Assembly: GCF_000766945.1 (NCBI RefSeq)
Contig: NZ_KN266210.1
Location: 185,922 to 249,921 of the forward strand
Reading direction: 5' to 3'
Length of the DNA stretch: 64,000 nt
Source of the DNA: Cellvibrio mixtus subsp. mixtus J3-8
Lineage (GTDB): Bacteria; Pseudomonadota; Gammaproteobacteria; Pseudomonadales; Cellvibrionaceae
The position numbers were made by a program, and so were the translations under genes. The notes below the pieces were generated by a model. The model was not told the origin of the DNA. It searched no databases and was given only the letters and a program-made list of their open reading frames with translations. Positions 1 to 64,000 of the stretch are shown here, piece after piece (the stretch's first letter is position 1; every line of letters starts with the position of its first letter).

Positions 1-420
1 CTCAATCTGCAAATAATCCAGCACAAATTCCGCGTTACGCTGCCCAACATTGTTCATTATCATTCCGCGCAGGACATTGCCACCACCGAATACTTTAGCC
101 TCCATCCGCGAACGGTTCGCGCCCATTTTTAATAAATGGTTGATCAGCAGTTCCATTGCATGAACACCATAACGCGCGGATTCGCCAGGTAAATCTGAAT
201 TATTGGGATTATCACTGGGTAGTAAAAAATGATTCATGCCCCCCGTACCGGTGTGCTTATCTCGCAAGCAAACTGCGACACATGAACCGAGCACAGTGAC
301 AATTAATTTGTCGCCAGCGGTAACATAATATTCACCTGGCAAAATCTTTACCGCTTGCCGCCCGAAATGACGATCAAAATAGATATTAGGGGCGAGATAA
401 ACATTATTATCGTAATTCAT
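1..420 (-). CDS. cheD: Chemoreceptor glutamine deamidase CheD (3' end beyond window)
   Basis: CheD deamidates glutamines on MCP signalling helices and tunes receptor adaptation. The visible 140 codons carry the family core: YFDRHFGRQAVKILPGEYYVT, then the catalytic segment VTVLGSCVAVCLRD with the nucleophilic Cys, then GGMNHFLLP with the catalytic His, and the EAKVFGGGNV segment. The ATG at 420 overlaps the end of cheR by 14 nt, so the two are probably translationally coupled. The frame is open to base 1 and the C-terminus lies outside the window. It is the last visible gene of the chemosensory operon; a CheB methylesterase may come next, by analogy with similar clusters (inference). Family assignment is secure. 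Confidence 0.93.
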   Translation of the reverse strand, partial: MNYDNNVYLAPNIYFDRHFGRQAVKILPGEYYVTAGDKLIVTVLGSCVAVCLRDKHTGTGGMNHFLLPSDNPNNSDLPGESARYGVHAMELLINHLLKMGANRSRMEAKVFGGGNVLRGMIMNNVGQRNAEFVLDYLQIE

Positions 421-1294
421 TGGCTATCTCTGTAGCTCTGGAGCTTGTCCGTCGATAAGTTGTTTTTCCTACGAGAGATACCAAGTGGTTTGCATGGGAG
501 AAACTTTCAGAATGACCCGCGATATACAACCCATTCGGGGCGAGTAATTGAACCATACGCTCCAATATTTTAATTTGGGTCGGCTTATCAAAATAAATCA
601 TCACATTTCGACAAAAAATAAGATCAAATTTTCCATCCAGTGGCCAATCTTTATCCAACAAATTAATCTGACGAAAATCAATTAGCGAGCGCAGTTCCTG
701 GATGACTTTAGCCCTACCTGAATTAGCGCCTTTTCCGCGCAGAAAGAACTGTTTCTTTTGTTCGATGCTCAGCGATTCGAGCCGTTCCATCGTGTACACA
801 CCCGCAGCAGCAGTATGCAAAACCTGGCTATCAATATCGGAAGCAATAATCTCAACCGGAGGTGTGTAACTAGCGTAAGCATGTATAGCTGTCATAGCAA
901 TTGAATAAGGCTCCTCCCCCGTGCTGGAAGCCGCACACCAAATCCGGCATAATTTATTCTTTCCGGACTTTTGAAGGAAATCCGAAAGTATTTGAAAATG
1001 GTGCTCTTCCCGAAAAAATGCCGTGAGATTAGTTGTTAATGCATTTATAAATTCTTGCAATTCATCTGGCGTGTGTTCGAGGTAATCCAGATAGGCCCTG
1101 AAAGAATGCAAATTCAGAAAACGTAGCCGTCGTGCCAGACGGCTATAAACCAATTGCTTTTTGCTATCTGCCAAATGAATACCAGCTTTGCGATGAATTA
1201 CTGCTTTCACCCGATTGAAATCAGCGTCTGCATACTCAAATTCGCGCCCCGAATGCGTACTCACGCTTATCATTCCCGCTGAAATTAATTTCAT
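407..1294 (-). CDS. cheR: Chemotaxis protein methyltransferase CheR
   Basis: CheR methylates glutamates of chemoreceptors using S-adenosylmethionine. At 295 aa it has the usual length. The N-terminal helical domain contains the receptor-recognition stretch YSRLARRLRFL. The Rossmann domain shows the SAM-binding IWCAASSTGEEPYS motif, IIASDID, and the hallmark FDLIFCRNVMIYFD. It lies 41 nt downstream of an MCP that ends in a CheR/CheB tether-like pentapeptide and overlaps cheD by 14 nt. The ribosome binding site before the ATG at 1294 is weak, and a second in-frame ATG seven codons later is an alternative start. Confidence 0.95.
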   Translation of the reverse strand: MKLISAGMISVSTHSGREFEYADADFNRVKAVIHRKAGIHLADSKKQLVYSRLARRLRFLNLHSFRAYLDYLEHTPDELQEFINALTTNLTAFFREEHHFQILSDFLQKSGKNKLCRIWCAASSTGEEPYSIAMTAIHAYASYTPPVEIIASDIDSQVLHTAAAGVYTMERLESLSIEQKKQFFLRGKGANSGRAKVIQELRSLIDFRQINLLDKDWPLDGKFDLIFCRNVMIYFDKPTQIKILERMVQLLAPNGLYIAGHSESFSHANHLVSLVGKTTYRRTSSRATEIANELR

Positions 1295-1335
1295 AAAGAT
1301 GACAGCAAAGTGCCACCGTTACTCATAAAAATATC

Positions 1336-3708
1336 TTAAAACTGCTCCCACTCATCTTCTGCGGAAGACGCAGGTGGAATGAGTTTTTTATTCGCAACTG
1401 AAGCTTTAGCGGCATCTGTTTTTGCCGCTGGCTTAATTGGCGATTTTGTTATCGCCCTGGGGGGGCTGGTACGAATTGAAGGCACAGGGAGATCATGGTT
1501 ATCTCCAAGGCGGAACCTCGACACACTACGATTCAATTGATCTGCTTGTGACTGCAAACTTTCAGCGGCGGCGGCGGCCTGTTCAACCAGCGCCGCATTT
1601 TGTTGGGTCATTTCATCCATTTGCGATACAGCAGTGGATACTTCTTCAATACCGGATGATTGCTCTACAGAAGCGGCCGCAATTTCAGACATGATATCGT
1701 TCACGCGTTTAATAGCCGTAACGATATCTTTCATGGTATCGCCTGATTTGCTAACCAAAACATTTCCATTTTCAATTTTCTTAACAGAGTCAGAAATCAA
1801 ACCTTTGATATCTTTTGCTGCATTCGCCGAGCGTTGCGCCAGCGTTCTTACCTCAGAGGCGACGACCGCAAACCCACGCCCCTGGTCCCCGGCTCGAGCG
1901 GCCTCTACAGCCGCATTCAGTGCCAGAATATTGGTCTGGAAAGCGATGCCATCAATGACGCCAATAATATCTGCAATTTTTTGTGAGGAGTCATTGATCG
2001 AACTCATCGTCGTAACCACATCTTCAATCAAGGTACCGCCATCTATTGCTACAGTACAAGCTTGCTCGGCCAATACATTGGCCTGTTTTGCATTGTCTGC
2101 ATTTAATTTAACAGTGGATGTTAACTCCTCCATGCTGGAAGCGGTCTCTTCCAAATTTGCCGCTTGCTGTTCGGTCCGGCTCGATAAATCAGCGTTCCCC
2201 TGGGCAATTTCACTGGAAGCGGTGTAAATTGTTTCTGCTGCTCCGCGTATTTCTCCAATGATCTCGCTAAGGCTATTCGTCGTGCTATTGCAATAGTCTT
2301 TCAATTCACCAAACGTGCCAGAGTAATCTGTGGTAATTTTTTCGGTGAGATCTCCTTTCGCAATAGCCCCCAAGACACGATTGACTTCACCCAAACCGAT
2401 TTCTGCTGTTTGCATTAGGGAATTCAAACCTTCCGCTAACGTTAAAAAGAATCCGGCTTTTCCGTCCAGTGGAATTCGCGCTGTAAAATTCCCCGCAGCG
2501 GCGGCTTGCACAACATCACTTACTTCGGATTCTACAGCTATTTCCTGTGTGCGGTCCTGCCACTCCACAACAGACCCCAACCGAGTACCATCGGTGAAAA
2601 AAATGGGATTAGCTACCAGTCGGAAATGCCGTTTACCGACCACAATATTTGATGCATAGGATGTACTAAGGTTTTCTAATAACTTCATTTGGTGAGCCGG
2701 ATTTTTATGAAAAATATCCATGTTGCTACCTAATATTTTATCAACCGCGAAATGCGGTAATACCGCACGAATATCTGCCTCAGCAACCCGCAGCATATTC
2801 ATAACTGCCGGATTCATATAAACGATGTTACGATTAACATCGGCCACCATAACATTAGAAGATGTGGCATCCAGCGCTTGTTTTACTCGAGAATTCGCCT
2901 CAGCCGCGATGAAACCTTCCTTAATGGATTCTTTCATTGTTTGCATTGAGGACAGCAGTACTCCCAATTCATCCGAACCGGGAATGTCAATTTCGCCACT
3001 GACGTCTGCAACCGATAATTTTTTAGCAACTACCACAGCATCAGCCAAGGGACGAGTAATCAGCCGCGATATAAAGTAGCCAATGCTAGCGCCCAATATA
3101 ACTCCAAAAATTATCACCCCGATCATCATAGAGCGGCTGAACTGATAAAGGGCCGATATATCTTCGGAGGCTTTCTGTGCATTTTTTACTTTTGCTGTGC
3201 CTAGCTCTCCCAAATAGGTATTTACATCCTTTAATTGTTCGCGCGCATCCACCGCGACCTTGTCGAATTCAGGGCTTAACGCGGCGGCATTTTCATTGGG
3301 AATAAGGCGATAAATTACTTGCATGGAAGATTTCCATTTACTCTTCGCTTCTTCCAGATTATCAAAAGTGTCTTTACCACTTTGTGTATAAAAAAGCGGT
3401 TTTGCTTTATCCAGATTTTCTTCAAATTTTTTCATCCAGGTTTTGGAATCCTCAATCTTCTGGAGTCGTTCAGTCGCATCTTTTGCTAAAAGGGCAGAAC
3501 GCCAATCCCGGGCCACTTCCAATAAATTGAGATTGGCATCTTTGATATATGAAACACCCAACACTTCCTTTTCAAACATTAGTTCAGTTGCCGCGCTTAT
3601 CTTTGACATGTTGGAGATGCCAAAAATACCCACAACAGCACTGACCAGAGCTACAACAACAAAACTGGTAATTAGTTTTGTTTTTACTTTTATGTTATTA
3701 AGTATCAT
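1336..3708 (-). CDS. Methyl-accepting chemotaxis protein, 4HB-HAMP-PAS type with C-terminal tether
   Basis: A 790-aa inner-membrane chemoreceptor. It has a TM helix at about residues 12-32, a periplasmic four-helix-bundle-like sensor, a second TM at about 195-215 and a HAMP segment. A PAS-like region follows (about 270-390, with [19 protein letters not shown] and [15 protein letters not shown]), then the signalling domain with hairpin tip [18 protein letters not shown]. The final residues are DEWEQF, resembling the NWETF-type pentapeptide that docks CheR or CheB. The start has GGAG 8 nt upstream. It sits between cheW and cheR, so it is probably the main receptor of this array. The PAS suggests a second, cytoplasmic input (redox or ligand); the ligand is unknown. 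Confidence 0.93.
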
Positions 3709-3772
3709 GTTTAATGCTCCACATAACCCTGCAAAAAAATTTAAAAATCCTTCACAATTTCAATTGAGTCAT

Positions 3773-4249
3773 TTACTTCTCATCAAAGGCAAACAGCCCC
3801 ATTTCCTCGCTTGAAATTAGTTCGTTAATATCTACCAAAATAATCATTTGCTCATTAATCGTGGCTAAGCCCAAGAGATAACGACTATCGAACGCAACAC
3901 CGAAATCTGGCGGAGGCCGCAGTTGATCCCGGCTCAAACTGACGACATCGCTTACTCCATCAACAACGATACCTACAATGCGATTATGGATATGGAGTAC
4001 TATGACGATAGTAAATTCATCATAGGAAGCGGCACCCACATTGAACTTAATACGCAAGTCGATAATCGGCACTATATCTCCACGCAAATTAATCACGCCT
4101 TTTATAAAAGGCGGGGCGTTAGCAATTTTCGTCACAGATTCATAGCCGCGAATTTCCTTAACCATTAAAATGTCAATGGCGTAATGTTCATCACCTAACG
4201 TAAATGTCAGGTATTCCTTGGAAATATCGGTTGTTGATGATGCGTCCAT
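3773..4249 (-). CDS. cheW: Chemotaxis coupling protein CheW
   Basis: CheW bridges CheA and chemoreceptors in the signalling array. The 158-aa protein is a single CheW domain with YLTFTLGDEHYAIDILMVKEI near the N-terminus and the characteristic IKGVINLRGDIVPIIDLR core, followed by IVVDGVSDVVSL. It lies 25 nt after cheA and before the membrane MCP, an order typical of chemosensory operons. A GAGGGG ribosome binding site precedes the ATG at 4249. Nothing unusual is seen in the domain. Confidence 0.95.
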   Translation of the reverse strand: MDASSTTDISKEYLTFTLGDEHYAIDILMVKEIRGYESVTKIANAPPFIKGVINLRGDIVPIIDLRIKFNVGAASYDEFTIVIVLHIHNRIVGIVVDGVSDVVSLSRDQLRPPPDFGVAFDSRYLLGLATINEQMIILVDINELISSEEMGLFAFDEK

Positions 4250-4274
4250 AAACCCCTCATTACTCTGCTCGTTG

Positions 4275-6341
4275 TTAAACTGCTATGGCCAGGTGCGCAG
4301 TCTGATTAACGCTTAATGCCAGGGATTCGACATCCAGAATGAGTGCGACGCTGCCATCCCCCATAATGGTTGCACCTGCGACCCCTTGCACGCGCTTGTA
4401 ATGCTTTTCAAGACTTTTTATTACTACTTGTTGTTGTCCAACGAGTGCATCCACAAATAATGCAAAGCGATATTTAGTGGTTTCGATAAGAACGACAATG
4501 CCTTTACTGGTATCGGTAAACTGCGGTTCCAATTGCATGACTTTATGAAGCGATAAGATGGGCCAGTATTCGTTACGCACATGAAGCAACTGGTCTTCGC
4601 CAGCCAGCGTTTTTATGTCTTTCGCGGCAGGCTGCATGGATTCAACAATGTGAACGAGCGGTACAATAAATGTTTGATCACCGACAGCAACACCCATGCC
4701 GTCCACAATCGCGAGGGTAAGAGGCAAATGGATCGTAAAAATTGCGCCCTGCCCGGCGCGCGATTCAATATCAATCCGCCCGCCTAAACTTTGCACATTG
4801 CGCTTCACTACATCCATACCGACACCGCGACCGGAGACATCAGTAACCTCAGCCGCTGTGGAAAAGCCGGGGGCAAAAATTAATTGCCATACATCTTCAT
4901 CGCGTGGATTTTCGCCGATAGGAATATTATTTTCGCGTGCTTTAGCGAGGATGCGTTCGCGATTTAAGCCGCCGCCATCATCCCTGATGCTAATAACAAT
5001 ATTGCCACCTTGTTGCGCAGCGCGAAGCACCACTTTGCCCGTTGCATTTTTTCCACGCGCGCGCCTTACATCTGCTGATTCAATACCGTGGTCAATGCTG
5101 TTGCGAACCAAATGTGTCAGTGGATCTACCAACTTTTCCGTAAGGCCTTTGTCCAACTCTGTTTCGCCACCTTCAATTAGCAATTCAATTTGCTTTCCAA
5201 GCTTGGTGGAAAGATCGCGAACCACACGCGGAAAGCGATTAAATACAAATGACACAGGCAACATGCGAATGGACATCACCGCTTCCTGGATTTCACGGGT
5301 ATTACGTTCCAGTTCATTGGCAACGGCCTGGAATTTTTCGGCCAACGCGCCTTCCAGGCTTTTCCCTAACAAACTCATCATTGATTGGGTGATAACAATT
5401 TCACCAACCAGATTAATTAATTGGTCAACCTTGGCAACATCGACACGAATGGAAGAACTTTCCACACTGACATGATCAGCAGGCTTTTGTTTGGGTATCG
5501 GTTGTTTTTGCTCAGGATCTTTTTTTTCAGATACTGTTTTTTCAAATGAATCCACCGCTACTGGCGAAGCAGTTGGTATTGTTACAGGTGGGTCCGGTAG
5601 ATTTTTTATTTCAACAATATTGTGTGGAGAAAACGCGGGAATACCTGCGCCAGGATTATTTTCTGAAGCGTTTTTGGTATTACCCGGCTCAAGTAACTCT
5701 TCAAAAAAACCAAAAACGGCAGCACTTGCTGCCCGCGCAGATTCAGTGGCAGATTGTGCTGGCTGCCCGACCGCTGCAGGTAAATCACCAAAAAATCCGA
5801 AACCATCTGCCTCAACGGTATCGTCAAAAAAACCAAAACTGTCATCGGCCGCCGGCTTATCAAAAAAGCCATAGGCATCTTCAGGGAGTGATTCAGTTTT
5901 TGGGAAAAATCCGTAACCTTGTTTTTTTTCCAAATCCGCTTCCTGCTGGTTTTTTCCGGATGTGACTAATTCCAATTGTTGGGTAAGCTGGTGCACACTC
6001 GCCCAATCAATAGATTCGTTCGTACGGTAGGAATGCAAAATATCTTTCAATTGATCAACAGAGCGCAAAAACAAATCAACCATACTGGAAGAAATTGCCA
6101 TTTGTCCCTTGCGAATTTTATCGAGCAGATTTTCCATAATATGGGTGACACTGCCCAAGGCGTCAAAACCAAAAATTCCGCTTCCACCTTTAATGGAATG
6201 GGCAGCGCGAAAAATACTATTAAGCATTTCCGAGTCTGGAGCCTCGATGTCCAGAGCCAGCAATAGCTGCTCCATTTCTTCAAGGTGCTCCTGGCTTTCC
6301 TCAAAGAAGACAGCATGGAATTGTTGCATGTCGATAGACAT
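4275..6341 (-). CDS. cheA: Chemotaxis histidine kinase CheA with GFF-repeat linker
   Basis: CheA autophosphorylates on the HPt histidine and passes phosphate to CheY-type regulators. Numbered from the ATG at 6341 (AAGGA 7 nt upstream; an upstream GTG is too close to it), HPt His48 lies in AAHSIKGGSGIFGF. Residues 125-300 form a long linker without an obvious P2 domain but with five [YF]GFF motifs near 143, 157, 169, 181 and 210. Dimerisation follows, then the ATPase with N-box LTHLVRNSIDHGIE, DDGGGLNRERI and GRGVGMDVVKRNV, and a C-terminal CheW-like P5 domain. The length of 688 aa is normal. The GFF repeats may replace P2 as response-regulator docking sites (inference). Confidence 0.95.
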   Translation of the reverse strand: MSIDMQQFHAVFFEESQEHLEEMEQLLLALDIEAPDSEMLNSIFRAAHSIKGGSGIFGFDALGSVTHIMENLLDKIRKGQMAISSSMVDLFLRSVDQLKDILHSYRTNESIDWASVHQLTQQLELVTSGKNQQEADLEKKQGYGFFPKTESLPEDAYGFFDKPAADDSFGFFDDTVEADGFGFFGDLPAAVGQPAQSATESARAASAAVFGFFEELLEPGNTKNASENNPGAGIPAFSPHNIVEIKNLPDPPVTIPTASPVAVDSFEKTVSEKKDPEQKQPIPKQKPADHVSVESSSIRVDVAKVDQLINLVGEIVITQSMMSLLGKSLEGALAEKFQAVANELERNTREIQEAVMSIRMLPVSFVFNRFPRVVRDLSTKLGKQIELLIEGGETELDKGLTEKLVDPLTHLVRNSIDHGIESADVRRARGKNATGKVVLRAAQQGGNIVISIRDDGGGLNRERILAKARENNIPIGENPRDEDVWQLIFAPGFSTAAEVTDVSGRGVGMDVVKRNVQSLGGRIDIESRAGQGAIFTIHLPLTLAIVDGMGVAVGDQTFIVPLVHIVESMQPAAKDIKTLAGEDQLLHVRNEYWPILSLHKVMQLEPQFTDTSKGIVVLIETTKYRFALFVDALVGQQQVVIKSLEKHYKRVQGVAGATIMGDGSVALILDVESLALSVNQTAHLAIAV

Positions 6342-6424
6342 ATTCACGTCCTTCGAAATTTCGGAGTATCACCCGATTACCAATTATGTTTCGCGGTTAT
6401 TTAGGGCTGCCACGCTGGAATTGA

Positions 6425-6790
6425 TTAACCCATAACTTTTTTGGCAATTTCCAACAACTTCGCCGGATCGAACGGTTTTACCATCCAACCGGTTGCGCCT
6501 GCTGCACGACCTTGCGCCTTCATCGCATCGCTGGCTTCTGTAGTCAATACTACAATCGGTGTGCGCAAATGTGCTGGCAACTCACGTGTCGATTTAATGA
6601 AGGTAAGCCCATCCATATTTGGCATATTTTGATCCGTCAAAATAAAATCAAAACTCCGGGCTTTACAAATATTCAAGGCTTCCAGCCCATCTTTTGCCGC
6701 CGTAACGATATAGCCTGCTGATTTCAATGTGGCTTCTACCATTTGCCGCACCGATACCGAATCATCCACAATTAATACTTGTTTGCTCAT
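6425..6790 (-). CDS. cheY: CheY-type single-domain response regulator
   Basis: A 121-aa stand-alone receiver domain and probable phosphate acceptor of the adjacent CheA. The acidic pair is D9/D10 (LIVDDSVSVRQ), the phosphoacceptor is D53 in LTDQNMPNMDG, the switch residues are T83/T84 (VVLTTEAS) and the conserved lysine is K105 (VKPFDP). There is no output domain. The sequence TEASDAMKAQGRAAGATGWM is of the kind seen in CheYs linked to non-flagellar or accessory chemosensory clusters. It lies between cheA and the PP2C regulator gene and could act as the phosphate sink or as the second output. Confidence 0.93.
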   Translation of the reverse strand: MSKQVLIVDDSVSVRQMVEATLKSAGYIVTAAKDGLEALNICKARSFDFILTDQNMPNMDGLTFIKSTRELPAHLRTPIVVLTTEASDAMKAQGRAAGATGWMVKPFDPAKLLEIAKKVMG

Positions 6791-6814
6791 AACAATTTTC
6801 CTAAACGTTTTGTA

Positions 6815-8530
6815 TCAACTGGTACTAATAACCGCTTCAATACGATTTCCCGGTGGAAAAATTTTTACCTGTTTGGACAAGCTTTTAATCATGCGTAAGC
6901 CGCGCCCGGAAAGAAGGTCATCACGTTGTGCCCACACACCGGAATAACCATAACCTTCACCGGTGTCTTCCACGCTGACAACCAGTTGTGCACCGGAAGG
7001 GGATGGCTCCCACCGCAACTTCAGATCAATAGCATCGACACTGGTTAAGCGAGCCAATCGCGCTTCACGCTCCTGGAAATAGCGTGTGAACCCCTCCGGT
7101 TCCTCTTTTAAATTTGAATCCAGGCGTAAAATTCCGTGATCCAATGCATTGCTGATCATTTCACTAACAATTAAAAAAATAATCTGGCAAAAATTTTGTT
7201 CAATACCAATATGTTGCAAAAATTTGTTACATAAAGGTGGCAACTCGCAATTGGATAATTTTTTTCCGCTGATGCGGATGTGCCAAAAAAAATCGGATAG
7301 TTCTTCTTCAATATATCCATGGAACGATTTTTCATCAGCGGCAATATTCCTGCTCCGCGGAATCTGCGCTGGCGTTAATATGCAAATAGAAACATCATCA
7401 ATATAAGATGAATTTCCGGAATGCTCCGCCAAAGCATCAACAACCGAACGTTGCAAATCCTCAGGATCTGAATGGATTATTTCGAGCAGCCGCTCATTGG
7501 AAAAACATTCGCCCTGCTTGTTAGTTTCTTCCAGTAGGCCATCACTGCAAATGAACAACATACCATTGTTAGTAGGGCGCCAGCTTTCTACATTTGCATC
7601 GAAGCGATCATCCTCCAAAATACCCAATGCCATATGCCGCGATTTAAATTGCCGGGTTATTTCTCCATTCCAGATCCAGTAAGCAGTTGGCATGCCGCCA
7701 TTCCATATATGAATCTCATTGCGAACATGCTGAATTTGTATCACTACGGCGGCGACAAAACGGTCATGAGGGGTGTCGCGCACCAGCTTGCGATTCATTT
7801 CAATAACAATGGGTTGCAAATCAAATCCTTTTGCTACCATGGTGTTAAAAATAGAAACTACCGGCATAACAGTAATCGCCGCGGACAATCCATGCCCTGT
7901 TGCATCGGCCAATAAAAAGTACAGGTCGCCACCAGGTGAAATTTTTGCTATAGCAATATCACCACTAAACGACGTTGACGGTTTTAACCATATGCTGACG
8001 CCGTCAATAACCTGGCTGTTATGACGCAGCAAATATTCATACGTAAATTTAGCAACCGCCTCCTCGCGTTCAGCATTTTTTTTGAATCGCTCCAGTTCAA
8101 TATTTTGCAGGCTAATCAAACGCTGCAATGTTATTGACCGGATTAGTGCAGCCACTTTCAATGCCAGCAATGAAAGATTGACCGGTTTAATAACATAATC
8201 TGCAACACCAGCCGCAAAACAATTTTCCAGAAATAAAGGGTCTTCGTTCGTACTGACCATAATAACCGGAGGAATATTGTTGCCGGAAACCTGTTGCAAG
8301 CGCGCTAAAAAATCCAGGCCGGTGCCATCCCCCAGGTTGTAGTCCAACAAAATAAGATCTGTGGCTATACCTTTTTCAATAATTAAAATAGCCTCGACAA
8401 GACTGCCGGCGCTGTGGGTAGTAAAACCTTTTCCCTGCAAAAACTGGCAAAATAATTCGTTAAGAAATAGATCATCATCCACAACAAAAATGCTGTTGGA
8501 GAAATCTGCTTGAGCCGCTTCAATTACCAT
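6815..8530 (-). CDS. Response regulator with PP2C (SpoIIE) phosphatase and anti-sigma-type HATPase domains (HsbR-like)
   Basis: A 571-aa three-domain protein. The N-terminal receiver has VVDDD at 17-20, phosphoacceptor D63 in LILLDYNLGDGTG and K115. A SpoIIE-type PP2C phosphatase (about 175-390) has FSGDIAIAKISPGG, LLADATGHGLSAA and SDGLLEETN, giving the metal-binding aspartates. The C-terminus (about 430-571) is an RsbW-like HATPase with VSEMISNALDHGI and VEDTGEGYG. Such proteins dephosphorylate, and can phosphorylate, STAS antagonists, as in the Pseudomonas HsbR/HsbA switch. Two STAS genes lie directly upstream in the same operon, so they are the likely partners. CheA is the likely phosphodonor (inference from context). 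Confidence 0.9.
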   Translation of the reverse strand: MVIEAAQADFSNSIFVVDDDLFLNELFCQFLQGKGFTTHSAGSLVEAILIIEKGIATDLILLDYNLGDGTGLDFLARLQQVSGNNIPPVIMVSTNEDPLFLENCFAAGVADYVIKPVNLSLLALKVAALIRSITLQRLISLQNIELERFKKNAEREEAVAKFTYEYLLRHNSQVIDGVSIWLKPSTSFSGDIAIAKISPGGDLYFLLADATGHGLSAAITVMPVVSIFNTMVAKGFDLQPIVIEMNRKLVRDTPHDRFVAAVVIQIQHVRNEIHIWNGGMPTAYWIWNGEITRQFKSRHMALGILEDDRFDANVESWRPTNNGMLFICSDGLLEETNKQGECFSNERLLEIIHSDPEDLQRSVVDALAEHSGNSSYIDDVSICILTPAQIPRSRNIAADEKSFHGYIEEELSDFFWHIRISGKKLSNCELPPLCNKFLQHIGIEQNFCQIIFLIVSEMISNALDHGILRLDSNLKEEPEGFTRYFQEREARLARLTSVDAIDLKLRWEPSPSGAQLVVSVEDTGEGYGYSGVWAQRDDLLSGRGLRMIKSLSKQVKIFPPGNRIEAVISTS

Positions 8531-8592
8531 ATACGCCGCTGCTGTAGTTAAACCAGGAATTAAATGGAAGTAAAAACCTGATGAACAAAGAG

Positions 8593-8877
8593 TTAAATAT
8601 ATTCAAATATTCGCTGCATATGGGCCATTTCCAATATCTGGGCTGTAGCGCCTTTTGCACCTTTGATATACATTTTTTTGCTGGCGGAAGCAGCTCTTCG
8701 CTGCCACATCAGCATCATACCCAATGCAGAACTGTCTACATATTCGACCCGACTGAAATCAAAAATCAGGCCGCTGATTGCTGGGTTTTCAATGTGCTCC
8801 GCACACTGATGCTGAAAATCATTGTGATAACCATAATCAAAACGACCAGGTAATATGACGGTTGCTGTTGTTGCCAT
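8593..8877 (-). CDS. STAS-domain anti-sigma factor antagonist (first of pair)
   Basis: A 94-aa single STAS domain of the SpoIIAA/RsbV/HsbA kind. The phosphorylatable serine lies in EYVDSSALGMML (Ser49 or Ser50). The start at 8877 (MATTATVILPGRFDYG) is chosen because it aligns with the N-terminus of the neighbouring STAS protein; an ATG at 8895 would add six residues. It is co-directional with the PP2C/HATPase regulator 62 nt downstream, its likely kinase/phosphatase. It is paralogous to the next gene (both have RFDY and VEYVDS or LEYVDS), which suggests tandem duplication followed by divergence. Confidence 0.88.
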   Translation of the reverse strand: MATTATVILPGRFDYGYHNDFQHQCAEHIENPAISGLIFDFSRVEYVDSSALGMMLMWQRRAASASKKMYIKGAKGATAQILEMAHMQRIFEYI

Positions 8878-8948
8878 AACCGATTCCACCCACATTTCAA
8901 CCAGCTAGTATCCAGTCAAATAATGTTCAACCAATTTATGTTCATGCA

Positions 8949-9227
8949 TTAACGAATGTCGATAATTTTCTGCAAGTTAGCCAAATTAAGGATTTCTTTA
9001 GGTGCAGCTTTAAGATTGATCATGACGAGTTTTGAATTCCGTGACTGCGCTTTTTTTTGTGACATAACTAATAAACCAATACCGGCACTGTCTACATATT
9101 CCAGCTCGATACAGTCCAGGGTAATTATTCCCGGGTGCTCCAGCGCACTTGCAATTGCGCTGTTAAAATCGGCACTGGATGAATAGTCAAACCGCTTCGG
9201 CATTCTTATGACTGCAGAGTTGCTCAT
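8949..9227 (-). CDS. STAS-domain anti-sigma factor antagonist (second of pair)
   Basis: A 92-aa single STAS domain. Serine 47 in LEYVDSAGIGLLVMSQ is the expected phosphorylation site. The N-terminus MPKRFDYSSSADF parallels that of the adjacent STAS protein. GGAG lies upstream of the ATG at 9227. It is placed 21 nt after a methyl-accepting protein and 71 nt before the other STAS gene, so it is part of the chemosensory operon. It probably acts in a partner switch whose end target (sigma factor, anti-sigma factor or diguanylate cyclase) is not in this window. Confidence 0.88.
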   Translation of the reverse strand: MSNSAVIRMPKRFDYSSSADFNSAIASALEHPGIITLDCIELEYVDSAGIGLLVMSQKKAQSRNSKLVMINLKAAPKEILNLANLQKIIDIR

Positions 9228-9248
9228 AGGGTGCTCCTATAACCATTA

Positions 9249-10418
9249 TCAAAAAAGATCAACACTTCCACTCTCAACAGAAGTTGCAGACACAGGATTG
9301 TGTTTAATGTGCCTCTCATTTTCTTTATATTGCCCCAGGGCAATCTCCAATTGCGAAAAGCCATGCGATGTATCTGCCAACAAACGGCTGACTGGAATCA
9401 ATTCATCCAGGCGTTGAATCATGTAACGCATATTTTGGGTAGACATATCTTCAAATTGCATTGCACGCATAGCGGTATGCAATGCATCAACCAACTGTAC
9501 AACTTGCTGTTCCATTGATTCTGTTATTGCCTGGTCCTTGTCAGCTTTATGAATCATGCTGTCACTGACTTTTTGCATTTCACCTTTGGCTTGCAAAACA
9601 TACGTCATATCTTGTGAGGCAACATCGCCAACAGTTTTGGTTAAATCGTCAATTGCAGCTGCAATTGCGCTTAATTGTTTTTGTATATCCAGGCTAAAGC
9701 CGGCAGAACGTGTTGATAATGCCCGCACTTCATCGGCAACCACCGCAAAACCACGGCCACTTTCGCCAGCACGCGCAGCTTCAATCGCTGCATTCAATGC
9801 CAGCAGGTTAGTTTGTGATGCAATTTGATCTATATCTTTCAATGCTTTTAATACTCGCGGCATTTGATCGGCAATAGCATCAACTTTTTCCACCAGTTCC
9901 ATGGACGATGTACTCATGTTGACGGTGGTATCGACAAATCGATTGAGTAAGTTATACGTATTTTCTGCAAATGAACTCATACGTGCAGAAATGGTATCCA
10001 GGCTCTGATCATCGCCGGCTTCATATAACAAGCGTTTTACATCGCGCTGTTGCGCTTCAAGTAATTCCTTGATCTGGTTAAAAGCATTACTCAGGGTATT
10101 AACCGCATCGGTTTGAATGCCAATTTGCGCCTGCAAATTTTCTTTACTTTCCTGCAATATCTGACCGAAAAGAATGCTCGCATCTTGCAGCGTTTGGGTT
10201 GACGTGATGTTTTCATCCCGGTGATTAGCAATCGTTGTTATCGCTTCTGGCGAATGCCATTTATCTAACGCCAAAATAATGCATGCAACCACAGGCCCGG
10301 CAATGGGATATACAAAGTAGGAAACAAGGCAGCCACTTATTCCAGCCGCTAAAAAAAATGTCACCCGTTTTACCTGCATACGCGCATCCGACTCCATCGC
10401 AAATAATGCAATAACCAC
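9249..10418 (-). CDS. Methyl-accepting chemotaxis protein without periplasmic sensor
   Basis: A 389-aa receptor-like protein and first gene of the chemosensory operon. The N-terminus has two closely spaced hydrophobic segments (about 18-50) with almost no periplasmic loop. There is no HAMP or recognisable sensory domain, then an MCP signalling domain ([34 protein letters not shown]). The C-terminal [19 protein letters not shown] segment is typical of MCPs placed with accessory che clusters. It may sense through the membrane hairpin or via partner proteins. The start is a GTG at 10418; ATGs eight and fourteen codons in are alternatives. Confidence 0.88.
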
Positions 10419-10562
10419 CTCACCGACCTAAATGGCTCTTACAGAGGAATGATTTAAAAGTAGCAGGTTTATTTTCTAATGCTGTGTTTGCGATGATTTT
10501 GATAAAAATTTATGTCGTCAAAAATAGCAACATAACTTTTAAAACGGTGTGGTGATTAATTA

Positions 10563-10592
10563 CATATAGCAATTTATTTTTTATTCTCTCAA
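10563..10592 (-). promoter_or_regulatory. Possible sigma70-type promoter of the chemosensory operon
   Basis: On the minus strand TTGAGA (10592-10587) is separated by 18 nt from TATATG (10568-10563), with TG one base before the -10. It lies in the AT-rich gap 10419-10671 upstream of the first MCP. The matches are imperfect and the leader would be about 140 nt, so this is only a candidate. Confidence 0.3.
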
Positions 10593-10619
10593 TTTATAAA
10601 TGTAATTTTTTCTGCATAA

Positions 10620-10650
10620 AAAAAGCGGCAGTTATTAGCTGCCGCTTTTT
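10620..10650 (-). terminator. Intrinsic terminator after fumarase
   Basis: A 12-bp perfect stem (AAAAAGCGGCAG with CTGCCGCTTTTT) with a 7-nt loop, 22 nt past the fumarase stop. It has T runs on both strands, so it could also stop transcription from the opposite side. Confidence 0.85.
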
Positions 10651-10671
10651 AAAGGTGAAGTTAGTACAGAG

Positions 10672-12192
10672 CTATTTAACTTCAACAACACCCTCTTCTA
10701 TTTTTGCCTTCCAGATTTTAGGTCCGATGGTATGGACCGATTCACCGCGTGAATCTACCGCGACAGTGACAGGCATATCTTTCACATCAAACTCGTAAAT
10801 AGCTTCCATCCCCAATTCCGGGAAACCAAGAACTTTTGATGACTTAATCGCTTGGGCTACCAGATAGGCTGCGCCACCGACGGCCATCAGATATACCGAT
10901 TTGTTATCGCGAATTGCATCAATTGCTGTTGGACCGCGCTCAGATTTACCAATCATGCCAAGCAAACCGGTTTGCTCTAACATAGTGCGTGTGAATTTAT
11001 CCATCCGCGTTGCAGTGGTCGGACCTGCAGGACCAACAACTTCATCGCGCACGGGGTCAACCGGACCCACGTAATAAATGAAGCGGCCTTTCAAATCCAC
11101 CGGCAGTGATTCCCCTTTAGCGAGCAGGTCAGTCATTTTCTTATGCGCCGCATCGCGGCCTGTCAGCATCTTGCCAGAGAGCAAAATGGTTTCGCCGGTT
11201 TTCCACTCCAGTACATCTTCCGGAGTGACGGTGTCCATATTCACACGGCGCACACTGCTGCCAACATCCCAACTGATTTCCGGATAATCTTCCAACGCTG
11301 GTGGAGTCTGGAATGATGGACCTGAACCATCCAATACAAAATGCGCGTGACGCGTTGCAGCACAGTTAGGAATGATGGCGATGGCTTTATTAGCGGCGTG
11401 GGTTGGGTAGTCTTTGATTTTGACATCCACCACTGTCGTTAAACCGCCGAGCCCCTGCGCACCAATTCCCAAACGGTTTACTTTATCGAATAATTCGATA
11501 CGCAACTCTTCGTAGCGATTGCTTGCACCGCGCTCTTGCAACTCTTGAATATCAACCGGATCAAGCAAGGCCTCTTTGGCGAGTAACATGGCTTTTTCAG
11601 CAGTACCACCGATACCAATTCCCAGCATTCCCGGCGGACACCAACCTGCGCCCATTTCAGGAACGACTTTCAACACCCAATCAACAACAGAATCTGATGG
11701 GTTCAGCATCGCAAATTTGGTTTTGGCCTCAGAGCCACCACCTTTCGCCGCAACATGAACATCAACGGTATTACCGGGAACAATGTTGTAGTGAATAACT
11801 GCCGGCGTGTTATCGCCGGTATTTTTACGCGCGCCATCCGGGTCAGACAAAATAGATGCGCGCAATACGTTATCTGGATGATTGTAAGCGCGACGCACAC
11901 CTTCGTTGACCATATCGGTGAGGCTCATTTGCGCATCCCACTGTACGTCCATACCCACGGTTACAAATACCGTTACGATACCGGTGTCCTGGCAAATCGG
12001 GCGATGGCCCATGGCACACATACGTGAATTAATCAGGATTTGCGCCATCGCATCTTTTGCGGCTTTGTTTTGCTCCCGCGCGTATGCTTTGTGGATGGCC
12101 TGGATGAAATCAACAGGGTGATAGTAGGAAATAAATTGCAGCGCATCGGCGACGCTGTCGATAAGATCTTGTTGGCGAATCACGGTTGGCAT
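10672..12192 (-). CDS. fumA: Class I (iron-sulfur) fumarate hydratase
   Basis: It interconverts fumarate and L-malate in the TCA cycle using a 4Fe-4S cluster. The 506-aa length and a single fused alpha-plus-beta chain match the class I enzymes (FumA/FumB). Visible family segments are CAMGHRPICQDTGIVTVFV with a cluster cysteine, AKGGGSEAKTKFAML, GAGWCPPGMLGIGIGGTAEKA, and VVGPAGPTTATRMDKFT in the C-terminal beta part. The start at 12192 gives MPTVIRQQDLIDSVADALQ, the usual N-terminus; an ATG two codons earlier is possible. It is monocistronic, flanked by terminators on both sides. Class I fumarases are oxygen-labile; an Fe-superoxide dismutase gene lies nearby, though this need not be functional linkage. 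Confidence 0.95.
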   Translation of the reverse strand: MPTVIRQQDLIDSVADALQFISYYHPVDFIQAIHKAYAREQNKAAKDAMAQILINSRMCAMGHRPICQDTGIVTVFVTVGMDVQWDAQMSLTDMVNEGVRRAYNHPDNVLRASILSDPDGARKNTGDNTPAVIHYNIVPGNTVDVHVAAKGGGSEAKTKFAMLNPSDSVVDWVLKVVPEMGAGWCPPGMLGIGIGGTAEKAMLLAKEALLDPVDIQELQERGASNRYEELRIELFDKVNRLGIGAQGLGGLTTVVDVKIKDYPTHAANKAIAIIPNCAATRHAHFVLDGSGPSFQTPPALEDYPEISWDVGSSVRRVNMDTVTPEDVLEWKTGETILLSGKMLTGRDAAHKKMTDLLAKGESLPVDLKGRFIYYVGPVDPVRDEVVGPAGPTTATRMDKFTRTMLEQTGLLGMIGKSERGPTAIDAIRDNKSVYLMAVGGAAYLVAQAIKSSKVLGFPELGMEAIYEFDVKDMPVTVAVDSRGESVHTIGPKIWKAKIEEGVVEVK

Positions 12193-12288
12193 AATCATTT
12201 CTCGTCTTGCTGAAGAAAGTACAACTCACTAAAAGTACTACACACTTTCAAAAATATTTGCGGTGAAAACAGATGCTGTAGAAGTAAA

Positions 12289-12311
12289 ACGCCCGCCGTG
12301 TGGCGAGCGTA
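12289..12311 (-). terminator. Intrinsic terminator after the coiled-coil protein gene
   Basis: An imperfect hairpin (ACGCTCGCC with GGCGGGCGT on the minus strand, 4-nt loop) followed by TTTT, 18 nt past the stop of the coiled-coil protein gene. Confidence 0.65.
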
Positions 12312-12328
12312 TTTTCAAGAGCCGGTAA

Positions 12329-13105
12329 TTATTTTGGTGCAGTACCTAATTGTTGTTTAATTTGCAGGATTTCACGGTTGGTACTGCGGCGGAAATCATC
12401 GATTGCAGAAATAGCTTCTTCATTATTCTTGGTGCGCGATGCAAGGCTATCCAGCGCAGTCATCTCCAAGGCCATTTTATCCAATTCTTCTTTCATGTTT
12501 TGTACGCGTTGGGCTTGCTGGCTAACACCGGTGGTCATACCATCAATTTTTGCTGCTGCCGCATCAGCCGTTGTTTTGTTGGCGGCAACTTCTTGCTTAA
12601 GTGATGCAAGTGCAGTTTTTCCATCCGCGATGGCTTTTTGTGCATTGGCAGTATCGCGCCCAACAGCCGCAATTTTTTCACCGTTTGCCGCGAGGCCTTT
12701 GCGATGCTCCTCCACCACCCCGGCAATACGACGCACTTCTGCATCGACCTTCTTGAGATTGGCTTCAATCGCAATTACCGATCCGCTGGATTGCTCCGAG
12801 GTCAAATTCAATTGCTCTTCCAATCCTTTAATACGCTCATCCGCTTGCTTGAGATGTGCTTGTGCTTCAAATAATTGCCATCCTAAAAATCCGGCGCCGC
12901 CTGCGGCAACCAGGGCGATGACCAAAGCGATGGCCGGCAGGCTGCCAGACGGTGCCGGAGCATAAGCAACATTTGATGTGGGTGTAGGTCTGCGTGCCGG
13001 GCGTGAGGGCTGCTCATCATGATCCGGCACGAGGGATTGTTGGCGACGCGGCTCGGGCTGTTCGGATACTCCGCCGGTGGACAGTGTGGGTTCTCTGCGT
13101 TCCAT
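12329..13105 (-). CDS. Uncharacterised single-pass membrane protein with long coiled coil
   Basis: A 258-aa protein that I cannot assign to a named family. The first 50 residues are polar and proline/arginine-rich (cytoplasmic). One TM helix at about 56-78 (LPAIALVIALVAAGGAGFLGW) is followed by about 170 residues of heptad-rich, Ala/Lys/Glu-rich sequence predicted to be coiled coil and periplasmic. The topology resembles YgiM/ZapG-like or TolA-like envelope spacers, but no motif decides it. The start has AAGG about 10 nt upstream. It lies between sodB and fumA, each behind its own terminator, so it is probably monocistronic. Confidence 0.75.
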   Translation of the reverse strand: MERREPTLSTGGVSEQPEPRRQQSLVPDHDEQPSRPARRPTPTSNVAYAPAPSGSLPAIALVIALVAAGGAGFLGWQLFEAQAHLKQADERIKGLEEQLNLTSEQSSGSVIAIEANLKKVDAEVRRIAGVVEEHRKGLAANGEKIAAVGRDTANAQKAIADGKTALASLKQEVAANKTTADAAAAKIDGMTTGVSQQAQRVQNMKEELDKMALEMTALDSLASRTKNNEEAISAIDDFRRSTNREILQIKQQLGTAPK

Positions 13106-13231
13106 AACAACAATACCTTAAACAATTCAGTAATTTGGGAGGGATAGCTCAGTGTGCGCGCATTTTATAGCAGCGGCTAGTACAAACATAGGCCAGTATC
13201 AGCAATAAACCTCGTACAAAAGCCATAAAAA

Positions 13232-13252
13232 AAACGGGCATGAAGCCCGTTT
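13232..13252 (-). terminator. Intrinsic terminator after sodB
   Basis: An 8-bp stem (AAACGGGC with GCCCGTTT) and 5-nt loop, followed on the minus strand by a long T run, 34 nt past the sodB stop. Confidence 0.85.
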
Positions 13253-13285
13253 GTAGTGATGCCACCAAATCTCTTTGCCTGGTTA

Positions 13286-13870
13286 TTACTTGGCAAAGTT
13301 GGCGTTCACGAATTCCCAGTTTACCAATGACCAGAAAGCGCCAATGTAGTTTGGACGCGAATTGCGGTAGTCAATATAGTAAGCATGTTCCCACAAATCC
13401 AGAGTCAGGATAGGAGTTACTGAAGAGTCAGTCAGTGGAGTCGCTGCATTGCTGGTGTTTACGATAGCTACGCCACCGTCTGCTTTTTTCACCAGCCAGG
13501 TCCATGAAGAACCAAAGTTGTTGATTGCAGAGTTGGTGAAGTCTTCTTTGAATTTATCGAAAGAGCCAAATGCTTTGGTGATTGCTTCTGCAACAGCACC
13601 GGTTGGAGCGCCACCGCCATTGGGACTCAGGCTGTTCCAGAAAAACGTGTGGTTCCAGATTTGTGCAGCATTGTTGAATACCGGGCCAGTAGAAGACTTG
13701 ATGATTTCTTCAAGGCTTTTGCCTTCAAACTCGGTACCAGGAACCAGTGTGTTCAGTTTATCTACATACGCTTTGTGGTGTTTGCCGTGGTGGTAATCCA
13801 GAGTCTCTGCAGAGATATGTGGTGCCAGAGCGTCTTTGGCATAAGGAAGTGCTGGTAATTCAAAAGCCAT
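13286..13870 (-). CDS. sodB: Iron superoxide dismutase
   Basis: It converts superoxide to oxygen and hydrogen peroxide in the cytoplasm. The 194-aa length is normal for SodB. Metal ligands are His27 (DYHHGKHH), His74 (WNHTFFWNS), Asp158 and His162 (LDLWEHAYYIDY). AAQIWNHTFFW, with the glutamine in the second helix position, is typical of Fe rather than Mn enzymes. There is a strong AGGAG ribosome binding site 7 nt before the ATG. It is monocistronic with its own terminator. Confidence 0.96.
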   Translation of the reverse strand: MAFELPALPYAKDALAPHISAETLDYHHGKHHKAYVDKLNTLVPGTEFEGKSLEEIIKSSTGPVFNNAAQIWNHTFFWNSLSPNGGGAPTGAVAEAITKAFGSFDKFKEDFTNSAINNFGSSWTWLVKKADGGVAIVNTSNAATPLTDSSVTPILTLDLWEHAYYIDYRNSRPNYIGAFWSLVNWEFVNANFAK

Positions 13871-13986
13871 GATGGTTCTCCTAATTCACGGTTGTATCGA
13901 TCAAATCAGTTTTTGGACAAAACAAAATTCAACTAATCATGTGCGGGCCGAATAATAACAGCTTAATAATTTTCTCATGATTAAAA

Positions 13987-14016
13987 ATAGTTACGGCCCA
14001 AAAGGGCCGTAACTAT
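13987..14016 (-). terminator. Intrinsic terminator after groEL
   Basis: A 13-bp perfect stem (ATAGTTACGGCCC with its complement), 4-nt loop, then TTTTTAA on the minus strand. It lies about 105 nt past the groEL stop. Confidence 0.85.
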
Positions 14017-14121
14017 AACGCAAAATTATGAGCCATTACCTTCGGCACCAAAAAAGTGCCACGTATTAAAGCTAATAGGCTCAACAGTTGCGCGCATTTT
14101 ACAGGTCATCCTGAACAGCAA

Positions 14122-15771
<1,650 letters not shown>

Positions 15772-15823
15772 TTATACCTTTAAAAATTCGTTTTGATATT
15801 GGGAAATTGTCGAAACGGTGGAA

Positions 15824-16114
15824 TTATTCCAATACCGCTTTAATGTCAGATTCGCTCAGAATCACCAGCTCTTCACCATCGATAGTGATAGTGTCGCTGC
15901 CAGCGTATTTGCCAAACACCACTACATCACCCACTTTCACATCCAGCGGGCGCAATTCACCGCTGGTCAATACGCGGCCATTCCCCACAGCAACCACTTC
16001 ACCTTGATTTGGCTTCTCTTTGGCAGAACCGGACAGAATGATACCGCCAGCAGTTTTGGTTTCTTCTTCTTTGCGACGAACCACAACGCGATCATGCAAT
16101 GGACGAATTTTCAT
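15824..16114 (-). CDS. groS: Co-chaperonin GroES
   Basis: The 10-kDa lid of the GroEL chamber. The start at 16114 ([18 protein letters not shown]) is fixed by AGGAG about 10 nt upstream and by the universal GroES N-terminus, giving 96 aa. The mobile-loop region reads [23 protein letters not shown], and the beta-barrel ends with [13 protein letters not shown]. First gene of the groES-groEL operon. Confidence 0.98.
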
Positions 16115-16198
16115 GAAGTTATGTCTCCTAACAATCAATTTTTACTAAACAGGGAGCCCGGCTCAGGTGGGCTGAGCGAAGCGACTCCAGCGTGAGGT

Positions 16199-16226
16199 TT
16201 ATAGGGACAGTCCTGAAAGTTTCAAG
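16199..16226 (-). promoter_or_regulatory. Sigma32-type heat-shock promoter of groES-groEL
   Basis: On the minus strand CTTGAAA (16226-16220) is followed after 13 nt by CCCTATAA (16206-16199). This closely matches the RpoH consensus CTTGAAA-N11-16-CCCCATNT. It lies 85 nt upstream of the groES ATG. No CIRCE element (TTAGCACTC inverted repeat) was found in the gap, so RpoH control is the more likely route. Confidence 0.8.
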
Positions 16227-16343
16227 GCTGTCCGGATGGCCGCCGATACTCCGGAGCGTCCGGAAACCGGTGGCCGAAAGCGGTGACAACCTATGTGGGG
16301 CTGGCTTTGGGGATTTCAACCGGAAAAATGAAAAAATCCTGAA

Positions 16344-16874
16344 TTAAGGCTTTTTGGAATCGGACGGGTTGGAATTATCCTGTGACGGGGATTTTTCCTG
16401 CTCAATTAACACCCCGCCATGCGGGGTATCGGCATCAGTTCGTGCGGAGCCATCGTGATCATAAATATTACCCGCACCATACGGATCGCGGCCAAAAGGT
16501 GATTGTTGATTGGCAAAGCCGGCAGCGCGGATCGTCATTTTTGCCGCCCAACGCTGGATAAGTAAACGCCGGAACCAGGGAATAAAACAAATCAACGCCA
16601 GCGCATCGGTAATGAATCCGGGAATTATCAGTAAAATCGCCCCTATGGCTTTAAACAAACCTTCGGCAATTGCAACACCGGGTAATTCGCCAGTGCGCAC
16701 CCCTTGCGCCGCCTTCAGCATGCTCGCCGCTCCCAGGTAACGCAGCAAATTCATACCAATAACAATCATTGCCACCAACCACAGGATAACTGCCAACGCC
16801 CCTACTTCATCGCCGATGACAATCATCAGCCAGAGCTCAAGGAAGGGAAACGCTAACAGGAGTAGAACACGCAT
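16344..16874 (-). CDS. fxsA: FxsA family membrane protein
   Basis: A small inner-membrane protein of about 176 aa; in E. coli, overproduction of FxsA relieves phage T7 exclusion by F. The family signature is at the N-terminus (LLLLAFPFLELWLMIVIGDEVG). Four hydrophobic helices follow, including LAVILWLVAMIVIGMNLLRY and AIGAILLIIPGFITDALALICFIP. The hydrophilic C-terminal tail has FGRDPYGAGNIYDHDGSAR and is longer than in E. coli. I take the ATG at 16874 as start; an upstream TTG at 16880 is less likely. Its position next to groES-groEL is common in gammaproteobacteria. Confidence 0.9.
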   Translation of the reverse strand: MRVLLLLAFPFLELWLMIVIGDEVGALAVILWLVAMIVIGMNLLRYLGAASMLKAAQGVRTGELPGVAIAEGLFKAIGAILLIIPGFITDALALICFIPWFRRLLIQRWAAKMTIRAAGFANQQSPFGRDPYGAGNIYDHDGSARTDADTPHGGVLIEQEKSPSQDNSNPSDSKKP

Positions 16875-16910
16875 TGGCAATCAATCCACAGCAATAAATG
16901 AAGGGCTAGT

Positions 16911-17933
16911 CTACCACTTGTAACTCACACCCAGCGACATACGGGTATCTGCACTTTTGCGGGTAGGTTGGGGTTCGTTGTCCCTCCAGTAATCAACTTT
17001 AAATTCTGAATAGATGCGCTTGAGGATCATCGAGCTCAGGCCCGTTGAGGTTTTCAAACGCCAGTTGGGTTTATCCTCTGTCGACTGCAACACTTCATTG
17101 TTATGGAAAAAACCCACTCCCCAAGGCATGGCGTAACGAAAATCCGTGGCGAGGCGAAACGCCATAAACTCATCCTCCGCGGCAAACTCATCAGAAATAT
17201 GTTGCGGAACAATGTATTGCTCATCCATATAAGCAGCCCCGGTTTTTACCGAAAGTGCTGATTTTTGATTTTCAAAAAACTGATAACCCGCACCGGAACC
17301 CAAACTGCGGTAACTATCCATACCCCGCTGCGGATCAGCACCAGCGAGCAGGCTGTTATACCAAAACCAGTGGTCAGCCAAAAACCAATCGAGCGAATAA
17401 CGGCTGTTCCAGCGATCTTGCGCCGGCGCATGATTCCAGGATGCCCGCGCAAACTCACCGCCGACTATATGGCGAAAATCACTGCGGCGAAATTCCATTT
17501 CAGTTTGTAAATTCCACTCATCGCGCACTTCATTACCGCGCGAATAAGCGCCCCACAAATTCAATCGCCCGCGATGCATAAAAGCGCCCTTTTTGTACTC
17601 CTCGTAGGGCATCAGTGTTTTAACAGTCAGTAACGATGAACGGCGAATACGGGAAGAATTTTCACATTGATAAACTAAATTTTCGCTTTCCATATTTTGC
17701 AGTCGACAAGCCGATTTGCTGCCATTAATTTTCAATGGGCGCTCTGATTGGATATTTCTGATCTTTGCTTTAGTGATCCATTGCTCGCCAAAATTGCTGG
17801 ACTTCCACACGACATGCTCTCCATCCAGGCGAACCAACTCGCCTTCCAAACGGTCGCCGTTGGCTAACTCGATCACTCCTGCTTGTGCACTGAATGCAAA
17901 TAACCAGCCGAATAAAATGACAAAATGCTTCAC
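16911..17933 (-). CDS. DUF481 family outer-membrane protein
   Basis: A 340-aa exported protein with signal peptide at 1-18 (VILFGWLFAFSAQAG). A short N-terminal domain of the kind that precedes DUF481 follows (VIELANGDRLEGELVRLDGEHVVWKSS). Then come alternating beta strands of a DUF481 barrel (RGRLNLWGAYSRGNEV, EMEFRRSDFRHIVGGEF) ending in the aromatic YKW expected of an outer-membrane beta-barrel. The function of the family is unknown; E. coli YdiY is a member. The start codon is GTG at 17933. It could be co-transcribed with fxsA (36-nt gap). Confidence 0.82.
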   Translation of the reverse strand: MKHFVILFGWLFAFSAQAGVIELANGDRLEGELVRLDGEHVVWKSSNFGEQWITKAKIRNIQSERPLKINGSKSACRLQNMESENLVYQCENSSRIRRSSLLTVKTLMPYEEYKKGAFMHRGRLNLWGAYSRGNEVRDEWNLQTEMEFRRSDFRHIVGGEFARASWNHAPAQDRWNSRYSLDWFLADHWFWYNSLLAGADPQRGMDSYRSLGSGAGYQFFENQKSALSVKTGAAYMDEQYIVPQHISDEFAAEDEFMAFRLATDFRYAMPWGVGFFHNNEVLQSTEDKPNWRLKTSTGLSSMILKRIYSEFKVDYWRDNEPQPTRKSADTRMSLGVSYKW

Positions 17934-18085
17934 AATTAACCCGCCGGTTTTACCTGAATGGAGATATTCATTAAAGTAACCGGCATCCGGCGCTGCAATG
18001 TCAGAAATGTTAATAGTGTAAATATTGGTTAGGCTGGCGTTTAGGCGAGTTAATAGCGGTCAATTTTCCGCATTTTGGTAGCGCT

Positions 18086-18457
18086 ATGAAAAAAACAGCA
18101 AAAACATCGACGAAAGTAGCAGATGCAGCAGAAAAATCGGTTGGCACAGCGCTCGCGCAAAGCAAGGCAGCGATTTATCTGGCATTGATGAATATTCCGG
18201 AAGGAAAGGTCATCGCCTATGGCCAATTGGCAAAACTGGCCGGTTTGCCGGGAAATGCGCGCCTTGCGGGAAAAGTGTTATCCGGTTTGCCAAACAATAC
18301 CGAATTGCCCTGGCATAGAGTGATTAATTCGCAAGGGAAAATCTCATTGCCAGAAGGTTCGCCGGGTCACGCCGAACAAAAACGTCGTCTGGAAGCTGAA
18401 GGTGTTGTGGTTAAAAACAACAAAATTAGCCTGCGTATTTACGGTTACAATAATTAA
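18086..18457 (+). CDS. Alkyltransferase-like (ATL) DNA-binding protein
   Basis: A 123-aa protein of the MGMT C-terminal fold. The alkyl-acceptor motif PCHRV of true O6-alkylguanine transferases reads PWHRV here (residues 75-79), so the cysteine is replaced by Trp76. That is the hallmark of ATL proteins, which flip and bind O6-alkylguanine and hand it to nucleotide excision repair instead of repairing it. The helix-turn-helix part is VIAYGQLAKLAGLPGNARLAGKVL. The first 25 residues are a Lys/Ala-rich extension. It is upstream of and co-directional with the AmpG-like gene (45 nt). Confidence 0.9.
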   Translation: MKKTAKTSTKVADAAEKSVGTALAQSKAAIYLALMNIPEGKVIAYGQLAKLAGLPGNARLAGKVLSGLPNNTELPWHRVINSQGKISLPEGSPGHAEQKRRLEAEGVVVKNNKISLRIYGYNN

Positions 18458-18502
18458 TCATCACCGGTAACCACCCACCGATTATTAAAAGCATCTCGCC
18501 CT

Positions 18503-19789
18503 ATGACTTCATCACCCGATACCAACGAAAATAATTACAAAGGCTGGAGCGGAATAAAACGTGCGTTTGCTACGCCCTCTGCACTGACTTTATTTTGCCT
18601 TGGCCTGGGCTCCGGCCTGCCATTTTTACTGGTGGGCGGCATGACGCTGTCGACCTGGCTGCGCGATGTTGGATTTGAATTAAGTGTGATTGGCTTGATC
18701 AGCTTCGCCGGTTTTTTTTACGTACTCAAATTTTTATGGGCACCATTGATCGACAGATACAGCCTGCCTTTTTTGGGGCGTCGCAAAGGGTGGTTGGTAG
18801 TATCCCTCATAGTGCTAATTGTTTCACTGGCGGCAATTGCATTGCAGGGGCCAACATCATCGCTGAGCTTTTTCATTGTTTTAGTAGGTGTGGCCGCATT
18901 TGCCGGCGCAACACTGGATACGGTCATTGATGCTTATCGCATTGAGGTTGCACCGATAGAATTTCAGGCTGCACTGGCTTCAACGTATATTTTGGGTTAT
19001 CGCATTGCGTTGATTTTATCCGGTGCAGTTGCTTTCTATATCGCTGAACTTTTTAGCTGGACCAGTGCTTATTTAATGATGGCACTATTTCTCGTCATTC
19101 CATTAATTGCCGCCATTATTTGCAAAGAACCAAACGCCGAACGCGCACTTGAAGCCCGCGATGTTCATATCATTGACGCATTTATAAAACCCTTCCAGGA
19201 ATTTTTTTCGCGCAATGGTATCCTGCTGGCATTGGCATTATTACTTTTTGTCGGCTTGTTTAAATTGCCCGATCAAATGATCGGGGTAATGGCCGGACCT
19301 TTTTATTTGGACTCGGGTTATACCAAAGCAGATATAGCAACAGTATCCAAATTATTTGGTGTGTGGGTGGGAATCGCCGGCGCATTTCTAGGTGGGATTT
19401 GTATCGCCGCATTCAGTATGCGAAGCATGTTGGTAGTCGCCGCCATTATCGTTTCACTGTCGAACATCGCTTATTTATTGATGGCAAACAACCCTGGTCA
19501 GGAGTGGGCATTTTTTGCCACCATCAGTGCAGACAATATTTCGCAAGGATTTGCCGGTGTTGTGTTGGTTGCATTTATGTCCAGCCTGACCAACCAGAAC
19601 TTCACCGCAACGCAATATGCATTACTTGCATCCCTGGCCAATTTGCCGGGGAAATTTATTGGTGGATTGTCCGGGTATATCGTTGAAGCAACGAGCTATT
19701 CCTGGTTTTATATTTTTAGCAGTTTGTCAGTAATACCTACCTTGTTAATTCTGGCCTGGCTCTGGAATCGACTACAAAAAACCGATTAG
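18503..19789 (+). CDS. ampG: AmpG-like muropeptide permease (MFS)
   Basis: A 428-aa polytopic inner-membrane transporter with about 12 TM helices. AmpG imports GlcNAc-anhydro-muropeptides for peptidoglycan recycling. Family features are LFCLGLGSGLPFLLVGGMTLSTWLRDVG, FLWAPLIDRYSLPFLGRRKGW in the A-motif region, ATLDTVIDAYRIE, and the C-half LANLPGKFIGGLSGYIVE. ampD and ampE lie less than 3 kb away, supporting the role. The AmpG family includes other MFS proteins, so the substrate is inferred. Confidence 0.88.
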   Translation: MTSSPDTNENNYKGWSGIKRAFATPSALTLFCLGLGSGLPFLLVGGMTLSTWLRDVGFELSVIGLISFAGFFYVLKFLWAPLIDRYSLPFLGRRKGWLVVSLIVLIVSLAAIALQGPTSSLSFFIVLVGVAAFAGATLDTVIDAYRIEVAPIEFQAALASTYILGYRIALILSGAVAFYIAELFSWTSAYLMMALFLVIPLIAAIICKEPNAERALEARDVHIIDAFIKPFQEFFSRNGILLALALLLFVGLFKLPDQMIGVMAGPFYLDSGYTKADIATVSKLFGVWVGIAGAFLGGICIAAFSMRSMLVVAAIIVSLSNIAYLLMANNPGQEWAFFATISADNISQGFAGVVLVAFMSSLTNQNFTATQYALLASLANLPGKFIGGLSGYIVEATSYSWFYIFSSLSVIPTLLILAWLWNRLQKTD

Positions 19790-19872
19790 CTTGAGTAGCC
19801 CGTACAATAGGGAGTGCGATTAAACCCGTATCCGGCTCATCCCTTACGACCTACTTGCTCCCGCCAAAAAAC

Positions 19873-19904
19873 AAAAAGCCCTGCTCAATGAACAGGGCTT
19901 TTTT
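19873..19904. terminator. Bidirectional terminator between ampG and yajQ
   Basis: An 11-bp stem (AAAAAGCCCTG with CAGGGCTTTTT), 9-nt loop, with T runs for both strands. It serves the convergent genes on either side. Confidence 0.88.
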
Positions 19905-19925
19905 GTAGCAACTGCGAATTAAAAA

Positions 19926-20408
19926 TTAATCGCGGAAATTTTCAAACTGCATGGGCATTCCCAATTCCGCGGCGCGCAATGCAGCGATGCACTCCTGTAA
20001 GTCATCGCGTTTTTTACCGGTAACGCGCACTTGTTCACCCTGGATGCTGGCCTGGACTTTTAATTTCTTGTCTTTCACCAGCGCCACAATTTTTTTGGCC
20101 AAATCTTTATCAATACCGGTGCGCACAGTGACTTCACGCTTCACTTGTTTGCCGGCACTTTTTACCTGGCCGATTTCCAGGCAACTCACATCAATACCAT
20201 TTTTTGCCATTGCTGGCCTGAGAATGTCCAGCATTTGATCAAGTTGCATTTCAGCATCAGCCGTGATGGTAATTTCGTATTCCTTAAGTTCGAAACTTGC
20301 ATTTACGCCTTTAAAGTCAAAACGATTGGTAATCAAACGCTGGGCCTGATCAACCGAGTTGGTCAACGCGTGTTTATCAACTTCCGAAACCACATCAAAC
20401 GATGGCAT
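19926..20408 (-). CDS. yajQ: YajQ family nucleotide-binding protein
   Basis: A 160-aa member of the DUF520 family. Members have been reported to bind cyclic di-GMP (Xanthomonas, Pseudomonas) and, in other work, nucleotides or RNA. It starts [21 protein letters not shown], the family N-terminus, with the ATG at 20408. Other conserved parts are [33 protein letters not shown] and [21 protein letters not shown]. It lies 30 nt after ampE and could be co-transcribed with it. Confidence 0.95.
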
Positions 20409-20438
20409 AACTAACCTCAATCAATTTCAAATTAAGCT

Positions 20439-21422
20439 TTAAACAATCAGGGTGGCGAAAGCGATAGCACATACCCAGAACAACAATGAACGAGTATAGA
20501 GCGGCACACTGGATTTAATTAATGCAAATGAATACGCCGGCTCAGTGTGGGTAGTCACTACATCACCCGTGAGATCTTCAATAATATCCTGGGTTTCCTC
20601 TTCCATTTCTTCTTGCAGCTCCGCCTTTTGTTCCGGATTCAATGTTGCCAGAATTTCAGTCGAGCTTTCTGTAGGCGCACCCAACGCACCGCGCAAGCAT
20701 TCATTTAACACGTGCTCGGACGAACTTTGTACATCCAGTAAATTGTTGCGCAACGGACAAGTTTCAAAGTTGCCCACAAACGCCCAGGTAAGCCCCATCA
20801 AACGTACCGACGGAAACTCCAGCAACCATAACCATTTGCTCGCCATTTTCGCCGCATCGCTGTCATGCTCGGAAAAATCGCGGTACAAAACACTCAAGCG
20901 ATATAGCAATGCTCCGAACGGGCCCGCAATAAAAAACCAGAAGAGCACGGCAAACGTACGTTCAAAACCGCGATAGGCGATAATTTTTAATGCTTCTGTA
21001 TGTAAGGTGCGCCAATCGGATACATCGCCTACCACCGGGTCCACATCACTGTTCCCACGCACACGATCCAGCAATTGAGCAGCAGCCACCGAGTCACCTC
21101 GTGTGGCTAATTCAATATATTCTTTTACATCTGCCACTATATCGCCGCGCCCCAGGCTGTAGAGCAATACAACGGAGTAGAGCAAAAATAACCAGATCCA
21201 TGATTTATCAAACGCCTGGTTAATAATCACAAAGATAACAACCAGCACCGCTAGCGGAATTATCAGTGAAAGTGCCAAAGGCAATCCTGCCACCGATGAA
21301 AAACCGGGCACCTTTTGCAGGCGATTAATTAGCCAGCGGAACCAACCATCGTAGTGCAACACACTGGCTGATCCCAACCAATATACAATTCCAAGTACTA
21401 CGACCAAACTGAGAAAAATCAT
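20439..21422 (-). CDS. ampE: AmpE-like inner-membrane protein
   Basis: A 327-aa membrane protein of the AmpE/CobD-like family, encoded next to ampD in many proteobacteria and linked to beta-lactamase induction, although its exact role is unclear. Hydrophobic helices lie at the N-terminus, at about 45-100, at about 175-205 and at the extreme C-terminus. Family segments are LYSLGRGDIVADVKEYIE, AYRGFERTFAVLFWFFIAGPFGALLYRL and LLEFPSVRLMGLTWAFVGNFE. It lies 55 nt after ampD. Confidence 0.9.
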   Translation of the reverse strand: MIFLSLVVVLGIVYWLGSASVLHYDGWFRWLINRLQKVPGFSSVAGLPLALSLIIPLAVLVVIFVIINQAFDKSWIWLFLLYSVVLLYSLGRGDIVADVKEYIELATRGDSVAAAQLLDRVRGNSDVDPVVGDVSDWRTLHTEALKIIAYRGFERTFAVLFWFFIAGPFGALLYRLSVLYRDFSEHDSDAAKMASKWLWLLEFPSVRLMGLTWAFVGNFETCPLRNNLLDVQSSSEHVLNECLRGALGAPTESSTEILATLNPEQKAELQEEMEEETQDIIEDLTGDVVTTHTEPAYSFALIKSSVPLYTRSLLFWVCAIAFATLIV

Positions 21423-21477
21423 AATGGTTAACTCTTGAGGTTTAACGCTTACACGGCTCGTGAATTAAAAACCAGGT

Positions 21478-22041
21478 TCACAAGGATGCAGAAAAACGCG
21501 GCCAATCAAATGCGGGGCCCGGATCTGTTTTGCGTCCGGGAGCGATCTGCTCATGGCCAGTAATACGCTCAGGTGTAAGTGTAGGATAAGTCAGCAACAG
21601 CTGGCGAGTCACTTTCGCCAGCGTGGCATACTGTTTATCGGTGTACGCCAGGGTATCCGTACCTTCCAATTCTATGCCAATTGAATAATCGTTGCAGTTG
21701 GCTATGCCGTTAAAACTGGACGTACCCGCATGCCATGCACGCTGGTCAAACGCGACAAATTGCGTCACGTTACCGTCGCGTTCGATGAATAAATGCGCAG
21801 AAACCTGCAAAGCAGCAATTGTTGCAAAATAAGGATGCCGGCTTGCATCCAATTGATTCTGGAAAAATTGCTGCACATATCCACCACCAAATTCCCCGGG
21901 CGGCAAGCTGATATTGTGAATCACCAGCAAACTGATTGGTGTATCGGGCGGACGCTGGTTGAAATTGGGTGATGGTACTTTGCGCGCAATGTTTAACCAA
22001 CTATCAACAATGGCGATGTCTTGTTCGTTCGCAGTTGTCAT
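21478..22041 (-). CDS. ampD: N-acetyl-anhydromuramyl-L-alanine amidase AmpD
   Basis: A cytoplasmic zinc amidase that removes the stem peptide from anhydro-muropeptides brought in by AmpG. The length of 187 aa is typical. Zinc ligands are His42 (VIHNISLPPG), His162 (GHEQIAPGRKTDPG) and Asp172; the catalytic Glu124 lies in YSIGIELEG. No signal peptide is seen, which fits AmpD rather than a periplasmic paralogue. With AmpG and AmpE it completes a recycling group; no AmpR or beta-lactamase gene is visible here. Confidence 0.96.
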   Translation of the reverse strand: MTTANEQDIAIVDSWLNIARKVPSPNFNQRPPDTPISLLVIHNISLPPGEFGGGYVQQFFQNQLDASRHPYFATIAALQVSAHLFIERDGNVTQFVAFDQRAWHAGTSSFNGIANCNDYSIGIELEGTDTLAYTDKQYATLAKVTRQLLLTYPTLTPERITGHEQIAPGRKTDPGPAFDWPRFSASL

Positions 22042-22095
22042 TGTTAAACCTGATTTGCTCTCCCCAAATGAGAGAGCGCAACTAAAGAAATGAAA

Positions 22096-23577
22096 TTACG
22101 CAGGAATTGTGCGATCTTCGGCCCAAACACGCAACTGCGCAATCTGTTCTGCCATAACAACCGATAGCGGACTGGTTGCTGCAATTTCATGCAGCAATAT
22201 ATCTGTACTTATCGGTTTACCTTCTGCAGATGCAGAATAAAGCGCAGCAATAATCACCTGCTCAATTTCCGAACCGGAAAATCCCTGGGTTGTGAGGCTT
22301 AATTTTTCCAGATCAAAACCCGGCAATGGGCAACCGCGCTTGCGCAAATGAATTGCAAAGATATCTTTGCGTACCTCCGGACCCGGCAAATCGACAAAAA
22401 AGATTTCATCCAGGCGACCCTTGCGAATTAATTCCGGTGGCAGGCGCGAAATATCATTACTGGTCGCTACGATAAATACCCTTGTGCGCCGCTCCGCCAT
22501 CCAGGTTAATAAAGTGCCGAGTAACCGCTGCGATACACCATTATCGTTACCATCCTGCGCCATGCCTTTTTCAATTTCATCCAGCCATAACACACAAGGC
22601 GACATTGCGTCGGCCAACTTTAAGGCTTCGCGCAAATTGCGTTCGGTTTCACCATGGAATTTATTGTAGAGCGCACCTACGTCCATCCGCATTAACGGCA
22701 GGCCCCACAAACCGGCAACTGCTTTCGCCGCAAGGCTTTTACCACTGCCCTGCACCCCCAATAATAAAATCCCTTTGGGTCTGTCGAGTTTAGAGTCGTC
22801 ATCGCTAAACGCCTCGCGGCGCGTTAACAGCCAGCGTTTTAAATTGTGTAAACCACCCACATTGGAAAAATCTTCCGTTTGCTGTTCAAAGCTGACCACA
22901 CCTTCCATATCGAGCAACGCAAATTTTGCTTTATTGATGCGCGGCAAATCATCCTCATTCAAAGAACCATCATTCCAGATAGCGCCGCGCACCAAACGGC
23001 GCACATCGCTGGCATTCATGCCCTGCAAATTATTCACAAGTTTTTTAAGTGTAATGTTGTCCGTTTTGACACGCGCCCCCATATGGCGATCAGACCAGTC
23101 TTTGGCTTCATCGCGAATAATTTCCATGATTTTATCGTCATCAGGCAAGGTCAACGCATAGCTCGCACTGTAACGCGATAATTCAGCGGGCAAGCGCAAT
23201 TGATGGCTCAGGAAAACCAGCGTGTGGGGAATAGCAAAGTGATTGAGTGCAATATCTTTTAACAACCGTACAATTTGCGGCTGGTCAATAAGGAACGGAT
23301 GAATATCACACAACGCATACATGCCCGGTTGCATTTGCTGCTTGATATGACGAAGCATTTCTTCTGCTTCATTTAATTCAGTACCTTTGGGAACCAGTTG
23401 CGGACCAAAGTTCAAACGCGATAAACCATCAGTCACAGACCAGCGATGCAAATCCTTGCTATGTTTGTTAGCTACTTTCAGCAAGACATCCAGCGCTTTC
23501 TTTTCTTCGTAGGTTTCGATTACCAATAATGGTATGCGCGAATCCAGTAACAGTTTTATTTCATCAACATCTTGCAC
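22096..23577 (-). CDS. Ycf46-type AAA ATPase
   Basis: A 493-aa AAA protein. The N-terminal 230 residues match the non-ATPase half of the cyanobacterial/plastid Ycf46 family (RIPLLVIETYEEKKALDVL, PGMYALCDIHPFL, ALTLPDDDKIMEII). The ATPase core has Walker A GVQGSGKS (274-281), Walker B CVLWLDEIEK, sensor VIVATSND-like FIVATSNDISRLP and the arginine-containing RKGRLDEIFFVDLP. The function in bacteria is poorly known. The start is GTG at 23577, supported by AGGAG 7 nt upstream. It lies 54 nt before ampD, so it could be part of that transcription unit. Confidence 0.9.
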   Translation of the reverse strand: MQDVDEIKLLLDSRIPLLVIETYEEKKALDVLLKVANKHSKDLHRWSVTDGLSRLNFGPQLVPKGTELNEAEEMLRHIKQQMQPGMYALCDIHPFLIDQPQIVRLLKDIALNHFAIPHTLVFLSHQLRLPAELSRYSASYALTLPDDDKIMEIIRDEAKDWSDRHMGARVKTDNITLKKLVNNLQGMNASDVRRLVRGAIWNDGSLNEDDLPRINKAKFALLDMEGVVSFEQQTEDFSNVGGLHNLKRWLLTRREAFSDDDSKLDRPKGILLLGVQGSGKSLAAKAVAGLWGLPLMRMDVGALYNKFHGETERNLREALKLADAMSPCVLWLDEIEKGMAQDGNDNGVSQRLLGTLLTWMAERRTRVFIVATSNDISRLPPELIRKGRLDEIFFVDLPGPEVRKDIFAIHLRKRGCPLPGFDLEKLSLTTQGFSGSEIEQVIIAALYSASAEGKPISTDILLHEIAATSPLSVVMAEQIAQLRVWAEDRTIPA

Positions 23578-23686
23578 GCTTGTCTCCTTTCGATCCGACC
23601 GCGGTTATTACCACCAGCCGTTACAGTTGCAGGAAACAAGCATGCAGCGACAACCAACACCTTGCAATCAATTTTTACCCAAACTG

Positions 23687-26389
23687 TTAAGGCGCCATGA
23701 CTTCAATTACTTGTTGGACGCGAATATCGCTGCTGGAGGCTCCGACCTGGATCTCATAACGGCCGGGATCAACGGCGTAGGCTTTTTTCTGCTCGTCGTA
23801 AATCAGCAAATCCCTGTCAGGCTGCAAGGTAAAATACAGCGAACGGGATTCGCCTTTATCCAAATGCACTCGCTGCACTGCACGTAATTCTTTTAATGCC
23901 CGTGAACGTTGCGGTTGCAGCGGTTTAACGTATACCTGCACCACCTCATCGCCCGCCCATTTTCCGGTATTTTTTACTTGCAATTGCAGGTTAATTTTCT
24001 GTTGTGCTGTGATACGGGTTTGATCGAGTTTCAATCCGGAATAATTAAACCGCGTGTAGGACAGTCCAAAACCAAATGGATAAAGCGCGTCGCCGGCAAA
24101 ATAACGATAGGTGCGATTTGCCATGGAATAATCTTCAAAAGGTGGCAACTTTTCATCCGCCTTGTAGAACGTAACAGGTAAACGCCCGGCGGGGTTGATA
24201 TCACCAAACAATACATCCGCGACCGCATTCCCCCCACGCTGGCCGGGATACCAGCTCATTAAAATGGCGGAAAGGTTTTTATCTGCCCAATCAATTGCCA
24301 TCGCCGAACCACCCGTCAACACCATGACAATGGGTTTTCCAGTTTTGTGTAACGCTTCCAATAATTTTTGCTGGATGGAGGGTATGCGAATATCAGTGCG
24401 ATCTCCGCCGGCAAAGCCGGGATAATTTACTTTCATTTCTTCCCCTTCCACATCGCCGGTTAAACCGCCGGCGAAGACAATAACATCCGCATTTTTTGCA
24501 GCGGCGATTGCTTCATCAAATGGGGCTTTGCCTCCAGGCAAACGCCAGGCGAGACGCACTTCAGCATCGCGAATATCTTCAAAATATTCCAGGGTAATGT
24601 CATATGCTTTGCCAGCGTGCAATTCAATTTGCGCACTATGGCTGCGCAAACGCTCAGCCAATTGCCATGAATCGATTATTGTTTTTCCATCAATTTTTAA
24701 TCGCACGCCATCATTGGCACTGACATTTAATTCGTACACACCGGAAACCGGGGGCAATAATTGCCCAGTCCAGCGCACACTAAAATTATCACCAGGCAAA
24801 CCGGCAGTCGCGGCAATTTCTCCGCGCGCAACAAATGAATCTGTAGGTGCCCCACGATCCCAGCGAAAAGCAATACGAGAATCCACACGAGCCAGCACCG
24901 GTTTTCCAGCAAGCTCTACACCTTTGAAATATTCACCGTGTAAACCTTGTTCAGTTGAATTCGCTGAAGGACGCAAATAAGCGGGATCAATTACCGCAGC
25001 CGCACGTGGATCTTCCCGCCCTTCCACCAGGTCAACGCCACGCGCATACACAACCTGTGTATCCGGCGAAACCGCTGCGCGAATTCCCTGTAAAATAGTG
25101 ACTGGTGCAGCTGGCGTACCGTAATAATTACCGAGCAGCGACATGACCTCATCCGCGGTGGGGCCGACAACTGCAATATTTTTTACCGATTTTTTTAATG
25201 GCAAAATGCCATTATTTTTTAATAACACAAGCGATTGTTGCGCGGCTTTGCGTGCAAGTTGATCATGCTTGGGGGATTGATTAACTGAGTAAGGAATTTG
25301 CGCCCAGGATACATCAGCAACAGAATCAAACATTCCCAGGCGAAAGCGTGTTAAAAACAAACGGCGCAACGAATCATCGATTTCCGCTTCGCTCACCAAA
25401 CCTTGCTTAACGGCATTCACTAACGCGTGATAGGTTTTTCCACAATTTAATTCAGTGCCTTTTTTAACACCGAGGGCCGCCGCTTGTTCAGCCGTCTTAA
25501 CAATTTTGTGATGCAGGAAAATATCTTCAATTGAATCGCAATCAGAAACAACATAACCGGTAAAACCCCAGTCCTTGCGTAAAATATCAATTAATAAACG
25601 CTGGCTGGCCGATGCAGATTCCCCACCAACGCGGTTGTAAGCGCCCATTACTGAGGCAACATTTCCCTCCTGTACCAACGCTTTAAATGCAGGTAAGTAG
25701 GTTTCATATAAGTCGCGTTCACTTGGAGAAACGTCGAAATGATGGCGATCGGCTTCAGGGCCGGAATGCACAGCAAAATGCTTGGCCGTTGCATCGGTTT
25801 TGCGATATTTAGTGGTTGGTGCACCGGTGTAATCGCCCTGCAAACCTTTTACAAACTCAACGCCCATACGGCTGGTGAGGTAAGGGTCTTCGCCGTAGGT
25901 TTCCTGGCCGCGCCCCCAACGTGGATCGCGGAAAATATTGATATTGGGCGACCAGAACGTCAGCCCCTGATAACGTAAACGCTGGTCGCGGCGAGCAAAT
26001 TCATGGTGTTTCGCACGGCCTTCATCGCTAATAGCGCGGGCAACTTCGCCAATCAACGCCGGGTCAAACGTCGCTGCCAAACCAATCGCCTGGGGAAATA
26101 CCGTGGCATCACCGGCGCGCGCCACACCGTGTAGAGCTTCGTTCCACCATTCATATCCAGGCACCCCCAAACGCGGAATCGCCGGGGCATCATTGAGCAT
26201 CTGCGCCACTTTTTCCTCCAGCGTCATGCGCGCTACAAGATCAGCGGCGCGCATTTCAAACGTACGTGAGGCATCTTTATAAATAGCATCATGGATTTGA
26301 ATCGGTGGCGGCGGAGCTGCCACAGCTGACACCAAGCCAGATGTCGCAAGCATCATTGAAAAAACGCGAAAGGAAAAACGGAAATACAT
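23687..26389 (-). CDS. Secreted GH3 glycosidase (beta-glucosidase or beta-xylosidase) with PA14 insert
   Basis: A 900-aa exported glycoside hydrolase. The signal peptide is about 1-25. The GH3 N-domain has PGYEWWNEALHGVARAG, SPNINIFRDPRWGRGQETYGEDP and catalytic nucleophile Asp283 in YVVSDCDS. The GH3 C-domain is interrupted by a PA14 domain at about 490-620 (LHGEYFKGVELAG, GVYELNVSANDGVRLKIDG), a carbohydrate-binding insert that can shape the active site. A fibronectin-III-like C-terminal domain ends the protein (QVKNTGKWAGDEVVQVYV). The WWNEALHG motif is frequent in GH3 beta-xylosidases and in some beta-glucosidases, so specificity is open. There is no polyserine linker or CBM, suggesting a periplasmic enzyme acting on oligosaccharides. 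Confidence 0.9.
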   Translation of the reverse strand: MYFRFSFRVFSMMLATSGLVSAVAAPPPPIQIHDAIYKDASRTFEMRAADLVARMTLEEKVAQMLNDAPAIPRLGVPGYEWWNEALHGVARAGDATVFPQAIGLAATFDPALIGEVARAISDEGRAKHHEFARRDQRLRYQGLTFWSPNINIFRDPRWGRGQETYGEDPYLTSRMGVEFVKGLQGDYTGAPTTKYRKTDATAKHFAVHSGPEADRHHFDVSPSERDLYETYLPAFKALVQEGNVASVMGAYNRVGGESASASQRLLIDILRKDWGFTGYVVSDCDSIEDIFLHHKIVKTAEQAAALGVKKGTELNCGKTYHALVNAVKQGLVSEAEIDDSLRRLFLTRFRLGMFDSVADVSWAQIPYSVNQSPKHDQLARKAAQQSLVLLKNNGILPLKKSVKNIAVVGPTADEVMSLLGNYYGTPAAPVTILQGIRAAVSPDTQVVYARGVDLVEGREDPRAAAVIDPAYLRPSANSTEQGLHGEYFKGVELAGKPVLARVDSRIAFRWDRGAPTDSFVARGEIAATAGLPGDNFSVRWTGQLLPPVSGVYELNVSANDGVRLKIDGKTIIDSWQLAERLRSHSAQIELHAGKAYDITLEYFEDIRDAEVRLAWRLPGGKAPFDEAIAAAKNADVIVFAGGLTGDVEGEEMKVNYPGFAGGDRTDIRIPSIQQKLLEALHKTGKPIVMVLTGGSAMAIDWADKNLSAILMSWYPGQRGGNAVADVLFGDINPAGRLPVTFYKADEKLPPFEDYSMANRTYRYFAGDALYPFGFGLSYTRFNYSGLKLDQTRITAQQKINLQLQVKNTGKWAGDEVVQVYVKPLQPQRSRALKELRAVQRVHLDKGESRSLYFTLQPDRDLLIYDEQKKAYAVDPGRYEIQVGASSSDIRVQQVIEVMAP

Positions 26390-26526
26390 GGAAAAAAGCC
26401 CCGTTAGCCAGAAAAAATTTATTATTTTTTGACTATATTCAGGGCACCACTTGTATACAAGTAAATTAGGGTTAAGCCTGTGCGGGATTTCTGTTTTAAT
26501 AACACATCTTCTGCGGAGAACTGACC

Positions 26527-27171
26527 ATGTCCCGACACCTCAGCCTCATCGACAATTTTATCATCAACGCTGACCGTGCATTGCGTACCCTCGCAGCAGG
26601 TGGCGATATGACCTGCGAGCGTCCCTCACCTGCTCGACCACTTGATGAAGCAGACCTCAGTGATAGCGAGCGCAAACAAGCTGCTGCCCTTATGCGTGTG
26701 AACCACACCGGGGAAGTCTGCGCACAAGCGCTCTACCAAGGCCAGGCGCTTACCGCAAAATTGCCGCAAGTGCGAAAAGAAATGGAACATGCGGCAGAGG
26801 AAGAAATTGATCATTTGGTATGGTGCCAGGAGCGAATCGATGCATTGGGTAGCCACACCAGTTATCTCAATCCGGTTTGGTATGGGTTGTCTTTCGCGAT
26901 TGGCGCTGGCGCTGGCCTGGTAAGTGATAGAGTCAGTTTGGGATTTGTGGCAGCCACGGAAGACCAGGTGTGCAAACATCTGGAAAGCCATCTGGAGCAA
27001 TTGCCAATTACTGACTTGCGCAGTCGTGCAGTCGTAGAACAAATGTTGGAAGATGAAGCGCGCCATGCAGATATGGCATTGAGTGCAGGTGGTTACAATT
27101 TCCCTACGCCCGTGAAAGGAATAATGACACTGGTTTCAAAAGCAATGACGCAAACCAGTTATTACATTTAA
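26527..27171 (+). CDS. coq7: Coq7-type di-iron demethoxyubiquinone hydroxylase
   Basis: It catalyses the penultimate hydroxylation in ubiquinone synthesis (2-polyprenyl-3-methyl-6-methoxy-1,4-benzoquinone to its hydroxy form). The protein is 214 aa. The di-iron ligands are in [13 protein letters not shown] (Glu, with His nearby), [16 protein letters not shown], and the C-terminal helices ([16 protein letters not shown] and [13 protein letters not shown]). GGAG lies 8 nt before the ATG. It is divergent from the GH3 gene and convergent with osmC. The neighbourhood coq7, osmC, vfr, trpC matches the Pseudomonas order, except that a speD gene is missing. Confidence 0.95.
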
Positions 27172-27194
27172 AAGCTATCGGACAGTGTCAATTT

Positions 27195-27230
27195 TTTTGC
27201 CGGAGTTGTTTTAATGCAACTCCGGCAAAA
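27195..27230. repeat. 14-bp inverted repeat between convergent coq7 and osmC
   Basis: A perfect 14-bp stem (TTTTGCCGGAGTTG and its complement), 8-nt loop. The T run lies before, not after, the hairpin on each strand, so it lacks the layout of a classic intrinsic terminator but probably still marks the 3' ends of both genes. Confidence 0.6.
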
Positions 27231-27254
27231 CAAAACCCGCAAAAATACCGCTAA

Positions 27255-27680
27255 TCAAGCCTCACGAATTTCATAAGAATGAGTAATCTCTACCCCGCCC
27301 GCTTCCAGCATAATTGACGCGGAACAATATTTGGTTGCCGATAATTCAACAGCACGCTTAACCTGCGCTTCCTTCAATTCCTTACCGGTTACCAGAAATT
27401 TCATATGGATTTTGGTAAATGGCGAGGGCACACCTTCAGCACGTTCTGCATCCAGCTCGCAACGACAATCAGTAACTTGTTGGCGGGCCTTGGTCAAAAT
27501 GCTCATTACATCAAACGATGAACAACCACCCAGCCCCAATAACAACATTTCCATCGGGCGTACGCCGGTATTGCGACCACCATGATCCGGCGGGCCATCC
27601 ATTAATACAGCGTGACCACTACCCGATTCTCCCAGAAATTGGGCACCATCAACCCACTTCACAACTGCTTGCATATTCAT
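27255..27680 (-). CDS. OsmC/YhfA family protein
   Basis: A 141-aa OsmC-fold protein. OsmC and Ohr enzymes reduce organic peroxides with two cysteines; here the candidates are the Cys in LLGLGGCSSFDVMSIL and the one in SATKYCSASIML. This spacing is that of the YhfA subgroup, whose substrate is not established. The sequence begins MNMQAVVKWVDGAQFLGESGSGHAVLMD. It is convergent with coq7 and divergent from vfr, a gene order conserved in Pseudomonas. Confidence 0.9.
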   Translation of the reverse strand: MNMQAVVKWVDGAQFLGESGSGHAVLMDGPPDHGGRNTGVRPMEMLLLGLGGCSSFDVMSILTKARQQVTDCRCELDAERAEGVPSPFTKIHMKFLVTGKELKEAQVKRAVELSATKYCSASIMLEAGGVEITHSYEIREA

Positions 27681-27950
27681 CCACCCGGTATTTACCGTTC
27701 ATTTCGAGAAGGCGCGTAGCCTACCATATTAAAAGTGCAAAGCCGAAATGTCGCATTATTCAACATTTACCGTTATGCAAGTCATTTTTTCTAGACAATT
27801 CAATTAACTAGGCTTATAACTGCATCACAAATTTTCAGGATGTTACGGCTCCTCTATAGCCGCCAAGCGTCCTTGTCGTCATAATAAATTTCATATGTAA
27901 ATTAATCATATAAAAATCTCTCAACCATTACAAAAATCAGGAGCCACACC

Positions 27951-28586
27951 TTGGTCGCTGTCTCACTAACACCGCACATTAAGAATGTGGAAGAATTTCT
28001 AGTTCATTGTCACCGTCGCCGTTATCCCGCCAAAAGCACTATCATTTACGCGGGCGACAAGAGTGACTCCCTGTATTACATAGTCAAAGGGTCAGTGACC
28101 GTACTGATTGAGGATGACGAAGGCCACGAAATGATCGTTGCCTATTTGAACGATGGCGACTTCTTTGGGGAGATGGGCCTGTTCGATGAAAAAGATTCCC
28201 GCAGTGCCTGGGTTCGCGCAAAATCCGAATGTGAAGTTGCCGAAATCAGCTATGCCAAATTCCAGGAAATTTCCGAATCCCATCCGGAGTTTTTATTTGC
28301 CCTGGGCAGCCAGATGGCCCGTCGCTTGCGCGCCACTACACGGAAAGTGGGCGACCTTGCCTTCCTCGATGTAACTGGTCGTGTTGCGCGTACACTGCTG
28401 GAACTGTGCAAGGAACCCGATGCAATGACTCATCCCGATGGTATGCAAATCAAGATTACTCGCCAGGAAATTGGTCGTATTGTTGGCTGCTCACGTGAGA
28501 TGGTTGGTCGCGTACTCAAGACATTGGAAGATCAAGGCCTTGTGTTAGTGAAAGGTAAAACGATGGTAGTTTACGGCACGCGTTAA
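27951..28586 (+). CDS. vfr: Crp/Vfr-type cAMP-responsive global regulator
   Basis: A 211-aa CRP-family transcription factor. The cyclic-nucleotide domain includes [12 protein letters not shown] and the [16 protein letters not shown] phosphate-binding cassette region. The C-terminal winged helix has recognition helix [27 protein letters not shown]. Overall similarity to Pseudomonas Vfr is evident, and the neighbours (trpC, osmC) are the same as there. The only start with a good ribosome binding site (AGGAG 7-8 nt upstream) is TTG at 27951. The 270-nt upstream region holds at most a CRP half-site (TCACA near 27825). In polysaccharide degraders, Crp-type regulators often control secreted hydrolases, so the GH genes here are plausible targets (inference). 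Confidence 0.95.
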
Positions 28587-28605
28587 TTGCCTGACCAGAA
28601 TAAAA

Positions 28606-28636
28606 AAATAAAGCCCGCACATGCGGGCTTTATTTT
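28606..28636. terminator. Bidirectional terminator between vfr and trpC
   Basis: A 13-bp stem (AAATAAAGCCCGC with its complement), 4-nt loop, and T or A tracts on both sides; it serves the convergent vfr and trpC transcripts. Confidence 0.88.
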
Positions 28637-28651
28637 TTGCGCCGGAGAAAA

Positions 28652-29449
28652 TCAGGCAAAGAATTCCGCTAGCGCCTGCCCCGGTTCTGCTGCGCGCATA
28701 AACGCTTCGCCAACCAGAAATGCATGCACATTTTTATCGCGCATGGCTTTTACATCGGCCGGAGCAAGGATTCCGCTTTCGGTAACCACAATCCTGTCAT
28801 TGCCAATTTTATCCAGCAGTTGATAGGTGGTATCCAGCGTTAAATCAAACGTATGGAGATTGCGATTGTTAATACCGATTAATTTGTTGGGCAATTCCAA
28901 TGCGATATCCAGCTCGCGCTCGTCATGCACCTCTACCAATACATCCAAACCGATTTCATGGGCAAGCGCATTAAGTTCTTTCAGCTTGGCCGTTTCCAAT
29001 GCGGAAACAATTAACAGCACGCAATCCGCACCCAACGCACGCGCTTCGTAAATGTGATATTCATCGACCAGAAAATCCTTGCGGATTACCGGCAAACTCA
29101 CCGCAGCACGCGCTTGTTGTAGATAACTATCAGCGCCCTGGAAAAAATCCACGTCTGTTAATATCGATAAGCACGCTGCACCACCTTTTTCATAGGAGCA
29201 CGCGATTTCATCCGGCACAAAATGCTCACGAATAACACCTTTGCTGGGCGATGCTTTTTTAATTTCCGCAATAACTGCCGCTTTACCTTGGGCAATTTTG
29301 GTTTCAATCGCGTTGACAAAGCCACGTGCAGGCAATTGAGCCGCTGCACGACTTTTTAATTCATCAAGTGAAACACGCGCTTTTCGTTCAGCAATTTCTT
29401 CCCACTTACGGGCGATAATTTTGCGTAATACGGTTGGTGTATCAGACAT
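28652..29449 (-). CDS. trpC: Indole-3-glycerol-phosphate synthase TrpC
   Basis: It closes the indole ring in tryptophan synthesis. It is a single-function TrpC of 265 aa with a TIM barrel: catalytic lysine in [15 protein letters not shown], then [54 protein letters not shown], and the C-terminal [14 protein letters not shown] phosphate site. The start at 29449 ([15 protein letters not shown]) is chosen over an upstream TTG at 29461. It lies 33 nt after trpD. It is not fused to trpF, as is usual in pseudomonads. Confidence 0.97.
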
Positions 29450-29482
29450 GGAATTTTCCAATTAACATTTATAAAAGTTCGA

Positions 29483-30514
29483 TCATTCAAGGTACTGGGT
29501 AAACGCCGCCAGCTCGCGAATTTTTTCTCCAGCAAGACTGCTACCGATAGCATCGCGTGCCATTTCCACACCGTCAGACAAGCTGCTGGCAACACCGCTG
29601 ACATAAATCGCAGCGCCGGCATTAAGCGCGATAATATCAGCCGCTTTTTCAGCGTATTGACCACGGCGATTGCCAAGCGCATCGCGGATTAACAACAGCG
29701 AATCTTCCGCATTCGTCACACTCAAACCGATCAGGCTTTTGGATTGCATGCCAAAATCTTCCGGTTTAATAATGTATTCGCGGATTTCGCCATTTTTTAA
29801 TTCTGCCACCTGGGTTTCAGTAGCGAGACTGATTTCGTCCAGCCCATCTTTAGCGTGAACAACCATCACATGCTCACTGCCCAAACGACCGAGAACTTCG
29901 GCCATAGGTTTGCACAGCTCACCGTTAAATACACCGATCACCTGGCGTTTTACGTTAGCCGGATTGGTCATCGGGCCAAGCATATTAAAAATGGTGCGCA
30001 TGCCCAGTTCCTTGCGCGGACCAATGGCGTGACGCATTGCACTGTGATGGGCCGGTGCAAACATAAAGCCCACACCGATTTCTTTTACGCAACGCGCAAC
30101 TTGTTCAGACGTGATATCCAGTTTTATTCCGGCGGCTTCCAATACATCCGCACTGCCAGTCGAACTGGACACCGAGCGATTGCCATGTTTCGCAACTCGT
30201 CCACCCGCCGCGGCAACAACAAATGCGCTCGCGGTAGAGACGTTAAACAAGTTGGCACCGTCGCCGCCGGTGCCACAGGTGTCCACCAGATAATCAACAT
30301 CAATGCTGACCGGTGTAGCCAATTCGCGCATCACCATCGCCGCACCGGTAATTTCATCGAGCGTTTCGCTCTTCATGCGCAACGCTACCAGGAAACCGCC
30401 AATTTGTGCCGGCGTTGCACCGCCGGTCATTACCTGGCGCATCACTGCAATCATTTCTTCTGTGGTCAGATCAAGTTGCGCAACCAGTTTTGTTAACGCT
30501 TGTTTTATATCCAT
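29483..30514 (-). CDS. trpD: Anthranilate phosphoribosyltransferase TrpD
   Basis: It transfers phosphoribosyl from PRPP to anthranilate. It has 343 aa, with the glycine-rich PRPP site [17 protein letters not shown], then [38 protein letters not shown] and [13 protein letters not shown], all diagnostic. It lies between trpG (72-nt gap) and trpC on the same strand. The trpD-trpG gap contains a short inverted repeat (CCGGT and ACCGG) that may be an RNA hairpin. Confidence 0.97.
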
Positions 30515-30586
30515 TGCCTGTTACCTTTTTGTCAGTTGCCCGGTCCAGGAACCGGCCTCTAGAGTCTTGTGTCAGGTTGATAAAGT

Positions 30587-31168
30587 TTAATAGGCTGTTA
30601 AAAAATTGCGCAGCATGTCATGGCCATGTTCAGTCAAAATTGATTCAGGGTGGAATTGCACTCCCTCTACCGCGAGAGTTTTATGTTTCACTCCCATAAT
30701 TTCCGCCATGCTGCCATCTTCATTTTGTGTCCAGGCAGTAATTTCCAAACACTCGGGAATGGATTCTTTTTCAATAACCAATGAGTGATAGCGCGTGGCC
30801 TGGAATGGATTTTTTAATCCTTTAAACACCCCGGTGTTGTTGTGATATACCGGCGATGTTTTTCCATGCATCACAAAAGGCGCGCGAATCACTTTGCCAC
30901 CAAATGCCTGGCCGATACTCTGGTGCCCGAGGCAAACGCCGAGCAAAGGAATTTTGCCGGCAAACGTCTGGAGCGTTTCAATGGATACGCCCGCCTCATT
31001 AGGCGTACAAGGTCCGGGGGAGATGACAATTTTTTCCGGTGCAAGCGCTGCAATTTCTGCAACAGTGATTTCATCGTTGCGCACGACTTTTATCTCTGCG
31101 CCCAACTCACCAAAATATTGCACCAGGTTGTAGGTGAAGGAGTCGTAGTTATCAATCATTAAAATCAT
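30587..31168 (-). CDS. trpG: Anthranilate synthase glutamine amidotransferase TrpG
   Basis: The small subunit of anthranilate synthase, which provides ammonia from glutamine to TrpE; it often also serves PabB. It has 193 aa, with the class I triad: Cys in [15 protein letters not shown], and His and Glu in [13 protein letters not shown]. It overlaps the end of trpE by 4 nt (ATGA), implying translational coupling and equal subunit output. Confidence 0.96.
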
Positions 31169-32658
31169 TTTGCGCCCCCTTTTACTGCTGCTTCACCGAT
31201 CATATCCACTGCTTTGAAAATCGCGCGCGCTTTATTCATGGTTTCTTTCCACTCCAATGCAGGAATCGAATCTGCCACCACACCAGCGCCAGCCTGGACA
31301 TACAATTTGCCGTTTTTAATTACTGCGGTACGAATAGCAATCGCGGTATCCATATTGCCGTTCCAGGAAATGTAACCAACAGCGCCGCCATAAATACCGC
31401 GCTTTTCACTTTCCAGCTCATCGATAATTTCCATCGCGCGAATTTTCGGTGCGCCGCTCAAGGTTCCCGCAGGTAATGCTGCACGCAGCACATCCATTGC
31501 ACGCAAACCGTCATTCAATTTTCCAGTGACGTTGGAAGTAATATGCATAACGTGAGAGTAACGCTCTACCACCATTTTATCAGTCAGTTTTACACTGCCC
31601 ACTTTTGCAACACGGCCAACATCGTTGCGGCCCAAATCGATCAACATCAAATGCTCGGCAATTTCTTTGGGATCATTGACCAATTCAACTTCAAGCGCTT
31701 TATCTTCTTCTGCTGTTCGGCCGCGACGGCGGGTGCCGGCGATTGGACGCACAGTTACTTCGCCATCTTCAAGGCGCGCAAGAATTTCGGGGCTTGAACC
31801 AACCACGTGGTGATCACCCAGATTCATAAAATACATATAGGGCGACGGGTTCAAATTGCGCAGTGCGCGATAAAGATTGATCGGTTCGCCACTAAAATCA
31901 ATCGACATACGTTGCGCAACCACCACCTGCATGGTGTCGCCGGCGAGAATGTAGTCCTTGATTTTATCGACGTAGCGATGGAAATTTTCTTCGCCGCAAT
32001 TAGAAGTAAACAGTGGTTCGCTGTTACCGTTATTACCCAATGATAAAGCGGGCGTTGCCGGCGTTTCGCCGCGCAGTTTTTTCTCCAGTTCATCCAGGCG
32101 CGCATTGGCTTTGGCAAACGCGTTTTCAATTTCCGGATTGGCGTGGATCACAAAAATTAATTTGCCGGCGAGGTTGTCAAATACCAGTACTTCATCGGAA
32201 ACACTTAACAAAATATCCGGTGTGCCAATAACATCTTTGGGCGTGCTGGATTTTAAATGTGGCTCGACATAGCGCACACAATCGTAACCAAAATATCCAA
32301 CCAATCCACCCGTAAAGCGTGGCAAACCCGGCAATTCCGGTGCGCGATAACGTTCTTTAAATACTTCGACAAATGCCAATGCATCGGCACAGTGATGAGT
32401 TTCAACAACCGCTCCATCGCGCTCGACAGTTACCGTTTCACCAAAGGCTTTCAACACCGTGCGTGCCGGTAAACCGATCATGGAATAACGGCCCCATTTT
32501 TCGCCGCCTTGTACCGATTCAAATAGATAGGAATAAGGGCCTGCGGCCAGTTTCAGGTAGGAGGATAAAGGAGTATCCAGATCGGCCAATACTTCACGCA
32601 TGACCGGAATACGGTTATAGCCTTGCGCGGCTAACTCGATAAATTGTTCGGAATTCAT
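31165..32658 (-). CDS. trpE: Anthranilate synthase component I TrpE
   Basis: It makes anthranilate from chorismate. It has 497 aa. The N-terminal feedback region has [20 protein letters not shown], resembling the LLES-type tryptophan-binding motif. The catalytic part has [70 protein letters not shown] and [20 protein letters not shown] lies upstream of the ATG. In pseudomonads gph sits between rpe and trpE; here a 308-nt gap takes its place. No leader peptide with tandem Trp codons was found in that gap. Confidence 0.97.
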
Positions 32659-32966
32659 GGCATTACCTTTGGGCTCGCCCTGCTCTTTTATTTAGAAGGG
32701 GGCAAGCTGTTTCATATTATTGAAATCGGTTCAGGTCTCCGTTGCGACACAGCTAACTGAAATTCATAGCGCAACAGAGAAAGGGCGGACTTTGCTCAGG
32801 AACAGAGATGTCTGGCAAAGCGATAGGAACTAGCGGCGCCATCGGGCGACGAGGTGGGTAGCGCACTCTGTAGTGGTAAAAGTTGCGTGTATCACGAGGA
32901 GTTTTCCTGTTTGAATTGAGGGCAAGTGTACTGAATTATTCAGCCACTGCCTACCCTCAAACCGGC
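32659..32966. other. 308-nt gap upstream of trpE
   Basis: No convincing gene. On the minus strand a 29-codon ORF (32842-32753) has no ribosome binding site and no tryptophan codons. A short GGGC-GA-GCCC hairpin lies about 25 nt before trpE. The trpE promoter is probably here but no clear -35/-10 pair stands out. Confidence 0.5.
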
Positions 32967-33650
32967 TTATTCGACTAATGCTAATTGCGCACGCATATCC
33001 GCAATCGCGCGGGCATAATCGGGTGCATTAAAAATGGCAGAACCAGCCACAAACGTATCGGCCCCGGCTTCGGCCACTGCGCGAATATTGGTTATCCCTA
33101 CCCCACCATCAACCTCCAAACGAATAGGTAAACCGCTGGTATCAATCAAGGTACGGGCTTCGCGTAATTTATCGAGGATATAGGGAATAAATTTCTGGCC
33201 GCCAAAACCTGGATTCACTGACATCAACAGGATCATATCCAGCTTTTCCATCACATACTTGACCTTATCAAGTGAGCTGGCGGGATTAAGTACCAGGCCA
33301 GCCTTGCAGCCCTTATCTTTAATCAGCTGCAGCGAACGGTCCAGGTGGCGAGTTGCCTCCGGGTGAAAGGTAATAAACGTTGCACCGGCATCGGCAAACT
33401 GGACGATCAGGTCATCCACCGGCTCGACCATTAAATGCACATCCATGGGTGCGGTGATGCCGTAGTTGCGCAAGGCCTTGCACACCATTGGCCCCAATGT
33501 CAGGTTGGGAACGTAATGATTATCCATCACATCGAAGTGAATGATATCCGCTCCTGCAGCCAATACCGCATCGACCTCAGCGCCCAGGCGCGCAAAATCG
33601 GCAGAGAGGATAGAGGGCGCAATTTTGTAATCCCGTTTAAAGTTCTGCAT
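32967..33650 (-). CDS. rpe: Ribulose-phosphate 3-epimerase
   Basis: It interconverts ribulose 5-phosphate and xylulose 5-phosphate in the pentose phosphate pathway. It has 227 aa and a TIM barrel with [30 protein letters not shown] (metal and catalytic Asp), [24 protein letters not shown] and [12 protein letters not shown] with the second catalytic Asp. The gene order rpe then trpE is conserved with pseudomonads apart from the missing gph. Confidence 0.97.
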
Positions 33651-33778
33651 AAATTAAAGTTCTTTGTGAATATCCCGATATTTGTAGTAGCTGGCGCAGG
33701 TTGATTGTAGAGATAACGCCATTTATCAAATCATTTTACGTGATAAGGTTTATAACCAAAACCCGATAAGCTAACAGA

Positions 33779-34885
33779 ATGCAGCCAATCAAACGTTCAA
33801 TGCCAATAAAAAACCTTAATGTACTTGCTTATTACGCCAGTGCAATCTGCATTGGTATAGCATTCAGTCTGACAACTTATGCCCAGCAACCTGCTGCGGC
33901 AGATCAATCCAGCGAAGCGACGGCCAGCACACAATCGAGCGCTGCATCCTCAGAGCCACCGCTCTATGAATCGCGCGATATACGCGATAAAACCCTGATC
34001 GCTAATGCCGCCGGGGAGCAGGCGCAGTGGCTGGATACAGAGTACGGCAAGCTATTGGCGTTTTATCGCCCGACTGAAGCGAAAAAAACTCACGGAGTGC
34101 TAATTCTGTTTCATTCCGCAGAAGACCCACAAACCTGGCCGCCCATCCTGGAAAACCTGCGTGCAAACCTGCCACGCTATGGCTGGGAAACCCTGGCTGT
34201 AACCCTGCCGCAAAAGTACCCGGCACCAATCCCCGGGCGCCCAAGCCCGGCTAGTGCCAGCTCCAGCGCAGCAACCACAAGCGAAGCGGCACCGGCACCG
34301 GCACCGGCTGCATCATCGGCGAGCGCTGAACCGGCAAGCCAGGCTTCGTCTTCCTCCTCGTCACAGATACCAAGGGATACTTTGATTCAGGCTTATGTAC
34401 AGGCCACTTTCAAGTTTCTTCAAGACAAGGGCCAATTCAACGCGGTATTACTGGTGGATAACAGCTCTGCCAATCAAGTGCTGCAACAACTATTACCGCA
34501 AATAAAGGAAAACCCGAGAGATCCAGCTACTATTGACGGCCCCATCCAGGCGTTAGTAATTACTAATTTACAAAACCAGGAGCCGCTCAATACCAGCGAA
34601 TTGACCTCGATTTTTGCCAATAAGCAATTGCCGGTTCTGGATGTTTTTTTTAACCCCGATGATGCCGACCAAACCACAGCACGTGATTTACATCGCGCAG
34701 TTGCTATGCGGCAAAAATTGGACAGCTATATCCAGGCTTCATTAGATAGCCAACCCAAAATTGTGGAAGACGACCCACGCAGCTTTTTGGCAGCACGTGT
34801 GCGTGGCTTTATGCAGCGGCATGCCAGTGGGACTGAAGTACAAGGCGCGAGCGAAAATAAAGCGGGCGGACAAACCAAACCCTAA
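33779..34885 (+). CDS. DUF3530 family exported alpha/beta-hydrolase-like protein
   Basis: A 368-aa protein with signal peptide at about 1-35 (LAYYASAICIGIAFSLTTYA). Its conserved parts (YESRDIRDKTLIANAAGEQAQWLD, HGVLILFHSAEDPQTWPPILENLRANLPRYGWETLAVTLPQ) fit the DUF3530 family, which has a hydrolase-like fold but no proven activity. A low-complexity Pro/Ala/Ser stretch at about 155-200 splits the domain; such Ser-rich stretches are common in Cellvibrio. The usual nucleophile-elbow Gly-x-Ser-x-Gly is not evident; VLLVDNSSANQVL occupies that position. It is divergent from rpe. Confidence 0.78.
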   Translation: MQPIKRSMPIKNLNVLAYYASAICIGIAFSLTTYAQQPAAADQSSEATASTQSSAASSEPPLYESRDIRDKTLIANAAGEQAQWLDTEYGKLLAFYRPTEAKKTHGVLILFHSAEDPQTWPPILENLRANLPRYGWETLAVTLPQKYPAPIPGRPSPASASSSAATTSEAAPAPAPAASSASAEPASQASSSSSSQIPRDTLIQAYVQATFKFLQDKGQFNAVLLVDNSSANQVLQQLLPQIKENPRDPATIDGPIQALVITNLQNQEPLNTSELTSIFANKQLPVLDVFFNPDDADQTTARDLHRAVAMRQKLDSYIQASLDSQPKIVEDDPRSFLAARVRGFMQRHASGTEVQGASENKAGGQTKP

Positions 34886-34888
34886 AGA

Positions 34889-34923
34889 AAAACGGGATCA
34901 ATCTTCACGATTGATCCCGTTTT
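34889..34923 (+). terminator. Intrinsic terminator after the DUF3530 gene
   Basis: A 15-bp perfect stem (AAAACGGGATCAATC with its complement), 5-nt loop, TTTT at the end, starting 3 nt after the stop codon. Confidence 0.88.
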
Positions 34924-35196
34924 GTTGATTACCCATCGTGCATCCTGCACAGACCGGGCGTCTCCCTCTTGCATGACAATTAACTAAGGTGAGCAAAGAA
35001 TTAGGCGCTTCCCTTGACCCTACGTGGTCAACCTACCCTCCCTGACGACCTCCTTGTTAGAAGCCATTTTCAAGTAAATGGCTTTGTGGCGATAGTCGCA
35101 AAACGCGATGAATTTTGTAGGAAATTAGCCATTAACGACCGGGGCAATTGGCTTATAACCAAACAGCAATAGCGATTGCCGATAGATTACTAACTG
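34924..35196. other. Non-coding gap before the DTW gene
   Basis: No gene seen. It contains an 8-bp palindromic hairpin (AGCCATTT-TCAAGT-AAATGGCT near 35062-35083). With the terminator just before it, the whole gap between stop codons is about 310 nt. It may hold the 3' UTR of the DTW-domain gene. Confidence 0.4.
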
Positions 35197-35934
35197 TTAA
35201 TTACCTAATCGCGCGAGACGTGCATGCAATTCACTCGCTTGTGGCGGTACACAAGCGCGCGTTGCCAGGTAGTGGATGTTAAACAGCTCAAAATAATCGC
35301 GTAGCACGTCTGCGGTCACGCTCTCATTTGCCAACTGCAAACACAGTGCTGCCGCTTCTGCGGTGGATAAATAATTCTCCTGATGGGATTTGCGGACGGC
35401 ATAACCACGCCCTTCAACCTCAGGCAACACCACGCAAGGAATCTTCTCCAGCCATCGACTTAAATGAAACATACGGCCACTTTGCTTCCAGGTTCCATCC
35501 AGCAAAATAAATGTATTAATTCTTTCATCTGAGGGTAAATCACTGATTAACTCCCGCGCATTAGCAGCAGCTTCATTTGCCTCCTCAGGAAAAACAATCA
35601 GGCAACGACGCTGTTGATCCGCCAAGAGCCTGAGTAATTTCTCATCAGGTTCGGTGCGGCTCCAACAAAAAACATGGGTATGCGCAGGCAATACATCTGC
35701 AATCAAACGCCCGGTATTAGTGGGCTTCAATACCTCATCGCGATGCATCAGCAAAATAAATTCACTGCGTGAACCCAGGGTTGGTCGCCATTGGCAAATA
35801 CACGCATACGCAGCCAGCTGGCAATCATCACAACGAATCACTGACTTACCGCGCGCGAGGAATTCGCGTGTGGCTTCGGCCAGGCGACGGGAGCGGAGGG
35901 ACAGGAATTGATTTCGGGTAGAGGAGCTAGCCAT
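35197..35934 (-). CDS. DTW-domain tRNA-uridine aminocarboxypropyltransferase (TapT/YfiP-like)
   Basis: A 245-aa DTW-family protein. E. coli TapT (YfiP) installs acp3U at position 47 of tRNAs. Visible features are the zinc-type cysteines in RCDDCQLAAYACICQW, HRDEVLKPTNTGRLIADVLP, the namesake DTW-related core LLDGTWKQSGRMF, and YAVRKSHQENYLSTAEAAALCLQ. In the canonical DTW triad the first residue is Asp; here it is LDGTW. The start at 35934 (MASSSTRNQF) is preferred to an upstream TTG at 35973; neither has a strong ribosome binding site. Confidence 0.85.
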   Translation of the reverse strand: MASSSTRNQFLSLRSRRLAEATREFLARGKSVIRCDDCQLAAYACICQWRPTLGSRSEFILLMHRDEVLKPTNTGRLIADVLPAHTHVFCWSRTEPDEKLLRLLADQQRRCLIVFPEEANEAAANARELISDLPSDERINTFILLDGTWKQSGRMFHLSRWLEKIPCVVLPEVEGRGYAVRKSHQENYLSTAEAAALCLQLANESVTADVLRDYFELFNIHYLATRACVPPQASELHARLARLGN

Positions 35935-37591
<1,657 letters not shown>

Positions 37592-38094
37592 TTTTACTTC
37601 CCCTGCCCCCCTATAAATAAAACTCCTATGTGGCTTTATTTATAGGGGAAATTGAAAAATTGCCTTATTCAGATAAATCCAACTACTTGCCGGTTTGCTT
37701 TACATACTGACGTCATTTGCATCATGCAAAAAATCTTTTAAGCCAACACTTACTGAAAAAACGCTGCCGGTTTTATTTAAAAATGTTTTTGGCGACAATA
37801 CTGATTAAAAAATTTTTGTGATATGGCCGACTATTTAGTAGTTATTTAATTGGCGATACGGGTTTTTGTTTTCCTAAACGCCAAAATCATGGCTTTACCC
37901 ATTGACAAATTGTGCTGTTTTTCTTCGCGAACCTTTTGAAATCATTAACAAATCCAGACTTGTCATAATTCTTGCTCATGCTTGCTTTGACTGCCAGGAG
38001 TGTCGACTTTTTGAACGCTTTCTGCGTGCAGTTTCAAGCCCATCTTTTGCTATTCAAGCAATATTTGTCATTCAGCATTGAAAGGAAAATGAAT
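37592..38094. other. AT-rich gap between dapE and the flavoprotein gene
   Basis: A 14-bp inverted repeat (CCCCTATAAATAAA at 37608-37621 with its complement at 37635-37648, 13-nt loop) lies just past dapE and probably marks its 3' end, although no T run follows. The rest is AT-rich. TTGACA at 37912 and CATAAT at 37963 are promoter-like hexamers, but not correctly spaced with each other. No gene seen. Confidence 0.45.
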
Positions 38095-39834
38095 ATGACT
38101 AACTCTTTTTTCAGCGAAGCCCTGCGAATCCCCGGAACTAAAATCTTGAGTCGTGAAGAAGCGGCTTTTCAATACGGTGCAGATACCGGTGCGAGCAGCC
38201 GTTTGCCCGCTGGAGCCATCGTTATTAAAGAAGTGGATGCCGTTGAAGCAATCCTGGCCCTGGCCAATGAGTTTAAAGTTCCCCTCTGGCCAATCAGTGG
38301 CGGACGTAATTTTGGTTACGGAACATCACTGCCCGTTGATACACGCAGTTTTATTCTGGATTTATCGCAACTGCGTCGTGTGCATATTGATGTGCATTCA
38401 TCGACCGCATTAATCGAACCCGGTGTTACCCAAAGTGATTTACACGCGGCGATAAAAAAATCCGGCGCTAATTTATTAGTTCCCACAACGGGTGTTGGAC
38501 CCAACGGTAATATTTTGGGGAATGCACTGGATGGTGGATATGGTTTGACGCCGATTGCCGATCACTTTAATGCAATTTGTGAACTGGAAGGTTTTTGGGG
38601 TAACGGCACAGAGTTTCGTCACACATATCAGGATCTGGGTTGCGCCGAAATGGCCAAACGCTGGAATGCGGGCACCGGATATTCATGGGCAGGATTATTG
38701 CGGCAAGGCAATTTTGGCATAGTGACCAAAGCGCGCGTGCAATTGGCGCGCGCACCGGAAGCCACACGCATTTTAGTATTCGAATGGAAATCCAATGAGG
38801 CGTTTATTGCAAGCCAGGCCGAGCTGAATAAATTAACAGAAGATATTCCCGGCATTGGCGGCATTATTATGATGAATGATTGCCGCATTCTTTCTACGCA
38901 AGTCGATACTCCACTCGCATCACCACTCACCGGCGAAGCACGCGCAAATTATTTGCGTGGATTAGCAACACAAAGAAAAATTTCTGCCTGGACAGGCCTT
39001 GGAACCCTTTATGGTTCACGTGCGGCGGTTGCTGGCTCGGTAAAAGATATCCGTCGTCGTTTAAAAAATTGTCGTGTATGGAGCTTTAGCCCGGAGCACA
39101 TTAAACAGCTGCAAAAAATCCAGGATTACTTGCCCAAGTGGGGATTCTCCGCACTGCGCCGCCATTTTGGTGCATTGGTTAATACACTGGGAACCGTTGA
39201 AGGCTATCCGATAGTGGCCTTTTTAAAAATCGCCTATGCGCTTGATCCCACCGCAAAAAAACTCGATTTGAATTCACATCCCGCCAAAGATGGTGCAGGT
39301 ATTTTATGGTATGCCCCATTAGTGCCATTTACTGCCGATGAGGTAGAACGTTATCGCACAGTAATGAGTAAATGCTTAACCGATAACGGTTTTGATCCGT
39401 TGCTGGCAGTTACCTCACGCTCATCACGCACATTGTCCGGCACAATTCCGTTGTTGTTTGATCGCAAAAATCCACACGAAGTTTCGCGGGCAAAACACTG
39501 TTATCGCGAGTTGGTAAAAACCGGGTTGGAAAATGGTTGGCCACCCTACCGTTTAGGTGTGGATTATATGGACCTTATCGCCTGCCCTGTTGATTCACCC
39601 AGCGCACAAGTACAACAACTCTTGAAAAAAGCCCTGGATGAAAATGAAGTGATTGGCTCAGGTCGCTATGAACATAAAAAACCGGTTGCACCGTTCATTC
39701 CTGCCACCAAACCCTTACCCGCAGAAACGGAAAGTACATTATTAAGCAACGTTTTGGACAGCGCGTTTGATGCATCCAGCTACACCAGAATGTTCGCAAA
39801 AAATAACAAAGGAGAGTCGGTGGAAATCCAATAA
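38095..39834 (+). CDS. VAO/4-cresol dehydrogenase-type FAD-binding oxidoreductase
   Basis: A 579-aa flavoprotein of the vanillyl-alcohol oxidase / 4-cresol dehydrogenase / eugenol hydroxylase family, which oxidises para-substituted phenols. The PP-loop FAD domain has LWPISGGRNFGYGTSLPV, IEPGVTQSDLHAAI and GVGPNGNILGNALDGGYGLTPIADHF. The C-terminal cap (about 230-560) carries the substrate site. The covalent-FAD residue (His or Tyr) could not be fixed by eye. AAGGA 8 nt upstream favours the ATG at 38095 over one 6 nt earlier. No cytochrome partner (PchC-like) follows, which argues for an oxidase or an unusual acceptor. A lignin-related phenolic substrate would fit a plant-wall degrader (inference). 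Confidence 0.85.
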   Translation: MTNSFFSEALRIPGTKILSREEAAFQYGADTGASSRLPAGAIVIKEVDAVEAILALANEFKVPLWPISGGRNFGYGTSLPVDTRSFILDLSQLRRVHIDVHSSTALIEPGVTQSDLHAAIKKSGANLLVPTTGVGPNGNILGNALDGGYGLTPIADHFNAICELEGFWGNGTEFRHTYQDLGCAEMAKRWNAGTGYSWAGLLRQGNFGIVTKARVQLARAPEATRILVFEWKSNEAFIASQAELNKLTEDIPGIGGIIMMNDCRILSTQVDTPLASPLTGEARANYLRGLATQRKISAWTGLGTLYGSRAAVAGSVKDIRRRLKNCRVWSFSPEHIKQLQKIQDYLPKWGFSALRRHFGALVNTLGTVEGYPIVAFLKIAYALDPTAKKLDLNSHPAKDGAGILWYAPLVPFTADEVERYRTVMSKCLTDNGFDPLLAVTSRSSRTLSGTIPLLFDRKNPHEVSRAKHCYRELVKTGLENGWPPYRLGVDYMDLIACPVDSPSAQVQQLLKKALDENEVIGSGRYEHKKPVAPFIPATKPLPAETESTLLSNVLDSAFDASSYTRMFAKNNKGESVEIQ

Positions 39835-40187
39835 TTGCACTGACCAAAAACAATCACAATAATGGATGCGAGAAGGATTTTTTATGAACAGAATAATTGC
39901 TACTTTGCATCAAGGACGATGCCTGACTTTATGCAGCTAATTTTTTGTGACCATTTTTGTGCGGACAATAGCATCATGATCATGAAAGCCACGATCACTA
40001 TAAATTGCAATGCAATCAATGTGTAAAATAAGGCGCATTCACGCGCCGGGGATACAACGGCGATGATTCTGGACTACTCATGACAAGCTCTCATAACACA
40101 GAGCTTGCCAAGCTAGTTATTGATGGGAAATGATGCTCATGCGCTTTGTAGCTGATTTACACGTTGTTAACGCGCAATTCATTAAGC
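39835..40187. other. Gap after the flavoprotein gene
   Basis: 353 nt with no full gene. It holds a possible 18-codon ORF (listed separately) and a GGCGC-ATTCAC-GCGCC hairpin near 40032-40047. No clear terminator for the flavoprotein gene. Confidence 0.4.
39884..39940 (+). CDS. Possible 18-aa small ORF with ribosome binding site
   Basis: ATG at 39884 is preceded by AGAAGGA at about 7 nt spacing and opens an 18-codon frame (MNRIIATLHQGRCLTLCS, stop at 39940), 50 nt downstream of the flavoprotein gene on the same strand. The spacing and ribosome binding site are good, but nothing else supports expression. It may be the 5' stub of a decayed second gene of the operon, or chance. Confidence 0.25.
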   Translation: MNRIIATLHQGRCLTLCS

Positions 40188-40811
40188 TCAATTCAAATTG
40201 ACGATAAGCAAACTACCGGTAAAACGTTTCGGCTCAAGGCAATACCAGGTCAACATTTCATTATCCCAGCGCTCGCATTTATCTACCAGATCCAGGAAAG
40301 GCTGACGCCCCGGATCAGCCAACACCAATTTTTTTACGCCGGCATTCGCAGCGCGCTTTAACAATGAAAACCATTCATCGGTGAGTTCCGGCCAAAAACA
40401 AATATCGCCACCGACGATCACATCGAACTTGGTTAAATCAGCTTTTTTCAAGGAGTCCATCGCACCCTGGCGGGTTTTGACTTCCACATTATTTAAATCA
40501 GCTTGTAGTTGTAAAAAACCGAATACCTGATCATCAATATCCAGGCCAGTAACCTTATGCCCCTGGTTTGCCAGATAAATTGACGTTGGCCCCCAACCAC
40601 ATCCCACATCCAGCACACGGCTTTTTTTCTTCAGTGGATTATGGGTGAAATAATCCATCAATAAATAGCTGGAGTCCCAATGGCGATCGCCGTGGGCGCT
40701 GGGCGCAGATTCCTTTTTTACCCGTTTAATTGCCGGACTTTTTTCTTTATACAACCAAATACCGTAAGCCGGGAATGTATTTTTTGCCGGGGGAATAAAT
40801 AACTCAGGCAC
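40188..40811 (-). CDS. Class I SAM-dependent methyltransferase
   Basis: A 207-aa Rossmann methyltransferase. Motif I is RVLDVGCGWGPTSIYLA, motif II VTGLDIDDQVFGFLQ, motif IV FDVIVGGDICFWPEL, resembling the METTL/Methyltransf_16 (protein-lysine methyltransferase-like) group, in which a D/E-x-x-[YF/W] follows strand 4. The substrate is unknown. The N-terminal 50 residues are Lys-rich with a WDSSYLLMDYF segment expected at the cofactor lid. It is divergent from the rtcB locus; the 3' end faces the flavoprotein gene. Confidence 0.85.
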   Translation of the reverse strand: MPELFIPPAKNTFPAYGIWLYKEKSPAIKRVKKESAPSAHGDRHWDSSYLLMDYFTHNPLKKKSRVLDVGCGWGPTSIYLANQGHKVTGLDIDDQVFGFLQLQADLNNVEVKTRQGAMDSLKKADLTKFDVIVGGDICFWPELTDEWFSLLKRAANAGVKKLVLADPGRQPFLDLVDKCERWDNEMLTWYCLEPKRFTGSLLIVNLN

Positions 40812-40957
40812 AGTAAATCCTCGCTATTTCCAGATTAAGAGTGATGGAACAATTGCTCACTGATGCTATGACAGAATTAAGACACTAATATGACTGGACA
40901 TCACAATGCATTGGCAATTACCCGGCGCAAAAAAATCATTCGCAATTTTAAAAGGCG

Positions 40958-40985
40958 TTGACAGGCAAAAAAATCGGCGTATTAT
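40958..40985 (+). promoter_or_regulatory. Strong sigma70-type promoter with palindromic -10 region
   Basis: TTGACA (40958-40963) and TATTAT (40980-40985) with 16-nt spacing, preceded by an A/T-rich UP-like stretch. The -10 hexamer is exactly framed by a 5-bp inverted repeat (CGGCG at 40975-40979, CGCCG at 40986-40990), which could be an operator overlapping the promoter. Transcription would start near 40992 and run into the structured leader before rtcB. Confidence 0.75.
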
Positions 40986-41083
40986 CGCCGCCAATTTTCA
41001 GGGGCCCGATTTCACGGTAACCCAATGTTCAATACCGCAAGCCCGCAAGGTTTCTTGCCCTAACTTTAACAGGAGTACTCACA

Positions 41084-41113
41084 ATGACTTACGCAGGTTA
41101 TACCAACGCATAA
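41084..41113 (+). CDS. 9-aa leader-type ORF (MTYAGYTNA)
   Basis: ATG at 41084 follows AGGAG with an ideal 8-nt gap; the frame is MTYAGYTNA then TAA. It lies within the structured transcript upstream of rtcB, with its stop 18 nt before an 11-bp hairpin. Its size and place resemble leader peptides that sense translation, but it has no run of a single rare or regulatory codon; two Tyr codons are the only repeat. Confidence 0.4.
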   Translation: MTYAGYTNA

Positions 41114-41131
41114 CACCTTCTGAGTATTCAT

Positions 41132-41161
41132 ACCTGGAAGGTTTTTTAATACCTTCCAGGT
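41132..41161 (+). other. Perfect 11-bp RNA hairpin
   Basis: ACCTGGAAGGT pairs with ACCTTCCAGGT across an 8-nt loop (TTTTTAAT). There is no T run directly after it, so it is not itself a terminator. It stands 7 nt before the terminator hairpin and does not overlap it. Confidence 0.75.
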
Positions 41162-41168
41162 CAGGCAC

Positions 41169-41203
41169 AAAAGCCCTGATCGGGAAACTGATCGGGGCTT
41201 TTT
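41169..41203 (+). terminator. Intrinsic terminator upstream of rtcB
   Basis: A 13-bp stem with one G-U pair (AAAAGCCCTGATC with GATCGGGGCTTTT), 8-nt loop, then TTTGTTTC. It lies between the 9-codon ORF and rtcB, so rtcB needs either readthrough or its own promoter in 41204-41339. Confidence 0.85.
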
Positions 41204-41339
41204 GTTTCTCAATGTTTACTAACAGCGAATTGATTACGGAGCTTATCCCGATTCGCGTCAAATAGTAAGCGACTATCTTGCCCACCGGAAGGTTCACTCG
41301 ACTTTTTCGCGCATCAATCAACGCGCGCAAGGGATTTTT

Positions 41340-42548
41340 ATGCCTGTAAAAATTGAATTGAATAAAAATGCTAATAATGGTTTGAAGCCGGTAAAGATTT
41401 ACACCAGCGATATTGAAAACCAGGCATTGGCGCAATTAAAACAAATTGCACAATTACCGATTATCCACTCGCACATTGCCGCCATGCCGGACGTACATAT
41501 GGGAATCGGTGCAACGGTGGGGTCGGTAATCCCCACACTCAACGCGATTATTCCCGCTGCGGTGGGTGTAGACATCGGATGCGGAATGAGCGCGGTGCGT
41601 TTGTCAGTGAAGTCATCGCAATTGCCCGACAACCTCGCAGCCATGCGCGGTGCGATTGAACGGGCAGTACCAGTGGGTTTAGCTGCGCACAAAACCGTTA
41701 ATGTGCGCACCAGTAGCTGCAACAAGCTCGCGTACGGTGTGGAGTGGCTTTTTGAAAAACATCCCACCGTAATGAAGATGCTGAAGCAACCGCAAACCAT
41801 CTGGACCAAGCAACTGGGAACACTGGGAAGCGGCAATCACTTTATCGAAATTTGTGTAGATGACAACAAGGATGTGTGGGTGATGTTGCATTCCGGCAGC
41901 CGCGGGATTGGCAATGCCATCGGCCAATACTTTATCCAGTTGGCAAAAAAGGATATGGGCAAACATATCCATAATTTGCCGGACAAAGACCTCGCCTATT
42001 TCACCGAAGGCAGCGAGCACTTTGTGGATTACGTAACGGCGGTGAATTGGGCACAAGAATATGCGCGGATTAATCGCGAGGAAATGATGGGCTTGGTGTT
42101 GAGGGCAATTGTTCCATTCTTGCCAAAATTCCACGCCGTTCGCCATGCGATCAATTGTCATCACAATTACGTCAGCCGCGAGCAACATTTTGGTGCGGAC
42201 GTAATGGTGACACGCAAAGGTGCAATCAGTGCGCGCGCGGGAGAACTGGGGATTATCCCCGGCAGCATGGGCGCCAAATCATTCATTGTGCGCGGTAAAG
42301 GTAACGCGGATTCATTTTGTTCCTGCGCCCATGGTGCAGGCAGAAAAATGAGCCGTACCGCAGCGCGCAATATGTTTAGTAAAGACGATTTGATTGCCCA
42401 AACCAAAGGCGTGGAATGCCGTAAAGACAAACATGTCATTGACGAAATCCCTGCGGCCTACAAAGACATCGACGACGTCATGGAGAACCAATCGGATTTA
42501 ATTGAAGTGGTTCATACACTCAAACAAGTGTTATGTATTAAAGGGTGA
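41340..42548 (+). CDS. rtcB: RNA-splicing ligase RtcB
   Basis: It joins RNA 2',3'-cyclic phosphate (or 3'-phosphate) ends to 5'-hydroxyl ends using GTP and Mn2+, in RNA repair. It has 402 aa. Metal and catalytic residues are all present: DVHMG (51-55), Cys81 in GVDIGCGMSA, His167 in LGSGNHFIE, His184 in MLHSGSRG, the His pair in INCHHNY, and guanylylated His331 in CSCAHGAGR. AAGGGA lies about 5 nt before the ATG at 41340. The usual partners RtcA and the sigma54 activator RtcR are not in the window, and no -24/-12 promoter was found. A small basic protein gene follows. Confidence 0.96.
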   Translation: MPVKIELNKNANNGLKPVKIYTSDIENQALAQLKQIAQLPIIHSHIAAMPDVHMGIGATVGSVIPTLNAIIPAAVGVDIGCGMSAVRLSVKSSQLPDNLAAMRGAIERAVPVGLAAHKTVNVRTSSCNKLAYGVEWLFEKHPTVMKMLKQPQTIWTKQLGTLGSGNHFIEICVDDNKDVWVMLHSGSRGIGNAIGQYFIQLAKKDMGKHIHNLPDKDLAYFTEGSEHFVDYVTAVNWAQEYARINREEMMGLVLRAIVPFLPKFHAVRHAINCHHNYVSREQHFGADVMVTRKGAISARAGELGIIPGSMGAKSFIVRGKGNADSFCSCAHGAGRKMSRTAARNMFSKDDLIAQTKGVECRKDKHVIDEIPAAYKDIDDVMENQSDLIEVVHTLKQVLCIKG

Positions 42549-42622
42549 GGGAAATATGGAAGTAGTATTGGTGGGTATATTTCATGACTATTTTTTAAAA
42601 ATTATCCAAGAGGAATACTGCA

Positions 42623-42835
42623 ATGCCAGGTAAAAAAGAAAGTCGCAATGGCCATGCATTCCACCCGATTATGCGCAAGGGTGGTGTGCATGAAAAAACC
42701 AACAAAGCCAAACGTAAAACAGATCGCCAACAAATGGCGAAAAAAGTGAACGATTATTTGGCAAAAAACAGTAATAAAAAAGCCGCGGAAGATTCCGCGG
42801 CCATTCCCCTCCTTGCATTCCCTGCGTTAGCTTGA
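42623..42835 (+). CDS. Small basic protein downstream of rtcB
   Basis: A 70-aa, strongly basic protein (many Lys/Arg in residues 1-55; IMRKGGVHEKTNKAKRKTDRQQ) with no recognised domain. It has GAGGA about 9 nt before the ATG and lies 74 nt after rtcB on the same strand. The last 19 residues are neutral and hydrophobic (AAIPLLAFPALA); they are encoded by DNA that also forms the terminator of the opposing gene, so the C-terminus may be recently acquired readthrough. The charge suggests nucleic-acid or ribosome binding (inference only). Confidence 0.7.
   Translation: MPGKKESRNGHAFHPIMRKGGVHEKTNKAKRKTDRQQMAKKVNDYLAKNSNKKAAEDSAAIPLLAFPALA
42782..42801 (-). terminator. Terminator of the PEP-CTERM gene, inside the opposing small gene
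   Basis: A perfect palindrome GCCGCGGAA-GA-TTCCGCGGC, followed on the minus strand by TTTTTTATT, 26 nt past the PEP-CTERM stop. It lies within the coding 3' end of the plus-strand small basic protein gene. Confidence 0.8.
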
Positions 42836-43405
42836 AATACGACGGCGAGTAAAGTAAATCGACAACAAACCAATCGCCAACAACAAATTGATATTTGGCT
42901 CAGGGACTTTTACATCCGGTACGCCGGAACCAAATAAAAACATGTTAGACAATCCACCACCTTTACCTGCAACGCGCTCGTAGGAAAAAGAGCCTGAAGT
43001 CTCGCCGGGGCTAATCATCCAGGCAAAGGCATCGGGATCACCGCCACCCTGGCCAACATGCATAGTAATAACTGCACGACTATAACTTTCCCAGAAAGAT
43101 TCATCGATATACCAGGTTCCCATCACATCCGTTCCCCAGGAATCTGTATCGACCGAAAACAAATCATTGCTGCCTTCCGCAGTCAATTCACCTTCTTTTA
43201 TCCAATCGAAATCCGTTTCAAACAGAGCATTGAGATCATCTGAATCATTCAGATTGATTGAGTTTTGCGTTCTGCATTCAAGCGCATCTCCCAACGTAGC
43301 AACGCGCTGGTTATCCGGTTCACACGTAATAGGCCCCGCATTGGCAATAGAAACCCAAATTGCAGTTAACACACTAACGACATTGATTTTCCATGAGTTA
43401 GACAT
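42827..43405 (-). CDS. PEP-CTERM sorting-domain exported protein
   Basis: A 192-aa protein with signal peptide (about 1-24, INVVSVLTAIWVSIANAG) and a C-terminal tripartite sorting signal: VPEP, hydrophobic NINLLLAIGLLSIYF, then RRR. Such proteins are cut by exosortase EpsH/XrtA-type enzymes and usually go to the surface or matrix with exopolysaccharide. The central part (about 60-165) has no recognised fold, and contains WGTDVMGTWYIDESFWESYSRAVITMHVGQGGGDPDAFAW, resembling lectin-like beta domains common in the class. The start at 43405 is fixed by GGGAGGAG 7 nt upstream. It overlaps the plus-strand small gene by 9 nt at the 3' ends. No exosortase is in the window. Confidence 0.85.
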   Translation of the reverse strand: MSNSWKINVVSVLTAIWVSIANAGPITCEPDNQRVATLGDALECRTQNSINLNDSDDLNALFETDFDWIKEGELTAEGSNDLFSVDTDSWGTDVMGTWYIDESFWESYSRAVITMHVGQGGGDPDAFAWMISPGETSGSFSYERVAGKGGGLSNMFLFGSGVPDVKVPEPNINLLLAIGLLSIYFTRRRISS

Positions 43406-43721
43406 AGTTGCTCCTCCCACACCTAATGTGACATATGTCTCACTCACAAAAGCATATTTAATGCCGTCGCCAAAATCATCATATGAAACAACTGTTTAAA
43501 ACTGACCAATCCGCCATTTGGGCACTTAAAACTGCAAAAATGTCATTTTTTTCGACTTTTTGGCACCTTAAATCTGTCAAAACCTTGTCATCGGGTGCTG
43601 GGTAACTACCGCGATGGAATGATTTTTTAACCGATAAACAGGTTGCGGGATGCAGAGGTAAAACCGACGTGGTAAGTTGCAGGCCAATTTCAAATCCTCA
43701 GAGACAGCGCCTTTCCCACCC
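43406..43721. other. Divergent gap between PEP-CTERM and DUF1461 genes
   Basis: It holds two copies of TTAAAACTG (about 43495 and 43534), close to the PEP-CTERM start, and the first copy of a 17-nt direct repeat (43622-43638). TGGCAC at 43560 recalls a sigma54 -24 element but lacks a matching -12. No gene seen. Confidence 0.4.
43622..43638 (+). repeat. 17-nt direct repeat, copy 1 (ATTTTTTAACCGATAAA)
   Basis: Identical to the 17 nt at 44456-44472; the two copies bracket the DUF1461 gene. ACCGATAA resembles the -10 of sigma28 (GCCGATAA), but no TAAA lies at the right distance upstream of this copy. Confidence 0.8.
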
Positions 43722-44456
43722 ATGAAGCGTTCCCTTTCAATTGTGTTCTGGCCCGTATTTTTTAGCTGCCAGTTAATCGCCCTTGCCCTTGTTAGCTGGC
43801 ATCTATTGGCCCAATTCCATTTTGCGTATCCACTTGGGTATCAATTATTAGGATTGGATAAACACATCGCCGAATATGCGCCACTCAATCGCAACAAAGC
43901 GGATTTCGAATACACCACTCCCGCAGATCACTGGCGATTATTTGGTGAAATTACGGATGCGGTACAAGACAGTGGCCGCGGTTTGCAAAATATCAGTTAC
44001 CCGTTGCCTAATGGACAAACCACCGGACTAATGCATGAAGCAGAAATTATTCACCTGCAAGATGTAGCCAATCTGATTGATCGGTTTTACCAGGCAGGGC
44101 TGATAGGTGCGGCGATATGGCTCATATTGATTGCCATCGCTGTCTTGAAAAAATGGCCACCGCCTTCCTATAAAAAAGTGTTAACCGGTTTTATTGCAGG
44201 TATCGCATTAATCACCGCAGCAGTGTTGGCAATAGGCCCAACCGATGTGTTTTACTGGTTGCATGTGCAAATTTTTCCCGCAGGCCATCAATGGTTTTTT
44301 TATTACCAGGATTCACTGATGACCACTCTGATGAAAGCACCGGATATTTTTGCTTTTATCGCTGTGTTTTTATTAGTGATATTGATCACACTGTGGGTCA
44401 TCGCATTTTTGCTTTTCAAGCAAACCATTAATCACCGTTTAAAAAATAAAATATAA
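43722..44456 (+). CDS. DUF1461 family integral membrane protein
   Basis: A 244-aa membrane protein with four to five TM helices: about 8-30, 130-150, 165-185, 215-240. The extracytoplasmic loop between the first two carries YPLPNGQTTGLMHEAEIIHLQDVANLIDRFYQAG, a family feature (HEAEIxHLxDV). C-terminal HVQIFPAGHQWFFYYQDSLMTTLMKAPDIF is also typical. Function unknown. The start at 43722 has no clear ribosome binding site; an upstream TTG at 43677 is possible. The gene is bracketed by a 17-nt direct repeat, the second copy of which begins at its stop codon. Confidence 0.82.
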   Translation: MKRSLSIVFWPVFFSCQLIALALVSWHLLAQFHFAYPLGYQLLGLDKHIAEYAPLNRNKADFEYTTPADHWRLFGEITDAVQDSGRGLQNISYPLPNGQTTGLMHEAEIIHLQDVANLIDRFYQAGLIGAAIWLILIAIAVLKKWPPPSYKKVLTGFIAGIALITAAVLAIGPTDVFYWLHVQIFPAGHQWFFYYQDSLMTTLMKAPDIFAFIAVFLLVILITLWVIAFLLFKQTINHRLKNKI

Positions 44457-44472
44457 TTTTTTAACCGATAAA
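44456..44472 (+). repeat. 17-nt direct repeat, copy 2
   Basis: Exact copy of 43622-43638, starting at the last base of the DUF1461 stop codon. A TAAA lies 13 nt before its ACCGATAA (sigma28 promoters usually have 15). It could be a promoter for the GH5 gene or the scar of a duplication. Confidence 0.8.
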
Positions 44473-44615
44473 AATCCCGGAATATTAAGCTTCTATCTGG
44501 TAATGACAGTGAGTGGCCAGCCCACTCCTGTTTTGTTAGAGTCCTGCCCCGGCGGAATTTAACTGACTGAATTCCCTCCTCGAGTTATCCGATTCCAATA
44601 AAAGAGCTAATAACC

Positions 44616-45785
44616 ATGAAGCTGTATTTGAAACTCTTTGCCGCATTTTTATTGTGCAGCCAATTAATTGCTTGTAGCGCTACGCCCAAGACTGCCACAC
44701 CTCAAAAACCGGAACAAAACCACGGTTTTACCAATACCCAGCAATCGGCGGATGAATGGTGGAATATTCCCTATCCACAATCATTTGATGCAAAAAAACT
44801 GGAGCGCAAACAAAGCCTGATTAAAGTACAAGGCAAGGGCTTTGTAACTGAAGATGGCAACGCATTTATTTTTCGCGGTGTAAATATTGCGGACCCGGGC
44901 AAACTGTATCAGCAAGGTCGATGGAACAAGGCACTGTTTGAAGAAGTCCATCGCTGGGGGGCAAATACAATTCGCTTACCGATTCATCCACTGTCCTGGC
45001 GCAAATATGGTAAAGACTGGTTCTTTGAACGCATTGATGAAGCAGTGCTCTGGGCCAATAGCCAAGGACTGTATTTAATTATCGACTGGCATTCCATCGG
45101 CAACCTTGAAGCCGAAATGTACCAACATGTGATGTATGAAACCACGCAACATGAAACGGCCGACTTCTGGCGCAAAATTGCATTGCGTTATCGCACAGTG
45201 CCTACCATTGCGGTTTATGAAATTTTTAATGAACCCACACATAACTATATTGGCACCGGCGATTTTTCGTTAGGCAAAGCGAGTTGGGAAAGCTGGCGTA
45301 ATTTGCTGGAAGATTACATCGATTTAATTCGCCTCTATAACAAGAACGCTATTCCATTGGTGGCCGGTTATAACTGGGCTTATGATTTATCTCCCGTCGC
45401 CACAGCGCCGGTGCGTCGCGATAACATTGCTTACGCAATTCATCCTTATCCGCAAAAAGCCAAGCCGCAAGATCCAACCAAAGCAAACTTTTTTGCGATG
45501 TGGGAAAAAACCTGGGGCTATGTTGCTGACAAATATCCGCTGATCGCCACCGAACTTGGCTGGGCCAAAGAAACAGATTACGGCGCGCATGTGCCGGTGA
45601 TTAACAACGATGGAACCTACGGGCCAAATATTGTTGAATATATGGCGAGAAAAGGTGTGTCCTATACAGTGTGGGTTTTTGATCCGGAGTGGTCACCAGT
45701 GATGATCAAGGACTGGAATTTTACACCGTCAGAACAAGGTGAATTTTTCAAAAAAGAAATGTTGAAGGCACGAAAAAATAAATAA
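44616..45785 (+). CDS. Lipoprotein GH5 family glycoside hydrolase
   Basis: A 389-aa exported lipoprotein with lipobox LIAC (Cys20), Ser at +2, so outer-membrane anchored. After a short polar spacer comes a GH5 TIM barrel: FIFRGVNIADPGK, WGANTIRLPIHP, IIDWHSIGN, acid/base Glu206 in YEIFNEPTHN, HPYP, nucleophile Glu313 in IATELGWA, and VWVFDPEW. Likely an endo- or oligo-beta-glucanase or mannanase; specificity cannot be read. No CBM. Membrane anchoring suggests final processing of cello- or manno-oligosaccharides at the cell surface. Confidence 0.9.
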   Translation: MKLYLKLFAAFLLCSQLIACSATPKTATPQKPEQNHGFTNTQQSADEWWNIPYPQSFDAKKLERKQSLIKVQGKGFVTEDGNAFIFRGVNIADPGKLYQQGRWNKALFEEVHRWGANTIRLPIHPLSWRKYGKDWFFERIDEAVLWANSQGLYLIIDWHSIGNLEAEMYQHVMYETTQHETADFWRKIALRYRTVPTIAVYEIFNEPTHNYIGTGDFSLGKASWESWRNLLEDYIDLIRLYNKNAIPLVAGYNWAYDLSPVATAPVRRDNIAYAIHPYPQKAKPQDPTKANFFAMWEKTWGYVADKYPLIATELGWAKETDYGAHVPVINNDGTYGPNIVEYMARKGVSYTVWVFDPEWSPVMIKDWNFTPSEQGEFFKKEMLKARKNK

Positions 45786-45791
45786 TAAAAG

Positions 45792-45833
45792 TCCGGTCAC
45801 TGCTGTTGATACGCCTTATACAGAGTGACCGGA
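45792..45833. terminator. Probable terminator between convergent GH5 and SRPBCC genes
   Basis: A 10-bp perfect stem (TCCGGTCACT with AGTGACCGGA) around a 22-nt loop, with AAAA before and GTTTAAA after. It lies just past both stop codons. Confidence 0.55.
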
Positions 45834-45845
45834 GTTTAAAGGTTG

Positions 45846-46304
45846 TTATTTCCCGGCCGCCCTTCGATTAACTTCCGCCGCATATTTTTCCAGGTTCTGC
45901 TCATTCGCCGGTGATACAAACTGGCGAATTTGCTCATAGTGTTCAACGGTATCAAATAATTGTTGCCAGTGAACCAGGGTAGCCTCACCCGAAGGTTCAA
46001 ACGTAATCGTTAAAATAAAATGATGACCGGATAAATGCTCAATCACGATCCGCTGATTATCACTGACTTCTAAAAACCGGCTTTCATTTTCATAATCATT
46101 GCCATCAGGGCCGTGCATGGTATGCCGCCACTGACCGCCGGTGCGAAAATCAAACTCATGAAATGTATTGGAAAAGCCCGCAGGTCCCCACCACCGCTCC
46201 AAACTATTTGCATCGCGAAATGCAGCAAACACTTGTGAGACAGGAGCATCAATGCGACGACTTTTTACATCGGTTCGTTGCTGTTCGGATTCCGGCAATG
46301 CCAT
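45846..46304 (-). CDS. SRPBCC (AHSA1/ActivatorHsp90-type) domain protein
   Basis: A 152-aa START-like fold protein of the AHA1-C/SRPBCC type: SRRIDAPVSQVFAAFRDANSLERWWGPAGFSNTFHEFDFRTGG, then HTMHGPDGNDYENESRFLEV and FEPSGEATLVHWQQLF. Such proteins bind small hydrophobic ligands; none is known here. AAGGAG 8 nt upstream fixes the ATG at 46304. It lies 24 nt after a VOC protein gene; the two are probably co-transcribed, as is frequent for this pair. Confidence 0.9.
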   Translation of the reverse strand: MALPESEQQRTDVKSRRIDAPVSQVFAAFRDANSLERWWGPAGFSNTFHEFDFRTGGQWRHTMHGPDGNDYENESRFLEVSDNQRIVIEHLSGHHFILTITFEPSGEATLVHWQQLFDTVEHYEQIRQFVSPANEQNLEKYAAEVNRRAAGK

Positions 46305-46328
46305 AGGCAAACTCCTTAAATAATTATT

Positions 46329-46829
46329 TCAACAAGTACGCTCGTTCACTGTATCAACGACCAAGCGATGTTGCTTGTCAAAAACCCACACTTCTTCGTA
46401 ATCTACTTCAAATAAATGACCATCCGGATCTTTAAAATATCCCGCAATTCCGAAGGGAGTACGTGTCGCCGGTTTTACTAATTCCCCACCCGCCTCCACT
46501 GCTTTGGCAAGAATTGCCGGCACTTCTTCTGGCGTTTTTGCCAGGTATACAAAGCCCACCCCATTGAAACCACCTGGTTTTGCAGAGTCCGCCAAAGAGT
46601 CCGCAGCAAAAACCTCACGCCCTATTAAACATAACGCGTAACCGCCCAGATCAAACTTCACAAATTCATCATGACCTGTCGGTGATTTCTGCCATCCCAA
46701 GGCTTCATAAAACGCTTGGGATTTCGCAACACTCTCTACACCCAACAAAATCAAATGCAGGCGTTGGCTGGGCGCAATAGATTGAATTTCTACTGATGAA
46801 AAAATATGGCCAACTTCTTTTTTTAACAT
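46329..46829 (-). CDS. VOC superfamily (glyoxalase/bleomycin-resistance-like) protein
   Basis: A 166-aa protein with one VOC module pair (LHLILLGVESVAKSQAFYEALGW, KFDLGGYALCLIGREVF, GVGFVYLAKTPEEVPAIL, AGYFKDPDGHLFEVDYEE). A metal-site His and Glu can be placed in LHLILLG and HLFEVDY. The reaction is unknown. Strong AAGGAG upstream of the ATG at 46829. Paired with the SRPBCC gene downstream. Confidence 0.9.
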   Translation of the reverse strand: MLKKEVGHIFSSVEIQSIAPSQRLHLILLGVESVAKSQAFYEALGWQKSPTGHDEFVKFDLGGYALCLIGREVFAADSLADSAKPGGFNGVGFVYLAKTPEEVPAILAKAVEAGGELVKPATRTPFGIAGYFKDPDGHLFEVDYEEVWVFDKQHRLVVDTVNERTC

Positions 46830-46976
46830 TATGTTTCTCCTTGCTGATGAATGTAGGACTTATTTTGCAAAACGCATTCGCCAGCTTCTGTCAGTATAGA
46901 TGTAGTATTGGTCGTTAAAATAGGATTTTGATCTAACATCACCGAGCGCAATGATTACTTTTTAACCCTAAAATAG

Positions 46977-49031
46977 TTACTCTCTTTTTTTGATAAACAC
47001 CGCCACCGAGCGAGCATTTACCCAATAACTATCGCTGGTCAATAATAGTGATTCATTAGTATCAACAATATCGTCAGGCCCGCTTAGACTCGTATCAACC
47101 ACCAAATGCCAGGCGCCCGATTCCTGAATACGAAACTCCAATGCTTGCCAGTACGCGTTAATCATTACATAAATATCATCGTCAAACTCCGTTGCACCCA
47201 GAATGCAAAAAGCTAGCGTGCGCGAATAACTGGCCAGGTCCACAGCCCCCGAAGTTCCATACCATTTCACCTGGTCACGCCAAAAACGACTGCGCCCAAT
47301 AGACGGATGTTGTTTGCGAAATTGAATCATTAATTTAAAAAAACGAAACATGTCCGGGAATTGTTGCAGCTGGTGCCAGTTTAACCAGGAAATTTCAGTA
47401 TCTTGATTGTAAGGATTGTTATTACCATGTTGGGTATTCAGAAATTCATCGCCCATTACAAACATCGGTGTGCCGTTGCTCAGCATTAAAATGGTGAATA
47501 GATTTTTTATTTGCTGTTTGCGCAATAGCAATATGTCATTAGGAAGATTTTCATCACCTTCCCAACCGTGGTTCCAACTGAAATTACTGTCAGTCCCGTC
47601 AGTATTATTATTGCCGTTGGCAAGGTTACGTTTATGATGGTAGGACACCAGATCGTATAAACAAAAACCATCGTGGGCAGTAATAAAATTAATACTTTGG
47701 TACGGATGATAGACATCAGGTAGATTATCCGGAAATAAATCGGTACTGCCATAAATGCGGGACATCAATGCGGGTACTTGTTGTTCATCGCCTTTCACAA
47801 AACGCCGAACTGTATCGCGATATTCACCATTCCATTGCAACCAACTGATACCCGGGAATTTGCTGCCTAATTGATAACTATTAATATCCCAGGCTTCCGC
47901 AATCAAGCGGATATCCTGAAAATCGGGGTCAGATGTAATCGCAGCAATAATAGGTGGATCAATTAAATTGACACCGCCATTACTATCGCGTGTAAAGATA
48001 GAAGCCAGGTCAAAACGGAATCCATCGACATGCATTTCCTTTACCCAAAATCGCAGGCTCTCCACAATTAAATGACGCACATAACGGTTGGATGTATGGA
48101 AAACATTTCCCGTACCACTGTCATTCATGTAGTACTCGCGATTGTCCGCGAGCAAATAATAGGTGAGATTATCCAGCCCGCGAAAACTGTAGGTCGGCCC
48201 AAGTTCATTGGTTTCCGAGGTGTGGTTGTAAACCACATCCAGAATAACTTCGATTCCGGCCTGGTGCAGCGCTTTCACCATATCGCGAAACTCGTCCATT
48301 TGTTTACAACGTTGCGGAAATTGGCTGTAAGCATGGTGGGGCGAGAAAAAATTCAGGGTCATGTAACCCCAATAGTTTCCTTCTTGCGGATCAAATTGAT
48401 GCACCGGCAATAACTCAACCGCCGTGATTCCCAATTCCTGCAAATAAGGGATTTTTTTAATAACTCCTGAATACGTGCCACGCTCATTAATTGCTACGCC
48501 AGAACTGGGGTCGCGAGTAAAACCGCGCACGTGCATTTCATAAATAATTAAATCGTGTTGATGTCGTGGGGGCTTTACATCGCCAGCCCAATCATAGGAT
48601 TCACTATTGTTGGGCGGCAGTACACCGAGCGGCGCTTTACCCATAGTCGAACCCGGTTGCGCACATGCACCACGGCTGTAATCCGGAGGAAAAAATACCC
48701 CGCGCGCGTAAGGGTCAAGCAATAATTTTTGCGGATCGTATCTATGCCCTTGCGAAGGATTGAATTCACCCAGGGCCCGATACGCGTAATATCGGGCATC
48801 CTGTGCATCCTCCAAGGCAACACGTATATGCCAGATGCGACCGGAGCGATTTTTGATAACATCAAACACCAATTCCGCTACCGGCTCGGTGTAATTCCCC
48901 TCACGGAACAGCAACAAAATAATGCCCGTTGCATTGCGTGCATATATTGAAAAATTAAAACTTGTTTCAGAGGGTATCCAGGTAACCCCTAACGGAGTGG
49001 GGCTACCTTCAATTGCAAACCAGGAATTCAT
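46977..49031 (-). CDS. glgX: GlgX-type glycogen debranching enzyme (GH13)
   Basis: It hydrolyses alpha-1,6 branches of phosphorylase-limit glycogen. It has 684 aa from the ATG at 49031 (AAGGAG 6 nt upstream; longer frames lack support). An N-terminal CBM48 (LGVTWIPSETSFNFSIYARNATGIILLLF) is followed by the GH13 barrel: EMHVRGFTRDPSSG, ELLPVHQFD, DVVYNHTSE, nucleophile Asp in VDGFRFDLASIF, acid Glu in LIAEAWD, NFITAHDGFCLYDLV, ending in a C-terminal beta domain. The enzyme stands alone; no glgABCP genes are near. Given the neighbours it may also act on dietary alpha-glucans, but no signal peptide is seen, so it is cytoplasmic. Confidence 0.93.
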   Translation of the reverse strand: MNSWFAIEGSPTPLGVTWIPSETSFNFSIYARNATGIILLLFREGNYTEPVAELVFDVIKNRSGRIWHIRVALEDAQDARYYAYRALGEFNPSQGHRYDPQKLLLDPYARGVFFPPDYSRGACAQPGSTMGKAPLGVLPPNNSESYDWAGDVKPPRHQHDLIIYEMHVRGFTRDPSSGVAINERGTYSGVIKKIPYLQELGITAVELLPVHQFDPQEGNYWGYMTLNFFSPHHAYSQFPQRCKQMDEFRDMVKALHQAGIEVILDVVYNHTSETNELGPTYSFRGLDNLTYYLLADNREYYMNDSGTGNVFHTSNRYVRHLIVESLRFWVKEMHVDGFRFDLASIFTRDSNGGVNLIDPPIIAAITSDPDFQDIRLIAEAWDINSYQLGSKFPGISWLQWNGEYRDTVRRFVKGDEQQVPALMSRIYGSTDLFPDNLPDVYHPYQSINFITAHDGFCLYDLVSYHHKRNLANGNNNTDGTDSNFSWNHGWEGDENLPNDILLLRKQQIKNLFTILMLSNGTPMFVMGDEFLNTQHGNNNPYNQDTEISWLNWHQLQQFPDMFRFFKLMIQFRKQHPSIGRSRFWRDQVKWYGTSGAVDLASYSRTLAFCILGATEFDDDIYVMINAYWQALEFRIQESGAWHLVVDTSLSGPDDIVDTNESLLLTSDSYWVNARSVAVFIKKRE

Positions 49032-49361
49032 AATAACTCCTTGCGTTATCCACGCTGGAAAAATAAACACTGGCTATAAAAATGATGTTGGATATATCCT
49101 GGTAAATCGACACAAGAAAAAAAAGCGAATGGGAATACTCATGGAGAGTCTAGCTTCCCCGAAAAATCACGGAGGGAACAGATCAGGATATGAGAGACAC
49201 TATATTATTCTAAAAAATTTCAAATGCCTTATTTCACTAAAGCAGTGTGAGTATTTCCCAAAACGAAAAGTAAATTGCGTAGCGGCAAAGATATTTGATC
49301 GGAAAAATTTTGAACCCCTGAGGAAAACACTGCGTGCATTACACGCAGTGTTTTTAAGTAC
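49032..49361. other. Gap between glgX and the GH45 gene
   Basis: 330 nt. It holds the GH45 terminator (listed) and, on the minus strand, the glgX leader. Otherwise AT-rich with no supported gene. Confidence 0.5.
49324..49354 (-). terminator. Intrinsic terminator after the GH45 cellulase gene
   Basis: A 13-bp perfect stem (AAAACACTGCGTG with its complement), 5-nt loop, T run on the minus strand, 8 nt past the stop. Confidence 0.85.
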
Positions 49362-50972
49362 TTAATTACAAGTGCTTTTAATATCGTTTAAGGGGCCACG
49401 GTTCATTCCGGAGCGCGATGTTAACTCCGCCGGGCAAGCGACTTCTTTATATTTAAGTGCGGGATTATCGGCAGCTTCAAACCAGTTGGCGTACCAGGTA
49501 CAGGCTTGTTGCAATTCAGTTAATCCGCGCGAACCAAACACACTATTACAACGACTGGTCAAACAACTTTTGTATTGCGCCAGGCTCGCGTTGTAACCCA
49601 GCTCCTGTTTACACGCGGCGAGGAAACCGCCGTATTGCGCGCCCAATTCGGAATTGGAAACGCCCCATTGCGCGGAACAGGCGTTAAATGCGCCAACACC
49701 ACCGCCGGGAACCAGGATATCGAACTGGCCACCACCTACGTCGTAACCAATATTCGTGGCCTGTACGATCATCACTTTTCCCGCAAGCGCGGAAGAACCG
49801 GGATCACCCGGCGAATTATGGGATTGACCGGTAAACTCTAGTTGATAACAACGTCCGCACACATCGCCGCTGGCAGTCGCCGCATAACCGTAGGCTAATT
49901 TATCGCTCACTGCAAAAGGTGCCATGCCCCAACACATATGCGCACCACCACCACCGTTGCCACAAGCACTGCCGGCATTGACATCAGTTAAGCGTGAGTT
50001 ATTGCTGCCACACGCAGGCAATGGATTCACCACCGAAGGAACGTTTGCAGTCCAGCTGCAATGCGCTTTACAACAATCCCAATAGCGGGTTGCATAACCG
50101 TTGCAAGTTGCGCCCAACGTAATGCTACTCGTAGATGAACTGCTTAACGATGAACGGGATGAAGAGCTGGACGATGGCAAGGTATTTACACTGGACGAGC
50201 TGCGGCTGGTTGCAGCTGCACTTGAAGAGCTACGGCTGGTAGCAACTGCACTGGATGAATTGCCCGCATTTACAATACCGTAAGGTGCCGGCTGGCTCGC
50301 ACAAGTTGTACGACTTACACAACTCTTGCCATTTTCATAACCCCAACCACTGGTTGTGCTTGCACAAAGAGGTGTAATCGTTCCGTACCAATTACAGGCT
50401 TCGCCATTAATCGATACTGCACTTGATGACGATGAGCGCAGCGATGACGATGGAGCACTGGAAGAGGTTCGTGGCGCAGAACTTGGCATGGCAGAAGAAC
50501 TGGTGCGCGGCGCACTGGAACTGGCAAGGGTTGAAGGTGTACTGGAAGTAATTACCGAACTACACACCGCTCCGGTAATAACCGGTACTTGAGCCCTGCT
50601 CGCACCATTGGTTCCCTGTACACCGAATTCCACACTGGCATTTACACCAATCGTGCTATTCCAGTTAAGCGCTGTTGCCGTGTAAGGGTTGGAGCCGGAG
50701 ATATTTGCATTCCAGTTGCTGGTTATACGCGAACCATCCGTGTAATTCCAGCCAATGTTCCAGCCGGAAATACTGCCGGTACCATTATTGGTAATGCGCA
50801 GGGTCGCGGTGAATCCGCTGCCCCAATCATTGGCAACAATGTATTCACATTGCGCTGCCTGCGCAGTGTTTATATTCGCGGTAGCGATTACAATGGATAC
50901 ACCGATGATCCAGCGTTTTACTGCAGCCGGTTTTTTCAACGTTGTTTTGTATATAGCCGAGAGCAATTTCAT
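49362..50972 (-). CDS. Secreted endoglucanase, CBM2-CBM10-GH45
   Basis: A 536-aa modular cellulase. Signal peptide about 1-40; CBM2 42-137 bounded by Cys42 and Cys137, with surface Trp residues; Ser-rich linker 138-190; CBM10 191-230 (CNWYGTITPLC and SGWGYENGKSC, two disulfides); second Ser linker about 235-284; GH45 catalytic domain 288-536 with the family signature ATRYWDCCKAHCSW containing the catalytic Asp. The architecture matches the GH45 endoglucanase of Cellvibrio japonicus. GAGGA lies upstream of the ATG. Probably secreted by type II secretion and bound to crystalline cellulose. It lies downstream of the LPMO gene, but behind that gene's terminator. Confidence 0.95.
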   Translation of the reverse strand: MKLLSAIYKTTLKKPAAVKRWIIGVSIVIATANINTAQAAQCEYIVANDWGSGFTATLRITNNGTGSISGWNIGWNYTDGSRITSNWNANISGSNPYTATALNWNSTIGVNASVEFGVQGTNGASRAQVPVITGAVCSSVITSSTPSTLASSSAPRTSSSAMPSSAPRTSSSAPSSSLRSSSSSAVSINGEACNWYGTITPLCASTTSGWGYENGKSCVSRTTCASQPAPYGIVNAGNSSSAVATSRSSSSAAATSRSSSSVNTLPSSSSSSRSSLSSSSTSSITLGATCNGYATRYWDCCKAHCSWTANVPSVVNPLPACGSNNSRLTDVNAGSACGNGGGGAHMCWGMAPFAVSDKLAYGYAATASGDVCGRCYQLEFTGQSHNSPGDPGSSALAGKVMIVQATNIGYDVGGGQFDILVPGGGVGAFNACSAQWGVSNSELGAQYGGFLAACKQELGYNASLAQYKSCLTSRCNSVFGSRGLTELQQACTWYANWFEAADNPALKYKEVACPAELTSRSGMNRGPLNDIKSTCN

Positions 50973-51402
50973 TTATCGGTCCTCTTTATTTATTGGTCTG
51001 GTCAAGGGGTGTTAACCCGATCAGGAACAACAAAAATAATGGGCGGCAATCACTCCACTAAATTGAAATTAGCGAGCGACAATGCAGTGATGCAAGCGAT
51101 TCCCCGGAGCAGACTCCGAGCAAGGTCAACACGGATACAGCAGGGAAACGCCAGAGGTTGATAACAACAGGAGAGATTTTTTGAATTTTATTTTTGTAGC
51201 GGTAAGACTAGCGCAGCAACCTGAATTTACAACGCAGGAATCATCAATCTGTGACTGGATTAACTTGAATGTGTCGCGCGAAAAATTATCTATAAAAAAA
51301 CGGCAACAGAAGCTGCCGTTTTGTTTCATCAATGATTTTATTTTTATAAAGCCAATAACATTATTTCCAGCTTTTTAATGTTTATTAGCAACTACGTATT
51401 TT
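50973..51402. other. Gap between the GH45 and LPMO genes
   Basis: 430 nt containing the LPMO terminator (51297-51322) and presumably the GH45 promoter. No convincing -35/-10 pair, CRP box or gene was found by eye. Confidence 0.45.
51297..51322 (-). terminator. Intrinsic terminator after the LPMO gene
   Basis: AAAACGGCA pairs with TGCCGTTTT (9 bp, 8-nt loop), with a seven-base T run on the minus strand, about 80 nt past the LPMO stop. Confidence 0.8.
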
Positions 51403-52569
51403 TTATTGGCAACTACGTACTAAAGCCCACGCATTTGCCCACGCCCAGCCTACGCCTGGTTCGTAAGGTCCACCAACAGTACACCAACCACCAACGGTGC
51501 AGCGGTATTCACTACCGGCATTGCGTACGACTGCACCTGTCGCATAAGTCGCCCCGTTAACATAAGCAGGTGATGTGCAACTTCCAGCAGGTGTCGATGA
51601 ACTGGAGCGTGAACTTGCTTCTGCCACAGCGCTACGCGATGAAGAAACGGCAGTCGCCGAAGACGTACCACCGGAACCATTACAATCCCCCAAATCCAGC
51701 CAGTAGTTAAATTGGCCCGAGGTCAGTTCAGGATTGTTGCCCTGCGTCCAGTAATTTGCCTGGTAACGTTTATTGTTGTATTTCACTTGTTGCGGCTTGT
51801 TGTAAATAGTTCCGGCATCCCAGGCCGGCAAAGCCGCACAGGTATCACTGCCAATGCTACTACCCACCGAGGAACTTGAAGCGGGACGCGAACTGGATGT
51901 AGACGGTGTCGAACTCACCGGATCATTGCCGTATACCACATCAATACATTGGTAAAAGCCTTCAGGAGCGTCAGCATAATCGCGTTGCCAAATACTGTAG
52001 ACAACATGTCGCCCGGTACGCGGTGGCAAATTAACCTGATGACGGGACACGGCCTCCTGGCCCGTGGGCGCGGACTGGTGAATCTGTTCCAGATCAGACC
52101 ACTTCAATGGTTGATTTGGGTTATAACCTTGCTTGGTGATGTAGTAGCGGAAATACATGCTGCGATGCTGGGCGGTATTCGTCCACACAAATTCGCGATA
52201 ACCCGCTTGCACCTGGGTTGCCGGCCAATCGCTGCGCGCCAGATCCAAACCACCGTAACCCCCAACGCCGGCGCTACATAATTTGCCATCGGGAATAACT
52301 GTTTCGTGGTTATCACGCACGCCGCCAATCGCAATACTTTGCGGTGAATAAAATCCCACATTCCCTGCTGCCTTTGCCGCGATACACGCAGGTAAGGTCG
52401 GGCTTTCAATATTATTTTCCTTACACACAATCACCCGCGCCTTGGGTGATGACACATAGCCATGCGCGCTCACATCAACTGCACCCAACAATGCAGTAGC
52501 GGCAACAACAGCAGAAAAACCAATATCTCTAACACGGGAAATCGCGGAACGCTTCGGAATTATTTGCAC
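51403..52569 (-). CDS. Lytic polysaccharide monooxygenase, AA10-CBM5-CBM73
   Basis: A 388-aa copper enzyme that oxidatively cuts crystalline polysaccharide. The start is GTG at 52569, 9 nt from AAGGAG; another GTG 6 nt upstream is too close. Signal peptide 1-35, so His36 (SA-HGYVSSPKAR) becomes the N-terminal copper-brace residue; the second copper His is His135 (TAQHRSMYFRYY). AA10 36-214, Ser linker, CBM5 about 244-296 (WDAGTIYNKPQQVKYNNKRYQANYW), Ser linker, CBM73 about 331-387 (YVNGATYATGAVVRNAGSEYRC). CBM5 and CBM73 are chitin binders, so chitin is the likely substrate, as for the C. japonicus enzyme of this layout. Confidence 0.95.
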   Translation of the reverse strand: MQIIPKRSAISRVRDIGFSAVVAATALLGAVDVSAHGYVSSPKARVIVCKENNIESPTLPACIAAKAAGNVGFYSPQSIAIGGVRDNHETVIPDGKLCSAGVGGYGGLDLARSDWPATQVQAGYREFVWTNTAQHRSMYFRYYITKQGYNPNQPLKWSDLEQIHQSAPTGQEAVSRHQVNLPPRTGRHVVYSIWQRDYADAPEGFYQCIDVVYGNDPVSSTPSTSSSRPASSSSVGSSIGSDTCAALPAWDAGTIYNKPQQVKYNNKRYQANYWTQGNNPELTSGQFNYWLDLGDCNGSGGTSSATAVSSSRSAVAEASSRSSSSTPAGSCTSPAYVNGATYATGAVVRNAGSEYRCTVGGWCTVGGPYEPGVGWAWANAWALVRSCQ

Positions 52570-52687
52570 TTTCACTTTCTCCTTAAATAGGCAGCAAACC
52601 ACACACGCTGCTCTCGTTAGTTGAATAGCGTTTCCTGCCACCAACAAACCGGTGCGGTTTATAGCAGGCAAAAAAAGCCTAAAACCC

Positions 52688-52711
52688 CTCGTAAGGAAAG
52701 GCCAGTACGAG
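52688..52711 (-). repeat. Inverted repeat upstream of the LPMO gene
   Basis: CTCGTA (52688-52693) and TACGAG (52706-52711) around 12 nt, embedded in partly complementary AAAACC/GGTTTT flanks. On the minus strand TTTTAGGCTTTTTTT follows. It may be the GNAT gene terminator or an operator in the LPMO upstream region. Confidence 0.45.
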
Positions 52712-52819
52712 TTTTGGTTTTAAGGTTCGACTTTGGGAGAAAGCGTCCCGCTTTAGGTGAGACGATATGGACACGCGTACGACTTTATATTTAGGCGACA
52801 ACCGATCAGCGCATAGTAG

Positions 52820-53269
52820 TTATTTACATTTTTCCAAATACACCAGTTCTGTTTTACCTGAAATCGCAGTCTTAAAATTTTTATAACCACGACTTTTATA
52901 GAAAGCGAGATTTTTATGACTTTTGGAACCGGTGAATAATTCATAACGTGCAGCTGCAGGAAATAGAGATTCCAATGCTAGCAAAATACCAGAACCAATC
53001 CCCCGCCCCCAAAAATCCGGGTGCACGATTATACGGCCGATGCGCACAGAACCATTTTCCAATGTTGCCTGGCCACTGCCGACAATTTCATCATCGATAA
53101 TCACTTTCAGAATTTCTTTTGCGGAAAACTCAGCGCGCAATTGTTCTATAGTTTGGATTAACGGAAGAATTGAAAAATCATTGTTTAATTCCGCTTCTGA
53201 ATGATAAGCACGCTTTTGTAATGCGAGAATTGTTTCAGCATCCGTGACTACTGCTTTGGTTATTTCCAT
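52820..53269 (-). CDS. GNAT family N-acetyltransferase
   Basis: A 149-aa GNAT fold. The acetyl-CoA pyrophosphate-binding motif is HPDFWGRGIGSGILLALE (Q/RxxGxG/A type), preceded by VGSGQATLENGSVRIGRIIVHP and followed by LFTGSKSHKNLAFYKSRGYKNF. The acceptor is unknown. It is 12 nt after a GFA-family gene on the same strand, so co-transcribed. Confidence 0.92.
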   Translation of the reverse strand: MEITKAVVTDAETILALQKRAYHSEAELNNDFSILPLIQTIEQLRAEFSAKEILKVIIDDEIVGSGQATLENGSVRIGRIIVHPDFWGRGIGSGILLALESLFPAAARYELFTGSKSHKNLAFYKSRGYKNFKTAISGKTELVYLEKCK

Positions 53270-53281
53270 AAAACCGGTTCC

Positions 53282-53692
53282 CTATTTCTGTCTATCTGCA
53301 GGATGATTAACACCATCGTATGTAGAAATTTTTTTAATTTTTAACGGATTAATGCCATCAAGGCATCCCACATTAAATCCATACTGGGACGGATTTGACC
53401 GGCGTTGGTGGTGAGTGTAAACACCACAATTACTACAAAAATAATGCCTGGCGGTTTTTGTATTGAATTGATAAAGCTTTAGCAGTGCTTCGCCTTTGAC
53501 AATGCTTATTCCTGATAACGGAATGGAAGCTACAACTGCACCTCTTCTCCTGCATAAAGAGCAGTCACAACGACGCACATCAATCAAACCATCCGGCAAG
53601 TCCAGCTCAAACTCTACGCCACCGCAATGGCAGGTTGCCTTATGTTTTGGCTGGATAACTACACCGTCTACTTCCTTTAAATTGATAGTCAT
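53282..53692 (-). CDS. GFA (glutathione-dependent formaldehyde-activating)/CENP-V family protein
   Basis: A 136-aa zinc-binding protein with the family cysteine sets: CHCGGVEFELDLPDG, RRCDCSLCRRRGAVVASIP and HYFCSNCGVYTHHQRRSNPSQYGFNVGCLDG. Family members bind glutathione-formaldehyde adducts, but many have no demonstrated activity. AAAGGAG before the ATG. It is in a run of small minus-strand genes (52.8-54.6 kb). Confidence 0.92.
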   Translation of the reverse strand: MTINLKEVDGVVIQPKHKATCHCGGVEFELDLPDGLIDVRRCDCSLCRRRGAVVASIPLSGISIVKGEALLKLYQFNTKTARHYFCSNCGVYTHHQRRSNPSQYGFNVGCLDGINPLKIKKISTYDGVNHPADRQK

Positions 53693-53705
53693 ATTCCGCT
53701 CCTTT

Positions 53706-54020
53706 TTAACTCTGCGCCACGATCAACTCTTTAACAATCGCGCTACAGGCTTGGTTGGAAACCTGGATTTTCAGTGTTTCAATACCGGTAAAATAAAAAA
53801 TAAAACAGTTCTTTTTATTGCTGCCACCAACCAGGCGTTTAATATCGGTGGCACTCACAACTTGATAATCGTATTCCGCATCCGGTGAATTTTTGGCGAT
53901 ATTGAGTTTAACGTAGCCTTTGCCAATAGCCTCTACGCTTTCAACATTATCTGGCATACGGCCTGCAAAGCTGGGCATACAGAGTGACAGAAGGAATAAA
54001 GCAGCGAGTAATTTTTTCAT
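53706..54020 (-). CDS. Small exported protein of unknown function
   Basis: A 104-aa protein with a clear signal peptide (MKKLLAALFLLSLCMPSFAG) and no recognised domain. The mature part has a segment VKLNIAKNSPDAEYDYQVVSATDIKRL and two cysteines that could form a disulfide. GGAG 8 nt upstream fixes the start at 54020 against a longer open frame. 14 nt before the GFA gene. Confidence 0.7.
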   Translation of the reverse strand: MKKLLAALFLLSLCMPSFAGRMPDNVESVEAIGKGYVKLNIAKNSPDAEYDYQVVSATDIKRLVGGSNKKNCFIFYFTGIETLKIQVSNQACSAIVKELIVAQS

Positions 54021-54073
54021 GGAAAACTCCAACGATATAGAAAAATCTGGAGGGCAATTGGTCTGCGGCAAGG

Positions 54074-54643
54074 TTACTGCAGATTGCATTGGTTCCATTC
54101 ATCAAGGCGCTGGAAAAATTGCAGGGTTTCAGCTGCCGCATTTTCTTTCATGTAATTTTCAAACAAGGATTTTTTTGCGCAAATCCGGTGGGAAACATAC
54201 CAGCTCAGGGGATAGCGCACGTCCTCTATTTTGACCAGGCTTGAACGAACAGCAATTTCCATCTGGCTGATTAAAAATAATGATCGATCAAACCGGTCGA
54301 CAATATACTTCGCTTTTGCATCGCTAACCGGATTTTCCAACGCGTCAAACACCGTTTGTGCATTAACTAACGTTTTACTACCGTTTATTTCGTACTCACG
54401 CCCTTCGTCATCCCAATCCATCATTTCCATTGCAACCCAGCCGTCATCGGCAAGCATAGTGCTTACCATTTCCTTGGCCATTTTTGCCTGCTCCCAGCGT
54501 AATTCACGAGCGCCTTGCTGATTGCTTTCCCACAACTGGAACACACCGGTGAAAATAGCAATCAAGCCACCGGCAACGCCAATAAAGCCCACCACTGAAT
54601 CCAGAAAATTTTTATTGCCTGCAGGATTATTATTGTCAGTCAT
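54074..54643 (-). CDS. Uncharacterised single-pass membrane protein
   Basis: A 189-aa protein with one N-terminal TM helix (about 12-36, VVGFIGVAGGLIAIFTGVFQLW) followed by a cytoplasmic, charged helical domain with WEQAKMAKEMVSTMLADDGWVAMEMMDWDDEGREYEI. This resembles small DUF4760-like membrane proteins, but I would not assign it. The start at 54643 has AAGG about 9 nt upstream. Part of the minus-strand run. Confidence 0.65.
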   Translation of the reverse strand: MTDNNNPAGNKNFLDSVVGFIGVAGGLIAIFTGVFQLWESNQQGARELRWEQAKMAKEMVSTMLADDGWVAMEMMDWDDEGREYEINGSKTLVNAQTVFDALENPVSDAKAKYIVDRFDRSLFLISQMEIAVRSSLVKIEDVRYPLSWYVSHRICAKKSLFENYMKENAAAETLQFFQRLDEWNQCNLQ

Positions 54644-54673
54644 TGGAAGTACCTTTTCGCCCGTCACTTGTCA

Positions 54674-55711
54674 TTACACCGAAATCAAACGCCGCTGTTT
54701 AGCGCTTTCTTCCGCAGCCAATAACAGCTCTACGCCAAGCAATGATTGCTGCGGTAAAAATGCAAGCGGGGCTTTAGCGGTAATGGCGTCCACAATATTT
54801 TGATAATAATGTTCGTAGTAACCGCGTTGGCCGGGAATGATGCGGCGCGTGGATTCACCGTTATTGTGCGTGTGAAGCACACCGTAATTATCGTCACCCG
54901 GTTGCGCCCAGCCGGACATGCCCGGAATGATTCCGCGCATCATTTGGCTTTCCTGCACATCTTGTCCAAATTTCAGGAATGAGCCTTTATCGCCGTGGAT
55001 AGCAACCGTTGCACCCTTTTCACTAACGTAAGTATTGGAGCGCAAAATTACGCGCATATCGTCGTAGTGAAAAATCGTATTGAAATAATCAGTTGAACCT
55101 TCTGCGCGACGCAAGCTGCGCATATCCGCATAAACGGCATTGGGTTTTCTGAATAAACACAACATGGAATCCACCATATGGATTCCCAGATCAAACCAGG
55201 TGCCGGAACCCGGTAAATTATCTTCCTTCCATTTTTTGTGCGTGACGTTAGTGCGATAGCGGTCATAATGCCATTCGACTTCTACAATACGCCCTAATTC
55301 ACCGGACTGGACAATCTGTTGTGCATCAAGATGATCACTTTCCAAGCGTTTATTTTGAAACACCGAAAGGATCCGATTTTTTTGTTGCGCCAATGCAATT
55401 AACTCATTGCCTTCAGCCACACTTAATGTGAACGGTTTTTCTACCACCACATGTTTACCGGCAAGCAAGGCTGCTTTGGTCATCGGATAATGATGCTCAT
55501 TGGGTGTATTCACCACTACCAAATGAGTATCCGGGTGGGCAATTAATTCATCAAAACTTTTTACGATATTTACCTGCGGATAATCCGCCAGCGCCGTTGG
55601 TTCATTGCGCTGCAAAATACTGTGAAGGTTCAAGCGGGAATCGGCGGTGATCAACGGTGCATGAAATACTTTGCCGGACATGCCATAAGAACAAAGGGCA
55701 ACATTTAACAT
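54674..55711 (-). CDS. Gfo/Idh/MocA family oxidoreductase
   Basis: A 345-aa NAD(P)-dependent sugar-type dehydrogenase. The Rossmann part has NVALCSYGMSGKVFHAPLI (the SYGMSG variant of the dinucleotide loop, seen in the YdgJ/YvaA/IolW subgroup), VVVNTPNEHHYPMTKAALLAGKHVVVEKPF with the catalytic EKP motif, and a C-terminal beta sheet domain with WFDLGIHMVD. The substrate is unknown; scyllo-inosose and related ketoses are known for the subgroup. Confidence 0.92.
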   Translation of the reverse strand: MLNVALCSYGMSGKVFHAPLITADSRLNLHSILQRNEPTALADYPQVNIVKSFDELIAHPDTHLVVVNTPNEHHYPMTKAALLAGKHVVVEKPFTLSVAEGNELIALAQQKNRILSVFQNKRLESDHLDAQQIVQSGELGRIVEVEWHYDRYRTNVTHKKWKEDNLPGSGTWFDLGIHMVDSMLCLFRKPNAVYADMRSLRRAEGSTDYFNTIFHYDDMRVILRSNTYVSEKGATVAIHGDKGSFLKFGQDVQESQMMRGIIPGMSGWAQPGDDNYGVLHTHNNGESTRRIIPGQRGYYEHYYQNIVDAITAKAPLAFLPQQSLLGVELLLAAEESAKQRRLISV

Positions 55712-55730
55712 GGTGGTGTAATGTCTCTCA

Positions 55731-56237
55731 TTAATTGTTATTTACATCATCCGGATCAATGCCATTTGCGTCCGGTGTTTCATTGTTGCGTGCGCGCGGT
55801 TTTAATTTGATATAGACACGGCGTTTCACCCGCGCCACCAATTGATTATTATCATCCTTGATTTCCACCAAAAACTCGGGCACATATTTTTCGCCGTTGG
55901 CGGTTTTAGCACGGATTTCGCCAAGGATTTCATCGGTAAGTGTGAACTGCGCATGCACGTGGGTTTTACCGGGAGAGATGTAATCTATCTCTGCATGTTT
56001 ATCCCACACAAAATAATCGCGCCCCAGGTTGTTCATTATCATCAACATATACCAGGGGTCCGTCATGGACATTAAACTGCCGCCATATTGTGTTCGGACA
56101 TAATTCTGGTTGTACCAGCGCAACTTTAATGTCACGCGTGTTTCCTTGTAATCTGTCGCAAGGTAAGTCACTTTAATGCCTGAAAAGAATAGCGGCGGCC
56201 AAAGGTTTACCATAGCTTTGAATAGAGCTGCTTTCAT
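55731..56237 (-). CDS. DUF4442 (hotdog-fold, thioesterase-like) protein
   Basis: A 168-aa protein with the DUF4442 features: FSGIKVTYLATDYKETRVTLKLRWYNQNYVRTQYGGSLMSMTDPWYMLMIMNNLG, with the hotdog helix, and IDYISPGKTHVHAQF. These are related to acyl-CoA thioesterases, but activity has not been shown. GGAAT before the ATG. The C-terminal 20 residues are Asn/Asp-rich and probably disordered. It lies 19 nt before the oxidoreductase gene. Confidence 0.85.
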   Translation of the reverse strand: MKAALFKAMVNLWPPLFFSGIKVTYLATDYKETRVTLKLRWYNQNYVRTQYGGSLMSMTDPWYMLMIMNNLGRDYFVWDKHAEIDYISPGKTHVHAQFTLTDEILGEIRAKTANGEKYVPEFLVEIKDDNNQLVARVKRRVYIKLKPRARNNETPDANGIDPDDVNNN

Positions 56238-56268
56238 ATTGATATTCCATCAGCGGAATTTTTCACTA

Positions 56269-56400
56269 CCCGCTTCTGCGGGGTTATGGTTAAAAACATT
56301 GACTAATACAAAACTATTTTTTTTAGTGTCCGCTTGTGCAGGGTTATATTTAAATCACCCGGATGTGTGGGCTATTGGTGCAATACCCGTTTACGCGGGA
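56269..56400. repeat. Three CRISPR-like degenerate repeats spaced 60 and 57 nt
   Basis: CCCGCTTCTGCGGGG (56269-56283), TCCGCTTGTGCAGGG (56329-56343) and CCCGTTTACGCGGGA (56386-56400). Copies 1 and 2 stay similar over about 29 nt (roughly 22 matches, including GGTTAT and TTAAA). Copy 3 with its flank (ATACCCGTTTACGCGGGATGATAAC) looks like a type I-E CRISPR repeat (hairpin CCCGC..GCGGG then GATGAAC). The period of about 60 nt fits a 28-29 nt repeat plus 32-nt spacer. Copy 3 lies inside the 3' end of the ABC ATPase gene. No cas genes are in the window. It could be a decayed array, or chance. Confidence 0.35.
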
Positions 56401-57175
56401 TGATAACAACACCATCATCCCTGCATTCCACATAAGCGCTGATACCATAAACGTGTTGCAGATTTTCCGTAGTCAGCACCTGAACCGGTTGCCCGTCTGC
56501 AACAACCTTGCCGTGATGAATTAATACCAGGCGTGAACAGAAACGTGCAGCCAGGCTTAAATCATGCAACGCCGCAAATACTGAACCACCCTGTTGTGCC
56601 TGTTCAGCTAACAATTCCATCATATGTAGTTGATGGTATGGATCGAGCGCTGCAATAGGTTCATCAGCCAAAATAATTTCCGGTTCGCCGGCAAAAACAC
56701 GGGCAAGCAAACTGCGCTGCAATTCGCCACCGGAAAGTGTAGTCACTAGTCGATGACGGAAATTGGTTAACCCGGTGAGCTGTAATGCGCGCTCAATCGC
56801 CTTGGCATCGCGCTCCGATTTACCACTCAACGGTTTATGCCAGGGCGCGCGGCCAAGCCCTACCAAATGTTCAACTTGCAATGGCCAGGCCGGTGTTTCC
56901 TGTTGTGGCAAATAGGCCAGTAATTGCGCACGTTCGCGGTCAGGCAATTGTTGCAATAACACATTCGAATAGTTGTCATTGCTAATGCTTACTTGCCCTG
57001 CATCGGCTTTATGCAAACCAGCGAGAACACGCAGCAGCGAACTTTTGCCAGCACCATTGGGGCCAATCAGGCCAACAAATTCACCTGGATGCAAGTGCAC
57101 GTCAACATTATCGATAATCCGGTTGTTATCGCGAATAACGGCAATGGACTGAGCTTTAAGTGTAGTTGTCATCAT
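56372..57175 (-). CDS. ABC transporter ATP-binding protein (BtuD/FecE type)
   Basis: The ATPase of a metal-chelate importer. It has 267 aa with Walker A LIGPNGAGKSSLLR, Q-loop YLPQQETPAW, signature LSGGELQRSLLARVFAGEP, Walker B IILADEPIAALDP and switch His in ALHDLSLAARFC. The ATG at 57175 overlaps the permease stop by 4 nt (ATGA). The last residues VVIIPRKRVLHQ are encoded by the third CRISPR-like repeat, but similar positively charged ends occur in the family. Confidence 0.93.
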   Translation of the reverse strand: MMTTTLKAQSIAVIRDNNRIIDNVDVHLHPGEFVGLIGPNGAGKSSLLRVLAGLHKADAGQVSISNDNYSNVLLQQLPDRERAQLLAYLPQQETPAWPLQVEHLVGLGRAPWHKPLSGKSERDAKAIERALQLTGLTNFRHRLVTTLSGGELQRSLLARVFAGEPEIILADEPIAALDPYHQLHMMELLAEQAQQGGSVFAALHDLSLAARFCSRLVLIHHGKVVADGQPVQVLTTENLQHVYGISAYVECRDDGVVIIPRKRVLHQ

Positions 57176-58173
57176 GCCCACCGTGAACGCGTTTTTAAAA
57201 TCAACAACAGGAAAAATGGTGCGCCGATTAATGATGTAACCACACCAATTTTTAATTCGCGCGCACTGTCAAACTGGCGCACCAGAATATCAGCAAGCAC
57301 TAGTAGCAATGCACCGCCAAGTGCGCTGGCAACCATTAAGCGACCGGGGCGATAACCCACAAAAGGCCGCAGTAAATGCGGAATCACCAAACCGATAAAA
57401 CCAATCGCGCCACTAACCGCCACACATGCGCCAACACCAATAGAAACTCCTAACAGCAAAATCCAGCGTTCACGTTGATTATTGAAACCAAGCGAACGCG
57501 CACTATCTTCACCCAGGCTCAGTGCATCGAGGAAACGGCTGCGGCTTAACATCATTACCCAACTGATTGCCGCAAGCGGCAGTGCAACACTGACGTGGTC
57601 AAAATGGCGATTCGCCAACGAGCCTAACATCCAAAACACAATTTCCTGCATCGCGTACAAACTCGGTGCAAAATTTAAAGCCACTGCAATCAGTGCAACC
57701 ATGATTGAACTCATCGCTGTACCCGCCAGAATTAATGCGAGCATGCTGCTGTGCAAACCGGCCAGTACATACACCATAAATAAAGTAAACAATGCACCGG
57801 CAATAGCTGCACCCGGCAACCAATACCAGGCGCTGGCGGCAATGCCAAAATATAATGTGCAAATTGCCCCGAAGGCAGCGCCGCTGCTTACCCCCAATAC
57901 TCCGGGATCAGCCAACGGATTACGCAACAATCCTTGCATGGCGGCACCGGACATTCCCAATGTTGCGCCAATAATGATGGCAAGAATTAAACGCGGCAAA
58001 CGAATTTGCCCGGCAACATTCGCGGCGAGGCTTTGCTCGCCATTAAAAAAATCGTGCAGCCCGGCGATGACTTCAATATCAGCAAGGCCGGTATTTAATG
58101 CAAGCACCGATGCAGCGATCAGCGCAATTACCAAGGCGCTGGTCAATGCAGCAAATGAAATAGTAATTTTCAC
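57172..58173 (-). CDS. FecCD/BtuC-type ABC transporter permease
   Basis: A 333-aa inner-membrane permease for cobalamin, haem or iron chelates, with about 10 TM helices. Family segments are IRLPRLILAIIIGATLGMSGAAMQGLLRNPLADPGVLGVSSGAAFGA, FWMLGSLANRHFDHV, LGEDSARSLGFN and GAIGFIGLVIPHLLRPFVGYR. The start is GTG at 58173 (TGGA about 8 nt upstream), leaving a 20-nt gap to the binding-protein gene. Confidence 0.92.
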   Translation of the reverse strand: MKITISFAALTSALVIALIAASVLALNTGLADIEVIAGLHDFFNGEQSLAANVAGQIRLPRLILAIIIGATLGMSGAAMQGLLRNPLADPGVLGVSSGAAFGAICTLYFGIAASAWYWLPGAAIAGALFTLFMVYVLAGLHSSMLALILAGTAMSSIMVALIAVALNFAPSLYAMQEIVFWMLGSLANRHFDHVSVALPLAAISWVMMLSRSRFLDALSLGEDSARSLGFNNQRERWILLLGVSIGVGACVAVSGAIGFIGLVIPHLLRPFVGYRPGRLMVASALGGALLLVLADILVRQFDSARELKIGVVTSLIGAPFFLLLILKTRSRWA

Positions 58174-58193
58174 AATCGATTCCAGTTTAAAAA

Positions 58194-59066
58194 TTATTTC
58201 GCCAACTCTTGTTTCAACGTCAATGCAACATCGCCAATCACAGATGCAGCACAACCGGACAATCCCGCCGGTAATATCACCATTTTAAAATCAGCATGCT
58301 TTAATGCGGGATGCAATAAATATTCACGCGCGAGCGAAAAAGATTCATCCTGGCTTTCTTCAATAATCAGGATTTGCGGTTTGGCACTGAGCAATAATTC
58401 AAGATCGAGTTGATTAAAACCAAACATACCACGCTCAGCGGCCAGGTTGCGCAAACCGGCGAGCTGCATCAATTCATGTTCCAGTGTGCCATCACCAATG
58501 ACCACCCCGTTGGATGAATACCAGAATGCAGTGAGCGGTGTTTTTCCGGCATTGGCCATTTGCAAGCCTGCAATTTCGGTGTTGATTTTTTCCACCATGT
58601 GTTGTGCTTTTTCCTGTGCACCCACCGTGTTTGCCAACTGCAAAATCTGTTCGTTAATATCGCCCAGCTTACGCGGCAAAGGTAAACGCTCTACCCGTTT
58701 TCCCAACTTTTGTAGTAGCTCGATTGCATTGGGTGCATCAAACTCGCCAGCAAAAATAACGTCCGGATGCAGAGGCACAATTTCTTCCGCCAAACCATGG
58801 TTCAATGGCATACCCTGAACCTGTTTTGCAATTGGTGACCACGCCGGATTTGCGGTGAGATAACTCAGCGAAACCAAACGCTCATGCGCCACCAACTCCC
58901 ACAACAATTGATCGATGCAAATATTCAGCGATGCAATTTTTTGTGGTACTGCCGGTGATTTTTTCTGTGGCGTTGGTGATGATGCTGTTTGTGCAAAACC
59001 TTGTATTGCGCAAACCAAAAATAAAAAGCCCATCCAACAACGGATGGGCTTTTTAATCGGCAACAT
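58194..59066 (-). CDS. Periplasmic chelate-binding protein (BtuF type)
   Basis: A 290-aa exported binding protein for the BtuCD-type importer downstream. The signal peptide is about 1-28 (CWMGFLFLVCAIQGFAQTA). The cluster A-2 fold has KIASLNICIDQLLWELV, LSYLTANPAWSPIAKQVQG, VIFAGEFDAPNAIELLQKLGKRVERLP. The ATG at 59066 is 11 nt past the kinase stop. The codons for residues 4-15 form a perfect 13-bp terminator hairpin (59023-59054), discussed below. The substrate (cobalamin, haem, siderophore) cannot be told; no TonB receptor or B12 riboswitch is present. Confidence 0.88.
   Translation of the reverse strand: MLPIKKPIRCWMGFLFLVCAIQGFAQTASSPTPQKKSPAVPQKIASLNICIDQLLWELVAHERLVSLSYLTANPAWSPIAKQVQGMPLNHGLAEEIVPLHPDVIFAGEFDAPNAIELLQKLGKRVERLPLPRKLGDINEQILQLANTVGAQEKAQHMVEKINTEIAGLQMANAGKTPLTAFWYSSNGVVIGDGTLEHELMQLAGLRNLAAERGMFGFNQLDLELLLSAKPQILIIEESQDESFSLAREYLLHPALKHADFKMVILPAGLSGCAASVIGDVALTLKQELAK
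59023..59054 (-). terminator. Intrinsic terminator lying within the binding-protein signal-peptide codons
   Basis: AAAAAGCCCATCC (59023-59035) pairs perfectly with GGATGGGCTTTTT (59042-59054), 6-nt loop, with T runs in the arms. It is placed 23 nt past the ROK kinase stop and 12 nt into the following coding region. Confidence 0.8.
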
Positions 59067-59076
59067 TAAATGTGTC

Positions 59077-59988
59077 TTACACAATTGGATTTAACCAGGC
59101 CGCGCCGCGCACACCACTGGAGTCACCATGCACAGCGGGAACAATCGGCGTATCGCATTCGCGACCAAATACATAGTGCGGCAATAACTTTGGTACTTCA
59201 GTGTAAATCGCCGCGATATTGGAGGCACCGCCGCCCAGCACAATCACATCCGGGTCCATAACATTAATGATGGTCGCCAACCCGCGCGCGAGCTGATCGA
59301 AATAATTGGCAAGAACTTCTTTTGCAACAGCATCGCCCTGCTCTGCCAACGCCACGATTTCATGGCCTTTGAGTTTTTCGTCAGTAATTAATTGATAGGA
59401 AAGGCACAAACCAGTGCCGGATAAAAATGTTTCCTGGCAACCGGCCTTCCCGCAATAACAAGGGCGCGCGTTCAAATCCGCTTCGGAAGTCCAGGCTAAC
59501 GGGTTATGCCCCCATTCACCCGCTACACCATTCGGGCCAACAATCGGTGCACCTTTGTACGCGACACCGGCACCGCAACCGGTACCGATAATACCGGCGA
59601 ACACCAGGTCATAGCCTCGACCGGCACCGTCCGTTGCTTCGGATACGGCAAGGCAATTGGCATCGTTGGTGACTTTTACATCACGCTTGAGGAATTCCGA
59701 TAAATCTTTCTGGAAAGGTTTGCCATTGAGCCAGGTCGAATTCGCATTTTTTACGAAGCCGGTTTTGCGCGATACGGTACCGGGAATACCAATGCCTACC
59801 GGTAAATTGGATTCACCGGCAGCCGCTTCCGCCTGGGCCACCAAACTGGCGATATCGCGCAAGGTCGCTCGGTAATCATCGCGCACGGTAGGAATACGGG
59901 TACGAAATAGCTCCTGGCTTGTGCCATTGAGTAATATTACCTCGGTTTTAGTGCCGCCGAGGTCAATGCCGATACGAAAATCTGTCAT
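59077..59988 (-). CDS. ROK family sugar kinase (fructokinase/glucokinase/NagK-like)
   Basis: A 303-aa ROK kinase that phosphorylates a hexose. ATP phosphate motif [27 protein letters not shown] with the catalytic Asp; [18 protein letters not shown] followed by the ROK zinc site [23 protein letters not shown]. The combination resembles E. coli Mak/NagK. The start at 59988 ([12 protein letters not shown]) matches the family N-terminus; the ribosome binding site is poor. The sugar is undetermined; glucose, fructose or GlcNAc would all suit a cellulose and chitin degrader. Confidence 0.92.
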
Positions 59989-60137
59989 AGGAATCAATCT
60001 GTTAGCTTTATGATCAATCGGATAAAAACGGGCGGGATTATAGGCGCTGGCGACAACCCCAGGCAAATGCCTATGGCGAAACTGCCAGTGCGGGCTACAC
60101 TGAAGCATAACTTATTGCAGTGATTCACGAACCGATT

Positions 60138-60524
60138 ATGACTAGTACAAAAAAAACAGACAGCACCCAGGAGCGTCGCAAATTTAGCCGTATCCTTTTT
60201 GATGCCCATGTGGAGCTGGCGCAGGGCAATAGCCACTGGCGTGCGAGCTTGCTGGATATATCCCTCAAGGGCTTGTTGATCCAGCAACAATTGCCGGCAC
60301 AAGTACAAAAAGATTTGCCCATCCTGGTAAAAATTCTGTTGTCAGATAACACTTGCATCGCCATGACAGTGAGTGTTTCCCATCAACATCATAACCAGAC
60401 CGGTTTGATGTGCACCACTATTGATATCGACAGCATTAGCCATTTGCGTCGCCTGATCGAATTAAACCTCGGCGACTCTAGCGCTGCCGAGCGCGAACTC
60501 AATGAATTGATGAGCGATTATTAA
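60138..60524 (+). CDS. PilZ-domain protein (first of pair)
   Basis: A 128-aa stand-alone PilZ domain, a c-di-GMP effector. Both binding motifs are intact: ERRKFSR (RxxxR) near the N-terminus and LDISLKGLLI (DxSxxG). The start is the ATG at 60138; a GTG at 60120 is possible. It lies 45 nt before a second PilZ gene. Divergent from the ROK kinase gene. Confidence 0.92.
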   Translation: MTSTKKTDSTQERRKFSRILFDAHVELAQGNSHWRASLLDISLKGLLIQQQLPAQVQKDLPILVKILLSDNTCIAMTVSVSHQHHNQTGLMCTTIDIDSISHLRRLIELNLGDSSAAERELNELMSDY

Positions 60525-60569
60525 TCCGTTCGCAAACGACTACCCCAAGCAGTGGAGCCTATAAATAGA

Positions 60570-60935
60570 ATGACTGAGCTACCGGCCAGCGATTCTCTTG
60601 AGAACAAGCGCCGCCATCCGCGTTTTCCTTTGCGTGCGCTGGCGGAATTACAATACTCCACAAAAAGTTGGGATGCGCATGTGCTGGATATTTCCGAATC
60701 CGGTGCGCGCCTGGTGATTTTGAGTGAGCACTTGTTGCAAAAAGGCGACCCCTTGCGAATCCATATTCAACTGGATGATTTAAATCTGGTTGCTTCAAGC
60801 AAAACCCTGCTCAACTTGCACGGCCGCTTGATTCATGTGCGCGAACAACATCTGGGCTTTGAATTTCAACCCGATACTCCCGCCGACAGGACACTGCTTT
60901 ACGAATTATTGACGTTGATAGAAAACGATCATTAG
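60570..60935 (+). CDS. PilZ-domain protein (second of pair)
   Basis: A 121-aa stand-alone PilZ domain with KRRHPRF (RxxxR) and LDISESGARLVI (DxSxxG), so c-di-GMP binding is likely. It differs from its neighbour outside the motifs, so it is an old duplicate or a separate recruit. GGAG is 12 nt before the ATG at 60570, a long spacing; a GTG at 60552 is possible. It lies 22 nt before the solute-binding protein gene. Confidence 0.92.
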   Translation: MTELPASDSLENKRRHPRFPLRALAELQYSTKSWDAHVLDISESGARLVILSEHLLQKGDPLRIHIQLDDLNLVASSKTLLNLHGRLIHVREQHLGFEFQPDTPADRTLLYELLTLIENDH

Positions 60936-60957
60936 CTTCAACATTGTGTGCGGTGTT

Positions 60958-61782
60958 ATGCGCATCTTTATTATTTTTCTATTCATTGTTTGCCTTCCAA
61001 CACAGGCAGCGCAGCAATTACCACTGGTTATTCCTGCACCAGGGTCACTGGAACCTGAGGCTACCGGAATTTATTATGAAAAAGTTCTTACCCTCGCCTT
61101 AAGTAAAACAGCAACACTTCCGGAAATAACACCAGCTCCTGTTTACAAAATTACTTACCACCCCCATGTTGTCGGGCGCGAACGTTTTCGCCTGCTGGTA
61201 AAACAAGGGGTGGTGGATGTGATCTGGAGCAGCAGCAACCAGCAGCGCGAAGAGGAATTTATTCCGGTGAAATTTAATTTGTTGCGCGGCATCAATGAAT
61301 ATCGCGTGTTGCTCATTCGTGCAGATGAGCAGCACCGATTTGACCAGGTCAAAACCCTCGAGGATTTGCGGCGATTTAAAATTGGCTCGGGTATTCATTG
61401 GAGCGATACGCAAGTCTATAACTTCAATGGCCTGCCAATGGTCACATCCTATGCCTACGATACGATGTTCCGCATGCTGGCTGCCAAGCGGTTTGATTAT
61501 ATGGCGCGCAGCCTGCAGGAAGTTGGTTACGAATTAAAACAGTACGGTAAGCTTGGCTTAACTGTGGAAAAGAATTTGTTGATCCACTATCCACAGCCGA
61601 TTTATTTTTTCCTGAATAAAAAACATCAGGCGCTGGCAACACGCATTGAACAAGGATTATTGCTCGCGCAAGCAGATGGTAGCCTGGATGAATTATTTGC
61701 AAGTATTCCCGGCTTTAAAGCAGCAGCAGAAAAAATTCGCCATATAGATCGCCGGGTAATCGAATTACAGCGCGAAGATTAA
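60958..61782 (+). CDS. Periplasmic solute-binding (SBP_bac_3-like) protein
   Basis: A 274-aa exported protein with signal peptide (about 1-18, FIIFLFIVCLPTQA). It has the two-lobe fold of amino-acid-type binding proteins (YRVLLIRADEQHRFDQVKTLEDLRRFKIGSGIHWSDTQV, MLAAKRFDYMARSLQEVGYEL, IYFFLNKKHQALATRIEQGL). No permease is adjacent, and the usual ligand Arg/Asp set is not obvious. It may serve as a sensory input to signalling proteins, as orphan binding proteins next to c-di-GMP genes sometimes do (inference). The 3' end is 12 nt from the end of radA. Confidence 0.85.
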   Translation: MRIFIIFLFIVCLPTQAAQQLPLVIPAPGSLEPEATGIYYEKVLTLALSKTATLPEITPAPVYKITYHPHVVGRERFRLLVKQGVVDVIWSSSNQQREEEFIPVKFNLLRGINEYRVLLIRADEQHRFDQVKTLEDLRRFKIGSGIHWSDTQVYNFNGLPMVTSYAYDTMFRMLAAKRFDYMARSLQEVGYELKQYGKLGLTVEKNLLIHYPQPIYFFLNKKHQALATRIEQGLLLAQADGSLDELFASIPGFKAAAEKIRHIDRRVIELQRED

Positions 61783-61794
61783 ATCTTTCATTGG

Positions 61795-63165
61795 CTAAAG
61801 TGCATTCAGCGCTTCCTGCAGGTTTTTTACCGCAACCACTTCAATACCCGGATTTTTTTCCCGCGGTGCGTTAGCAAAAGGCACTATCGCGCGTTTGAAT
61901 CCGTGTTTCGCTGCTTCACGCAAACGCTCTTGTCCACTGGGTACCGGACGAATTTCGCCAGACAAGCCAACCTCACCAAAAACAATTAAATCCTGCGGCA
62001 AAATACGATCGCGAAAACTGGAAACAATGGCGAGTAATACGGCGAGGTCAGCACTGGTTTCCATTACTTTTACACCGCCGACCACGTTTACAAATACATC
62101 CTGGTCACCCACCATAATGCCACCGTGGCGATGCAATACCGCAAGCAACATGGCCACACGATTTTGTTCCAACCCCACGGTGACGCGACGGGGGTTGCCG
62201 AGATGACTGTCATCAACCAGCGCCTGGATTTCAATAAGCAATGGCCGTGTGCCTTCCCACATCACCATCACCACTGAACCGGGTGCAGCGTCTTCTGCAC
62301 GCTGCAAAAAAATCGCCGAAGGATTATTTACTTCGCGCATCCCTTGCTCGGTCATGGCAAAAACACCCAACTCATTCACCGCACCAAAACGGTTTTTATT
62401 GCCGCGCAAGGTGCGGAAGCGGGAGTCATTATCACCGTCCAATAATATGGAACAGTCGATCATATGTTCCAACACTTTGGGCCCTGCGAGTGAACCATCT
62501 TTGGTAACGTGCCCCACCAGAATTAATACTGTCCCGGTTTGTTTGGCAAAGCGCGTGAGATAGGCAGCGCTTTCACGCACTTGCGAAACCGAACCGGGTG
62601 CGGAAGAAATATCTTCCATATGCATCACTTGAATGGAATCGATCACCATCACTTTCGGTGCAACCTGTTGTGCAGTCGCACAGATAGCCTCCACACTGGT
62701 TTCGCTCAGCATTTGCAATTGATCGGCAGGCAAGCCCAAACGCTGGGCGCGCATCGCCACTTGCTGTAAAGATTCTTCACCGGTGATGTATAACGCGGGC
62801 ATGGTACGCGCAAGGTTGCACAAGGTTTGCAACAGCAATGTGGATTTTCCCGCACCGGGATTGCCACCAATTAATACCACCGAGCCGGGAACAAAACCGC
62901 CACCTAATACACGATCAAACTCTCCGGTGCCGCTGCTAAAACGCGGCACATCATTTAAAGCAATGTCGGCGAGCGTTTGGATTTTATTACCGCTGGCACC
63001 ACCGGCATAACCTTCAAATTTTGCTGAACGGTTGGAGGGCGTTGGCCCCAGACGCACCTCAGTGATAGAGTTCCAAACTCCGCACTCAGTGCATTGGCCT
63101 TGCCATTTTTTGTAATCAGCACCGCACTCATTACAGACAAATGCAGTTTTATTTTTTGTGCTCAC
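61795..63165 (-). CDS. radA: DNA repair protein RadA
   Basis: A branch-migration helicase of homologous recombination. It has 456 aa. N-terminal zinc finger CNECGADYKKWQGQCTEC; Walker A IGGNPGAGKSTLLLQ; Walker B VMVIDSIQVM; the RadA-specific KNRFG motif in RGNKNRFGAVNELGVF; C-terminal Lon-protease-like domain with DVFVNVVGGVKVMETSADLAVLLAIVSS and the inactive catalytic region GLSGEIRPV. It is convergent with the solute-binding protein gene. Normal in all respects. Confidence 0.97.
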   Translation of the reverse strand: MSTKNKTAFVCNECGADYKKWQGQCTECGVWNSITEVRLGPTPSNRSAKFEGYAGGASGNKIQTLADIALNDVPRFSSGTGEFDRVLGGGFVPGSVVLIGGNPGAGKSTLLLQTLCNLARTMPALYITGEESLQQVAMRAQRLGLPADQLQMLSETSVEAICATAQQVAPKVMVIDSIQVMHMEDISSAPGSVSQVRESAAYLTRFAKQTGTVLILVGHVTKDGSLAGPKVLEHMIDCSILLDGDNDSRFRTLRGNKNRFGAVNELGVFAMTEQGMREVNNPSAIFLQRAEDAAPGSVVMVMWEGTRPLLIEIQALVDDSHLGNPRRVTVGLEQNRVAMLLAVLHRHGGIMVGDQDVFVNVVGGVKVMETSADLAVLLAIVSSFRDRILPQDLIVFGEVGLSGEIRPVPSGQERLREAAKHGFKRAIVPFANAPREKNPGIEVVAVKNLQEALNAL

Positions 63166-63189
63166 AGAAAATTCCCGTTGCTGCCCTGA

Positions 63190-64000
63190 TTATTTCTTTT
63201 CGCTGGTCAATTTCAAATATGCACCCAATCCCACGAGCAATGCCACAGCAGCAAACAACATCAACACAGCTGAATTTAAATGGGTGGCATCGCCCAGCAA
63301 GGACTTAAACATCAGCAACAGCGATTCAATCGAGACCGCAATAACAATAGCCGACATAAAACGTGAAATGGTCCTGCGCGTTGAACCGGTGTGGTGAATA
63401 TCTTTATGCAATAGCACTTCTTCTTCGAGGATTGTTTTTCCCAAGTCGAAAATTGCCAACCCCAGGGTCACGAGGATAACAAGGTGGAACGCTTGCGTGG
63501 CCGTGTTGGTATGTTCATGCACTACATCAAACAGAGAACTGCCCGCTGAGAAAAGTAGCAAGCCGGCAACCAACACCAGCATGCCACCGATAATGCCGTA
63601 AACCACCTGGAAGAACGGATGCACTGCGCGGCGCAAGCTATCGCCATTTAAAAAGGTGATCAGCTTTTCCAAATTAAAATTCATCACCAGATAACAAACC
63701 GCATTGTTGTTATCAACAAAACGCTGTACCGCTGAAATTGCTAACTGATGGGTGGCACTGGATAAATAAGGTTGGGTCACCGTTGCGGTTGATTCATTAT
63801 CGCGTGCCAACATGTAATACACGCGTTTGCTGCGATCCGAACCCAAACCGGGCTCACGGCGTTTTGGGTCCGGGACTGTTGGCGATGCAGCAGATTCAGT
63901 GGTTTGTATACCTTTGTCATCCAGCAAATAAATCAATTCCACAAACGGATAGGAGTCGTGCAAGCGCTTCACAACCTCTTTAAGTTGGTCGCTAGCCGTC
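63190..64000 (-). CDS. Membrane protein with N-terminal PDC/Cache-like sensor (5' end beyond window)
   Basis: The frame is open through the right edge (it continues TASDQLKEVVKRLHDSYP before any start), so the N-terminus is missing. The visible 269 residues begin with a segment resembling PDC/Cache sensor domains (YPFVELIYLLDDKGIQTTES). Then come four TM helices (about 135-160, 168-190, 210-230, 235-255 counted from the visible GTG at 63972) in an arrangement like PsiE family proteins, ending KLTSEKK. It could be a small-molecule or stress sensor; no output domain is seen. 24 nt upstream of radA. Confidence 0.7.
   Translation of the reverse strand, partial: TASDQLKEVVKRLHDSYPFVELIYLLDDKGIQTTESAASPTVPDPKRREPGLGSDRSKRVYYMLARDNESTATVTQPYLSSATHQLAISAVQRFVDNNNAVCYLVMNFNLEKLITFLNGDSLRRAVHPFFQVVYGIIGGMLVLVAGLLLFSAGSSLFDVVHEHTNTATQAFHLVILVTLGLAIFDLGKTILEEEVLLHKDIHHTGSTRRTISRFMSAIVIAVSIESLLLMFKSLLGDATHLNSAVLMLFAAVALLVGLGAYLKLTSEKK

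Follow-up and report, generated by a model that had tools for sequence, protein, structure and literature searches.

The question raised by this locus is how rtcB, the gene for a 3'-5' RNA ligase, is controlled in a genome that lacks the usual regulator. In the window, here meaning the whole stretch of 64,000 nucleotides of Cellvibrio mixtus subsp. mixtus J3-8 DNA that was analysed, rtcB lies at 41340-42548 on the forward strand (Pfam RtcB, E 4.7e-129), and it is the single rtcB of the genome. The RtcR/sigma-54 control of rtcBA, which also governs rtcB and responds to damage to the translation machinery, needs RtcR. This protein had no match in the whole genome, while the E. coli control was found, so the absence of the usual control, predicted earlier from this stretch, holds genome-wide. 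The putative regulator of rtcB is the leader of about 210 nt in front of it, which is probably (about three chances in four, judging from comparative sequence analysis) a ribosome-mediated transcription attenuator that would sense impaired translation generally, rather than the supply of one amino acid.

The leader elements all lie on the forward strand. Transcription would start from a sigma-70-type promoter, TTGACA-N16-TATTAT (40958-40985), recognised by sequence and with its 16-nt spacing kept in relatives. The Shine-Dalgarno (SD) sequence, with the core GGAG at 41072-41075, is part of strand 1, GGAGUACUCA (41072-41081), the 5' arm of hairpin P1, whose partner is 41121-41129. It is followed by a leader ORF of nine codons, MTYAGYTNA-stop (41084-41113; ATG at 41084, TAA at 41113). 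Strand 2, called A' (41115-41129), can pair through 41121-41129 with the SD arm or, alternatively, through 41115-41125 with strand 3, called B (41132-41142). The latter is the 5' arm of the 11-bp hairpin P2, as supported by changes on both sides and by the A' x B test described below. Strand 4, B' (41151-41161), is the 3' arm of P2 and is also complementary to a C element, as seen in the duplex test and the alignment. The J element GGUCAGGC (41159-41166) overlaps the base of P2 and has the 5' arm of the terminator as a potential partner. The intrinsic terminator (41169-41202) consists of a 15-bp stem (arms 41169-41183 and 41188-41202), a GAAA loop and a U tract. The C element CCGGAAGGUU (41285-41294) is located 3' of the terminator; its complementarity to B' is supported by the duplex test, and it has an Acinetobacter counterpart, UAUUCGGAC. 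A small hairpin, CGCGC...GCGCG (41308-41327), was read from the sequence directly 5' of the rtcB SD, and hairpins at this place were seen by eye in relatives.

The promoter, strong SD, nine-codon ORF, 11-bp hairpin and terminator all lay where the original prediction had placed them, and rtcB starts 136 nt past the terminator, as it had said. Two features had been missed: the SD itself is paired with the post-stop segment 41121-41129, and GGAAGGT occurs a third time, at 41287-41293, in a conserved copy with complementarity to the 3' arm of the 11-bp hairpin. The two small hairpins described 5' of the ORF did not hold up as part of the element. They are not conserved, and they fall outside the shared design because the region from the -10 box to the SD shrinks to only 20-40 nt in several relatives. 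The leader transcript (about 40,992 to 41,210) has a predicted folding energy of -75.7 kcal/mol, against -48.7 for dinucleotide shuffles (z -6.8, 0/200). An overlapping ORF of 119 aa (40906-41265) was set aside as a protein gene, since it spans both the promoter and the terminator.

When 146 related genomes were searched at the DNA level, the leader turned up before rtcB in 11 further genomes of the window's genus and in some others of the family. When the DNA upstream of rtcB was collected from genomes having the gene, the same design was found in 28 leaders, from Cellvibrionaceae and, in one case, from another family of the order; the most distant of these genomes have an RtcB of only about 66% identity. 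The promoter, as TTGAC(A/T)-N16-TANNNT with a spacing of exactly 16 nt, is present in 27 of the 28. Conservation of the 11-bp hairpin, the terminator and the ORF near rtcB in relatives, the check proposed with the original prediction, was borne out in the 28 leaders, with extensive compensatory changes. In several genomes the terminator is only 54-62 nt before rtcB, and the terminator-rtcB interval of the window contains no promoter-like match, which makes readthrough the most likely way for rtcB to be transcribed.

A covariance model built from 20 leaders was run on 392 genomes of the order. It gave 13 matches of at least 54 bits, of which 12 lie immediately 5' of rtcB; the thirteenth is at a contig end, where the neighbouring gene is not visible. 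Matches near 40 bits or below were mostly generic terminators and were left out of these counts. Inspection by eye revealed a like outline (SD, short ORF, hairpins and terminator) preceding rtcB in Marinobacter, Dechloromonas, Massilia, Steroidobacter and others. In genome G011 (L011/L075) the leader is retained in front of an rtcB of which only the first few codons are left, giving an orphan leader RNA.

An ORF with an SD is present in 28/28 leaders. It has 8-12 codons, except in the genome of another family (L043:1290-1424), where it has 23 and contains a hairpin of its own. The peptides are unrelated between clades, and no residue past the start codon is common to all. The position of the stop codon is fixed, always 0-3 nt before A', which ends 14-18 nt past the stop (27 leaders), roughly as far as a terminating ribosome extends. 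This combination of fixed stop-A' spacing and variable peptides argues that the passage and release of the ribosome matter, and not the peptide or a particular codon. With the stop just before A', a ribosome that has reached the stop codon is expected to cover A' and leave the terminator to form, and one held near the start to expose A' and allow readthrough. Codons for Tyr, His and Asn make up 18.6% of the leader ORFs, against about 9% in a proteome; as a signal this bias was rejected, being too weak and confounded by base composition.

Five short strands can form two mutually exclusive folds. In fold 1 the SD arm pairs with A' and B with B'; in fold 2 A' is paired with B instead, which leaves free some bases that could bind the terminator 5' arm. 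The complementarities between the SD arm and A', A' and B, and B' and C (C being GGAAGGU-like and past the terminator) were first seen by eye. An alignment-free test compared duplex energies of cognate strands with those of non-cognate strands from other clades, permuted over 11 clades assigned by the analyst. Counts per 20000 were 0 for SD x A', 1 for B x B', 0 for A' x B, 1 for B' x C and 0 for the two terminator arms (T5 x T3), tests that are not independent because A', B, B' and C share a sequence family resemblance. The pairing of J with the terminator 5' arm was weaker (301/20000), and the control pairings SD x B', SD x C, A' x C and A' x B' were not significant in the same test.

Fold statistics were obtained from a MAFFT alignment of 20 leaders. 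Fold 1 (SD-A', B-B' and terminator) had 90.9% of cells paired, with changes on both sides in 17 of 35 pairs (0/500 shuffles) and at most 58% paired in the slid control. For fold 2 (A'B and J.T5, T5 being the terminator 5' arm) 92.1% of cells were paired, 6 of 17 pairs showed both-side changes (16/500), the covariation was 0.339 vs 0.249 (0/500), and the slid control reached at most 54%. By helix, both-side changes were found in 4/9 pairs of SD-A', 7/11 of B-B' and 3/6 of J.T5, the last being 93% paired. The comparative anatomy is strong: at the level of sequence, the strands, both folds, the stop-to-A' spacing, the promoter and the terminator are shown to be conserved among the leaders.

The components of an attenuator are thereby present, namely a leader ORF with an SD, exclusive helices of which one would be blocked by a ribosome at the stop codon, and a terminator between the ORF and the gene. 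In the mechanism that we infer, including which way the switch works, what induces it and what J and C do, RNA polymerase would transcribe from the conserved promoter and a ribosome would load at the strong SD. A ribosome reaching the stop codon would cover A', so that B and B' pair as P2, the base of P2 occupies J and the terminator forms (OFF). If no ribosome loads, A' would pair with the SD arm, and P2 and the terminator would again form (OFF). A ribosome held at the start or first codons by a drug, by its own damage or by a missing or cleaved tRNA would mask the SD arm and leave A' free. In that case A' would pair with B before B' is made, P2 would be lost, and J would take the 5' arm of the terminator, giving readthrough into rtcB (ON). 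Past the terminator, C would pair with B' and may lock the readthrough fold. A ribosome stuck on the decoy ORF would thus probably let rtcB be transcribed.

Folding calculations gave this scheme uneven backing. For nascent RNA ending after B, the probability of A'B was 0.92 with a ribosome on the start codon or codon 3, exceeding 0.4 in 27/27 leaders. With a ribosome at the stop it was 0.05 (0/27 above 0.4), a low value that follows from the masking of A' imposed in the calculation, and without a ribosome it was 0.47. About half of the leaders also favour A'B early when free of ribosomes, which makes the OFF state in the absence of translation less sure. At equilibrium, for RNA extending to the terminator 5' arm, the mean A'B probability was 0.07 with no ribosome, 0.23 with one at the start and 0.01 with one at the stop, and switching was clear in only 5/27 leaders, the window's own not among them. 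Since this equilibrium effect is modest, the switch would require co-transcriptional (kinetic) folding. Antitermination through J is the weakest step, because J.T5 amounts to about -5 to -11 kcal/mol and the terminator to about -20. The original prediction had offered a translation- or damage-sensing attenuator, and its translation-sensing part is well supported in comparative terms by the exclusive helices, the tie between the ORF stop and A', the terminator and the little room left for another promoter.

The same prediction had offered an independent small RNA as the other option, which bears on an Acinetobacter counterpart of the leader. The Rfam family AbsR28 (RF02606, "Acinetobacter sRNA 28") matches the Acinetobacter rtcB leader with 87.6-102.1 bits (gathering cut-off 50). 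It had no match in the window at E up to 5, its sequence being too diverged for the Rfam model, and none above cut-off in the genus of genome G153. Shared features are the SD, an ORF of mostly nine codons (for example MPTLQGKTQ), a post-stop segment complementary to the next hairpin, the hairpin, the terminator and a C element complementary to the 3' arm of the hairpin. The post-stop GAUUUG is complementary to CAAAUC of the next hairpin, and in L086 both sides are changed, to AUCAUUG with CAAUGAU. Northern blot and RACE had revealed AbsR28 as an RNA of about 180 nt between a lysine permease gene and A1S_2839 (PMC3976366). In L082 the leader has a lysine-type permease upstream and rtcB downstream, and A1S_2839 is probably rtcB, by position. 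AbsR28 is thus most likely the terminated rtcB leader. It is recurrently mutated in evolved A. baylyi (PMC11426457), and these mutations may act through rtcB. The reports consulted describe AbsR28 only as a trans-acting sRNA, and a word search found rtcB unmentioned in two AbsR28 reports and in the A. baylyi evolution report (PMC11426457). In one Acinetobacter (L255, genome G579) the leader is kept and rtcB has decayed, leaving an orphan leader RNA.

These data allow the reading that the chief role of the leader is that of a separate small RNA acting in trans, and that rtcB is expressed by constant leak through the terminator. AbsR28 accumulates in all growth phases at about 180 nt (PMC3976366), it has a reported trans target, tssM, and its deletion in A. 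baumannii reportedly had no polar effect on A1S_2839 (PMC11796373). This last result stands against the attenuator proposal unless the deletion left expression balanced. The linkage to rtcB is nevertheless near absolute: 31 of 32 Acinetobacter loci found with the AbsR28 model are directly before rtcB and the other is before an apparent rtcB remnant, while every checkable strong match of the covariance model in the 392 genomes precedes rtcB. Nor would a function in trans explain why the ORF stop is held 0-3 nt from a switching strand, or why a C element is preserved past the terminator of the RNA. We consider this reading unlikely as the main function; as a by-product, a small RNA is in part a correct description, given that an RNA of its own was detected for the Acinetobacter counterpart, and the attenuator stays the main reading.

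Somewhat less probable still is a cleavage sensor, in which a cut by a ribonuclease or toxin within the ORF would remove the SD arm and free A' for readthrough, and RtcB could reseal the leader. RtcB seals 2',3'-cyclic phosphate and 5'-OH ends, a chemistry compatible with such a role, and the modelled fold logic would be ON whenever the SD arm is lost, as it is when that arm is masked (A'B 0.92). Against it, a conserved cleavage motif was not apparent in the ORF, and a sensor of this kind would not need the conserved SD, start and stop. Equally doubtful is a combined form, in which the leader would sense RNA breakage plus stalling and RtcB would reseal its own leader, a feedback with the ligase substrate as the sensor. 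Least probable is a classical amino-acid attenuator gauging one charged tRNA, for example through the two Tyr codons of the window ORF: it has the trp/his-like architecture and the Rfam His_leader score on one relative (L047; see below) in its favour, but no residue past the start is shared, Tyr is missing from many ORFs, runs of His are absent, and rtcB does not belong to a biosynthetic pathway.

Returning to the general translation-sensing attenuator, its closest known likenesses include other attenuators. The His operon leader (RF00514) and the trp/his attenuators likewise have a leader ORF, alternative helices 1:2, 2:3 and 3:4 and a terminator; the rtcB leader differs in having no run of control codons for one amino acid in its ORFs, a separate terminator hairpin linked via J, and an RNA-repair gene downstream. 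The RF00514 model scored 27.7 bits on the window, below its gathering cut-off of 49, and 51.5 on L047. Rfam matches on the window were sub-threshold, chance-like or architectural only.

In Pseudomonas aeruginosa, the 13-codon leader PA5471.1 controls the RtcB-like gene armZ (PA5471): full translation leads to the terminator, stalling abolishes it, and the inducers are drugs that target the ribosome and a loss of tRNA CCA addition (PMC13041342, PMC12057347, PMC3516279). A short ORF, transcription attenuation and an RtcB-family gene downstream are shared, and by this analogy the rtcB leader would work like the PA5471.1-armZ leader, but it is not that element. The RtcB-like protein of the armZ-prfH operon belongs to another RtcB subfamily, the window RtcB being 28% identical to an rtcB-prfH-type protein. 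The operon also contains prfH, for which nothing above cut-off was found in the window's genome or in 17 genomes of the genus searched, where the partner of rtcB is a small basic protein. The likeness to PA5471.1 is drawn from published descriptions, and the SD-A', A'-B, B-B', B'-C layout is known from the rtcB leaders. Two genomes of the order with rtcB-prfH have a 13-codon ORF, MQALITLCRSRLA, before rtcB. A literature search for rtcB with attenuation or leader returned only the armZ reports. The statement that no named element has this design has to be withdrawn, as both the PA5471.1-armZ attenuator and AbsR28 precede rtcB-family genes.

If the proposal is correct, many gamma- and betaproteobacteria without RtcR control would switch on RNA repair through a test-translated decoy ORF, and trouble in translation would be coupled directly to the ligase that repairs the translation machinery. 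Three separate items, the rtcB leaders, PA5471.1-armZ and AbsR28, would come under one design, and AbsR28, studied as a virulence-related trans sRNA, would be recast as an rtcB leader.

Downstream of rtcB, many gamma- and betaproteobacteria encode a small basic protein (50-90 aa, with a motif like RNPxxxxPLLRKGGxHxK), found in the window at 42623-42835 (no Pfam match) and in L077, L078, L080, L086, L093, L096 and L098. This protein may act together with RtcB in repairing RNA or rescuing ribosomes. In L076, L091, L099 and L108 the gene downstream of rtcB encodes an unrelated protein of 314-327 aa and of no known family (motifs NLVLQLNFSN and LIEEVQNDW). On the reverse strand of the window, 42830-43447 encodes a 206-aa protein with a PEP-CTERM-like tail, VPEPNINLLLAIGLLSIYFTRRR, and no Pfam match.

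A second, paralogous rtcB (about 60% identity) is present in relatives beside the leader-preceded one, at L069-L074, with a sigma-54-like sequence upstream, AGTTGGCA-N8-TTGCAAT. This -24/-12-like sequence was read by eye, and that copy has no attenuator leader, so the two rtcB copies seem, from their upstream sequences, to use different controls.

In several Cellvibrionaceae, a 76-80-nt element of four hairpins with AGGA loops was found inside tRNA-like genes of tRNA arrays that adjoin a different rtcB (about 60% identical). It had no Rfam match. Its sites are the anticodon loop of a tRNA-Arg type and the T loop of others, with copies at L217:5001-5077, 2931-3008 and 2677-2754, L218:5662-5738 and 2996-3073, and L219:1712-1790. 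Both-side changes occur in 14/26 pairs among four copies, and strong copies were found in about eight genomes, some of them outside tRNA arrays. In L219 the element and the tRNA-like gene lie on opposite strands, and this orientation speaks for a mobile DNA repeat rather than a spliced intron.
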